Below the pieces are notes generated by a model. The model was not told the DNA's origin, did not search any database, and saw only the letters and a program-made list of their open reading frames with translations. From an uncultured Candidatus Peregrinibacteria bacterium (lineage in GTDB: Bacteria; Patescibacteriota; Gracilibacteria; UBA1369), in the NCBI GenBank assembly GCA_937858825.1, contig CALMAI010000020.1:1-41871 (forward strand): 41,871 nt of DNA, in the 5' to 3' direction. The position numbers were made by a program, and so were the translations under genes. The stretch's first letter is position 1, and every line of letters begins with the position of its first letter. Of this stretch, positions 1 to 41,871 are shown piece by piece.

Positions 1-309
1 GGGCAGCTGACCCTTGAGAAGGTGGTGGAATTGACCTCTTTTCATCCTGCCCAAAAATTTGGAATTGAGGGAAAGGGGGCGATTGAAGCCGGTATGGATG
101 CCGATTTTATGATTGTCGATTTGCAAAAACTTGAGCGGGTGTGCCATCACTACCTATGGAGTAAGGCGAACTGGTCGCCGTTTCATGGATGGCATCTGAA
201 AGGTTGGCCGGTGATGACGTTTGTAGGTGGAGAGCTCCGCTATGAATGGAGGGACAAGTTTCACGAAGGGAAGGGGAGTGAATTGACTTTTTTGAACTCT
301 TCTAATTGA
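1..309 (+). CDS. pyrC: Dihydroorotase, C-terminal part (5' end outside window)
   Basis: This is the last 102 codons of an amidohydrolase; the frame is open from base 1. Dihydroorotase closes N-carbamoyl-aspartate to dihydroorotate, step 3 of UMP synthesis, in the cytoplasm. The visible part has the family's C-terminal pattern: an HPAQ segment, then G-AIEAGMDADFMIVD (the 'GxxADl.v.D' strand that closes the beta-sandwich), then a segment reading KANWSPFHGW followed by GWPVMTFVGGE. This matches the S-x-N-S-P-F-x-G / G-x-V-x-x-T-x-x-x-G ending of class I dihydroorotases. The metal-binding residues lie in the missing upstream part. The TGA stop overlaps the convergent histidine kinase gene by 8 bases. 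Nearby pyrE, pyrD and pyrF support the pathway assignment; hydantoinase or allantoinase is a less likely alternative. Confidence 0.85.
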   Translation, partial: GQLTLEKVVELTSFHPAQKFGIEGKGAIEAGMDADFMIVDLQKLERVCHHYLWSKANWSPFHGWHLKGWPVMTFVGGELRYEWRDKFHEGKGSELTFLNSSN

Positions 310-1213
310 TGAGTTCAATGAGGAAAGAGGAACCTATTCCAATGTGGTTTCTCTCGATAGATATGCTTCCTCCCATTTGCTCAATGATTTTTTTGCAATA
401 GAAAAGTCCAATTCCCGATCCTTCTTTGTGGCTTGTTGAAGGGCTGCGATAATTTTCTTCAAAAACTTTGTCGCATTCTTCCTCGTTGATACCTAAACCG
501 TTGTCCCGGATGAGAATTTTGGTGGATCTTGGCATATAGAGAACAAGTATTTCGATTTTTTTGACAGGAGAATCGTTGTATTTGATGCCATTGTCGATGA
601 TGTTATATATGACTTGGCTTAAGTGTTCGGGGTCGCAGAGGGCGATTGCTTTTTCCAGGTCTCCACGAATGTTGAGTTGGCATTTTTGTTCGAAGGGATC
701 GGTGGCTTTTTCCAGAACATCTTCGATTTTCGTGGTTTTCATTTTTAATGGAATGCGGCCGAAGGCTTCTTCGATGGCTGAAATCGGGTATCGCGAAATG
801 TCTGATGCTAACTGTATTGCTGCGAGTGCGTCGAGGAGTATCTGTCTGAAATGTTCAGTGAAGTCTTTGCCTTCTGCTATTTGGGACAGGACGTAATCTA
901 TGGAATATGTTGCTGCGCTAAGTGGGCCATTAACGTTGTGAATTTTTTGTTTTATCTCGTTTTCAATCTCTCTGATGGTCTCTATGCTCACTGGATTGAT
1001 GTCGTCCTCTTCCGGAACTTCGCCAGTATGGTCAATTTTTATGGATACACCACTTACCCGAGACTTTTTTCTGATTTTTGAAGGTTGTCGAAATATGCCT
1101 GAAGCTTTTGGCGAGTCTGGTCCGTTTATTGGGCGTTGTGGGTGTATGCCGGATTGGTTTATTTTTTCAACCTCTTCAGGTTCATTTATTGGGGTTCCCT
1201 TTATTTTTGGCAC
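302..1213 (-). CDS. Soluble histidine kinase-like protein (HisKA + HATPase_c)
   Basis: The 303-residue protein begins at GTG; no usable ATG lies near. Residues 1-75 are polar and probably disordered. A helix around residues 76-110 carries a DHp-like H box at His92 (IHNVNGPLSA). The ATPase domain shows the N box at 204-213 (NIIDNGIKYN), G1 at 237-242 (DNGLGI) and G2 at 265-270 (GSGIGL). It therefore looks like a two-component histidine kinase that phosphorylates an unidentified regulator. No membrane segment, PAS or GAF domain is visible, so the input signal is unknown. The residue after the phospho-acceptor is Asn rather than the usual Glu/Asp, which may weaken kinase chemistry. No response regulator is adjacent. 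The gene is divergent from pyrE and overlaps the end of pyrC by 8 bases. Confidence 0.8.
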   Translation of the reverse strand: MPKIKGTPINEPEEVEKINQSGIHPQRPINGPDSPKASGIFRQPSKIRKKSRVSGVSIKIDHTGEVPEEDDINPVSIETIREIENEIKQKIHNVNGPLSAATYSIDYVLSQIAEGKDFTEHFRQILLDALAAIQLASDISRYPISAIEEAFGRIPLKMKTTKIEDVLEKATDPFEQKCQLNIRGDLEKAIALCDPEHLSQVIYNIIDNGIKYNDSPVKKIEILVLYMPRSTKILIRDNGLGINEEECDKVFEENYRSPSTSHKEGSGIGLFYCKKIIEQMGGSISIERNHIGIGSSFLIELIN

Positions 1214-1255
1214 AGCGTGTGATTAAATATTTGCAATTATCCTCACTATAACGCC

Positions 1256-1933
1256 ATGGAAGAGTATAAAAAAGATTTTATAGACCTTTTGGTACGGGTT
1301 GATGCGCTAAAGTTTGGAGAGTTTACTTATAAGAGTGGACGTGTTGGTCCATACTTTTTGAATATGGGGAGCTTTTTTCATGGGCAGGAATTTTCCCGTT
1401 TAGCTGATGCTTATGCGCAAGCAATCCATGCCGCGACCAATGGTGATGTGGATATTATTTTTGGTCCGGCGTACAAAGGGATACCTTTGGCGGTGGGGGC
1501 GGCGACGGCCTATATGTTCCGGTTTGGCAAGAATGTCGCGTATGCTTTTAACCGTAAGGAAGCCAAAAACCATGGGGAAGGTGGAGTTATCGTTGGATCT
1601 CCGCTTGATGGCAATGACAAAATTGTGATTGTGGATGATGTGATGACGGCTGGGACGGCAATTCGGCAGACTTTGGATCTGTTCAAAGAGATGGGTATTG
1701 GTAGTGACCGTATTGCTGGTGTGGTGTTGGGATGCGATCGGATGGAGAAGGGAAAAAGTGAGAAGAGTGCTACAGCTGAAATTGCAGATGAGTATGGTGT
1801 TCCGGTTTCGGCGATTGTGAATCTGGATGAGATTGTTGAACACCTTCACGGACGGGAAGTGGATGGAAAAGTGGTGCTGGATGATGAAGGTGTGGCGCGG
1901 ATTCAGGCCTACCGTGAAGAGTTTGGGGCTTAA
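1256..1933 (+). CDS. pyrE: Orotate phosphoribosyltransferase
   Basis: OPRTase transfers the ribose-5-phosphate of PRPP to orotate, giving OMP (step 5 of UMP synthesis), in the cytoplasm. The 225-residue protein has the PRPP signature IVIVDDVMTAGTA (acidic pair at 127-128, loop 129-134). It also has a conserved lysine in YKGIPLA near residue 74 and a flexible-loop motif FNRKEAKNHGEGG at 98-110 that covers the active site. Length and order fit bacterial PyrE. The ATG at 1256 follows a TATAAC hexamer (1247-1252) by only three bases; if that were a -10 box the message would be essentially leaderless, but no good -35 box is seen. The stop overlaps the convergent pyrD stop by four bases, and the product feeds PyrF, encoded at 6946-7878. 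Confidence 0.95.
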   Translation: MEEYKKDFIDLLVRVDALKFGEFTYKSGRVGPYFLNMGSFFHGQEFSRLADAYAQAIHAATNGDVDIIFGPAYKGIPLAVGAATAYMFRFGKNVAYAFNRKEAKNHGEGGVIVGSPLDGNDKIVIVDDVMTAGTAIRQTLDLFKEMGIGSDRIAGVVLGCDRMEKGKSEKSATAEIADEYGVPVSAIVNLDEIVEHLHGREVDGKVVLDDEGVARIQAYREEFGA

Positions 1934-3045
1934 GCTTTTTCAAACATGTTGTGGTAGATGTTGTGGCCGTTTTGGGCGAACTGTTCGAAGTAGCCGGTAT
2001 ACCACTGGTTGAGTGAGATGCTGGCTTTTTCGCTGGCTTTAATGTCGGCCAGGGTTTCTATGCCTCCGGTGCGGATAACGTGGAATTCGTGCGAAGGTTT
2101 ATGCTTGTTGATATGTTCGACAGCGAGGGTTGCAAGTGCGAGGGAGTCTTTTTTGAGTGGTTCCCCGCTGATTCCGCCACCGAATTTCTGGGTGAAATAG
2201 TCGTAGAGTTTTCGCTCTTTTGGATGGATGTATTCACGGTGTTTACTGTATTGAGTGGAGGTGTTGCCGAAATTTACACCATCGAAGTCAAGGCGCACAA
2301 GTAAGTCAATAAGCTCGGGTACCTGGCTTTGTTCAGTGTCTGTTGAAAACTTCACAATGACCGGCAGTGAGCGGTTTCTGGCGTCGAGAAAGTTTTCTTT
2401 TATATAGGTAAGTCGTTCGGCCAGTCCACTGTCCTGTGGTTTGCCCTCTTCGGTGTTGGGGCAGCTTTCGTTGATCTCCAAAAAATCGATTCCTGCTTCT
2501 TCAAAAGCTTTCAAGCCTTCCACCAGCTTTTGGAGTTTTTCTTCGCCTTCTAATTCTGGTGCGCCCATCAAACTCCATCCGATTGGAACGCCCGGTGTTT
2601 TTTTGAAGGAGGACATGGTCGCTGCAACGGCCTTGTGACCTTTATTGGGAAGTCCGAGCCAGTTGGCCGCAGCTTTTGATCGTGGAAAGGGCGCGAATGG
2701 CCAGCGGATTATCCCTTTTTTGTTTCCTTTGCGGGGGAGAGCAGTGGTGGTTCCGCCAAGAAATCCTCCTGCACCTTGAGCGATGCAAACGTTGTAGCAT
2801 TCACCGTTTTTGTAGATGCCTGCGGCGTTCATGATTGGTGTGCGAAACTCTAGTCCCCATAAAGTCCGGCTCAGGTTTTCTGGGGGTACAAATTTCACAA
2901 CTGGAACGTCCTTATGCAGTTTTTTCAGAAAATGGGTCCGGCCAAAAGAGTAGATGGCTGTTGCCAAAGGGGATGGCAACCGCGTGACGATGGGACGAAC
3001 TTTTTGTTCCCATTTGGCGAGTGTGGTTGCTTTGAGGAGGGGCAT
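1930..3045 (-). CDS. pyrD: Dihydroorotate dehydrogenase with mixed class features
   Basis: This FMN enzyme oxidises dihydroorotate to orotate (step 4 of UMP synthesis). The 371-residue protein shows NAAGIYKNG near residues 73-81, the active-site loop NESCPNT at 192-198, VKFS around Lys232, GNTST at 260-264, GGGISGEPLK at 289-298 and RTGGIE at 325-330. The overall layout, with an N-terminal helical stretch and the GG-SG-PL segment, resembles the quinone-linked class 2 enzymes. The catalytic base position, however, is Cys195, typical of soluble class 1, where class 2 uses Ser. The following EEGKPQ also recalls class 1A. The electron acceptor (quinone, fumarate or NAD) is therefore uncertain. 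The gene is convergent with pyrE (4-base overlap) and divergent from a HAD phosphatase gene. Confidence 0.9.
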   Translation of the reverse strand: MPLLKATTLAKWEQKVRPIVTRLPSPLATAIYSFGRTHFLKKLHKDVPVVKFVPPENLSRTLWGLEFRTPIMNAAGIYKNGECYNVCIAQGAGGFLGGTTTALPRKGNKKGIIRWPFAPFPRSKAAANWLGLPNKGHKAVAATMSSFKKTPGVPIGWSLMGAPELEGEEKLQKLVEGLKAFEEAGIDFLEINESCPNTEEGKPQDSGLAERLTYIKENFLDARNRSLPVIVKFSTDTEQSQVPELIDLLVRLDFDGVNFGNTSTQYSKHREYIHPKERKLYDYFTQKFGGGISGEPLKKDSLALATLAVEHINKHKPSHEFHVIRTGGIETLADIKASEKASISLNQWYTGYFEQFAQNGHNIYHNMFEKA

Positions 3046-3068
3046 GATTCAATTGAAGTTTGCTGCGG

Positions 3069-3074
3069 ATTATA
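3069..3074 (-). promoter_or_regulatory. Possible -10 box for pyrD
   Basis: The minus strand reads TATAAT, a perfect -10 hexamer, about 24 bases upstream of the pyrD ATG (3045). Transcription would start near 3062 and leave a short leader. No good -35 box is visible at 16-18 bases. Confidence 0.35.
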
Positions 3075-3107
3075 CTATCGTAGTGGTCCTTTAAGAGCAA
3101 TAAAACC

Positions 3108-3761
3108 ATGAAAGCCGTCATTTTTGATATGGATGGGACGCTGGTGGATAACGATGGATTTATCCGTGGTGTTATGAATAGTCTTTTTGAGGAGTTGGGG
3201 GTGGATATTTCGGATGAAATGCACCTGAAGAATACCGGGCGGCCAATGCGGGTGATCTGGGCCGAGCTGAAGAATAAATATGATTTGAAGCAGTCGGTGG
3301 ATGAGTTGTTGGAGCTGAATAAGCAGCGGTATTTTGATCATCATATTGCGTCGGATGGGCATGTGTTGATGCCGGGAATTTGGGAGTTGATGGAGAAAAT
3401 GGAGGAGCAGCGGATGATGCTTGGAGTAGCGACTTCGGCTTCGCGTGCGGTAATGGAAAGGGTTCTTCATGAACTGAATTTGAAAAGGTTTTTGAGCGCG
3501 GTTTCCAGCGCGGATGATGTGCAGTTTGGGAAGCCTCATCCGGATATTTTTTTGAGAACGGCGGAGCTGATGGGGATTGAGCCGAAAGATTGTGTTGTGT
3601 TTGAGGACGCGGCGCACGGGATTGCCGGGGCGAAAGCGGCGGGGATGAAGACGGTTGGTTATGCTCAACAGGGGCGCAACAAACAGGATTTGAGCGCCGC
3701 GGACCTTATCATTCATGATTATCAGACACTCGATTTGGAGGATGTGCGAAAACTGTGGTAG
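3108..3761 (+). CDS. HAD-superfamily phosphatase / beta-phosphoglucomutase-like
   Basis: The 217-residue protein has all four HAD motifs. Motif I is DMDGTLVD at residues 7-14 (nucleophile Asp7, acid/base Asp9). Motif II is the threonine or serine of GVATSAS, motif III the lysine of GKPHPD, and motif IV VFEDAAHG. The helical cap between motifs I and II places it in subfamily I, with beta-phosphoglucomutase, phosphoglycolate phosphatase and 5'-nucleotidase-like enzymes. It would hydrolyse or transfer phosphate on a small cytosolic metabolite; the substrate cannot be read from sequence. It lies 29 bases before the uridine phosphorylase gene on the same strand. The two may be co-transcribed, so a nucleotide or sugar-phosphate substrate is a reasonable guess but only a guess. 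No SD is present. Confidence 0.85.
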   Translation: MKAVIFDMDGTLVDNDGFIRGVMNSLFEELGVDISDEMHLKNTGRPMRVIWAELKNKYDLKQSVDELLELNKQRYFDHHIASDGHVLMPGIWELMEKMEEQRMMLGVATSASRAVMERVLHELNLKRFLSAVSSADDVQFGKPHPDIFLRTAELMGIEPKDCVVFEDAAHGIAGAKAAGMKTVGYAQQGRNKQDLSAADLIIHDYQTLDLEDVRKLW

Positions 3762-3790
3762 TTTTGGATCTTAATTTTTATTTTTAAACT

Positions 3791-4726
3791 ATGCCTGAGC
3801 ATCGAAATCCATATATCCAGGAGCTTGTCGATGATGGAGAGAAGGATTATCTTTACCATTTGGGGCTGGATTCAGGAATGGATTTGCCGGCGATGTTTGG
3901 CGATGTGAAGTTTGTATGTATGGGTGGGAGTGCCAAACGGGCTGAGACATTTGCCAAAAAGTTGGCACATGATCTGGACTTGGGGATCGATCCTGAATCT
4001 TTAAAGCCGATTGGGAAGACAGAGCGGGGATCTTTGTTTAAAGTTGGTCCGATTTTATCGCTTTCTCATGGGATGGGGATGCCTTCAATGTCGATTTTTT
4101 TGCATGAAGTTACGAAAATGTTGGAACATGCCGGAGCAACAGATTATCGTTATATTCGGATTGGAACATCTGGTGGAGTTTTTCGGCCGGATGACGAGAA
4201 AGGCGGAACGATTGGTGTTGGGGTGGAGCCGGGAACGGTGATTGTTGCTGAACAGGCTATTAGTGAAGAGCTTCAACCTATCCACAAAAAAGTGAAATTG
4301 GGAAAGGTTCATTCTTACGAAACATGGTTTGATGAAGAGATGGCGGCTGAGGTTCTCTCTGTGAGAGGTGATATTCGTGCGCAGATTGGGAAAACGATGG
4401 GGGCAAACGACTTTTATGAAGGGCAGGGTCGTTTGGATGGAGCGCTTGATCCTGGATACACAGAAGCGGATAAGTTGGAGTATTTGAATCAAGCCTACGA
4501 TGTTGGGGTACGGAATATTGAAATGGAGGCACCGGAGTTAGCTGCTTTTTGTAATCGGGCGGAAATTCCTGCTGCGCTTGTGTGCGCGACTTTGTTGAAT
4601 CGTTTGGAGGGGGATCAGGTGACTTCAACTCCAGAGCAGTTGGCAGAGTTTTCTGAAAACGCGCAGACTTTGGTTGTGCGGTATTTGCGGAAGAAGCTGA
4701 ATTTGTCTGTTGCTGATGCTATTTAG
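3791..4726 (+). CDS. udp: Uridine phosphorylase, animal UPP-like
   Basis: This NP-I family enzyme reversibly splits uridine (or deoxyuridine) and phosphate into uracil and ribose-1-phosphate: pyrimidine salvage next to de novo genes. The 311-residue protein has MFGDVKFVCMGGS near residue 35, KVGPILSLSHGMGMPS near 84-99, IRIGTSGG at 122-129 (phosphate-site arginine), FYEGQGRLDGA at 208-218 (uracil-binding Gln and Arg) and RNIEMEA at 241-247 (ribose-binding Glu). From memory these segments are nearly identical to human UPP1, which is of similar length (about 310 residues) and also has LLNRLEGDQ. The bacterial E. coli Udp type is more distant and shorter. An insertion of about a dozen residues (130-143) follows GTSGG. 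The stop overlaps the convergent GDT1-like gene by 8 bases. Confidence 0.9.
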   Translation: MPEHRNPYIQELVDDGEKDYLYHLGLDSGMDLPAMFGDVKFVCMGGSAKRAETFAKKLAHDLDLGIDPESLKPIGKTERGSLFKVGPILSLSHGMGMPSMSIFLHEVTKMLEHAGATDYRYIRIGTSGGVFRPDDEKGGTIGVGVEPGTVIVAEQAISEELQPIHKKVKLGKVHSYETWFDEEMAAEVLSVRGDIRAQIGKTMGANDFYEGQGRLDGALDPGYTEADKLEYLNQAYDVGVRNIEMEAPELAAFCNRAEIPAALVCATLLNRLEGDQVTSTPEQLAEFSENAQTLVVRYLRKKLNLSVADAI

Positions 4727-4985
4727 CAACAATCGTCCAGATGCCGATAGCAATGAAGCCCACTCCTCCGATGATTTTTATCGTTTTTTCATCAAGGTAA
4801 TTGGAGATGGCACTACCAAGAAGAACTCCAATAGCACTGGTGAGAATTAATGCCAAGGCCGCGGCAAAGAACACAACGATCTTAGAGTGATCTTTGTTTG
4901 CTGCGAACAAAAGGGTGGCGATTTGTGTTTTATCGCCAAGTTCGGCTAAAAATATGGTGATAAAAGCAGTGAAGAATATTTTCAT
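4719..4985 (-). CDS. GDT1/UPF0016 family membrane protein, single-repeat (half-size)
   Basis: The 88-residue protein is almost entirely hydrophobic, with about three membrane helices. It carries the family signature ELGDKT at residues 15-20 in the first helix. GDT1/TMEM165 proteins transport Mn2+ or Ca2+ (with H+ exchange in eukaryotes), and the acidic and polar residues of the motif form the cation site. Eukaryotic and many bacterial members have two such repeats in one chain; this one has a single repeat. By analogy with split bacterial members it probably works as a homo- or heterodimer. It lies 9 bases after the trhO stop on the same strand, so it is probably the second gene of a trhO operon, and its end overlaps udp by 8 bases. 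A linked Ca2+-type P-ATPase lies at 9901-12744. Confidence 0.8.
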   Translation of the reverse strand: MKIFFTAFITIFLAELGDKTQIATLLFAANKDHSKIVVFFAAALALILTSAIGVLLGSAISNYLDEKTIKIIGGVGFIAIGIWTIVAK

Positions 4986-4994
4986 GCGGTGTTT

Positions 4995-5909
4995 TTATCT
5001 ATCTCTGGCTAACTCTTTTGGACGAGGTTTTGCTGAGCATTCTTTGCTGCAGCCATCGTTCCATTCGTCGCGGCAGGCCGGACACATAATCATCATTTTG
5101 TTGCACTCAACGTTGGTACAGTTGATGTAGTAGCTGCACGAAGTTTCACAGTGGAAGCAGTGGCCAAGGACTTTGTCGTTGATTTTGAGGCTCACACGTT
5201 CGTCGAAGACGTAGAGTTCTCCTTCCCAGTGGTCTTCCGGGAATTTTTGAACATATTGATGAATTCCTCCATGAAGTTGTGAAACGTCTTTGAATCCTTT
5301 TTTCTTCAAAAGGACGGTTCCGGTTTCGCAGCGGATACCTCCGGTGCAGTAGGTCACGACTTTCTTGTCTTTGTACTTCATGAGCTCTTTTTCCACGATT
5401 TCCGGAAGTTCTTTCCAGTTTTCCATGTCGAGAACGATGGCATTTTTAAATTTACCAATGTCGGCTTCGTATTTGTTGCGCATGTCAATGATGACGAAAT
5501 CTTCATCTTGGTCGTAGAGGTTTTTGAGTTCTTCGGGTTCGATGTGTTTGCCGCCTTCTGTGTTTGGATCCATTGATTCGTGGTATTGCATGGTGACCAG
5601 TTCCGGTCGGGTGCGAACAAACATTTTTTTGAATGTTTTGTCGGATCCGCGGCTGGTTTTGAACTGCATGTCGGCAAAGCGTGGATCCTGGCGCATGGCT
5701 TCAATGTATGCGTCGCAGGCTTCGTCCGGGCCACCAACGGTTCCGTTGATTCCCAGTTTTGAAATAAGAATTCGGCCTTTTAATCCCAGCTGTTTGCAGA
5801 ATCGAAGGTGATGATAGGTAAACTCTTCGGGATTTTCGATCTCTACATATTGGTAGTAGAGAAGGATTTTCCAGGCTTCATTTTCGTTTGCGCGGTGTCC
5901 TTCTGGCAT
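4995..5909 (-). CDS. trhO: tRNA uridine(34) hydroxylase (rhodanese family)
   Basis: TrhO (YceA family) uses O2 to hydroxylate wobble uridine 34 of certain tRNAs, giving ho5U, the first step to cmo5U or mcmo5U. The 304-residue protein has an N-terminal ferredoxin-like part (SKLGINGTVGG near 50-60). A rhodanese domain follows at about 125-225, with the active loop TYCTGGIRCE and catalytic Cys188. The C-terminal cysteine-rich part begins HCFHCETSCSYYINC at 250-264 and continues with Cys269, 276, 279, 287 and 291. All family landmarks are present at full length. The start is chosen at ATG 5909, downstream of a good promoter. An O2-dependent hydroxylase in a probable CPR genome suggests exposure to oxygen; an alternative oxidant is possible. 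Confidence 0.92.
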   Translation of the reverse strand: MPEGHRANENEAWKILLYYQYVEIENPEEFTYHHLRFCKQLGLKGRILISKLGINGTVGGPDEACDAYIEAMRQDPRFADMQFKTSRGSDKTFKKMFVRTRPELVTMQYHESMDPNTEGGKHIEPEELKNLYDQDEDFVIIDMRNKYEADIGKFKNAIVLDMENWKELPEIVEKELMKYKDKKVVTYCTGGIRCETGTVLLKKKGFKDVSQLHGGIHQYVQKFPEDHWEGELYVFDERVSLKINDKVLGHCFHCETSCSYYINCTNVECNKMMIMCPACRDEWNDGCSKECSAKPRPKELARDR

Positions 5910-5942
5910 GATTTTTATACATTGAATCTAAAAAGCGGTGCT

Positions 5943-5971
5943 ATTGTAGGAAAAAGTTTGTTTTTTGGCAA
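5943..5971 (-). promoter_or_regulatory. Promoter of trhO
   Basis: The minus strand reads TTGCCA (5966-5971), a 17-bp spacer, then TACAAT (5943-5948). Each box has five of six consensus matches. The predicted start near 5936 leaves a leader of about 27 bases without an SD sequence. Confidence 0.6.
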
Positions 5972-5978
5972 CGGATAA

Positions 5979-6028
5979 AGGGAAGAGGCGCCGCGGCTTG
6001 CTGTTAAGCTGCCGCGGCGCCTGTCCCT
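5979..6028 (-). terminator. GC-rich perfect hairpin after the acidic-protein gene
   Basis: The arms AGGCGCCGCGGC (5986-5997) and GCCGCGGCGCCT (6011-6022) pair perfectly over 12 bp around a 13-base loop. An outer AGGGA/TCCCT (5979-5983 with 6024-6028) extends the stem. It starts 11 bases beyond the stop of the acidic-protein gene. On the minus strand it is followed only by TTTAT, so it is a plausible but not textbook intrinsic terminator. It also insulates the trhO promoter just downstream. Confidence 0.55.
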
Positions 6029-6039
6029 ACTTCGCTGAT

Positions 6040-6555
6040 CTACTCGGACGCTTCCTCCTTTTCTCCCTCGCCGTCATCGGTGTTGGGAGGTTCGGTGTCA
6101 CCGCTGTCGCCCCCAGCTTCGGGCGCTTCAGCCGTGTCCCCGTCGCCTTCGGTGGCTTCGTCTTCTCCATCTCCGGAGTCGTCGCTGCCGCCGTCATCGT
6201 CGGAGGAGTCCCCATCGGAGGCGTTGTCATCTCCTCCCTCATCGGAGGAATCGTCGTCGCCGTCGTCGGAGTTACCGCTGTCGCTGGAGTCGTCTCCTCC
6301 TGCGTCATCGCCGTCTTCATCAGTGTCGTCGCCATCGCTTCCGCTGTCGTCGGAGTCACCGGTGGTCTCAGCGTCGGAGTCTTCTCCGTCACTGCCTCCA
6401 TCGGTTCCGGCGTCGGCTTCTTCCGAGGCATCGTCACTCGAGGCTTCTTCGCCCCCATCGTCACCTCCGGCGTCTGGAGTTTCGTCGTCGGGGCATCCGT
6501 TGATGAACTCTCCGAGTACAGCCCATGCCGCCAATGCTTCTTTCTTCGTCGCCAT
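6040..6555 (-). CDS. Asp/Ser/Gly-rich acidic low-complexity protein
   Basis: The 171-residue protein has a short normal-looking N terminus (MATKKEALAAWAVLGEFING). From about residue 22 it is almost only Asp, Ser, Gly, Glu, Ala and Thr in degenerate DDSGSDGD-like units, strongly acidic and surely disordered. There is no signal peptide or membrane segment. I chose this strand and start because a purine-rich SD-like stretch (GGGGAG, 6562-6567) lies six bases before the ATG, almost the only one in the window, and a hairpin follows the stop. The plus strand is also open here (Ser/Pro-rich), as expected opposite GAT/TCC-type repeats, and has no start signal. Function is unknown. Acidic repeats can bind Ca2+ or basic proteins, but that is only inference. 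Confidence 0.6.
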   Translation of the reverse strand: MATKKEALAAWAVLGEFINGCPDDETPDAGGDDGGEEASSDDASEEADAGTDGGSDGEDSDAETTGDSDDSGSDGDDTDEDGDDAGGDDSSDSGNSDDGDDDSSDEGGDDNASDGDSSDDDGGSDDSGDGEDEATEGDGDTAEAPEAGGDSGDTEPPNTDDGEGEKEEASE

Positions 6556-6561
6556 CGTTCT

Positions 6562-6567
6562 CTCCCC
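6562..6567 (-). promoter_or_regulatory. SD-like ribosome binding site of the acidic-protein gene
   Basis: The minus strand reads GGGGAG, six bases before the ATG ending at 6555. It decides the strand and start of this gene. It is unusual because essentially every other gene in the window lacks such a site. Confidence 0.5.
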
Positions 6568-6661
6568 TTCTGCGGTGGAACCGCCGTTTCCCTGTGTTTG
6601 GTTTTGGCCTCTTGTGGTTTGGGTGGTGATGTTCGAAAGCTTCGCCTCCTTTCTGGCCTTC

Positions 6662-6812
6662 GAGCATCACGCTGCTCTGAATCGTTTAACTATAAGATCC
6701 ACAGCAAGGTGATGCTCAAAAGCGCATCAGCAAAGTAGAGAGTGTGTCTGCCTGTAAAAAGCATCACCCGAAAAGGGAACACTGGTTAAGCAAGCAGACG
6801 GCTCTCTACTTT
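6662..6812. promoter_or_regulatory. Structured intergenic region with mutually exclusive hairpins
   Basis: The 390-base gap 6556-6945 contains no convincing gene but strong dyad symmetry. AAAGTAGAGAG (6732-6742) pairs perfectly with CTCTCTACTTT (6802-6812), and GTCTGC (6746-6751) with GCAGAC (6794-6799) inside it, enclosing CCC-GAAAA-GGG (6767-6777). GGTGATGCTC (6708-6717) can pair with GAGCATCAC (6662-6670), with AGCATCACC (6760-6768), or locally with GCATCA (6724-6729). These are alternative folds, as in switches. On the minus strand this would be the leader of the acidic-protein gene; on the plus strand it would lead towards pyrF. I recognise no known RNA family. Confidence 0.45.
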
Positions 6813-6875
6813 CATAGCTGTCAAAGGTCGTCCACCTCATTTGTATTTACTTTTGTACCTGAGTTCTCATGTTTT

Positions 6876-6906
6876 TGTCAAAAGATGGGGCTTTGACTTT
6901 TTTTTT
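6876..6906 (+). terminator. Terminator-like hairpin with T9, or two back-to-back -35 boxes, before pyrF
   Basis: GTCAAAAG (6877-6884) pairs with CTTTGAC (6891-6897) with one bulged A, followed by nine T (6898-6906): an intrinsic-terminator shape on the plus strand, 40 bases before pyrF. An identical GTCAAAG at 6820-6826 could pair with the same right arm as an antiterminator. The same bases also form TTGACA on the minus strand (6876-6881, with TACAAA 18 bp on) and TTGACT on the plus strand (6893-6898, with a weak TAGTTT 17 bp on). A divergent promoter pair is therefore an equally good reading. Confidence 0.45.
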
Positions 6907-6945
6907 GCGCTCCAGTAGTTTTGTGAAGATTTATTATGACTCTAT

Positions 6946-7878
6946 ATGGCTTCACTTCATTTTGCGGACCGGTTGAATCATGCCATTCAGGAAAAAAGCT
7001 CTCCAGTATGCGTTGGTTTGGATCCTCGTTTGCCAAAAATTCCTCAATCTATTCGCGACAAACATTTTTCGAATGAGAAAAATCCTTTTAAAGCTGCCGC
7101 GGAGTCGATTATTGAGTTCAATAAAGGAATTATTGATGCAGTTGCGGATGTTGTGCCCGCTGTGAAGCCGCAAATCGCGTTTTATGAACAGTATGGTCAT
7201 GAAGGTATGCGGGCTTTTGAAGAGACAATCGTTTATGCCAAAGAGAAAGGTCTTCTTACTATTGCTGACATTAAAAGAGGAGACATTGGAAGTACGGCAG
7301 AGGCTTATGCGAAGGCTTATTTGGGCAAAGTGGATGTGAATGGTGAAGAGAAAGTGAGTATGGACGCGGATGCAGTTACGATCGCGCCTTATTTGGGATG
7401 GGATGGGGTGAAGCCGTTTGTGAAAGAGGGAGCTGAACATGGAAAAGGAGTTTTTGTTTTGGTGAAGACATCGAATGTTTCTTCGGCGGACTTGCAGGAT
7501 TTGAAAATGGAGGATCAGCGGGCTGTGTATGAAATTATGGCGCAGTATGTGGATTCATGGGGGGCTGATGAGATTGGAGAGAGTGGTTATTCAATGGTTG
7601 GAGCAGTGGTGGGAGCAACGTTTCCGGATCAATTGAAAGATTTGAGGATGCTTTTGCCTCAGGCAATTTTCTTGGTTCCCGGATACGGCGCGCAGGGTGG
7701 AACAGCAGAGGACGTGAAAGGGGCTTTTGATGAAAATGGCATGGGCGCGATTGTGAACTCTTCGCGTGGAATTATTTTTGCCTGGGAAAATTCTGATACT
7801 TTTACAGAAAAGGATTATGCGGATGCTGCCCGGCATGCAGCGCAGGAGATGGCAGAAGCGATTCAAAAGGCATTGTAG
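6946..7878 (+). CDS. pyrF: Orotidine 5'-phosphate decarboxylase (type 2)
   Basis: PyrF decarboxylates OMP to UMP, the last step of de novo pyrimidine synthesis, in the cytoplasm. The 310-residue length and the sequence ADIKRGDIGSTA (residues 107-118, with the catalytic Asp108-Lys110-Asp113 set) mark the longer type 2 family. Other family segments are CVGLDPRLPKIP near 22-33, KPQIAFYEQYG near 74-84, and a phosphate-binding end reading VPGYGAQGGTAEDV and NSSRGIIFA. The ATG at 6946 has no SD, and an out-of-frame ATG lies ten bases earlier. The region upstream holds a possible attenuator. The gene is separated from the pyrE/pyrD group by salvage and tRNA-modification genes. Confidence 0.95.
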   Translation: MASLHFADRLNHAIQEKSSPVCVGLDPRLPKIPQSIRDKHFSNEKNPFKAAAESIIEFNKGIIDAVADVVPAVKPQIAFYEQYGHEGMRAFEETIVYAKEKGLLTIADIKRGDIGSTAEAYAKAYLGKVDVNGEEKVSMDADAVTIAPYLGWDGVKPFVKEGAEHGKGVFVLVKTSNVSSADLQDLKMEDQRAVYEIMAQYVDSWGADEIGESGYSMVGAVVGATFPDQLKDLRMLLPQAIFLVPGYGAQGGTAEDVKGAFDENGMGAIVNSSRGIIFAWENSDTFTEKDYADAARHAAQEMAEAIQKAL

Positions 7879-7893
7879 ATTTCCTCAATATAT

Positions 7894-7922
7894 TTGACAA
7901 TTCTTCAATAAAGTTTTACTAT
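7894..7922 (+). promoter_or_regulatory. Promoter of the 277-residue protein gene
   Basis: TTGACA (7894-7899), a 17-bp spacer and TACTAT (7917-7922) form a near-consensus sigma70-type promoter. The start near 7929 leaves a leader of about 29 bases. The leader contains CTCAG (7929-7933) and CTGAG (7948-7952), which could form a small hairpin just before the ATG. Confidence 0.65.
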
Positions 7923-7957
7923 TGATTTCTCAGTTTATTGTCATTTTCTGAGTAGCT

Positions 7958-8791
7958 ATGGTAAAGACTCTCGATGAAAATTTGGGTCGAGAGGTGGGAA
8001 AGGAGCTTCATGTTGAAGATATGAAGCCCTTGGAGGAAGTGCTTCGTGAAGCTCGCGAGTCATTTTCCGGGCAAATGAAAGAGGCTTTTGATTGTTGGTC
8101 TCAGGCTTTTTGTAAAAGCGTGGATGAGGTTTATCACCTCCAACATCTCATGGAGAGATTGATCCAAAATTATGGTGAGACGTTTGCTTTTTCTTTTTAT
8201 ATTTATGGTGTTCGATGGAAAAAGTTGTCATTTTTTCAGTTTGAACTGGTTTTGGATACGATTGATAGAGTTTCAGGCAATAATGCTGATTTTAAAGAGT
8301 CGGGAATGCGGGCAATTGTGGACGATTTGACTGCTCAGGAGAATGGGCAGCAAAGTGATGATTCCAACGGTGTAGAGGCATTACTGGCGGCACAACGAGG
8401 CGCGGTTAGAGCGGATCGGTTGATATCTTTGTTTTTGAACTTTGGAGAGTTGAAGCATCACCCCGATAGGTCTGCGTATGTGGCTGATATTATTGCGAAC
8501 CATGGAAAAGATATGGCTGAAAGAGCCTGCTTTCTAATGGATCGTGAGAATTTTTCGAAAGGCTATTTGAGGGAACTTTTATTGATGGAAGATCATACTC
8601 TCCCTCTTGGAGAAGACTTTTTGGATGCTTGTGAGCGATGGTTTTTAACAGATGAAGAGGCTCGAAATTTGAGACTGAATATTTTGAACTTTTATGAAAA
8701 GCACAAATCTTATGATGCGATTCGTGATAAGATTTTGTATAAAAATAAAAGGCCCCTGTTTTTAGGAAGGAAGGGAAGTTCGCTTCATTGA
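7958..8791 (+). CDS. Hypothetical protein, mostly helical, 277 residues
   Basis: I do not recognise this protein. It is soluble, without signal peptide, membrane helix or cysteine motif, and is rich in charged residues arranged as amphipathic helices. A Gln/Asp/Ser-rich break near residues 126-138 (ENGQQSDDSNG) suggests two helical domains of about 120 and 135 residues. The C-terminal half has a FLDACERWFLTDEEARNLRLN stretch and ends in a basic tail. It has its own strong promoter and stands alone, and its last 7 bases overlap the convergent rsmA gene. The ordinary codon use and clean start after the promoter make it a real gene. Nothing in its context defines a job. Confidence 0.75.
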   Translation: MVKTLDENLGREVGKELHVEDMKPLEEVLREARESFSGQMKEAFDCWSQAFCKSVDEVYHLQHLMERLIQNYGETFAFSFYIYGVRWKKLSFFQFELVLDTIDRVSGNNADFKESGMRAIVDDLTAQENGQQSDDSNGVEALLAAQRGAVRADRLISLFLNFGELKHHPDRSAYVADIIANHGKDMAERACFLMDRENFSKGYLRELLLMEDHTLPLGEDFLDACERWFLTDEEARNLRLNILNFYEKHKSYDAIRDKILYKNKRPLFLGRKGSSLH

Positions 8792-9609
8792 TCCAATTGT
8801 GTGATAAGGGATTGCCACTCTTTGAGTGAGAGTGTTTGTGGTCGACGGGTGGGTTCGATGCCGGCTTTTTGGAGGATTTGTTCGGTCTCTTCCCGGGAGG
8901 CCCGGGTATAGTTTTTGAGTGTGTTCAGAAGGGTTTTTCGGCGCGCCGCAAAAGTGATTTTGGTGATGGTGGAAAAGAGTTTCAGGTTGGTGACGAGTGG
9001 CTCGTCGTAGATGTCGATTTTGAGGATAGCGGAGGTGACTTTGGGTGGGGGATAGAAGTTTTTTGCTCCAACTTCACTGATGATTTCCGGTTTTCCGTGA
9101 ACCTGGACAGAGAGGCTGAGCACAGAGTGGTCACCATCGGGGGCGCAGATTTTTTCGGCGACCTCTTTTTGAATGAGGAGAACTATGGTTGTGGGTTTTT
9201 GTTCTTCGTTACTGCGCGGCATGAGGAAATGGCGGAGGAGGGGGGAGGTGATGTGGTAGGGAATATTGGCAACGAGTTTGTAAGGCTGTGTGGGAAGCGT
9301 TGCTTTGAGGGCGTTGCCTTTTTCGAGGTGAAAGTTGGGAGCTGCGCCGAAGGTTTGTTCGAGGATGGGATGCAAGGTGGGGTCGAGTTCAATGGAACGG
9401 ACGCGGCCGGCCGTCTGGATGAGCTGTTGAGTGAGGACGCCTAAACCGGGCCCGACTTCCACGACGAAATCTTCTTTGGTGATGCCGGCCGCTTTCACAA
9501 TCTTTTCAATCACTCCAAAGTTGATTAAAAAGTTCTGTCCCAGCTCTTTTTTTGCAGCCAGACCATGCTGGTCCAAAATCTTTAATAGCTCCTGTTTGGT
9601 TTTGTACAT
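8785..9609 (-). CDS. rsmA: 16S rRNA (adenine1518/1519-N6)-dimethyltransferase
   Basis: RsmA (KsgA) dimethylates two adjacent adenines in the 3' hairpin of 16S rRNA using S-adenosylmethionine, late in small-subunit assembly. The 274-residue protein has KKELGQNFL at 20-28, the SAM-binding motif EVGPGLGVLT at 51-60, an acidic residue after beta2 (IELDP) and the catalytic NIPYHI at 115-120. A basic C-terminal domain carries FAARRKTLLN. All landmarks of the family are present. Its ATG abuts the stop of the DUF167 gene with no intervening base (TAAATG), so the two are translationally coupled. The end overlaps the convergent hypothetical gene by 7 bases. Confidence 0.95.
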   Translation of the reverse strand: MYKTKQELLKILDQHGLAAKKELGQNFLINFGVIEKIVKAAGITKEDFVVEVGPGLGVLTQQLIQTAGRVRSIELDPTLHPILEQTFGAAPNFHLEKGNALKATLPTQPYKLVANIPYHITSPLLRHFLMPRSNEEQKPTTIVLLIQKEVAEKICAPDGDHSVLSLSVQVHGKPEIISEVGAKNFYPPPKVTSAILKIDIYDEPLVTNLKLFSTITKITFAARRKTLLNTLKNYTRASREETEQILQKAGIEPTRRPQTLSLKEWQSLITQLDQ

Positions 9610-9891
9610 TTACTTCAGAATATCGACTATTTTTAACGGAGCAGTTGGTCCGCTTGCAATGGTGCAGTTACTTTTGGGCACATTGAAAGTATCGCTCAGA
9701 AATCGAATCAGCTCCATGTTGGCTTTGTTTTTTGCCGGAACAGCCGCAATGCGAATTTTGACAACATCCTCTCCCAGCATTCCAACAATTTCGGTCTTAC
9801 TGCTTTTGGGAACAATTTTCAGACGCAGCCGAAGCTGGCCATCCTTTTCGAGTTGGGCTTTCAGTGAGGATACGAGCGTTTCATTGTCCAT
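9610..9891 (-). CDS. DUF167 / UPF0235 (YggU-like) protein
   Basis: The 93-residue protein matches the small YggU family: basic KIVPKSSKTEIVG, then VKIRIAAVPAKNKANMELIRFLSD, then KSNCTIASGPTAPLKIV. This corresponds to the 'APPvdGkAN..l..fla' core and the G-x-x-s-x-x-K end of the family. Members are conserved, alpha/beta, and of unknown biochemical role. Here it sits between the Ca2+-ATPase gene (9 bases upstream) and rsmA (zero spacing), so it is co-transcribed with both. The invariant PP-x-x-G-K of many members is VPAKNK here, a mild divergence. Confidence 0.8.
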   Translation of the reverse strand: MDNETLVSSLKAQLEKDGQLRLRLKIVPKSSKTEIVGMLGEDVVKIRIAAVPAKNKANMELIRFLSDTFNVPKSNCTIASGPTAPLKIVDILK

Positions 9892-9900
9892 GAAGTCAGT

Positions 9901-12744
9901 CTATTCTTTCTGTTTGCGCCTGACAAAGTATTTTCGAACCTCTTCCAGCACCAGGATGGAAAGGGAGGCTAATATAATGATACTCCAGTCGCTCAGGTCG
10001 AGCGTGGTGGTGTGAAGATACTGCTGAAGGAATGGAACTTCGATGAAGATAAATGTGAGGACCAAAGAGAGCGCGATGGCTCCAAACAGATACATGTTTG
10101 AAAAGAGTCCAAGTTTAAAGATTGAGTGGCGCTCACTGCGTGAATTGAATGCCTGGATCATCTGGAGAACGATCAATGAGGCAAATGCTACAGTTGATCC
10201 TTTTAGATAGATAAAGTCTTCACGTCCAAGCTGTTCTCCCCAGGTCCATCCGTATCGATAGAGGGTGAAGATGTAGACCCCCATAACAATAATTCCCATT
10301 GCTGTTCCCAGGTAGAGATAGCGGATAATGAATGGTTTATTCATGATTTTGGCGTTTGGATCGCGTGGTTTTTTGTCCATAATGCCTGGCTCGGCCGGAT
10401 CCACTCCAAGGGCGACAGCTGGCAGGACATCTGTTCCAAGGTTTACGGCCAAGATAAGAATAGCCGTGAGTGGCGGTGGCATAACAAAAATAATGGCTGT
10501 GAAAATAGTAAGGAGCTCTCCGATGTTGCAGGAGAACATGTAGAAGACGAATTTTTTGAGGTTGTTGTAGATGGTGCGGCCTTCGTTAATGGCGGTGATG
10601 ATTGAAGAGAAACTGTCATCGGCCAGGACCATGTTGGAGGCTTCTTTACTTACGTCGGTTCCGGTGATTCCCATGGCGATTCCAATGTCGGCTTTCTTGA
10701 GGGCTGGGGCGTCGTTTACTCCGTCTCCGGTTACGGCAACGATCTCTTTTTGATGTTTCAGCGCTTTTACAATGCGAAGTTTGTGTTCCGGGCTGACGCG
10801 GGCAAAAATGATGTCGACTTTTTTATCGGCCAGTTCGTTTTGCAACTCTTCGTCGCTTAGCTTGTTGAGATGGACACCGGTAATGATTTTAAATTTGCGT
10901 TTTTTGCTTATAATCCCCAATTGTTCGGCAATGGCGGCGGCGGTGAGTCCATGGTCTCCGGTAATAATATAGATACGGAGGTGGGCTTTTTTTGCCAGTT
11001 TTACAGCCTCTTTCACCTCTGGTCGCGGTGGATCGATCATTCCGACCAAACCAAGGAAAATCAGATCTTTTTCGGCATCCTCCTTTTTAATGGTTTTGTT
11101 CTTTTTGAAATCGTCGACTTCTTTATCAGACATTTCCCGATAGGCAAATCCAAGTCCGCGAAGGGCTTTTTTGGCCATGTCATCACTCTTTTTGATGTAG
11201 CGGATTTTGTCGATTTCTGAGAGTTTTTTGCTCTTTCCCTCGTCGAGCATGTGGGAAGAGATTTCGATAATGCTTCCCGGTGCGCCTTTGGTGAAAATAT
11301 AGTGTTTTCCATCTTTATCTTTTACTACCACGGACATACGTTTCCGTGTTGAATCGAAAGTCATTTCGTAGACACGTTCAAGCTGTTTATCCATTTTTTC
11401 TTTGTCGAATCCGGCTTTTCCAACCATGGTTAAAAGTGCTCCTTCGGTTGGATCTCCCAGCACACGCCATTTGTCGTTTTTGTTTTCAAGGGTGGCGTTG
11501 TTGCAGAGCGCGGATGCCTGCATCATTTTTTCGAGTGCAAAATAGAGTTTTTGATCTTTCTTTTTGAGGGCATTGAGCTCTTCTGTTGTGAGTTCGTAAT
11601 CGTTGAATGGGCCTTGTTCTTTTCCGATGGTAATAAGGTTTTTGCCTTTTTCACGGATGTTAATGTAGCCGGTTGGAATGTACCCGACGCCATGAACAGA
11701 GGCTTCATGATGGTTAAAGTAGAGCTCTTTTACGGTCATTTCATTCTTGGTCAGCGTTCCGGTTTTATCACTGCAAATAACAGTGGTTGAACCAAGGGTT
11801 TCGGCAGAAGAGAGCTGTTTGACGATGGCATTTTTTTTGGCCAGCCGCTGAACTCCAATGGCCAGAGCAATAGTAATGGTGGCCGGGAGACCTTCGGGTA
11901 CTGCGGCAACAGCTACAGAACTGGCAAAGAGGAGCGTTTCAACGAACTCTTTTCCCTGGAAGAAATATCCGACAACAAAAAGGATGCCACTAATCACCAG
12001 CGCGATTTTTCCAACAAAGACACCAATGCGGAACATCTCTTTTTCCAGGGGACTCAGGTCTTTCTTTGTTTCGGTTGTGAGTTTGGCAATGCGACCCATT
12101 TCGGTCTCCATTCCGGTGGCAACTACAATAGCTTTGGCGGTTCCATGGGTGACATTGGTTCCCGTGAAGACCATGTTTTCTTTGGCAATACTCAGTTTCT
12201 CTTCGCCAGTTTCTTCTATTTCGAGTGACTTTCGAACAGGCATGGATTCACCGGTCAGAGCAGATTCGGCAACTTCCAGTTCATTTGCATCTATAAGGAT
12301 GGCATCGGCGGTGATGCTGTCTCCTTCGTTGAGGACCAAAATATCCCCTGGAACAACATCTTTGGCGTCGACTTCCTGGGTTTTTCCATCTCGAATCACA
12401 TGAGCGTGTGGGGCAATGAGCTTTTTGAGAGCTTCAATTGCTTTTTCTGCTTTAAAGGTCTGGATGAATCCGATAGTAGCATTGAGGAACACCACAAAGA
12501 GGATCACGATTCCATCGGCGGTTTCACCGGCTATAAGCGCGAGAATCGCTGCAAAGATCAGAATGATAACCAAAATATCCTTAAACTCTTCAAGGAAAAT
12601 AACCCACAGGGGTTTCTTCTTCTTTTCAGTAATGGCATTTGGTCCATGCGAGTCGAGCCTTTTGGCTGCAATAGCGGTGGTGAGGCCATCTGCGCTGGTG
12701 TTGTGTTCTTTGAACAGTCTGTTCAGTTCTTTTTTATCGAGCAT
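9901..12744 (-). CDS. P-type Ca2+-transporting ATPase (P2A, SERCA/PMR1-like)
   Basis: The 947-residue pump uses ATP to export cations across the cytoplasmic membrane. It has an N-terminal cation-ATPase domain, an actuator TGES at 164-167, the helix 4 motif PEGLP at 283-287, phosphorylation motif DKTGTLTK (Asp326), a nucleotide domain with KGAPG, a hinge GDGVNDAPALKKADIGIAMG, and a C-terminal group of membrane helices. Helix 5 has SCNIGEL and helix 6 NLGTDVLPAVALG; these keep the Asn/Glu and Asn/Asp positions that bind Ca2+ in SERCA. Ca2+ is therefore preferred over Na+/K+, with Mn2+ possible as in PMR1. About ten membrane helices are present. It leads an operon with the DUF167 gene and rsmA and has a good promoter with a 10-bp palindrome. 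Confidence 0.93.
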   Translation of the reverse strand: MLDKKELNRLFKEHNTSADGLTTAIAAKRLDSHGPNAITEKKKKPLWVIFLEEFKDILVIILIFAAILALIAGETADGIVILFVVFLNATIGFIQTFKAEKAIEALKKLIAPHAHVIRDGKTQEVDAKDVVPGDILVLNEGDSITADAILIDANELEVAESALTGESMPVRKSLEIEETGEEKLSIAKENMVFTGTNVTHGTAKAIVVATGMETEMGRIAKLTTETKKDLSPLEKEMFRIGVFVGKIALVISGILFVVGYFFQGKEFVETLLFASSVAVAAVPEGLPATITIALAIGVQRLAKKNAIVKQLSSAETLGSTTVICSDKTGTLTKNEMTVKELYFNHHEASVHGVGYIPTGYINIREKGKNLITIGKEQGPFNDYELTTEELNALKKKDQKLYFALEKMMQASALCNNATLENKNDKWRVLGDPTEGALLTMVGKAGFDKEKMDKQLERVYEMTFDSTRKRMSVVVKDKDGKHYIFTKGAPGSIIEISSHMLDEGKSKKLSEIDKIRYIKKSDDMAKKALRGLGFAYREMSDKEVDDFKKNKTIKKEDAEKDLIFLGLVGMIDPPRPEVKEAVKLAKKAHLRIYIITGDHGLTAAAIAEQLGIISKKRKFKIITGVHLNKLSDEELQNELADKKVDIIFARVSPEHKLRIVKALKHQKEIVAVTGDGVNDAPALKKADIGIAMGITGTDVSKEASNMVLADDSFSSIITAINEGRTIYNNLKKFVFYMFSCNIGELLTIFTAIIFVMPPPLTAILILAVNLGTDVLPAVALGVDPAEPGIMDKKPRDPNAKIMNKPFIIRYLYLGTAMGIIVMGVYIFTLYRYGWTWGEQLGREDFIYLKGSTVAFASLIVLQMIQAFNSRSERHSIFKLGLFSNMYLFGAIALSLVLTFIFIEVPFLQQYLHTTTLDLSDWSIIILASLSILVLEEVRKYFVRRKQKE

Positions 12745-12756
12745 GAATATTCAAAA

Positions 12757-12766
12757 AGGACGTCCT
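12757..12766. promoter_or_regulatory. Palindrome AGGACGTCCT at the Ca2+-ATPase start site
   Basis: This perfect 10-bp palindrome lies directly downstream of the -10 box and covers the predicted transcription start (about 12763). It sits where a repressor could block initiation. No cognate regulator is known from the window. Confidence 0.35.
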
Positions 12767-12769
12767 GTT

Positions 12770-12798
12770 ATTATAACACAAAATCTTCTTTCTGGGAA
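12770..12798 (-). promoter_or_regulatory. Promoter of the Ca2+-ATPase operon
   Basis: The minus strand reads TTCCCA (12793-12798), 17 bp, then a perfect TATAAT (12770-12775), in the gap between trmD and the ATPase gene. The leader would be about 19 bases before the ATG at 12744. Confidence 0.6.
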
Positions 12799-12808
12799 CT
12801 GTTCTGGC

Positions 12809-13459
12809 TTAGGAGCAATTGTTTTCACGCCATTTTTTGATTTTGGCATGATCTCCGCTGCGAAGGATTTCGGGAACTTCCATTCCTTTAAAAGATGCCG
12901 GGCGGGTGTAGTGAGGATACTCTTTTTTGCCTTTTAGAGCAGGGGAGAAGCTTTCTTCTGCACTTGATTCGTCATCACCCAAAACTCCGGGGATAAGGCG
13001 GCTGACAACGTCCACAAAGACCATTGCGGGGAGCTCTCCTCCGGTGAGGACATATTTGCCTATCGAAAGCTCTTCATCCACGCAAAGGTCAATAATACGC
13101 TGATCAATACCTTCGTAACGACCACAGAGCAGGATGAATCCTTTATTGTCGTTTTTAGCCATTTTGGCAGCTTTTGCCTGGGTGAGCGTTTTTCCACGGG
13201 GACTCATATATATAAGAGGGCCTGGATTCTCTTTCTTTATGGCCTGAATGCAATCGTAGAGTGGTTGAGGGGTCATGACCATGCCCGGGCCTCCTCCGTA
13301 CGGGATATCGTCTACTTTGCCGTGTTTGTCTTTGGTGTAGTCGCGGATGTTGTGAACGTGAATCTCTATGTGTTTTTCTTCGATGGCACGTTTAATGATG
13401 CTTTCGTTCAGATAAGAGTCGAAAATGTTGGGAAATATGGTCAGGATATCGAAGCGCAT
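12809..13459 (-). CDS. trmD: tRNA (guanine37-N1)-methyltransferase
   Basis: TrmD methylates G37 next to the anticodon using S-adenosylmethionine, preventing +1 frameshifting. The 216-residue protein has FDILTIFPNIF at the start, IPYGGGPGMVM (deep-knot substrate region), YMSPRGKTLTQ, LLCGRYEGIDQR, the knot segment ELSIGKYVLTGGELPAM and the catalytic aspartate region IPGVLGD. The C-terminal part with HYTRPASFKGMEVPEILRSGDH is the tRNA-binding helix domain. It is somewhat shorter than E. coli TrmD (255). The usual rpsP-rimM-trmD-rplS context is absent. It reads in the same direction as the Ca2+-ATPase gene but 64 bases upstream, with a promoter in between. Confidence 0.96.
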   Translation of the reverse strand: MRFDILTIFPNIFDSYLNESIIKRAIEEKHIEIHVHNIRDYTKDKHGKVDDIPYGGGPGMVMTPQPLYDCIQAIKKENPGPLIYMSPRGKTLTQAKAAKMAKNDNKGFILLCGRYEGIDQRIIDLCVDEELSIGKYVLTGGELPAMVFVDVVSRLIPGVLGDDESSAEESFSPALKGKKEYPHYTRPASFKGMEVPEILRSGDHAKIKKWRENNCS

Positions 13460-13486
13460 GAGAGAACTGATAAGAGGGTGAAAAAC

Positions 13487-13515
13487 TTGCTAATTTGATG
13501 AAATCATGGTAAATA
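13487..13515 (+). promoter_or_regulatory. Possible promoter of the PP2C-type gene
   Basis: TTGCTA (13487-13492), 17 bp and TAAATA (13510-13515) precede the ATG at 13543 by about 27 bases. The -35 is good, the -10 moderate. It lies in the divergent gap with trmD. Confidence 0.45.
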
Positions 13516-13542
13516 TACATCTTAATTGTTCTTCAGATCAAT

Positions 13543-14964
13543 ATGAGTATTTCATCCATCCCTCCAAGGGAAAATCTGGATACAGTGCCTGACAATGAAC
13601 CGGCACATAACGGAGCAGAGCTCAAAATTGGAGAAAAAGTTTTATTGAAAGGGGCATATCAGCGTTTTGAAGGGATTGATCTGATGCAACGTTCTCTTAG
13701 TATTTTTGTTGGGAGTAAGCTGCTTTGCACGCTTGAACAAAATCCTCAGGGTAACTGGTATGAGTTTACCTACACCTGTCGTTTTCCTGATGGGCTGGAA
13801 ACGCTGATTCCATGTCCAACCAATGGTCAGCTTCCGTTTAGGATTTTGTTTCGGGCGGCGGATTTTGAAATGGTCCTTTCTGATGAGATTGAAGAGCGTT
13901 TGTCGGATTCGCTTTTTGAACTGATTATGACGGGTGAGCAGGCTATTCACCTCTGTCATGTGGATTTGCAGAAACAACGATGCTGGCCTGTTTCTTATCA
14001 ACTGGATAATGGACAGTCCAGAAATCCGGATAGCTCTGGTGAACGACAGATTGGACTGCAACAGATCCAGCCTGGAGAGAGCGGTCAATTGGAGGCAAAA
14101 ATGGGTGAATATGATGTCTTTCTTTCTACGAGTATGGAGATTGGCGCGGGGAAATATACGGTTGCGAATGGTGATAATGTTGGTTTGAATGAAAAGAAAC
14201 AGGTCTTGGCAATTGCTGATGGTTTAGGAGGCCATGGGAATGATCATATGGCCTCTTATAAGGCGGTAAAAACATTTCTGGAGAGTCGTAGTAATTTGGG
14301 ACATGCTGTTGCGGAGGCGTCTGACTCTTTGGATGTTTATAACCATTTTATGGAACACCCAGCCTACAAGGTTGCGGATAAACGTCCATCTCAAGTTTGC
14401 GATACTACTTTTATTGCTGCTCAACTGATGGATAAGGATGTTTATATTGTTAATATTGGAGATGGCCGATGGTTTCATATTCGTGATGATAAGATTTTGG
14501 CAAAGAATTGGAATAAAGGTTCTATCCGGGGGCAACTTGTGGATTTGGGAGTTATCAGCGAAAAAGAGGCCAGTAATCTTTCTCAAAGTCCTTATTACAG
14601 TGAATATAATTCACTTGTAGCCAATACGTTATGCAATTTTGAAAATAGAATTGCTGTTCCAAATAGAAATGGCGAGGTGGAAATTATTGAAGTTGAGCCG
14701 GAGAAAATAAAGCGTTCGGTTCAAACGGGGGATATAGTAATAGGGTTTACGGATGGATTTGATGGTCTTACCGAGGAGGATATTCTGGACGCAGTCAAAG
14801 AGTCTGATGGAAGATCACTCTCTTTTCTTGCAGAAATGCTTATTGAAATTGCACGGCAAAAAAATATTGCGATCTCTTATGATCGGACATTTGAAGATGG
14901 AGAGACGATTTCCATACGTGCTCCGTGGGATAACGGATCTTTGTTTTTAGTCCGTAAAGACTGA
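13543..14964 (+). CDS. PPM/PP2C-family Ser/Thr protein phosphatase with extra N-terminal domain
   Basis: The 473-residue protein ends in a metal-dependent PP2C domain (about 190-473). Its motifs are GDN at 210-212, DGLGGHG at 226-232, DTTF at 287-290, GDGRWF at 306-311, FTDGFDGL at 402-409 and DN at 463-464. All the metal-binding aspartates seem present, so it should be an active Mn2+/Mg2+ phosphatase acting on phospho-Ser/Thr. Residues 1-185 form a separate region of beta character that I do not recognise and that may bind a partner or ligand. No membrane helix is visible. No Ser/Thr kinase is encoded in the window. It stands alone, 7 bases short of the convergent rpsI end. Confidence 0.85.
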   Translation: MSISSIPPRENLDTVPDNEPAHNGAELKIGEKVLLKGAYQRFEGIDLMQRSLSIFVGSKLLCTLEQNPQGNWYEFTYTCRFPDGLETLIPCPTNGQLPFRILFRAADFEMVLSDEIEERLSDSLFELIMTGEQAIHLCHVDLQKQRCWPVSYQLDNGQSRNPDSSGERQIGLQQIQPGESGQLEAKMGEYDVFLSTSMEIGAGKYTVANGDNVGLNEKKQVLAIADGLGGHGNDHMASYKAVKTFLESRSNLGHAVAEASDSLDVYNHFMEHPAYKVADKRPSQVCDTTFIAAQLMDKDVYIVNIGDGRWFHIRDDKILAKNWNKGSIRGQLVDLGVISEKEASNLSQSPYYSEYNSLVANTLCNFENRIAVPNRNGEVEIIEVEPEKIKRSVQTGDIVIGFTDGFDGLTEEDILDAVKESDGRSLSFLAEMLIEIARQKNIAISYDRTFEDGETISIRAPWDNGSLFLVRKD

Positions 14965-14971
14965 AAACGTA

Positions 14972-15421
14972 TTAACGTTTGCTGAACTGTGGTGCTCGGC
15001 GGGCTCGTTTGAGGCCTGGCTTTTTCCGTTCCTTGATTCGTGAATCACGAGTCAAAAGTCCGGCTTTCTTGAGAGTTGAACGAAGTTCTGGATCGAACTC
15101 AAGAAGTGCACGAGCAATTCCGTGTCGGCATGCCTCAGCTTGTGAGTTTACACCTCCACCGACAACTTTGATCTGAATATCGAATTTTTTGTTGGTTCCG
15201 GTCAGCTTCAATGGTGACTTTAGAACGCCCACATTAGTCAACAGTGTGAAGTAGTCAGTTGCTGGTTTTTCGTTTACAACAATATCACCTTTCCCTCCGT
15301 TGTAGAGTCGTACGCGAGCTACAGAAGTTTTTCGTTTCCCTGCAGCATAGAAGTATTCTGCAGTGTTCTTTGTAGCCTTTTTAGGCTTTGAATCTTTCGT
15401 AGTTGTAGCTTTTTTCGGCAT
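14972..15421 (-). CDS. rpsI: Ribosomal protein S9
   Basis: S9 sits in the head of the small subunit, its C-terminal tail reaching the P-site tRNA. The 149-residue protein has the conserved AAGKRKTSVARVRLY, the GGGVNSQAEACRHGIARALL segment and the tail RDSRIKERKKPGLKRARRAPQFSKR, ending in the canonical KR. The first about 25 residues (Lys/Thr/Ala-rich) extend beyond usual S9. It is the last gene of the long ribosomal block, 24 bases after rplM, with no SD and no clear terminator before the convergent phosphatase gene. Confidence 0.97.
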   Translation of the reverse strand: MPKKATTTKDSKPKKATKNTAEYFYAAGKRKTSVARVRLYNGGKGDIVVNEKPATDYFTLLTNVGVLKSPLKLTGTNKKFDIQIKVVGGGVNSQAEACRHGIARALLEFDPELRSTLKKAGLLTRDSRIKERKKPGLKRARRAPQFSKR

Positions 15422-15445
15422 GATTGAGTTTCTTAAAGGTGATTG

Positions 15446-15877
15446 CTATGAAAATGTAAGTGTTTCAGGTTGTTGTGCTTCGTGTTTGTGCTCTTCTCCA
15501 GCATAGATTTTGAGCTTGCTGATGATTTGTGCACGGAGCTTGTTTGGAGGAATCATCCCTCTAATCGCTTTTTCGAGCACTCGTTCTGGATGTTTTTCCA
15601 ATAATTCTGCTGCTGTTTGTTCTTTCAATCCTCCTGGGTATCGTGAGTGGCTGTAGTATTTCTTCTGCATAATTTTTGCTCCTGTGAGCTTTACATCTTT
15701 TGCATTGATAATCACGACAAAGTCACCGCAATCTACATGTGGGGCAAAGGTTGGTTTGTTCTTTCCTCGGAGGACGTTGGCAACTTCGGTCGCAAGCTTT
15801 CCGAGTGTTTGTCCCTTTGCGTCTACAAGGTACCACTTTCGGGTCAGGTCAGCTTTTTTTGGTGAGAATGTCTTCAT
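15446..15877 (-). CDS. rplM: Ribosomal protein L13
   Basis: L13 is an early-assembling large-subunit protein bound to 23S rRNA. The 143-residue sequence has [49 protein letters not shown] and GMIPPNKLR (variant of the usual GMLPxNxLG), at standard length. It precedes rpsI, the conserved pair, and follows rplQ by 22 bases. Confidence 0.97.
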
Positions 15878-15899
15878 GTGTTCCGGTTCTTAATAAAGG

Positions 15900-16256
15900 T
15901 TATGCAATGAGCTCAATTTGTACCATTGGAGCCGCATCTCCTGCCCGGTGTCCGAGCTTAATGATGCGGGTGTATCCGCTTGGTCGTCCTTGATATCGTT
16001 GTACGAGCTCGCTCATGAGTTTCTTTGATGCTACTTCGCTTTGAAGTGATGCATTTGCTTTTCGAATGGCCAATACTTTGTTTGGCTTCTTCGCGTCGTT
16101 GATAATTTTTTCAACCAATGGTTGGAGCGCTTTTGCTCGTGCTCGGGTGGTCTTGATCTTGTCGTTCAAAATCAGAGATGTCACCATGTTGTTGAGCATA
16201 AGCTTTTTACGGCTTCGCTCCATGTTTAGGTTATTTTTTCGTACTTGGTGTCGCAT
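15900..16256 (-). CDS. rplQ: Ribosomal protein L17
   Basis: L17 lies near the peptide exit tunnel. The 118-residue protein starts MRHQVRKNNLN and has RKLMLNNMVTSLILNDKIKTTRARAKAL and the ending GYTRIIKLGHRAGDAAPMVQIELI, all typical. It follows rpoA by 22 bases, the standard order at the end of the alpha operon. Confidence 0.97.
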   Translation of the reverse strand: MRHQVRKNNLNMERSRKKLMLNNMVTSLILNDKIKTTRARAKALQPLVEKIINDAKKPNKVLAIRKANASLQSEVASKKLMSELVQRYQGRPSGYTRIIKLGHRAGDAAPMVQIELIA

Positions 16257-16278
16257 AGTTTATGTAAGTTTCTTGTGA

Positions 16279-17253
16279 TTATTCTTCTGAAAGAGTAGAG
16301 CCTCGAGATTCCAGAGCTTCTTCTACCTCTGTGAGCGCCTTTTTACCAAATCCACGGAGGTTCGTCAACTTGCTTTCAGTACATTTTTCGAGCTGTTCTA
16401 CAGAACCGATACCACCATTGATGAGCGCGTTGAGCGTTCGTGGTGAGAATCCAAGGATTTCAATTGGTGTGTAAGACTCTTGTGCTGGTTTGTTCTTTTC
16501 TTCTTCCTGTTCCTTTTCCTGGATCTTTTGGAAGTCGCTCATGAACTCTTCTTCGATGATAGCGTTTTCCTGGTTGAAGAGGCTGAAGTATGACTGGAGG
16601 ATGTTTGAAGAGAACTTGAGTGCATCTTCTGGTGTGATTGATCCATCAGTCATGATTTCGAGCTTGAGCTTGTCGAGGTTGGTCATTTGTCCAACACGAG
16701 TAGACTCAACTTCGTAACGAACTTTGCGTACTGGAGAGTACACTGAGTCCAAAACGATCATATCTGAATCTGTTTCTTCTTTTTGCCGTTGCGGAGCTGG
16801 AATGTATCCAACACCTTTCTCTACACGGACTTCCATGTTGAGCTTGGCCCCTTTATCGAGCGTTGTGATGTATTGATCCGGGTTGAGGATCTCTACATCG
16901 CTTGGACATTTAATGTCCTTTGCCAATACAACTCCTTCTTTGCTTGCAGAAAGTGTGAGAGTTGAAGGTTCTGAAGTCTCTTTCTTAATGTTCAACAGCT
17001 TAAGGTTGAGAGTCATATCCAAGATGCTGTCTTTCACTCCTTTTACAGTTGAATACTCGTGGCTTACTCCATCAATCTTTACCCCTGTTACTGACGCTCC
17101 TGGAAGAGATGAAAGCAGAATTCGTCGGAAACTGTTTCCAACGGTTGTTCCATATCCTGGAGGTAGGGGACTAACAGTGAAAATAGCGTGGTTAGCGCTT
17201 ACTCTCTCTGTCTTGATTTTCGGAATGCCGATTTCGGCCTGAATCTGATGCAT
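16279..17253 (-). CDS. rpoA: RNA polymerase alpha subunit
   Basis: RpoA dimerises to start polymerase assembly and contacts promoters and regulators. The 324-residue protein has the N-terminal assembly domain (VSPLPPGYGTTVGNSFRRILLSS at about 28-50; KGVKDSILDMTLNLK) and a linker rich in Glu/Lys/Gln (about 243-262). The C-terminal domain, about 263-320, contains GFSPRTLNALINGGIGSVEQL and NLRGFGKKAL, with the DNA-binding Arg and Asn of the alpha-CTD apparently kept. Upstream-element binding by alpha is therefore plausible in this organism. It is preceded by rpsD (30 bases). Confidence 0.98.
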   Translation of the reverse strand: MHQIQAEIGIPKIKTERVSANHAIFTVSPLPPGYGTTVGNSFRRILLSSLPGASVTGVKIDGVSHEYSTVKGVKDSILDMTLNLKLLNIKKETSEPSTLTLSASKEGVVLAKDIKCPSDVEILNPDQYITTLDKGAKLNMEVRVEKGVGYIPAPQRQKEETDSDMIVLDSVYSPVRKVRYEVESTRVGQMTNLDKLKLEIMTDGSITPEDALKFSSNILQSYFSLFNQENAIIEEEFMSDFQKIQEKEQEEEKNKPAQESYTPIEILGFSPRTLNALINGGIGSVEQLEKCTESKLTNLRGFGKKALTEVEEALESRGSTLSEE

Positions 17254-17283
17254 TCGAAAGGGGTTAGGGTTTATTTGGGGCGT

Positions 17284-17892
17284 TTACTTAGAGTAGAACT
17301 CTACTACTAAGTTTGTGTGAATTACTTTGTCTAGATCTTCTTCTTCTACAAGTCGAACTACTTCTCCTTGTCCTTTCTTAAGGTCGACAGTCATCCATGC
17401 AGGAGCAGAAAATTTTTGTTTTTCGAGCTCAGCATAGAGTGGTGATTTTTTTACCCGTTCAACGAGTTCAAACTTGTCACCAGCCTTAACCTGATATGAA
17501 GGGACATTCATGCGAACGCCATTAATCTTAAAGTGTCCGTGGTTTACCATTTGTCGTGCCTGTGCTCTGGTTTCAGCGAATCCTGCACGATAAATAACGT
17601 TATCGAGACGGTTTTCGAGTTCTTTCAAGAGCGCCACACCAGTGATTTCACGTTTCTTGGCTGCTTTGTCGTAGTAGTTTTGAAGTTGTCTCTCGGTTGT
17701 TCCATAGAGTCTCTTAAGTTTTTGCTTTTCGCGAAGCTGACGAGCATATTCAGAAGGCTTGTTGAAGCTTCCTTTTGGCCCGTGCATTCCTGGCTTGTAA
17801 GCTTTTTTCTTGAGTGCGCATTTTTCACTTCCGCAAAGGCTGATTCCTTCTCGGCGGCAGTGGCGGCATTTTGGTCCTGTGTATCGTGACAT
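17284..17892 (-). CDS. rpsD: Ribosomal protein S4 (zinc-binding form)
   Basis: S4 nucleates the 5' domain of 16S rRNA and is often the translational repressor of the alpha operon. The 202-residue protein has the S4 RNA-binding domain (RLDNVIYRAGFAETRAQARQMVNHGHFKING) and YTGPKCRHCRREG followed by LCGSEKC at the N terminus. That Cys9-x2-Cys12 and Cys25/Cys30 set is the zinc-binding version (C+), lost in many bacteria. No recognised S4-binding pseudoknot was found. Confidence 0.97.
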   Translation of the reverse strand: MSRYTGPKCRHCRREGISLCGSEKCALKKKAYKPGMHGPKGSFNKPSEYARQLREKQKLKRLYGTTERQLQNYYDKAAKKREITGVALLKELENRLDNVIYRAGFAETRAQARQMVNHGHFKINGVRMNVPSYQVKAGDKFELVERVKKSPLYAELEKQKFSAPAWMTVDLKKGQGEVVRLVEEEDLDKVIHTNLVVEFYSK

Positions 17893-17904
17893 GTATATAT
17901 AAGA

Positions 17905-18414
17905 TTAGATTCGTCGTGTTTTCTTAGGTCGGCATCCGTTGTGTGGGGTAGCCGTTACATCGACAATTGATTCAATGTTAAGTCCTCCGGTGTGGAGACC
18001 TCGGATTGCTTGTTCACGTCCGTTTCCAGCTCCTTTTACTACAACGTGTACTCGTTCCAATCCGTATACTTTTGCTTTCTCGGCAGCTTTTTCAGCAGAA
18101 ACCTGGGCAGCGTATGGAGTCGCTTTCTTTGGCCCCTTAAATCCGCTGGCTCCGGCACTGTTCCATGTGAGAACGTTCCCATCGAGATCAGCAATCGTTA
18201 CGATTGTATTATTGAAAGATGCCTGAATGTAAGCTTTTCCTTCAATAACAAGCCGCTTTTTCGGTTTCTTTTTGGCTTTTTTTGGAGCTTCAGCCTTTTC
18301 GTCGCTTTTTTCAGCTTTGGCTTTTACTTCTTTAGCCGGCTTTTTTTCAGCTGCCTTGGACTCTTCTTTTGGCTCCTTTTCTGGAGCATCTGTCTTGGTT
18401 GTTTCGTCAGACAT
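17905..18414 (-). CDS. rpsK: Ribosomal protein S11 with long N-terminal extension
   Basis: S11 forms part of the platform by the E site. The core, from about residue 50 ([18 protein letters not shown]) to the end ([10 protein letters not shown]), is typical, including [15 protein letters not shown] and DVTATPHNG. The first about 40 residues, made of Glu, Lys, Ala and Pro, go beyond the usual 129-residue protein and look disordered. An internal start cannot be excluded, but no methionine lies between the first residue and the core, so the long form is most likely real. Confidence 0.96.
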
Positions 18415-18427
18415 AGTTAAAAATCAA

Positions 18428-18802
18428 TTATTTGGTGACCATCTTCTTATTTGCGACGGTCTTACGTTTTCCTTTACGAGTCCGGGCGTTGGTTTTGGTC
18501 TGTTGTCCTCGGACAGGAAGACCTTTTCTGTGTCGGAATCCCCGGTAGGTTCCAACTTCCTGAAGTCGCTTTACATCCATTTGGATTCGTCGTCGTAAGT
18601 CACCTTCTACTGGCATTTTTTCAATCTTTTCACGGAGAATAGCCAGTTGGTTTTCGCTTAGATCTTTTACTTTTGTGTTGAGATCAATATTGGCTTCCAT
18701 GAGAAGCTTTTTACTGACGCTTCGACCAATGCCATAAATGGCAGTGAGTCCAACTTCTACGCGTTTTTCTTTTGGGAGGTTTACTCCAGCTATACGTGCC
18801 AT
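18428..18802 (-). CDS. rpsM: Ribosomal protein S13
   Basis: S13 forms the head-to-50S bridges B1a/B1b. The 124-residue protein starts [26 protein letters not shown] and has [40 protein letters not shown], then a basic tail. It is standard in length and lies between rpmJ and rpsK with short gaps. Confidence 0.98.
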
Positions 18803-18813
18803 ATAAGATTAAT

Positions 18814-18933
18814 TTATTTTCCTTGACGTTGTTTATGACGTGGATCGTTGTTGCAAATTACTCGGATAACTCCCCGGCGTCGAATGACTTTGCACTTGTC
18901 GCACATTTTTTTTACTGATGATCGTACTTTCAT
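18814..18933 (-). CDS. rpmJ: Ribosomal protein L36 (zinc-binding form)
   Basis: This 39-residue gene lies between rpsM (11 bases) and infA (12 bases). It reads [20 protein letters not shown] and continues [18 protein letters not shown]. Cys11, Cys14, Cys27 and His33 form the L36 zinc ribbon. L36 stabilises 23S rRNA near the peptidyl-transferase region. Length and position in infA-rpmJ-rpsM are classical. Confidence 0.97.
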
Positions 18934-18945
18934 GATTTTTATAAG

Positions 18946-19281
18946 TTATTCTTTTTCTGATTCTTCGGCTTCTTGGCCTGACTCTTCATTTTGTTCTTCA
19001 ATTGCTGCTTCTGCTTCTTGTTGTTGCTGTTGCTCTTCCAAAAGTTGCTTCTTGCTCTTCTTATGACGGAAGATAATTCGCCCTTTTGTAAGATCGTAAG
19101 GGGTCAATTCAATGGTAACAGTGTCACCTGGTAGAATCCGAATGTGGTTGATGCGCATTCGCCCGGAAATATGTGCAAGGATCTCTTGGTTGTAGTTTTC
19201 GTCAATAAGTCTGACGCGAAACATCGCATTAGGAAGGGTTTCTACCACTTCCCCTAGTACTTCGATTACCTCTTTTGCCAT
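18946..19281 (-). CDS. infA: Translation initiation factor IF-1 with acidic C-terminal extension
   Basis: IF-1 binds the 30S A site during initiation. Residues 1-72 form the usual S1-like OB fold, with [36 protein letters not shown] and the hallmark YDLTKGRI. After about residue 73 comes an added tail of about 38 residues: KKSKKQLL, then a run of Gln and Glu/Ala. IF-1 normally ends near residue 72, so this tail is unusual. It is preceded by a strong promoter and no SD. Confidence 0.96.
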
Positions 19282-19337
19282 GGGCGTATGTGCTGTTTTT
19301 GTCTTAAAACAAATAAATTTTCGGATAAAGCGTAAGG

Positions 19338-19366
19338 ATTCTACATAAAATCATTTGCCAATGCAA
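19338..19366 (-). promoter_or_regulatory. Internal promoter before infA
   Basis: The minus strand reads TTGCAT (19361-19366), 17 bp, then TAGAAT (19338-19343) in the 99-base gap between map and infA. It should give the infA-to-rpsI part of the block its own transcription. Its -35 hexamer is the same as in the tuf promoter. Confidence 0.65.
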
Positions 19367-19380
19367 CACTTTTTTTCGGG

Positions 19381-20163
19381 TTATAATGCTGGTCTTTTGG
19401 TGAGAATTTCTACCCCTTTTTCAGTAATGGCGATAGTGTGTTCAACTTGTGTGGCAAGTGATCCGTCACTGGTAATGTAGGTCCAGTTGTCCTTTTCGAG
19501 TGTAATTTCCGGTCGGCCGGCTGTAATAATAGGTTCAATGGCAATTGTCATTCCTGGTTGAAGGAGGGGACCGGGGTCTGAATCTTTAAAGTTTGGGACT
19601 GGTGGATCTTCATGAAGTTCGGTGCCAATTCCATGTCCAATCAGATCATGAACGACTGAGAAACCGGTTTTTTCTATGGTTTTTTCTATGATCTCACTGA
19701 TTTTTCCGACACGGATTCCGGCTTTTGCAGTTTCGATCCCTTTTTTCAGAGCTTTTTCGGCAGTGGAAATAAGTTTTTGTGCTTCCGGGCTTATGTTTCC
19801 AACGCCAACGCTAATAGCTGAATCGGAATGGAATCCTTTATAGATTACCCCGCAGTCCACAGTAATAATATCGCCTTCCTGAAGAACACGATCTGTTGGG
19901 ATGCCATGAACAACCTGGTTGTTTATATTGATACAGGCAACATTTGGAAATCCCTGGTATCCCTTAAAGGATGCTTTCACATTAAATTTCTCCATAATGG
20001 ATGCTGCTTTGGCATCGATGTCCAAACCTGTGATGCCTGGAGCGATCATCTGTTCAACTTCTGCAAGAATAATACCCAAAATCCGACCACTTTCCCGCAT
20101 GTGGGCCATTTCTTCTTCATTTTTGATGCCAATACGGAGGCCGTTTTCTTCCCAGTAGCGCAT
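19381..20163 (-). CDS. map: Methionine aminopeptidase type I
   Basis: MetAP removes the initiator methionine from nascent proteins. The 260-residue protein shows the pita-bread fold and five metal ligands in context: NNQVVHGIP (substrate His), VDCGVIYKGFHSDSA (two Asp), LIGHGIGTELHEDP (His), AIEPIITAG (Glu) and TQVEHTIAI (Glu). It lacks the N-terminal zinc finger of eukaryotic MetAP1. It follows adk by 10 bases, the common secY-adk-map order. Confidence 0.97.
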   Translation of the reverse strand: MRYWEENGLRIGIKNEEEMAHMRESGRILGIILAEVEQMIAPGITGLDIDAKAASIMEKFNVKASFKGYQGFPNVACININNQVVHGIPTDRVLQEGDIITVDCGVIYKGFHSDSAISVGVGNISPEAQKLISTAEKALKKGIETAKAGIRVGKISEIIEKTIEKTGFSVVHDLIGHGIGTELHEDPPVPNFKDSDPGPLLQPGMTIAIEPIITAGRPEITLEKDNWTYITSDGSLATQVEHTIAITEKGVEILTKRPAL

Positions 20164-20173
20164 GAATAGAGTG

Positions 20174-20815
20174 TTATACGAGCTCTTTCTCTTCTAATAA
20201 TGTGAATACATTGTCGCGGACGGTTTCAATATCTGGAGTTCCGTCGATAGTAATGAGTTTGTCTTCGGATTTGTATTTTTCGATGACCGGATAGGTTTCG
20301 TCAAAATATGCGTGGAAGCGGGTTTTGATGCTTTCGGGATTATCGTCTGAGCGGGTCACGAGTTCGCCGCCGCATTTTTCGCAAGCTTCTTCTTTGTAGT
20401 CTGCCGGATAAACGCTTTTACATTTGCTGCAAACACGTCGCTTGGTGAGTCTTTCCATCGCCATGTCTTCTGGTACTTCAACCAGAATTCCCATGAAGTC
20501 GCGATCTTTCTTCTCCATAAGGGCATCAAAGGTTGTTGCCTGAACGGGCTTTCGGGGAATTCCATCAAAAACGATTGGTTTGTCGTCTGGGAGAGAGTTC
20601 ATGAAATCTTCAATAATCTCCATAACGATTTCGTTGGAAACGAGACTTCCAGACTCCATGACCGCTTTTACTTTTTGAGCAAGTTCACTGTCTTGTGATG
20701 CCAGTTTCCGAAGTTCACCACCTGTTTCAAAATAGTGAAAACCGTATTTGGCGCATACCGCTCGTGCGATCGTTCCTTTTCCGGAACCTTGTATGCCAAA
20801 TAATGCGATGTCCAT
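20174..20815 (-). CDS. adk: Adenylate kinase with zinc-type lid
   Basis: Adk interconverts ATP + AMP and 2 ADP. The 213-residue protein has the P-loop GIQGSGKGT (residues 7-15; the usual second residue Pro is Ile). It has the AMP-binding DGIPRKPVQ (typical DGFPR) and a lid with CSKC and CEKC, four cysteines for structural zinc as in Gram-positive enzymes. The DDNPESIKTRFHAYFDET segment follows. The substitutions in P-loop and AMP loop are mild. It starts three bases after the secY stop. Confidence 0.95.
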   Translation of the reverse strand: MDIALFGIQGSGKGTIARAVCAKYGFHYFETGGELRKLASQDSELAQKVKAVMESGSLVSNEIVMEIIEDFMNSLPDDKPIVFDGIPRKPVQATTFDALMEKKDRDFMGILVEVPEDMAMERLTKRRVCSKCKSVYPADYKEEACEKCGGELVTRSDDNPESIKTRFHAYFDETYPVIEKYKSEDKLITIDGTPDIETVRDNVFTLLEEKELV

Positions 20816-20818
20816 GTA

Positions 20819-22114
20819 TTAGTAGAGTTTGTTGTAATCGTGCATGACCAACTGTGCGTTGATCTGACGAAGAATCTCCAGAACATCACCAACAACGATG
20901 ATGAGTCCGGCACCTGAAAGGATCATGGTAACGGCACCAAGGTTGAGGCTTACAAAGAGGATGCTGAGTAAGAGAGGAGATATGGCAATGAATCCAATGA
21001 ACAGACCTCCCCAAAGATTGAGTCGGTTTGAAACGTTTGAAAGATATTGGGCAGTCTCTTTTCCCGGGCGGATTCCTGGAATGTATCCACCTCGTTTCTG
21101 AATGTTTTCAGCTACTTGTTCTGGGTTGAATGTGATCGATACATAAAAGTATGTGAAAGCGATCACGATGAGGAAATAAATAATGATATATGTTGCACTT
21201 TGGTCGTGGAAGTTTGAAGAAAGAAATGATCCAAAGTTTCGAAGACCTTCGTCTCCAGAGTTTTGGAGGAATGACGCAAGCAGTCCTGGAAAACTCACAA
21301 CAGAGATACCAAAGATAATCGGAATCATTCCGGCCTGATTGACGCGAAGTGGAAGACTTGATTCTACACCTTTGGCCCGAACTCCACGTCCTGCATAAGT
21401 GATTGGAATGTTTCGGACACCCTCGGTAATGAGCATAACAATGATTGCCAGCGCAATAGTGATGATCAATCCAATAACAAAAGGTACGAGTTGGTCGGTT
21501 GATCTTTCAATGAGTGCCAGGTTTTGAGCAATGATTTGTGGGATGCTCGCCACGATTCCGGCAAAGATGAGGAGCGATACTCCGTTTCCAATTCCTTTTT
21601 CTGTGATCAGTTCACCGAGCCACATGAGAAGGATTGATCCAGTTGCTACTGTGAGCATGATTGGAAGAATCACTGTTGGCTGACCAATGTTTTCAACAAT
21701 TGGCACAGGTGACTGTGAATTGAGGAGCGCGATCATTCCGTATGACTGAAGGAAAGCGATCGGCACAGTGAGCCACCGTGTGTATTGATTGATTTTTCGT
21801 CGGCCCTGATCTCCTTCTTTTGAAAGGGCTTCCATGCTTGGGATAATAACCGTGAGCAGTTGAAGGATGATGGATGCGTTAATATATGGAGAAAGTCCCA
21901 TCAAGATGATAGAGAAGTTTTCCGCGCTTCCACCAGTGAGAAGGCTGAAGGTTCCAAGGAGTTGGTTTTGTTGGAAAATGAGTTTGAGAGACTCGGTGTT
22001 GGCTCCCGGAATAGTGATTTGCGCGAGAATTCGGAAAATGACCAAAATTCCCAATGTGAAAAGGATCTTTTTACGCAGATCCTTTGATTTCCAGATTTGC
22101 AGTAGGTAGTTCAT
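20819..22114 (-). CDS. secY: Protein translocase subunit SecY
   Basis: SecY is the channel of the Sec translocon in the cytoplasmic membrane. The 431-residue protein has ten predicted membrane helices, the plug region after helix 1 (GANTESLKLIFQQNQLLG), TGGSAENFSIILMGLSPYINASIILQLL, VRNIPITYAGRG and LRVNQAGMIPIIFG, and the cytoplasmic loop RGGYIPGIRPGKET needed for SecA and ribosome contact. All match the family at normal length. It is co-transcribed with rplO (18-base gap) and adk. Confidence 0.97.
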   Translation of the reverse strand: MNYLLQIWKSKDLRKKILFTLGILVIFRILAQITIPGANTESLKLIFQQNQLLGTFSLLTGGSAENFSIILMGLSPYINASIILQLLTVIIPSMEALSKEGDQGRRKINQYTRWLTVPIAFLQSYGMIALLNSQSPVPIVENIGQPTVILPIMLTVATGSILLMWLGELITEKGIGNGVSLLIFAGIVASIPQIIAQNLALIERSTDQLVPFVIGLIITIALAIIVMLITEGVRNIPITYAGRGVRAKGVESSLPLRVNQAGMIPIIFGISVVSFPGLLASFLQNSGDEGLRNFGSFLSSNFHDQSATYIIIYFLIVIAFTYFYVSITFNPEQVAENIQKRGGYIPGIRPGKETAQYLSNVSNRLNLWGGLFIGFIAISPLLLSILFVSLNLGAVTMILSGAGLIIVVGDVLEILRQINAQLVMHDYNKLY

Positions 22115-22132
22115 GAAGTCGATTTATGCGAG

Positions 22133-22624
22133 TTACTCAGCCTTTGCGGCCTTTTCTTCCTTTGGTTGCTCTTGAGCCATGAGTTCAACAACTGTTCCTT
22201 TTGCTGCTTCAATCTTTTTTCGTGCTTCAGCAGAGAATTTATCGGCAGTAACTTTTACTTTCTTTGTGAGTTCTCCTTCTCCAAGAATTTTGAGTGGTTG
22301 AGCTTTGCTTGGAACCATATTTTTCTCGTAGAGTGTTTCAACGGTGATTTCTGCGTTGTCATCAAAGCTGTTGAGTTTGGCAACGTTTACAACCTGATAT
22401 TTTACACGGTTCACGTTGTTGAACCCTTTAAGCTTTGGCATTTTTCGATAGAGTGGAGTTTGTCCACCTTCAAACCCAGGTCGAACTCCACCTCCTGTTC
22501 GTGACTTTTGTCCGTTCAGTCCACGCCCTGCGTAGGTTCCGAGTCCAGATGCGTTACCTCGTCCAACTCTTTTGGACTTCTTTCGCGCGCCGTGTTTGCT
22601 TTTAAGATTGAGGAGTTTAGACAT
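22133..22624 (-). CDS. rplO: Ribosomal protein L15
   Basis: L15 is a late-assembly large-subunit protein. The 163-residue sequence has KHGARKKSKRVGRGNASGLGTYAGRGLNGQKSR-type basic N terminus, GFEGGQTPLYRKMPKLKGF and VTADKFSAEARKKIEAAKGTVV. The last about 17 residues are an added Glu/Lys/Ala tail. It follows rpsE directly (6 bases); the rpmD (L30) gene usually found here is missing. Confidence 0.97.
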   Translation of the reverse strand: MSKLLNLKSKHGARKKSKRVGRGNASGLGTYAGRGLNGQKSRTGGGVRPGFEGGQTPLYRKMPKLKGFNNVNRVKYQVVNVAKLNSFDDNAEITVETLYEKNMVPSKAQPLKILGEGELTKKVKVTADKFSAEARKKIEAAKGTVVELMAQEQPKEEKAAKAE

Positions 22625-22630
22625 GATTGA

Positions 22631-23245
22631 TTATTTCTTAGGTGATTCTTTTTTTGGAGCAGCCTTTTTTACTGGCTTCTTTGCTTTGCTAGATGCTTGT
22701 GTCTCTTTTGCTGCTGGTTTCTTTTCTTCTTTGGCGTTCGGAGTTTTTGGTTCTGCTTTCTTCAACCATGGAATCTCTTGAAGTTGGCTCAAAGCCCGGA
22801 TTGCAGCTTGGCTGTTTGTGAGCTTGTTGTTGTTTCCAAGTGATTTTGAAAGTACGTCTTCTACACCAGAAAGCTCAATGATCTTACGAAGTGGTCCACC
22901 TGCAATGATTCCTGTACCAGGACAAGCTGGCATGAGGAGGAGGTGGGCACTCTTATATTTGAGTTTCACTCGGTGTGGAATGGTTTGTCCGGCCATTGGC
23001 ACGGTAATGAGTGATTTCTTTGCTTGTGAAATAGCTTTTTGAATTGCTCCTTGCACTTCTGTTGATTTTCCAACTCCCAATCCAACCTTTCCTTTCTTGT
23101 TTCCAACAACAACAGTCGCTCGGAAACGGAGACGTCGACCACCTTTTACTACACGAGTAACGCGGTCAATCTGAATCACTTCTTCTTCGAACTCTTTTGG
23201 CTCTCGGGGAGCTCGTCGTCGGTTTTTTCCTTGTGGTTTCGCCAT
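22631..23245 (-). CDS. rpsE: Ribosomal protein S5 with C-terminal Lys/Ala tail
   Basis: S5 guards decoding fidelity at the mRNA entry side. Its core has QIDRVTRVVKGGRRLRFRATVVVGNKKGKVGLGVGKS, HRVKLKYKSAHLLLMPACPGTGIIAGGPLR and LSKSLGNNNKLTNSQAAIRAL. The final about 38 residues (Lys, Ala, Pro, Glu) exceed the usual 167-residue length and look disordered. No L30 gene follows, a trait known for CPR. Confidence 0.97.
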   Translation of the reverse strand: MAKPQGKNRRRAPREPKEFEEEVIQIDRVTRVVKGGRRLRFRATVVVGNKKGKVGLGVGKSTEVQGAIQKAISQAKKSLITVPMAGQTIPHRVKLKYKSAHLLLMPACPGTGIIAGGPLRKIIELSGVEDVLSKSLGNNNKLTNSQAAIRALSQLQEIPWLKKAEPKTPNAKEEKKPAAKETQASSKAKKPVKKAAPKKESPKK

Positions 23246-23268
23246 TTCGGTTAGAGGTTAGGTTATGG

Positions 23269-23619
23269 TTAGAATTGGAGGCCGCCTTCTCGAGCACCTT
23301 CTGCAAGGGCTTTTACGCGACCGTGATATTTGTATCCGTTTCGATCAAAGACACATGTAGTAATCTTCTTTTCTTTCGCTGCTTCTGCGATCATGGCTCC
23401 AACTTTCTTCGCCCGTTCAACTTTGGTGGTCTTTCCTTTTTCTTTCACATCTGATGCGCTTGCAAGGGTAACACCTTTTTGATCGTCGATAAGCTGAGCA
23501 TAGTGGTTGTTCAGGCTGCGGAAGACAACAAGTCGTGGTCTTTCTGCTGTTCCCTGGAGCTTCGCACGTACGCGTGCGCCTCGCTTGATTCGGTTAACTG
23601 TTTTCTTAAGAGTTTTCAT
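23269..23619 (-). CDS. rplR: Ribosomal protein L18
   Basis: L18 binds 5S rRNA in the central protuberance. The 116-residue protein has [58 protein letters not shown] and the normal length. It lies between rplF and rpsE with gaps of 13 and 23 bases. Confidence 0.97.
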
Positions 23620-23632
23620 GGTTTAAATGAGT

Positions 23633-24187
23633 TTATTCTTTACCTGCAGCAGCTTTACCAGCCTTACGTCGTACCATTTCTCCTTCGTACCGGATTCCTT
23701 TTCCTTTATAAGGTTCAGGTTTTCGATATGATCGGATTTTTGCTGCTACCTGGCCAACGACTTGCTTGTCGATGCCGGACACGATAATAACGTTCTTTTT
23801 GTCTTTATCAATAGCTAGTTCAATTCCTTCAGGGGCTTCGTATTCTACTGGGTGAGAGAATCCGAGACTCAATACGGCTTTTCGTCCCTGAATGTTGGCA
23901 CGATAACCAACTCCATTGATTTCAAGTCGCTTTTCGAATCCTTTGGTTACTCCTTCAACAAGGTTGTTGATGAGTGTCCGGCTGAGACCATGAAGGCTCA
24001 TGCTGAACTTCTCTTCGTCTTTTCTTGTTACCAATACCTGGCCTTCTTTTACTTCAAGGTTGATTTTCTCGTGGATCTTAACATTGAGTTCTCCTTTTGG
24101 TCCTTTTACAAAGACATGGTTTCCGTCTTTTATTTCAACGGTTACTCCGCTTGGTATCTCTATTGGTAGTTTTCCGATTCGTGACAT
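23633..24187 (-). CDS. rplF: Ribosomal protein L6
   Basis: L6 lies near the factor-binding site. I start it at the ATG ending at 24187 ([12 protein letters not shown]), the conserved N terminus. An upstream in-frame ATG would add 17 odd residues and run into the rpsH end. The 184-residue protein has two L6 repeats and the ending [23 protein letters not shown], as expected. Confidence 0.97.
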
Positions 24188-24206
24188 GGTAACTAAGTTA
24201 TTGTTG

Positions 24207-24593
24207 TTAGTAGATTTCACACATAAGTTCTCCTCCAATGTTCGCTTTCTTTGCCTCTTCTGCGCTCATAATTCCTTTTGGAGTTGAAACGATCGCGACT
24301 CCAAGTCCTCCGTTAATCTTTGTGAGGCTTCCTGATTTTACGTAAATTCGTTGTCCTGGTTTGCTGATTCTTTTGAGAGTGATGCCTTGTCGGTTTTCGC
24401 TGAGCGTTACATTAATTTCTGGGAATTTTTCTCCTTTTGCCTCTTTATAATCGTGAATGAAGTTTCTCTTTTTCATTACTTCAAGGATTGCCACTTTAGT
24501 CTTTGAGTGTGGGATCACGAGGGACTCTTTTCCTGCCATGTAGGCATTTCGAATCCGTGTTAAAAGGTCTGCGATTGGGTCTGTTGTGATCAT
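24207..24593 (-). CDS. rpsH: Ribosomal protein S8
   Basis: S8 organises the central domain of 16S rRNA and in E. coli represses the spc operon. The 128-residue protein starts [21 protein letters not shown], has [14 protein letters not shown] and ends [22 protein letters not shown]. All are standard. Confidence 0.97.
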
Positions 24594-24634
24594 GTTTGTA
24601 AATTTATTGTCTGTTCGTTATGAGTAGGGGAGTA

Positions 24635-24859
24635 TTACCAGGATGATTTCTTGATTCCCATAATTTTTCCGGCTCGAGCATTTTCTCGGAAGCAAATTCG
24701 GCACATTTGAAATCGTCGCATAAAACCTCCAATTCGTCCGCAGAGCTTACATCGGTTGTACACCTTTGTTGAGTGGTGTGCTTTTTTACCAGATGTTAGT
24801 GCTTTCTTGAGCGCTTTCTGTCGTTTTTGAGTTTTAACTTTGAGTGCTGTACGAGCCAT
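24635..24859 (-). CDS. rpsN: Ribosomal protein S14 (zinc-binding type Z)
   Basis: S14 sits in the head of the small subunit. The 74-residue protein has NRCKLCGR and [23 protein letters not shown]. The two CxxC pairs make it the short, zinc-binding type. It has about 13 more N-terminal residues than the common 61-residue form. Confidence 0.97.
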
Positions 24860-24870
24860 TGATAAGAGGT

Positions 24871-25446
24871 TTATGATTGTTCAGATTTTTTTTGTGGGAG
24901 TGGTTGGAATGGAAATCCCATTGCCTTCAAAAGTTTGTATCCCTGTTCGTCGTCGGTTGCTGTCGTTACAATTGTGATTTGAAGTCCATGAATTTTGTCT
25001 ACTGCGTCTGGGTTGATTTCTGGGAATACGGTATTTTCTTTGATTCCAACACTGTAGTTTCCATTTCCATCGAATGCTTTTGCGGAGAATCCTCGGAAGT
25101 CACGAATTCGTGGAAATGTTACGTGGATCAGTTTGGTCATGAAGTCGTACATTGTCTTTCCTCGAAGTGTTACTGATGCTCCAACTGGCATTCCTTCACG
25201 GATTTTAAAGTTCGAAATAGATTTTCGGGCTTTGTTGACAACCGGCTTTTGTCCGGTGATTGATGCAATGTTCTCAAGAACATCGCTATAGTCTTTCTTT
25301 GCCGCAACGAGTGGTCCAAGACCAATGTTGATCTTTACTGTTTTGAGTGCAGGGACAGCATGGATGTTCTTAATCCCGAGCTCCTTTTGGAGTGCAGGAG
25401 CGATTTCCTTGGTGTAGTGCTCTTTGATTGATACTGGTGTTGCCAT
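24871..25446 (-). CDS. rplE: Ribosomal protein L5
   Basis: L5 binds 5S rRNA and contacts P-site tRNA. The 191-residue protein has the strands [59 protein letters not shown] and [22 protein letters not shown]. It is slightly longer than usual at the C terminus and starts 2 bases after rplX. Confidence 0.97.
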
Positions 25447-25448
25447 TG

Positions 25449-25838
25449 TTAAGCTTTAATTACTTTCTTTTTAGATTTAGTTGGTTTCTCTTCTTTCTTT
25501 GGAGCCGCCTTCTTGGTTGTCTTTGGGGCACTGTCGAGAGATGCTCCTGAAAGTTTTGCGATGCGCTCTTTTTTACCGTTTTCACTCTTCTTATATCCGA
25601 CTCGAGTTGGTTTATTTTCTTTTGGATCGAGGATCATAACGTTTGAAGCATGAATAGATGCTTCGTATTGGATTCGATCTCCTGCTCGTTGCTGAGTTTT
25701 TCGGATGTGTTTGGTTCGGATGTTCACCTTTTCGACAGTTACACGGTTGTGCTTATGGTCGATTTTGATGATCTTTCCGGACTTTCCTTTGTCCTTTCCA
25801 GAGATAACCAATACTTTGTCGTTTACTTTGAGTTTCAT
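25449..25838 (-). CDS. rplX: Ribosomal protein L24 with C-terminal tail
   Basis: L24 starts 50S assembly. The KOW core is at the N terminus (KVNDKVLVISGKDKGKSGKI). The middle has KHIRKTQQRAGDRIQYEASIHASNVMI and RVGYK. The last about 28 residues are a Lys/Pro/Ala tail beyond the normal length near 100. Confidence 0.97.
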   Translation of the reverse strand: MKLKVNDKVLVISGKDKGKSGKIIKIDHKHNRVTVEKVNIRTKHIRKTQQRAGDRIQYEASIHASNVMILDPKENKPTRVGYKKSENGKKERIAKLSGASLDSAPKTTKKAAPKKEEKPTKSKKKVIKA

Positions 25839-25848
25839 GGGTTCGTAA

Positions 25849-26217
25849 TTACAGTACTTCTGGTGCTAAACTAATAATTTTTTGGTAACCAGCGTCACGG
25901 AGTTCGCGGGCGATAGGTCCGAAAACACGTGTTCCTTTTGGTTGTCCTTCTTTATTGATGATAACGATAGCGTTTTCACTGAATCGAAGGTAACTTCCGT
26001 CTTTTCTTGGGATCTCTTTCACAGTTCGCACTACAACTCCTTGTTCTACAGCGTGTGTTTTTACGGTTCCACGTGGAGCAGCCTGCTTAATGGCAACGAC
26101 TACTACCTCACCGATACGAGCGTATCGTTTTCGGGATCCACCGAGCACCTTGATGACTTTGGCCATCTTGGCTCCGCTGTTGTCCGCTACTTTTACGAGT
26201 GATTCCTGTTGGATCAT
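25849..26217 (-). CDS. rplN: Ribosomal protein L14
   Basis: L14 forms intersubunit bridges B5/B8. The 122-residue protein starts [17 protein letters not shown], has [20 protein letters not shown] and ends [24 protein letters not shown]. It is a very typical sequence at exact length. Confidence 0.98.
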
Positions 26218-26241
26218 GGTTTTGCTTTGTGAGTGTGATTA

Positions 26242-26508
26242 TTATTTCTTAGCTGCTTCCTTCTTTTCTTCTTTTTTCTCTTTTGATGGAGCTTCTACTG
26301 TCCATCTTTTGAGCTTTGAGAGTGGTTTGCTTTCGTAGATGGTGACTTTGTCACCTACCTGGCACTTATTTTCTTCATCGTGTGCGTAGAATTTCTTTGA
26401 GATCTGGTATCTCTTTTTATACTTTGGGTGTGTCTTATAGGTGTGGACAGTGACAACAATAGTCTTGTCCATCTTTGTGCTCGTTACTATTCCTTTTTTA
26501 GTTCGCAT
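26242..26508 (-). CDS. rpsQ: Ribosomal protein S17
   Basis: S17 binds the 5' and central domains of 16S rRNA. The OB-fold core has [39 protein letters not shown] and [20 protein letters not shown] short Lys/Glu tail follows. The start methionine fits the family. Confidence 0.97.
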
Positions 26509-26533
26509 GTGTGAGTGTGTTTAAATAGGTCTG

Positions 26534-26776
26534 TTATTTGCTAGCTTTTTCTTCTTTAACCTCTTTCTCTGCTGGTGCCTTTGTTGCTTCTTCCAGTTGA
26601 ACTTCTCGTTGTACTGTCTTGATTCGGGCAATCTGTTTTCGAAGTGATTCTGCCTTATGTCGATCTGATGTTCCTTCGATATTCATCTTGATCTTCATGA
26701 GATCTCGAGAAAGCTTTTCAAGCTCAGCCTGCAAATCTTTTGTCGGTAGTTGTCGGATTTCTTTCGTTGTAAGCAT
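26534..26776 (-). CDS. rpmC: Ribosomal protein L29 with acidic/basic tail
   Basis: L29 lies at the exit tunnel, where nascent-chain factors bind. The core of about 60 residues has KEIRQLPTKDLQAELEKLSRDLMKIKM and IRKQIARIKT-like helices. The last about 18 residues are Ala/Lys/Glu-rich. Its ATG directly abuts the rplP stop (zero gap), which implies coupled translation. Confidence 0.96.
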   Translation of the reverse strand: MLTTKEIRQLPTKDLQAELEKLSRDLMKIKMNIEGTSDRHKAESLRKQIARIKTVQREVQLEEATKAPAEKEVKEEKASK

Positions 26777-27199
26777 TTAGAGGATTTCGTTAGAGTCTAT
26801 GAATTTGCATTTTACTGGGAGTTTTTGCGCTGCGAGACGCATAGCTTCTTTTGCGATTTCTCTTTCAACACCGTCCATTTCAAACATAATAACTCCTGCT
26901 TTGATAGCTGCCACATATTTTTCGAGAGCACCTTTACCTGATCCCATTGGTACTTCAGCTGCTTTTTGAGTTACAGCTTTGTGAGGGAAGATTCGAATCC
27001 AGATTTTTCCTCCACGTTTGATGTACCGGGTCATAGCACGTCGGGCTGCTTCGATTTGTCTCGAAGTGATTTCTCCTCCACCCATCGCTTTGAGTCCGTA
27101 CTGTCCGAATGCGACTTGGGTTCCGCGTGTTGCGACACCGTTTACGTCTCCCCGGAGGCGGTGTGTTTTCCTGTATTTAGTCTTCTTTGGTGTAAGCAT
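26777..27199 (-). CDS. rplP: Ribosomal protein L16
   Basis: L16 contacts A-site tRNA. The 140-residue protein has [61 protein letters not shown] and [18 protein letters not shown]. The arginine hydroxylated by YcfD in E. coli falls in the segment near MGSGKG. It is standard in length. Confidence 0.98.
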
Positions 27200-27250
27200 A
27201 GTGCGTTTTAAGCTGTCTGATTATACTGATCTAACCTTTAAAATCAAGAT

Positions 27251-27916
27251 TTATTGACCCATTTCTGTTACTTGTACTTCTTTCTTCTTTTTGAACACAT
27301 CTCCCTTGTAAACCCATACCTTAATTCCGATTGTTCCGTAGGTGGTTTTTGCTACTGTCTTAGCGTAATCGATATTGGCACGGAGGGTGTGTAGAGGAAT
27401 TTTTCCTTTAGAGAAGAATTCTGATCGCGCGATTTCTACTCCGTTTAATCGTCCTGCAAGAGAGATTTTTGCTCCCTGTGCTCCACTTTCCAATGCTTTT
27501 TCTACTGCCATTTTTGCTGCCCGGCGGTATGAAATTCGTTTTTCAATCTGCTTTGCAATGTTTTCTCCCAGAAGTCGAGCATCGATAGCTGGCTTTGAGA
27601 TCTCTTTAATACTGAGGCTAAACTCTTCGTGGAATTTCTTTTCAAGTTCTTCTTTGAGGGCTTCGATTCCAGCACCTTGTCGTCCAATAATGAGACCTGG
27701 TTTTGCGCTGTGAATATTGATGATAACCTTGTTTGAAGTCCGATGGATTTCGATCCTTGAAACTGATGCATCTTCAAGTTTTTCACGAATGATCTTTTCA
27801 ATCTTCAGATCCTTGAGCAAGTATTTGCTGTAGTCTCGTTTGTTGGCATACCATTTAGAGTCCCAGCTCCGGGTAATGCCTATACGTAAGATATTTGGAT
27901 CGACTTTTTGTCCCAT
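27251..27916 (-). CDS. rpsC: Ribosomal protein S3
   Basis: S3 lines the mRNA entry tunnel. The 221-residue protein starts MGQKVDPNILRIGITRSWDSKWYA, has the KH domain motif KPGLIIGRQGAGIEAL and ends with the RSEFFSKGKIPLHTLRANIDYA and GTIGIKVWVYKGD segments. It follows rplV by 12 bases and is followed by a 51-base gap to rplP. Confidence 0.98.
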   Translation of the reverse strand: MGQKVDPNILRIGITRSWDSKWYANKRDYSKYLLKDLKIEKIIREKLEDASVSRIEIHRTSNKVIINIHSAKPGLIIGRQGAGIEALKEELEKKFHEEFSLSIKEISKPAIDARLLGENIAKQIEKRISYRRAAKMAVEKALESGAQGAKISLAGRLNGVEIARSEFFSKGKIPLHTLRANIDYAKTVAKTTYGTIGIKVWVYKGDVFKKKKEVQVTEMGQ

Positions 27917-27928
27917 AAATGAGGTTGG

Positions 27929-28405
27929 TTATGCTTTTTTAGTATCTTTAGTTGATGCCTTCTTCGGCTCTGTTTTCTTTGGTTCAGCTTTTGTCGCTTT
28001 TTCTGTTGTCTTTGCTTTGGCTGGAGCTTTTGGAGCTGCCTTGGCAGTTGTTTTCTTTTCTTTCTTAGCAGGGGCTGCTTCTTTCACGGCAACGGTTACT
28101 GTTACGTGTGCGTTTCTCTTTACTCGAGGATTTGCCCGTCCGCGTGATCCTGGGATCCATCGCTTGAAACTTGTTCCTTTTGACACAACAACTTCTTTAA
28201 TGTAGAGGCTTGATTCGTCCTGTTTAAAGTTGGTCTTGGCGTTTGCTACAGCGCTGGTAACAACTTTGTTGAGAACCTTGGCACCTTTCTTTGGAAGGAA
28301 GTCGAGAATCTCCATTGCTTCTACTGCATCTTTATTACGGATGAGATCAGCAATAAGGTTAAGCTTCTTTGGTGTGATTCGTAATGATTTTGCGGTTGCT
28401 TTCAT
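27929..28405 (-). CDS. rplV: Ribosomal protein L22 with long Lys/Ala tail
   Basis: L22 has a loop in the peptide exit tunnel. Residues 1-110 are typical (KSLRITPKKLNLIADLIRNK, AVANAKTNF, PGSRGRANPRVKRNAHVTVTV). The last about 48 residues are Lys, Ala, Pro, Thr and Glu only, well beyond the usual 110-residue end. This is the longest of several such tails in this operon. Confidence 0.97.
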   Translation of the reverse strand: MKATAKSLRITPKKLNLIADLIRNKDAVEAMEILDFLPKKGAKVLNKVVTSAVANAKTNFKQDESSLYIKEVVVSKGTSFKRWIPGSRGRANPRVKRNAHVTVTVAVKEAAPAKKEKKTTAKAAPKAPAKAKTTEKATKAEPKKTEPKKASTKDTKKA

Positions 28406-28421
28406 AGTGGTTTAAGTGATT

Positions 28422-28703
28422 TTACTTACCGGCTTCTTTAGCGAGTTTTCCTCCATGGCTTCGGAATTTTCGAGTTGGAGCGAACTCTCCGAGTCGATGT
28501 CCTACCATGTTTTCAGTTACAAATACTGGGATGTGTTGTTTCCCATTGTGAACTGCGAAGGTATGTCCTACGAATTCTGGAGAGATAACACATTTTCGAG
28601 ACCATGTTTTGATAATCTTCTTCTGTCCTGCATTGTTCATGTTATCTACTTTCTTGAGTAGCTTTGGGTCTACAAATGGTCCTTTTTTAGCACTACGTGA
28701 CAT
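28422..28703 (-). CDS. rpsS: Ribosomal protein S19
   Basis: S19 is in the head of the small subunit, next to S13. The 93-residue protein starts [19 protein letters not shown], has [29 protein letters not shown] and ends [15 protein letters not shown]. It is canonical in sequence and length. Confidence 0.98.
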
Positions 28704-28719
28704 AGTTCAGAGAGTTAGA

Positions 28720-29562
28720 TTACTTTTTTTTCTTAAGACGGCGGTTCTTCACAATAAGCTTGTCGCTGTATTTCCGTCGTCGTGTCTTGAATCCGAGCGC
28801 TGGCATTCCCCATGGAGTCTTTGGATTCTTCAAACCGATTGATTGAAGTCCTTCTCCACCTCCGTGTGGATGGTCGTTCGGGTTCATAACTTTACCGCGT
28901 ACTGATGGTCTTTTTCCTTTCCATCGATTTCGTCCTGCTTTTCCAATCTTAATGTTCTGGTGTTCAGCATTGCTTACAACTCCGATAGTCGCCATGCAGT
29001 CTTTATTGATGAGTCGAACTTCTCCTGATGGGAGTTCAACTTGTGCGAATTCTCCTTCTACTGCTACTACTTTTCCTTTTGATCCTGCTGATCGGATGAT
29101 CTGTCCACCACGTCCAAGCTTGAGCTCGACGTTAAAGATTGAGTATCCTGGTGGTACATTCTTCAATGCCATTCGGTTTCCTTTCTTGGCTTTACACTTT
29201 TCTTTAGTAATAATTTCTGTTCCAACTTCGACTCCTTCTGGTGCAAGGTGGTATCGTTTTTCTCCGTCTGCGTAGGTCACAAGCATGATGTATGCTGTTC
29301 GGTTTGGATCGTATTCGATCGCCACAACCTTGGCTGGAATTCCAACCTTGTCTTTCATCTTGAAGTCCACAATTCGATAGAGCTTCTTATGTCCTCCACC
29401 CTGGTGACGAATGGTGATCTTTCCTTGGTTGTTTCGTCCGGCCTTACTGTTTTTCTTTGAGATAAGGCTTTTTTCTGGACGTTTCTTGGTGATCTCATCG
29501 AATGAGTATCCGCTCATGTTACGTCGTCCTGGTGTTGTCGGTTTGTATACTTTAATTGCCAT
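28720..29562 (-). CDS. rplB: Ribosomal protein L2
   Basis: L2 is a primary 23S-binding protein near the peptidyl-transferase centre. The 280-residue protein has [41 protein letters not shown], and the key loop [14 protein letters not shown] that carries the conserved histidine. The ending [19 protein letters not shown] is typical. Confidence 0.98.
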
Positions 29563-29586
29563 AGTTATGGTGATTGTTCGGTATTA

Positions 29587-29889
29587 TTATTTCTTCTTTT
29601 CTTTAGAAACCTTGGTGAGGTCGATCTTCTTTCGACCCTTGAGAGTTACGAGAGCTTTTTTCATACGTTGTCGCTTGGTCGCCACTCGTCCTCGTCCGCC
29701 ACGAACCTTTTTAGGGGTGACAAGCATTCGAACGGTGTCAACTTCGTGACCGTAGAGCTCTTTTACTGCTTCTTTTACATCGATCTTTGTTGCCCGGGCG
29801 TTAACGTAGAAAGCGTAGGTGAATGTATCATTCATTCGAATTGCTTTTTCTGTTACGACCGGTCTGATGATGGTTTGGATAGCTTTCAT
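29587..29889 (-). CDS. rplW: Ribosomal protein L23
   Basis: L23 docks SRP and trigger factor at the tunnel exit. The 100-residue protein has IIRPVVTEKAIRMNDTFTYAFYVNARATKIDVKEAV and VDTVRMLVTPKKVRG. Its start overlaps the rplD stop by one base (TAATG), so translation is coupled. Confidence 0.97.
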   Translation of the reverse strand: MKAIQTIIRPVVTEKAIRMNDTFTYAFYVNARATKIDVKEAVKELYGHEVDTVRMLVTPKKVRGGRGRVATKRQRMKKALVTLKGRKKIDLTKVSKEKKK

Positions 29890-30539
29890 TATTCTTCTTT
29901 GTTAGATGTTTTCTCAATGAATACCTCTTCGATCTTCTTGAGAGCTGCCTCTTCAAAGAGAACAGTGTCATACTTTTGAAGATCGGCGATGTTGAGATAG
30001 TTCACGAGAAGTGATTTTGCAAATGGAATGTTGCTGCTTGATTTCTGAATGAGTTCATTCTTTTCTGCTACCACTACGAGTACATCCTTTTCAATTGGTA
30101 GCTTCTTGAGCATTTCTGCGAACGGCTTGGTCTTTACTTCTCCTTCGTATTTATCGAGAGCGATAATTTTGTTTTCTCCAAGTTTTGCGGAGAGGGCAGA
30201 GAAGAGAGCCAATCGTCGTTGTTTCTTTGGCATGTCTTTCTTGAAGTTTCGGTTGTTTCGTGGTCCATGTGCGACTCCACCACCAATTTGTTGTGGACTT
30301 CGTGTAGAACCTTGCCGGGCACGACCAGTTCCTTTTTGACGGAATGGTTTGCGTCCACCACCACGAACTTCTGCGCGGGTTTTTGTATGAGCGATCATAC
30401 CAAGACGAGCGTTAGCCAGTTGCCGAACGAGAGCCTGATGGATCAAATCCTCGTTGAATTTGGCTGCGAAGATTGCGTCGGAAACGGTAACGTCTCCCTT
30501 TTTATCTCCTTTCTGGTTGTAGAGTGCTACTTTAGCCAT
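29889..30539 (-). CDS. rplD: Ribosomal protein L4
   Basis: L4 reaches into the exit tunnel and in E. coli represses the S10 operon. The 216-residue protein has KTRAEVRGGGRKPFRQKGTGRARQGSTRSP, GGGVAHGPRNNRNFKKDMPKK and a C-terminal Rossmann-like part with a short extra acidic end. It starts three bases after rplC. Confidence 0.97.
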   Translation of the reverse strand: MAKVALYNQKGDKKGDVTVSDAIFAAKFNEDLIHQALVRQLANARLGMIAHTKTRAEVRGGGRKPFRQKGTGRARQGSTRSPQQIGGGVAHGPRNNRNFKKDMPKKQRRLALFSALSAKLGENKIIALDKYEGEVKTKPFAEMLKKLPIEKDVLVVVAEKNELIQKSSSNIPFAKSLLVNYLNIADLQKYDTVLFEEAALKKIEEVFIEKTSNKEE

Positions 30540-30541
30540 AT

Positions 30542-31132
30542 TTATTGTGATACTTTCTTAATTGCGATAAGTGAGTTTTTACTTCCTGGGACTGCTCCCT
30601 TGATTCCGATAAGATTTTTTTCTTTATCGATGTAGACGACTGATGCGCGAGAGAGTGTTACTTGATTGAGACCCATGTGTCCAGGGAGTTTTTTACCTCG
30701 TTGAATGTTACCTGGTCTCGCACATCCTCCTACTGAGCCGGGTTCCCGATTGTGGTGAGAACCGTGACTTTGAGGACCTCGTGCAAAGTTGTGTCTTTTA
30801 ATTACACCCTGGAACCCTTTACCTTTTGAGGTTCCGGTGATCTTTACAACGTCTCCTTCTTCAAACATTTCAATAGTTACTGCATCTCCTTTCTTTTGTT
30901 CTGTTTCGGCATCGATCCGAAACTCTTTCATGTATTTGTACTTCTTGCTTTTTCTAGGTTTTGCGAGCGCATCAAATCCCAGGACTATCGCCGGATATCC
31001 ATCCTTTTCAACCGTTTTGATTTGTGTGATTACGTTTGGTTCACACTTCACGATTGTCATGGGGATCACGCGGCCATCATCTTGTCGAATGATGCGTGTC
31101 ATACCTATTTTTTTTCCGAGAATTCCGGTCAT
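30542..31132 (-). CDS. rplC: Ribosomal protein L3
   Basis: L3 reaches the peptidyl-transferase centre. The 196-residue protein starts MTGILGKKIGMTRI, has KGKGFQGVIKRHNFARGPQSHGSHHNREPGSVG and ends GIKGAVPGSKNSLIAI. The glutamine methylated in E. coli lies in the PQSHG-like segment. A 90-base gap with a hairpin separates it from rpsJ. Confidence 0.98.
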   Translation of the reverse strand: MTGILGKKIGMTRIIRQDDGRVIPMTIVKCEPNVITQIKTVEKDGYPAIVLGFDALAKPRKSKKYKYMKEFRIDAETEQKKGDAVTIEMFEEGDVVKITGTSKGKGFQGVIKRHNFARGPQSHGSHHNREPGSVGGCARPGNIQRGKKLPGHMGLNQVTLSRASVVYIDKEKNLIGIKGAVPGSKNSLIAIKKVSQ

Positions 31133-31149
31133 AATACTTTAGAGGTTAT

Positions 31150-31164
31150 TCCCACTTGGTGGGA
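31150..31164 (-). promoter_or_regulatory. Hairpin in the 90-base rpsJ-rplC gap
   Basis: On the minus strand TCCCAC and GTGGGA pair perfectly around a three-base loop. A TTCATATGAA palindrome lies 12 bases further upstream in the message (31176-31185). The gap is far longer than others in this operon, so a control element (for instance for L3 or L4 feedback) is possible. No T-tract follows, so it is not a terminator. Confidence 0.4.
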
Positions 31165-31222
31165 TGGAGGGAAGATTCATATGAACCCGCCGATCCTTGG
31201 ATAACATAATGAGTTGTTTTCA

Positions 31223-31564
31223 TTATGCTGCTTTCGCAGCGGCTTGAGATACTAACATTTTAATTTCGATGTCGACACCCGCTGGAAGGCTTAAGTTCGT
31301 GAGGGCGTCAACAGTCTTCGGTGTACTTTCAGTGATATCAATAAGTCTTTTGTGCGTTCGAATTTCGTACTGTTCTCTTGAAGTTTTGTGAACGAATGTT
31401 GATTTGTTCACTGTAAACTTCTCGGTCTTCGTAGGAAGGGGGATTGGCCCTGCCACAATGGCTCCTGTCCGTTCAGCTGTATCAATGATGAGTCGAGCTG
31501 AGTCGTCGGCAACCTTGTGGTCGAACGCTTGAATCTTGATTCTGATCTTCTGCTTAGATGCCAT
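31223..31564 (-). CDS. rpsJ: Ribosomal protein S10
   Basis: S10 is in the head of the small subunit and also serves transcription antitermination with NusB. The 113-residue protein has [60 protein letters not shown] and [10 protein letters not shown]. It is a typical sequence, slightly long at the C terminus. It starts two bases after tuf. Confidence 0.98.
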
Positions 31565-31566
31565 GA

Positions 31567-32754
31567 TTATTCAATAATTTCTGATACAACACCTGCTCCA
31601 ACAGTTCGTCCACCTTCACGGATAGCAAAACGTGTTCCTGCATCAAGCGCGATTTCTGAACCGAGCTCGATTTCCATAACAACGTTGTCCCCAGGCATTA
31701 CCATTTCTGTTCCTTCTGGAAGCTGGCAAGAACCAGTTACGTCTGTTGTTCGGATGTAGAACTGTGGCTTGTATCCTTTGAAGAATGGAGTGTGTCGTCC
31801 ACCTTCTTCCTTTGTCAAAACATAGATTTCAGCCTTGAACTTCTTGTGTGGCTTAATTGTTCCTGGCTTACAAATAACCTGTCCACGAACAATGTCGTCA
31901 CGTTCAATACCTCGAAGGAGAAGTCCAACGTTGTCACCAGCCTGACCTTGATCAAGAAGTTTCTTGAACATTTCAACACCAGTTACTACAACTTTTTGAG
32001 TTGGCTTAATTCCAACGATTTCAACTTCTTCATTCACCTTAACAACACCAGCGTCAACCTTACCAGTTGCAACTGTTCCACGTCCCTTAATAGAGAACAC
32101 GTCCTCTACAGGCATAATGAATGGCTTGTCGAGGTCACGTACTGGGTCTGGGATGTAGCTATCAAGAGCATCAAGAAGTTCCTGAATTGGCTTGGTAGCT
32201 TCAGCGTCGTCGAGGTTTTCGAGAGCCTTAAGGGCAGAACCCTTAATAACTGGAGTGTTGTCTCCGTCGAAGTCGTACTTTTTTAGAAGGTCTCGAACTT
32301 CGATTTCTGAAAGTTCAGCAATTTCAGGATCAGCCATGTCCATCTTGTTCAAGAAGACAACGATCTTTGGTACCATCACCTGCTTTGCAAGAAGGATGTG
32401 CTCACGAGTTTGTGGCATTGGTCCGTCTGCAGCAGATACTACGAGAATCGCACCGTCCATTTGAGCCGCACCAGTAATCATGTTCTTAACGTAGTCGGCG
32501 TGTCCTGGACAGTCCACGTGAGCGTAGTGTCGCTTTTCTGTTTCGTACTCTTGGTGAGATGTAGCAATAGTAATACCACGTGCCTTTTCTTCCGGCGCGT
32601 TATCAATATCCGCATATGATCGAGCTTGAGCCATTCCCTTCTTAGCACAGTAAGATGCAATAGCTGCTGTCAAAGTTGTTTTACCATGGTCAACGTGTCC
32701 AATAGTTCCGACGTTAACGTGTGGTTTTGATCGGTCAAATTTTTGATCTGCCAT
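31567..32754 (-). CDS. tuf: Elongation factor Tu
   Basis: EF-Tu delivers aminoacyl-tRNA to the ribosome in a GTP-dependent way. The 395-residue protein has the GTPase motifs GHVDHGKT (19-26), the switch I region with [19 protein letters not shown] and GSALKAL, followed by two beta-barrel domains. It leads the S10 block; rpsL, rpsG and fusA are not upstream in the same operon. Upstream of the ATG the message contains ACCTCCC, the opposite of an SD sequence. Confidence 0.99.
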
Positions 32755-32887
32755 AATAATTGGGAGGTTAAGGTTTTTTTAAATTGATTTCCTTCTTAAG
32801 TTTCTCCACTTTTGGGTGCTCAATTTTTCTTTTGTTGGAGAGGAAAATTGGCAGTCGTTAAGTGGTGCATTAAAGAAATGCGAAGAG

Positions 32888-32916
32888 ATACTATAGGAAA
32901 TGAAATGCTAATGCAA
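32888..32916 (-). promoter_or_regulatory. Promoter of the tuf-ribosomal operon
   Basis: The minus strand reads TTGCAT (32911-32916), 17 bp, then TAGTAT (32888-32893); an overlapping TATAGT (32890-32895) gives a 15-bp spacer. It is followed by a leader of about 130 bases to the tuf ATG. This is the main promoter for the long ribosomal block. Confidence 0.6.
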
Positions 32917-32961
32917 GGGGTTTTTTTAGATTTTCTTATGGTTTTTGTGCGATGTTTCAAT

Positions 32962-32994
32962 AAAAAGAAGACGCCTTAGAGTAGGCGTCTTCTT
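32962..32994 (-). terminator. Intrinsic terminator of fusA
   Basis: AAGAAGACGCC (32965-32975) and GGCGTCTTCTT (32984-32994) form an 11-bp perfect stem with an 8-base loop. On the minus strand the stem is followed by a T run (A at 32962-32966 on the plus strand). It lies 24 bases after the fusA stop and separates fusA from the tuf promoter. Confidence 0.85.
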
Positions 32995-33017
32995 GAGCTT
33001 GTTCTTTGTGCTGTTTT

Positions 33018-35105
33018 TTACTCGTCTGCTTTGGATGTTGCTCCACGTTCTTCTTTAATCTTTTCGGCAACGTTGTTTGGTACTTTGTCGTATTTTTCGA
33101 ACTCCATTGCGTAGGCGGCACGACCTTGAGACATAGATCGGAGGTCGGTTGCGTATCCGAACATTTCTGAGAGTGGAACGTAAGCGTTGATGAACTTGGC
33201 CATTCCACGGTCTCCAGTTTCGTAGATTTGTCCACGTCGTGAGTTAAGGTTACCCATAACGTCTCCGAAGAATTCGTCTGGAGTAGTGACCTCAACTTTC
33301 ATGATTGGTTCAAGAAGAGCTGGGCTTGCCTGTCGGGCAGCTTTTTGGAAGGCGAGAGATCCCGCAACCTTAAAGGCCATTTCGTTCGAGTCGACGTCGT
33401 GGTATGAACCGTCGTAGAGTTCAACTTTTACGTCTACGATTGGGTATCCGGCTACGACACCACGTGTCATTGCTTCCTGAATACCTTTGTCTACTGCAGG
33501 GATGTACTCTCGAGGAATTTTACCTCCAACAATGTTGTTCACGAATTCGTATCCTTTTCCTGCTTCGTTTGGTTCTACCTTAATAAGGACGTGTCCGTAT
33601 TGACCACGACCACCAGTTTGTTTCACATACTTTTCTTCTGCCTGTACCGGGTTTTGGAGTGTTTCCCGGTAAGCAACCTGCGGTCGTCCGATGTTCGCTT
33701 CGACCTTAAATTCACGTTTCATTCGGTCTACGAGAATGTCGAGGTGAAGTTCTCCCATACCAGAGATAAGTGTCTGGCTGGTTTCTTCGTCGGTTTGAAC
33801 CCGGAAGGTTGGATCTTCTTCGGCAAGTTTTTGGAGAGCCATACCCATCTTTTCCTGGTCGGCTTTGGTCTTTGGTTCGATAGCAATTTGGATAACTGGT
33901 TCCGGGAAGGTGATTGATTCAAGAAGAATCGGTGCGTTTTCCGCAGAAAGAGTTTGTCCGGTTCGAACGTTCTTGAGTCCGACTACCGCCGCGATGTCTC
34001 CGGCTTTTACCTGTTTGATCTCTTTTCGGTCGTTTGAGTGCATTTGAAGGAGACGGCTGATGCGTTCTTTGTCTCCGGTTGATGCGTTCAGTGCGTATGA
34101 TCCAGAGTCAACCTTTCCAGAGTACACACGGATGTATGCAAGTTTTCCAACGAATGGATCGGTTGCAATTTTAAAGACGAGAGCGGCGAACGGTTTTGTT
34201 TCGTCTGAAGGTCGTTCTTCTACTTCTTCTGTGTCTGGGTTTGTTCCTTTAATAGGTGGAACATCAAGTGGTGATGGAAGGAAATCGTTTACAGCATCCA
34301 AAACTTTTTGCACACCTTTGTTCGCAAGTGAGCTTCCACAGTAAACCGGGAAGAGTTTGGTCGCGATAACACATCGGCGGAGTCCAGCTTTGAGTTCTTC
34401 AACGCTGATCTCTTCTCCTTCAAGGAATTTTTCCATAACTGCGTCGTCGTTTTCAGCAATTTTTTCAACGAGGATTGCCCGGTACTCTTCCATTTGTTCT
34501 TTTAAATCTTCTGGTACTTCCGCTTCGAGAACGTTTTCTCCCATGTCTCCAGAGAATTTGTAGGCTTGTCTTTCAAGAAGATCGACAACTCCTTCAAATG
34601 AGCTTTCGAATCCAATTGGAAGTTGGGCTGCAACTGCGTGTGGGTTAAGTCGGTCGTGTACTGATTTAAGACTCATGAAGAAGTCAGCTCCAATTTTGTC
34701 CATCTTATTCACAAACGCGATTCGGGGTACTCCATACTTGTCGGCTTGTCGCCATACAGTTTCTGATTGTGGTTCTACACCTTGCGATCCGTCGAAAACC
34801 ACAACTCCTCCATCCAAAACACGCATAGAACGTTCTACTTCGGCGGTGAAGTCTACGTGACCTGGAGTGTCGATAATGTTGTATCGGCAGTCTTTCCATT
34901 CACATGTTGTTGCGGCTGATGTAATGGTGATTCCACGTTCTCGCTCTTGTTCCATCCAGTCCATGGTGGCAGCACCTTCGTGTACTTCTCCGATTTTGTA
35001 GGTGATTCCGGTGTAAAAAAGAATACGTTCTGTGGTTGTTGTTTTACCGGCATCAATGTGGGCGATAATCCCAAAGTTCCGGAGTTTGCGAAGGTCTTCA
35101 GACAT
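33018..35105 (-). CDS. fusA: Elongation factor G
   Basis: EF-G drives translocation and, with RRF, ribosome recycling. The 695-residue protein has [19 protein letters not shown] (15-33), the switch region [44 protein letters not shown] and [10 protein letters not shown]. It continues with the five-domain order typical of FusA1 ([28 protein letters not shown], and a domain V with NSRRGQI). It stands as a one-gene unit with its own promoter and terminator, not in the usual rpsL-rpsG-fusA-tuf order. Confidence 0.99.
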
Positions 35106-35185
35106 GTGGATATATAAAGGTTAAATAAGATATGGTTGTTTTTGAGCGATAATCGCACAAGAAAGCCCCTGAAAAGGGCCTTGGT

Positions 35186-35213
35186 ATTATAGGTATGGGA
35201 AGCGGGAAGTCAA
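35186..35213 (-). promoter_or_regulatory. Promoter of fusA
   Basis: The minus strand reads TTGACT (35208-35213), 16 bp, then a perfect TATAAT (35186-35191). The transcript would start near 35179. Its leader of about 75 bases begins around an imperfect hairpin (35163-35182; AAG-CCC with GGG-CTT, one mismatch). Confidence 0.75.
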
Positions 35214-35234
35214 GAGGGGATTTCTGTGCTTCTT

Positions 35235-35648
35235 TTATAATCTCTCTTCCAGCTTTTTGACGCACTTAAGAACGAGGTCGCGGTTTTTGGCAGATTTGAT
35301 CCATTGGGGAAGACGGCTTTCGATGCTTTGGTTGGACCATCCGCTTTCTGGGTCTTTGGTTCTTTCGCGAAGTTTGGCGCTTACGTACTCCTTAATATAT
35401 TGGAGGTGTTCGGGGTTGAGTGCCCAGAGTTCGTGACGGCCGCAACGGGTGCGGAGCCAGAGTTTTGGGAAGTAGGTGTGGATGGGGAGGGATCCTTTTT
35501 TTGTGTATGAGCAGGCGGTGCAGGTGAGTTGTTTGTCGTTGGCAGTTTTGCGAATAACTGCCTTTTTGTCGCACTTTGGACAGTGGATGAAGACGGTGTC
35601 GTATAGTTCGTAGAGTGTTTTTCCTTTTGATTTGAATCTGGAGATCAT
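35235..35648 (-). CDS. Zinc-ribbon protein of unknown function
   Basis: The 137-residue protein has an N-terminal zinc ribbon with Cys23-x2-Cys26 (HCPKC) and Cys43-x2-Cys46 (CTAC). A middle segment reads LWLRTRCGRHELWALNPEHL. The helical C terminus has KLRERTKDPESGWSNQSIESRLPQWIKSAKNRD. I believe small proteins of this zinc-ribbon plus SRLPxWxKSAKNR type exist in other bacteria, but I know no function. The ribbon resembles those in transcription or translation factors. The gene starts about 30 bases after the terminator-like hairpin of a structured leader or ncRNA, which may control it. No SD is present. Confidence 0.8.
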   Translation of the reverse strand: MISRFKSKGKTLYELYDTVFIHCPKCDKKAVIRKTANDKQLTCTACSYTKKGSLPIHTYFPKLWLRTRCGRHELWALNPEHLQYIKEYVSAKLRERTKDPESGWSNQSIESRLPQWIKSAKNRDLVLKCVKKLEERL

Positions 35649-35678
35649 GTGTTAAGGATAGCATTTTTCTGTCTTTGG

Positions 35679-35746
35679 AAAAAGGCGGCAAGGTCGGGCG
35701 TGGTCGGAGCAGGATTGCCCGAATCACGCGCTGTGACTTTGCCGCC
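35679..35746 (-). terminator. Terminator-like hairpin with T5 ending the structured RNA
   Basis: GGCGGCAA (35684-35691) pairs with TTGCCGCC (35739-35746). The stem continues with GTC/GAC after one mismatch. An inner stem has GCGTG/CACGC (35698-35702 with 35725-35729). On the minus strand five T follow directly. As a plus-strand RNA the mismatches would be G-U pairs, so the fold exists on both strands, but only the minus strand has the T-tract. Confidence 0.6.
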
Positions 35747-35932
35747 TGGCGCCCGAGCGTGCGGGAACCGTTGCCTCTGAAATGTGGGGTGGAGGGGGAT
35801 TAGCCCTCCGTTAGACGAGGATCACCCCCTCTCGGTTGTGGATTGAAACCGAAAATGGTTTTTTGAGGATCATCGTCATTACTCCCGGGAAGAGAGCCCG
35901 GCGGAATTGCCGAACTGTCACCTGATGAGGCG
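35679..35932 (-). ncRNA. Candidate structured RNA or riboswitch-like leader, about 250 nt
   Basis: The 425-base gap 35649-36073 has no gene but a GC-rich, highly folded block. A consensus promoter on the minus strand (TTGACA, 17 bp, TTATAC) would start transcription near 35932. The RNA would end in a long hairpin followed by five U at 35679. In between are CCGGG/CCCGG (35885-35889 with 35897-35901), GGAGGG/CCCTCC (35791-35796 with 35804-35809), GGGGTG/CACCCC (35786-35791 with 35823-35828) and AACCG/CGGTT (35766-35770 with 35833-35837). CGGTT has a second partner at 35847-35851, so it could switch. I could not match it to RNase P, tmRNA, SRP, 6S or a common riboswitch class. It lies just upstream of the zinc-ribbon gene. 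Confidence 0.6.
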
Positions 35933-35938
35933 GTAGAG

Positions 35939-35967
35939 GTATAACTTCTTGGTCATAAATTTGTCAA
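35939..35967 (-). promoter_or_regulatory. Promoter of the structured RNA
   Basis: The minus strand reads TTGACA (35962-35967), a perfect -35, exactly 17 bp, then TTATAC (35939-35944). An overlapping TATACC gives an 18-bp spacer. It points into the folded block, not towards the atp operon. Confidence 0.65.
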
Positions 35968-36009
35968 ATGTATAAAAAGATATTCATGAGAATTTAAAAT
36001 TTTTCAGTA

Positions 36010-36038
36010 TTGATTTTTTTAAAAAGTGGGCCTAAACT
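36010..36038 (+). promoter_or_regulatory. Promoter of the atp operon
   Basis: TTGATT (36010-36015), 17 bp, then TAAACT (36033-36038). The predicted start near 36045 leaves about 29 bases before the first ATG. The surrounding sequence 35941-36073 is AT-rich, typical of a promoter. Confidence 0.55.
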
Positions 36039-36073
36039 CTTTCCGACCAAAAATTAAGGGTCAATAATTTTTT

Positions 36074-36349
36074 ATGTCAATTTTCTTGAAAGACGAGGCA
36101 AAAAATAAAGAGGCACTCAATAAAGATGAGCAGGAAAATGCAGCTCATATGGATAAGTTTGCAAAAAAAAGAATTCAGGCACATCTGAACATTGTTCTGA
36201 TCTCTGCTCTTGTGGCCGGGATTGCTGCTTTGATTGGTTACGGAATTGACAGTGTTATGGGAACCAGGCCTATCGCGATTATTGCCGCGGTGCTGCTTTC
36301 TTTCCCGTTGGCGCAGTTTGTGATTATTAAACGATTACGTTCTCTTTAA
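36074..36349 (+). CDS. AtpI/AtpZ-like ATP synthase assembly protein
   Basis: The 91-residue protein has a charged N terminus (about 35 residues) and two membrane helices. The second follows GYGIDSVMGTRPIAII. This fits the small AtpI/AtpZ (F-ATPase gene 1) family at the head of atp operons, which helps c-ring assembly or Mg2+/Ca2+ uptake. Sequence identity in the family is low, so the naming rests on position, size and the two-helix pattern. It begins without SD and is followed by atpB after 5 bases. Confidence 0.7.
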   Translation: MSIFLKDEAKNKEALNKDEQENAAHMDKFAKKRIQAHLNIVLISALVAGIAALIGYGIDSVMGTRPIAIIAAVLLSFPLAQFVIIKRLRSL

Positions 36350-36354
36350 ACATT

Positions 36355-37185
36355 ATGGAAAACACTCCAAACATTGCGGTCGCACCAGAGGTGCTTATGA
36401 ACATTGCAGGGGTCGATGTGACCTCGAGCATGTTGACGGCTGTCTTTGTGACGTTGGTTTTATTTGGATTTGTGTTTTATGTGCGTGCGAAATTGAAGAT
36501 TGTTCCTGGGAATGCGCAGATTGTGGCAGAGGGTGTTGTTGGATTTTTCTACGATCAGCTTTTGCAGGCATACGGAGGTGATGCAAAAAAGGCAAAGCGT
36601 TATTTGGGGCTGATTGTTTCTTTGTTCCTTTTCATTTTTATTTCGAATCAGTTCACAATCATTCCTTTGACACAGAGTATTGTGGCGGATGGAGTGAATG
36701 TGTTCCGGGCGCCGACATCGCACTTTAGTCTTACATTGGCTTTGGCGATTATTACGTTCCTGGTTTCGAATGTGATTGCGATTAGTATGTCGCCAGCCAA
36801 ATGGGCAGGAAACTTTATTAAGATTGGATCGATTCTGAAGATTAGAAAACCGGCTGATGTTGGCCAGGCTTTGCTCGATATCTTTCTTGGACTTTTGGAT
36901 ATTGTTGGTGAGCTTGCGAAGGTGATTTCGCTTTCAGCGCGTCTTTTTGGAAATATTTTCGCTGGAGAGGTTATGGTAGTGGTGATTGCGAGCCTTTCGG
37001 TGTTTACGCGATACATTGTTCCGGTACCATTTTATTTATTGGGACTTTTGTCTGGATTAATTCAAGCTTTGGTTTTCGCGGTGTTGTCGCTCTCGTTTAT
37101 TGCTGGAATGCACAACACCATTGAAGAGGCGGTTGAGCAGGGGAAAGAGGAGAAGTCGAAAAAGAAAGAGGCATTGGCCACTTAA
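36355..37185 (+). CDS. atpB: ATP synthase subunit a
   Basis: Subunit a forms the ion half-channels next to the c-ring. The 276-residue membrane protein has the essential arginine at residue 196 in ISLSARLFGNIFAGE. A conserved last helix has GLIQALVFAVLSLSFIAG. About five to six membrane helices are visible. The end is an added Glu/Lys-rich tail. With the Na+-type c subunit next door it probably carries Na+, which should show in its half-channel residues. Confidence 0.95.
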   Translation: MENTPNIAVAPEVLMNIAGVDVTSSMLTAVFVTLVLFGFVFYVRAKLKIVPGNAQIVAEGVVGFFYDQLLQAYGGDAKKAKRYLGLIVSLFLFIFISNQFTIIPLTQSIVADGVNVFRAPTSHFSLTLALAIITFLVSNVIAISMSPAKWAGNFIKIGSILKIRKPADVGQALLDIFLGLLDIVGELAKVISLSARLFGNIFAGEVMVVVIASLSVFTRYIVPVPFYLLGLLSGLIQALVFAVLSLSFIAGMHNTIEEAVEQGKEEKSKKKEALAT

Positions 37186-37217
37186 ATATACTTATTACTT
37201 ATTTATTTACTTCATAA

Positions 37218-37457
<240 letters not shown>

Positions 37458-37468
37458 TTTTATTTTGA

Positions 37469-37543
37469 GGGTGTTGGCGTCGAAAATTCGTCCTCACTGT
37501 ATGTTTCAATACAGTCTCGTCTGAATTTTCTCGCCGCCTACCC
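37469..37543 (+). promoter_or_regulatory. Large hairpin between atpE and atpF
   Basis: In the 159-base gap, ACTGTAT (37496-37502) pairs perfectly with ATACAGT (37509-37515). GAAAATTC (37482-37489) pairs with GAATTTTC (37523-37530), GGCG (37476-37479) with CGCC (37532-37535) and GGGT (37469-37472) with ACCC (37540-37543). No T-tract follows, so it looks like an mRNA stabiliser or processing site behind atpE, fitting the need for many c subunits. Confidence 0.6.
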
Positions 37544-37566
37544 AAAGTAGAAACTATTTCAACAAA

Positions 37567-37580
37567 GTGCTGAACAGCAC
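37567..37580 (+). repeat. Second inverted repeat before atpF
   Basis: GTGCTGAACAGCAC is an inverted repeat (GTGCT and AGCAC around GAAC), 37 bases before the atpF ATG. It could fold next to the large hairpin. Confidence 0.4.
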
Positions 37581-37616
37581 GTGGAACACACACATTAATT
37601 ATTTACGCGAATCATT

Positions 37617-38114
37617 ATGGAAAGTTTAGGCCGCTTAGGCATTGATATTTCGGCCCTCCTGCTCTACGCAGTCAACTTTGGCATCGTTGTGCTGGTGCTT
37701 GGGAAATTTTTTACCAAACCAGTCATTGAGATGATGGAGAAGCGGCGAAAAGTGATCTCTGACAATGTTGGAGAGGCGGAGAAGCTGAAGGAAGAGCTGG
37801 TGAAGGCTCGCGAAAAAATGGCTCAGGAGAAGGAGGAAATGCAATCCAGGATGGAAGAAGAGATGAAACGGCTCCATCAGGAAATTGAGCAAAAACGTAA
37901 GGATTCTGATGCCGAAATTGATGCGAAGAAAGCAAAGATGATCGAGGATGTGAAGAAAGTAGTAAGTGAGGAGAAGGCCAACCTTAAAGTTGGTGTTCAA
38001 AAGGAGGTTATGGCTTTGGTGGAGAAGATGGTTCTTCACATCGTTCATAACAAGGTACCAAAAGAGGTGATTGAAGAAAGCACCCAAGAAGCATGGAAAC
38101 TTTATAAACAGTAA
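37617..38114 (+). CDS. atpF: ATP synthase subunit b
   Basis: Subunit b forms the peripheral stalk that holds F1 still. The 165-residue protein has one N-terminal membrane helix (about residues 10-33, LLLYAVNFGIVVLVLGKFF) followed by KPVIEMMEKRRKVI. A long charged coiled coil runs to near the end. This is the classic order for b. A single b gene is seen, so a b2 homodimer is expected. It ends one base before atpH. Confidence 0.95.
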   Translation: MESLGRLGIDISALLLYAVNFGIVVLVLGKFFTKPVIEMMEKRRKVISDNVGEAEKLKEELVKAREKMAQEKEEMQSRMEEEMKRLHQEIEQKRKDSDAEIDAKKAKMIEDVKKVVSEEKANLKVGVQKEVMALVEKMVLHIVHNKVPKEVIEESTQEAWKLYKQ

Positions 38115-38115
38115 T

Positions 38116-38799
38116 ATGTTCTTAACAACTCTGGGATCATTTTTGCGGGACGCACTGAAGCTCATGAAGGATGAGCAAGGATTCATGAAGATGGATGAGA
38201 GTGCACGCCGAGCTGCAATTCAAAAGCATTTGGGTGACTATCCGAAGGCGTTTGTGGACTATTTGGCCACTGTGAAAGAGGCCACTTTTTTGGAGCAGGT
38301 TCATGGTTCAATCAACTTTATGAACGATGGATTTTTGTCGGAAAACAAGCAGCTTCTTGAAGCTCTTGCCGATTATGCTGCCAAGGATTTTGCAACAAAA
38401 CTGGATCTGTTTGACCGGAGTTTCTTTTTTGAAAGTGAAGATAAACAGTTGGCAATGTTGAAAGAGGTGTTCCCGGGTGATTCTTTTTTCCGTAAAGCAA
38501 TGCGTGACTATGTTCTGGGATCGACTTATCAGGAGATTTCGGAAGAGGCACAAAAATTCCTACGAGACTTTAAGGAAGAACCAACTATTATTGTTCAGTC
38601 ATCACAAGAGATTGAGAAGGGGATTCGTCAGGAAGTGCGCGCGCATTTTGCCAAGAAACATCCATATTCGTTTCTGGAGTTTCAGATCAATCCACAAATT
38701 ATTGGAGGGCTTCGAGTGTTTATCGATGGGAAAGTGATGGACCACTCTTGGCTTTCTAAGATTCAGAAAATTTCTCAACTTGCTTATCAATTATCTTAA
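38116..38799 (+). CDS. atpH: ATP synthase subunit delta
   Basis: Delta links the peripheral stalk to the top of F1. I start it at ATG 38116, one base after atpF (TAATATG), not at an earlier in-frame ATG inside atpF. The 227-residue protein has a clear C-terminal delta/OSCP signature (NPQIIGGLRVFIDGKVMDHSWLSKIQKI). The N-terminal part, about 170 residues, is divergent and some 40-50 residues longer than common delta chains. Its position confirms the call. Confidence 0.9.
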   Translation: MFLTTLGSFLRDALKLMKDEQGFMKMDESARRAAIQKHLGDYPKAFVDYLATVKEATFLEQVHGSINFMNDGFLSENKQLLEALADYAAKDFATKLDLFDRSFFFESEDKQLAMLKEVFPGDSFFRKAMRDYVLGSTYQEISEEAQKFLRDFKEEPTIIVQSSQEIEKGIRQEVRAHFAKKHPYSFLEFQINPQIIGGLRVFIDGKVMDHSWLSKIQKISQLAYQLS

Positions 38800-38808
38800 T
38801 TATTCATT

Positions 38809-40317
38809 ATGGCTACAGATCAACTACAAGTATTTTTAGAAAACATTGAAGAGGCATTCTTTTTGGACCGGGATGAGTCTGAAGGTGGAGAGACCCGGCA
38901 TGGGGTGATTCAATCCTATAAAGATGGAGTTATTGCGGTGAAGGGTTTGACCGGTTTGAAGATGGGAGAAGTGATTACCGTTCAGGGAACGAATAACCAG
39001 GCATTGGTGATGAACCTTGAGAAGGACATGGCGTACGCGTTGGTTCTTCAGTCTGGAGAAGGGGTTCGTGAAGGCCTTTTTGTTGAAGCGAACGGGCAGT
39101 TCTTGGATTTGGGAGTGAGTGATGATGTGATTGGACGTGTGCTCGATCCAATGGGAGAGCCAGTTGATGGGGGGAGCGCGATTAAGGCAGAGAAACGATA
39201 TCTTCATGAAAAGATTGCTCCGGGTGTGATGACTCGTAAGTCGGTACACCAACCTGTGCAAACCGGTATTTTGGCGATCGATGCGTTGGTGCCGATTGGG
39301 CGTGGACAACGTGAGTTGATTATTGGAGACCGCCAAACTGGTAAAACTGCGGTTGCGATCGACACTATTTTGAACCAAAAAGATCAAGATATGATCTGTA
39401 TTTATGTAGCGGTTGGACAACGTGAATCGAAGACTGCACAAATCTACCGGACATTGAAAGAGCATGGAGCTTTGGATTACTCGTTGATTGTTTCTGCGCC
39501 GTCAGCTTCGTCTGCGGTTATGCAGTTTCTGGCACCATATGCTGGTGCGGCGATCGGTGAGTATTTTATGGATCAGGGAAAAGATGTGTTGATTGTATTC
39601 GATGATCTTTCGAAGCACGCGGTGGCGTATCGTGAAATGTCCCTTCTTCTACGACGACCACCTGGACGTGAAGCGTATCCTGGTGATGTCTTCTATCTTC
39701 ATTCCCGACTTTTGGAGCGGGCTGCGAAGCTGAACGAAAAGTATGGTGGAGGTTCTATGACGGCTCTTCCAATCATTGAAACACAAGCTGGTGACGTATC
39801 TGCGTACATCCCAACCAACGTGATTTCTATTACTGATGGACAGATCTTCCTTGAAACGGATCTCTTTAACCGCGGTGTGCGACCAGCGATTAACGTTGGT
39901 ATCTCTGTATCGCGTGTGGGAGGATCGGCTCAAACCAAGATTATTAAAAAGATTTCCGGAACACTCAAACTGGAGCTTTCTCAGTACTACGAATTGGAAG
40001 CGTTTAGCCAGTTCGCATCTGATCTTGATGAAGCGACCAAGCGAAAATTGACCCGTGGTAAACGAATCGTGGAAGCCATGAAACAAGCTCAAAACTCTCC
40101 ATGGAAACTGTGGCAGGAGGTTGTGATTATCTGGGCTGCGAATGGAGGATTCCTGGATAGCGTTCCAGAGGATGAAGTTGTAGCAAAGATCCATTCGCTT
40201 ATTGCGCACGTGGAAGGAACGCAGGCTGGGCTTGTGGACAAGATTATGGATAAGAAGGAATTGACCGATGATATTAAGACGGAACTGGAGCAGGTTATGA
40301 AAGATTTCTTTAGCTAA
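38809..40317 (+). CDS. atpA: ATP synthase subunit alpha
   Basis: Alpha forms the F1 hexamer with beta and holds the non-catalytic nucleotide sites. The 502-residue protein has the P-loop GDRQTGKT (173-180), LIVFDDLSKHA-type Walker B, RPPGREAYPGDVFYLHSRLLER and SVSRVGGSAQ with the arginine finger. It is normal in length and ends in a helical domain. It starts 9 bases after atpH. Confidence 0.98.
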   Translation: MATDQLQVFLENIEEAFFLDRDESEGGETRHGVIQSYKDGVIAVKGLTGLKMGEVITVQGTNNQALVMNLEKDMAYALVLQSGEGVREGLFVEANGQFLDLGVSDDVIGRVLDPMGEPVDGGSAIKAEKRYLHEKIAPGVMTRKSVHQPVQTGILAIDALVPIGRGQRELIIGDRQTGKTAVAIDTILNQKDQDMICIYVAVGQRESKTAQIYRTLKEHGALDYSLIVSAPSASSAVMQFLAPYAGAAIGEYFMDQGKDVLIVFDDLSKHAVAYREMSLLLRRPPGREAYPGDVFYLHSRLLERAAKLNEKYGGGSMTALPIIETQAGDVSAYIPTNVISITDGQIFLETDLFNRGVRPAINVGISVSRVGGSAQTKIIKKISGTLKLELSQYYELEAFSQFASDLDEATKRKLTRGKRIVEAMKQAQNSPWKLWQEVVIIWAANGGFLDSVPEDEVVAKIHSLIAHVEGTQAGLVDKIMDKKELTDDIKTELEQVMKDFFS

Positions 40318-40338
40318 TTATTAACTCGCACTCAAGCT

Positions 40339-41253
40339 ATGAGCGGATCACTGAACGAAATTAAGAAAAAGATTAAAGCGACCAAGAATACTCGCAAAAT
40401 TACCAAGGCGATGCAGTTGGTGGCGGCGAGTAAGATGCGCAAATTCCAAAAGAAAGCGATTAGTTCGCGTGGTTTTGCGTGGGAGCTGTTGAATATTTTG
40501 AAGCGTGGATTTGATGAGAATACCGACATGTCTTTGTGCGAACAACGTGAGAGCGGAAAGACCGTTTTTGTTCTTTATACTTCTGACAAAGGTCTTTGTG
40601 GAGCGCTTAATTCGCGTTTGATTAAAGGTCTTTTCCAGTCTGGACTGTGGATGAATACGCCGGCTGAGGATCGGATTCTGGTGACGATTGGAAAGAAGAG
40701 TATGGACTACGCGAAGTACAATAATATTCCGATCGACCAATCTTTTAATGGAGTGAATGAGGATATGAGTTCTCTTGAAGCGCTCGATTTGATTGATGCG
40801 ATTCTGGAGTATTGGGATAAGAAGAAGGTGAAGCAGATTGTGATGGCAGCACCACACTATAAGAACTCATTGGTGTTTTATCCTGTGGTGAAGACATTCC
40901 TGCCGTTTGGACTGGAGATGATTGATGAGCATTTGAACGCTGAGGCTTTGGCCGAAGGTTTGGATTCTGTGACAGAGAAGGATGAAGAGGAAGATTTTGA
41001 ACCTCCAATGATTTATGAACCGAGTGAAGCGGAGTTCCAGGAGGAGTTGGTGTTGCAAATTGTGCATGCACTCTTTGTGCAAAGCTTCTTGGAACTGAAA
41101 GCGGCGGAGTATTCGAGCCGTATGATTGCGATGCAAAACGCGACGGATGCGGCTGGGGATATTATCCATCGGCTTACACTTCAATTTAATAAGGCTCGCC
41201 AGGCAGCCATCACCCAAGAAATTGCGGAGCTGGTGAGCGGATCGATGGCTTAA
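40339..41253 (+). CDS. atpG: ATP synthase subunit gamma
   Basis: Gamma is the central shaft. The 304-residue protein has the N-terminal helix LNEIKKKIKATKNTRKITKAMQLVAASKM, the Rossmann part with TSDKGLCGALNS, and the C-terminal helix EYSSRMIAMQNATDAAGDIIHRLTLQFNKARQAAITQEIAEL. An acidic insertion near residues 213-226 (EKDEEEDFEPP) makes it a little longer than usual. Confidence 0.97.
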   Translation: MSGSLNEIKKKIKATKNTRKITKAMQLVAASKMRKFQKKAISSRGFAWELLNILKRGFDENTDMSLCEQRESGKTVFVLYTSDKGLCGALNSRLIKGLFQSGLWMNTPAEDRILVTIGKKSMDYAKYNNIPIDQSFNGVNEDMSSLEALDLIDAILEYWDKKKVKQIVMAAPHYKNSLVFYPVVKTFLPFGLEMIDEHLNAEALAEGLDSVTEKDEEEDFEPPMIYEPSEAEFQEELVLQIVHALFVQSFLELKAAEYSSRMIAMQNATDAAGDIIHRLTLQFNKARQAAITQEIAELVSGSMA

Positions 41254-41283
41254 TCATACTAATAAAACTATTCTTTATCTTAA

Positions 41284-41871
<588 letters not shown>

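Follow-up and report, generated by a model that had tools for sequence, protein, structure and literature searches.

The window analysed here is a 41,871-nt stretch, contig CALMAI010000020.1 from an uncultured Candidatus Peregrinibacteria bacterium, and it carries on its minus strand, at about 35934-35679, some 255 nt of dense inverted repeats with a putative promoter on the 5′ side and a terminator hairpin on the 3′ side. A divergent atp operon, of which atpI is the nearest gene, flanks the block on one side; on the other lies a zinc-ribbon gene (35235-35648, minus strand, 137 aa), beyond which stands EF-G (fusA), identified from its translated sequence. The block recurs in another species of the genus, represented by the Candidatus Peregrinibacteria MAG contig JAGQLQ010000011.1, where it likewise lies between atpI and the zinc-ribbon gene.

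Sequence inspection places the putative promoter at 35938-35967 of the minus strand, where TTGACA (35967-35962) and TATACC (35943-35938) are separated by an 18-nt spacer. The initial annotation had proposed the same -35 element, which stands, together with TTATAC (35944-35939) as the -10 at a spacing of 17, for which a better register lies one base over; TTATAC agrees with TATAAT at only two of six positions, and the hexamer kept by the sister species is TATACC. In pairwise comparison both TTGACA and TATACC are identical in the two species, and a consensus promoter scan at its cut-offs did not list the 35967-35938 site. The promoter belongs to an AT-rich, conserved, unstranded region (35946-36075) that extends from the divergent atp operon to the RNA gene and contains A/T tracts resembling an UP element. 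Between the two species, positions 36000-36099 share about 99% identity, which stays nearly as high down to the -35, unlike the atpE-atpF gap, which is about 70% identical; the roughly 130 bases before the RNA, nearly identical where other intergenic DNA is not, are probably a dense regulatory region serving both directions. At the opposite end, the run of five T residues described earlier is present at 35683-35679, is preceded by a 63-nt hairpin, and ends 30 nt before the ATG (35648) of the zinc-ribbon gene on the same strand.

The predicted transcript, of about 253-256 nt (35679-35934, minus strand), has A35934 and G35931 as candidate purine starts. Its inverted repeats fold more stably than chance: the minimum free energy is -104.8 kcal/mol, whereas dinucleotide-shuffled sequences average -80.9 +/- 4.5 (z -5.3; 0/200), and the copy in the sister species likewise folds more stably than its shuffles (z -4.5). 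An invariant 5′ segment (35919-35933), identical in both species, is predicted to form a local hairpin, CGCCU-CAUC-AGGUG, and has a computed alternative in which CCGCCU (35933-35928) pairs with AGGCGG (35747-35742). Next in the consensus structure comes a seven-pair hairpin, AGUUCGGC/GCCGGGCU (35895-35916), marked by a U-G to C-G change. A central arm (35814-35877) follows, built on a GACGA-GAUC stem (35877-35865/35826-35814) and bearing a hairpin (35858-35848/35836-35827) with a conserved CAAYCCA loop; three of its pairs, 35875-35816, 35853-35832 and 35848-35836, show double compensatory changes. Two shorter hairpins lead on from there: the almost invariant GGAGGG-CUAAUCC-CCCUCC (35791-35809; six pairs, with G-C to G-U at 35809-35791) and, after an invariant GCAACGG, a CCCG...CGGG hairpin (35748-35769) in which the pair 35765-35752 shows a double compensatory change, from C-G to U-A.

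The last domain (35679-35747) is the terminal hairpin with its U5 tract, a putative intrinsic terminator interrupted by internal loops and capped by a conserved apical GGGCA...UGC loop. It contains five double compensatory pairs (35740-35690, 35739-35691, 35729-35698, 35725-35702 and 35721-35705), among whose substitutions are A-U to U-A, A-U to C-G and G-C to U-A. The two competing partners that had been ascribed to one internal segment are also present: AACCG (35837-35833) can pair with CGGTT at 35850-35846, within the hairpin, or with CGGTT at 35770-35766 downstream. The corresponding UGCUG of the sister species can still pair with both partners (CGGC-, and CGGCG through two G-U pairs); as evidence, this 5-bp alternative pairing is weak.

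The sister copy aligns over 269 bases at 73% identity, and the two copies differ mostly by substitutions that preserve pairing. Across 10 kb the identity of the two species is 91.5%, and the RNA, at 67-69% identity per 100 bases, diverges to the same degree as other intergenic DNA. In the two-sequence consensus, 72 pairs comprise nine changed on both sides, nine changed on one side and 54 unchanged, with none broken, and all nine one-sided changes are tolerated through G-U pairing on the minus strand. That no pair is broken partly reflects the choice of pairs made by RNAalifold, and a shuffled null was therefore used, consisting of 500 column shuffles of the transcript-only alignment that kept the pattern of matches and mismatches. 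Against this null, the consensus energy of -84.4 kcal/mol compares with -41.7 +/- 4.8 for shuffles (z -8.9), and the 11 double compensatory pairs observed compare with 3.6 +/- 1.9, a count that none of the 500 shuffles reaches. When the 10-kb alignment was scanned as 196 windows of 200 nt, the RNA locus ranked first for structure signal. The proposal of a structured RNA is upheld, and the suggested check for conservation and covariation came out in its favour in this one relative, in whose copy the structure is kept by compensatory changes. Evidence that the locus encodes a conserved structured RNA, and that the minus strand is the correct one, is strong.

The same data bear on whether an RNA is made here at all. 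Palindromic, GC-rich DNA that is never transcribed, a mobile repeat or a chance product of assembly might also fold well, and the plus strand is indeed stable in the 200-nt scan (z -6.0). The minus strand nevertheless scores better (z -8.5), bears the promoter and the U tract, and has G-U pairs in 15 of 144 cells, which on the plus strand would be A-C mismatches; moreover, the element is present in a single copy and recurs at the same place, with compensatory changes, in the assembly of a second species. We consider this explanation the least probable of those weighed here. A coding sequence can be set aside because the two copies differ by gaps of one and two bases.

With respect to known RNA families, a search of Rfam release 15, as suggested in the initial annotation, returned no match at the gathering score, and relaxed scans (E up to 10) gave only chance-level matches of at most 17.4 bits. 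The earlier failure to fit the sequence to RNase P, tmRNA, SRP or 6S RNA is made firmer by searches of the genome. Its RNase P RNA (RF00010) lies on contig C23 (133.7 bits) and its tmRNA (RF00023) on contig C32 (112.4 bits), both away from the present locus, while a match to 6S RNA (RF00013) at C4:22624-22784, which scores 39.9 bits, under the 46.4 cut-off, and has equivalents in several relatives, is probably the 6S RNA. Because the genome has these RNAs elsewhere (the 6S RNA probably so), the locus is none of the three.

SRP RNA was a candidate by length and by the silence of the SRP models across the order: neither RF00169 nor RF01854 matched in 17 genomes of the order, whereas all or most control genomes were positive. 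The candidate was rejected, however, because the Ffh M domain (PF02978, SRP_SPB) was also not detected in the window's genome, so that an SRP RNA is not expected here. This finding agrees with the reported absence of SRP subunits in many CPR bacteria (PMC8080830), and the SRP pathway seems, from these searches, to have been lost here. A strongly diverged 6S, RNase P, tmRNA or SRP RNA would suit the length and compact fold of the element, and neither Rfam model supplies an SRP RNA; yet even relaxed searches match the locus to none of these four families. Together with the location of the other housekeeping RNAs elsewhere and the missing Ffh domain, this largely refutes such an identity, which we regard as very improbable.

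The distribution of the RNA is narrow. BLAST searches of 59 relatives yielded a credible copy only in the one other genus member; a third match, of 29 bases in relative G023 (E 0.007), is attributable to chance and finds no support from the covariance model. That model, R1, was built from the two sequences, on account of which very diverged copies could be missed. Across 89 genomes of the order and, with laxer filters, 13 genomes of the family, it matched the two genus members and no other, and in a 380-genome sample of the phylum that did not include the sister species it matched only the window's own genome, where the RNA is single copy. No diverged copy above chance level was present around atpB in 15 relatives. 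Viral contigs contained scattered exact matches to the conserved islands, none with the RNA, and no copy was found in plasmids and phages. In the papers searched, we came across no account of RNAs of this kind in Peregrinibacteria.

The zinc-ribbon gene downstream encodes a protein with a CPKC...CTAC arrangement and a C-terminal LPQWIKSAKNRD motif. The protein is 96% identical in the sister species, and the gene was not found in the other 57 relatives searched. Distant homologues (35-40% identity) occur in Bacteroidota and Acidobacteriota, and those of other phyla have no such RNA alongside. Pfam and NCBIfam give only sub-threshold zinc-ribbon matches; the family, unnamed, scattered over Bacteroidota, Acidobacteriota and one Peregrinibacteria genus and sharing the C-terminal LPQWIKSAKNRD, lacks a curated entry. 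A role in defence, raised by one weak PADLOC match (HEC-08, E 0.0009), was discarded, the similarity being confined to the ribbon and read as generic. Inspection by eye suggests that the gene may have its own, weak, -10 just before the ATG (TGCTATCCT / TGCTAATCT). Also by eye, almost no Shine-Dalgarno sequence precedes the called genes across positions 302-41871 of the window, so that initiation of translation in this genome may be independent of such sequences.

Several neighbouring gaps drew attention in their own right. Between the zinc-ribbon gene and fusA (35213-35105, minus strand), a near-consensus promoter, TTGACT-16-TATAAT, is followed directly by a GGCCCTTTTCAGGGGC hairpin; conservation of positions 35100-35199 in the sister species is almost 100%, and the element is possibly an attenuator of fusA. 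Downstream of fusA, the stretch before the following gene (32725-33024) gives consensus folds more stable than those of shuffles, with z -4.7 and -4.2, a signal whose reading is limited by the high identity there, at about 94-99%. The stretch separating atpE from the next atp gene (37422-37585), only 60% identical, reaches z -4.0 on the minus strand, with four compensatory pairs against 1.35 expected.

How might the RNA act? We favour a free-standing small RNA gene over an attenuator of the zinc-ribbon gene, and hold that view with an evenly balanced confidence. RNA polymerase would start at the promoter (35967-35938), divergently from the ATP-synthase operon, and the transcript of about 255 nt would fold into five or six helical domains before transcription stopped at the terminal hairpin and its U5 tract (35679); the folded RNA itself would be the product, presumably independent of the zinc-ribbon gene. 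Most likely it would act by binding or scaffolding protein, with a protein partner implied, rather than by pairing with messages, because its helices are kept while their letters change and because it is too structured to expose a long antisense region. The covariation statistics (z -8.9, 11 double compensatory pairs, the top rank among 196 windows) speak for this reading, as do the nine one-sided changes that G-U pairing accommodates, the single copy in the genome and a terminal hairpin far longer and better conserved than termination needs. A hairpin of this size, whose apical loop is conserved and five of whose pairs covary, is what would be expected if it were also a domain of the mature RNA. 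Likewise in favour are the conservation, at about 99%, of the promoter and upstream DNA, the lack of the RNA beside zinc-ribbon homologues elsewhere, and the gene's possible, weak, -10.

Counting against a free-standing RNA are its occurrence in just two known sequences, the zinc-ribbon gene that follows 30 nt downstream on the same strand, and the confinement of both RNA and gene to one genus among the relatives searched. In addition, computed folds indicate that the 5′ end could form a helix that excludes the terminator, which forms the core of the attenuator alternative, that of a 5′ leader controlling the zinc-ribbon gene as an ON switch; we treat it as a serious possibility falling somewhat short of even. 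Here CCGCCU (35933-35928) and AGGCGG (35747-35742) would close the multi-branched domain in the manner of an aptamer P1 helix, and AGGCGG would double as the 5′ arm of the terminator, so that a closed domain, stabilised by a proposed ligand or protein, would allow read-through and an open one would lead to termination. Gene order and spacing fit. Folds that end before the 3′ arm of the terminator form the helix with a probability of 0.65-0.97 for the window species and close to 1.0 for its relative, and this drops to 0 in the full transcript; the helix also appears in the two-species consensus fold. When the 20-nt 5′ block was shuffled, 3/600 sequences equalled the observed strength, and a weaker version arose in 141/600. 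Within the terminator stem, the part with two partners is invariant and the outer three pairs covary.

The helix is, however, sensitive to the transcription start. In the window species it requires initiation at or upstream of C35933, and its probability falls to about 0.01 from G35931, which lies seven nt after the -10, a normal distance; it forms in both species from C35933 or upstream, and from G35931 in the relative it is unstable and varies with transcript length. Both strands of CCGCCU/AGGCGG are invariant and for that reason yield no covariation, and invariance over five pairs could be chance. Distant zinc-ribbon homologues also lack such an RNA, and that RNA and gene are neighbours in both species says little for or against either reading, the contigs being collinear throughout these 10 kb. 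The free-standing RNA and the leader do not fully exclude each other: any leader at which most transcripts terminate would produce a stable RNA as well. Support for any particular mechanism is no more than moderate.

Comparison with known systems sets these readings in context. In ON-type transcriptional riboswitches such as the adenine pbuE leader, the 5′ arm of the terminator is shared with the closing helix of the aptamer. The present RNA resembles them in having a large multi-helix domain that a 5′-end helix can close, with a 3′ strand that is the terminator 5′ arm, and in the position of the terminator just before a start codon; it differs in matching no Rfam riboswitch, in an aptamer-like part larger than most, in having no association with a gene family across species, and in a closing helix that depends on the start site. 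Like 6S RNA (RF00013), it would, on the favoured reading, be a structured RNA that stands alone between a promoter and a terminator of its own, but it has a multi-branched fold where 6S RNA is one long bulged hairpin, it shows no match, and a probable 6S RNA is encoded elsewhere in the genome. Its length is similar to that of the large bacterial SRP RNA (RF01854, about 256 positions), to which it gives no match even at a relaxed E-value. OLE, raiA and ROOL are orphan large structured bacterial RNAs, and the present RNA, itself an orphan, shares with them an elaborate fold, a narrow spread and, on the favoured reading, independence; it differs from them in matching nothing in Rfam release 15 by sequence or structure and in being known from two species only.

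The locus is thus a genuine structured RNA, supported by covariation, that is not in Rfam and is known from two species of one genus. We suggest, tentatively and as a rather doubtful proposition, that it is a new class of large structured RNA restricted to one Peregrinibacteria lineage, which would serve as a scaffold for a ribonucleoprotein or as a riboswitch whose novel aptamer fold senses something linked to the zinc-ribbon protein. At 255 nt it is a well-defined object for RNA-seq, structure probing and pull-down. Peregrinibacteria are bacteria with reduced genomes, and a covarying RNA, equipped with promoter and terminator, in one that apparently has no SRP suggests that such genomes carry lineage-specific RNAs missed by the curated library.
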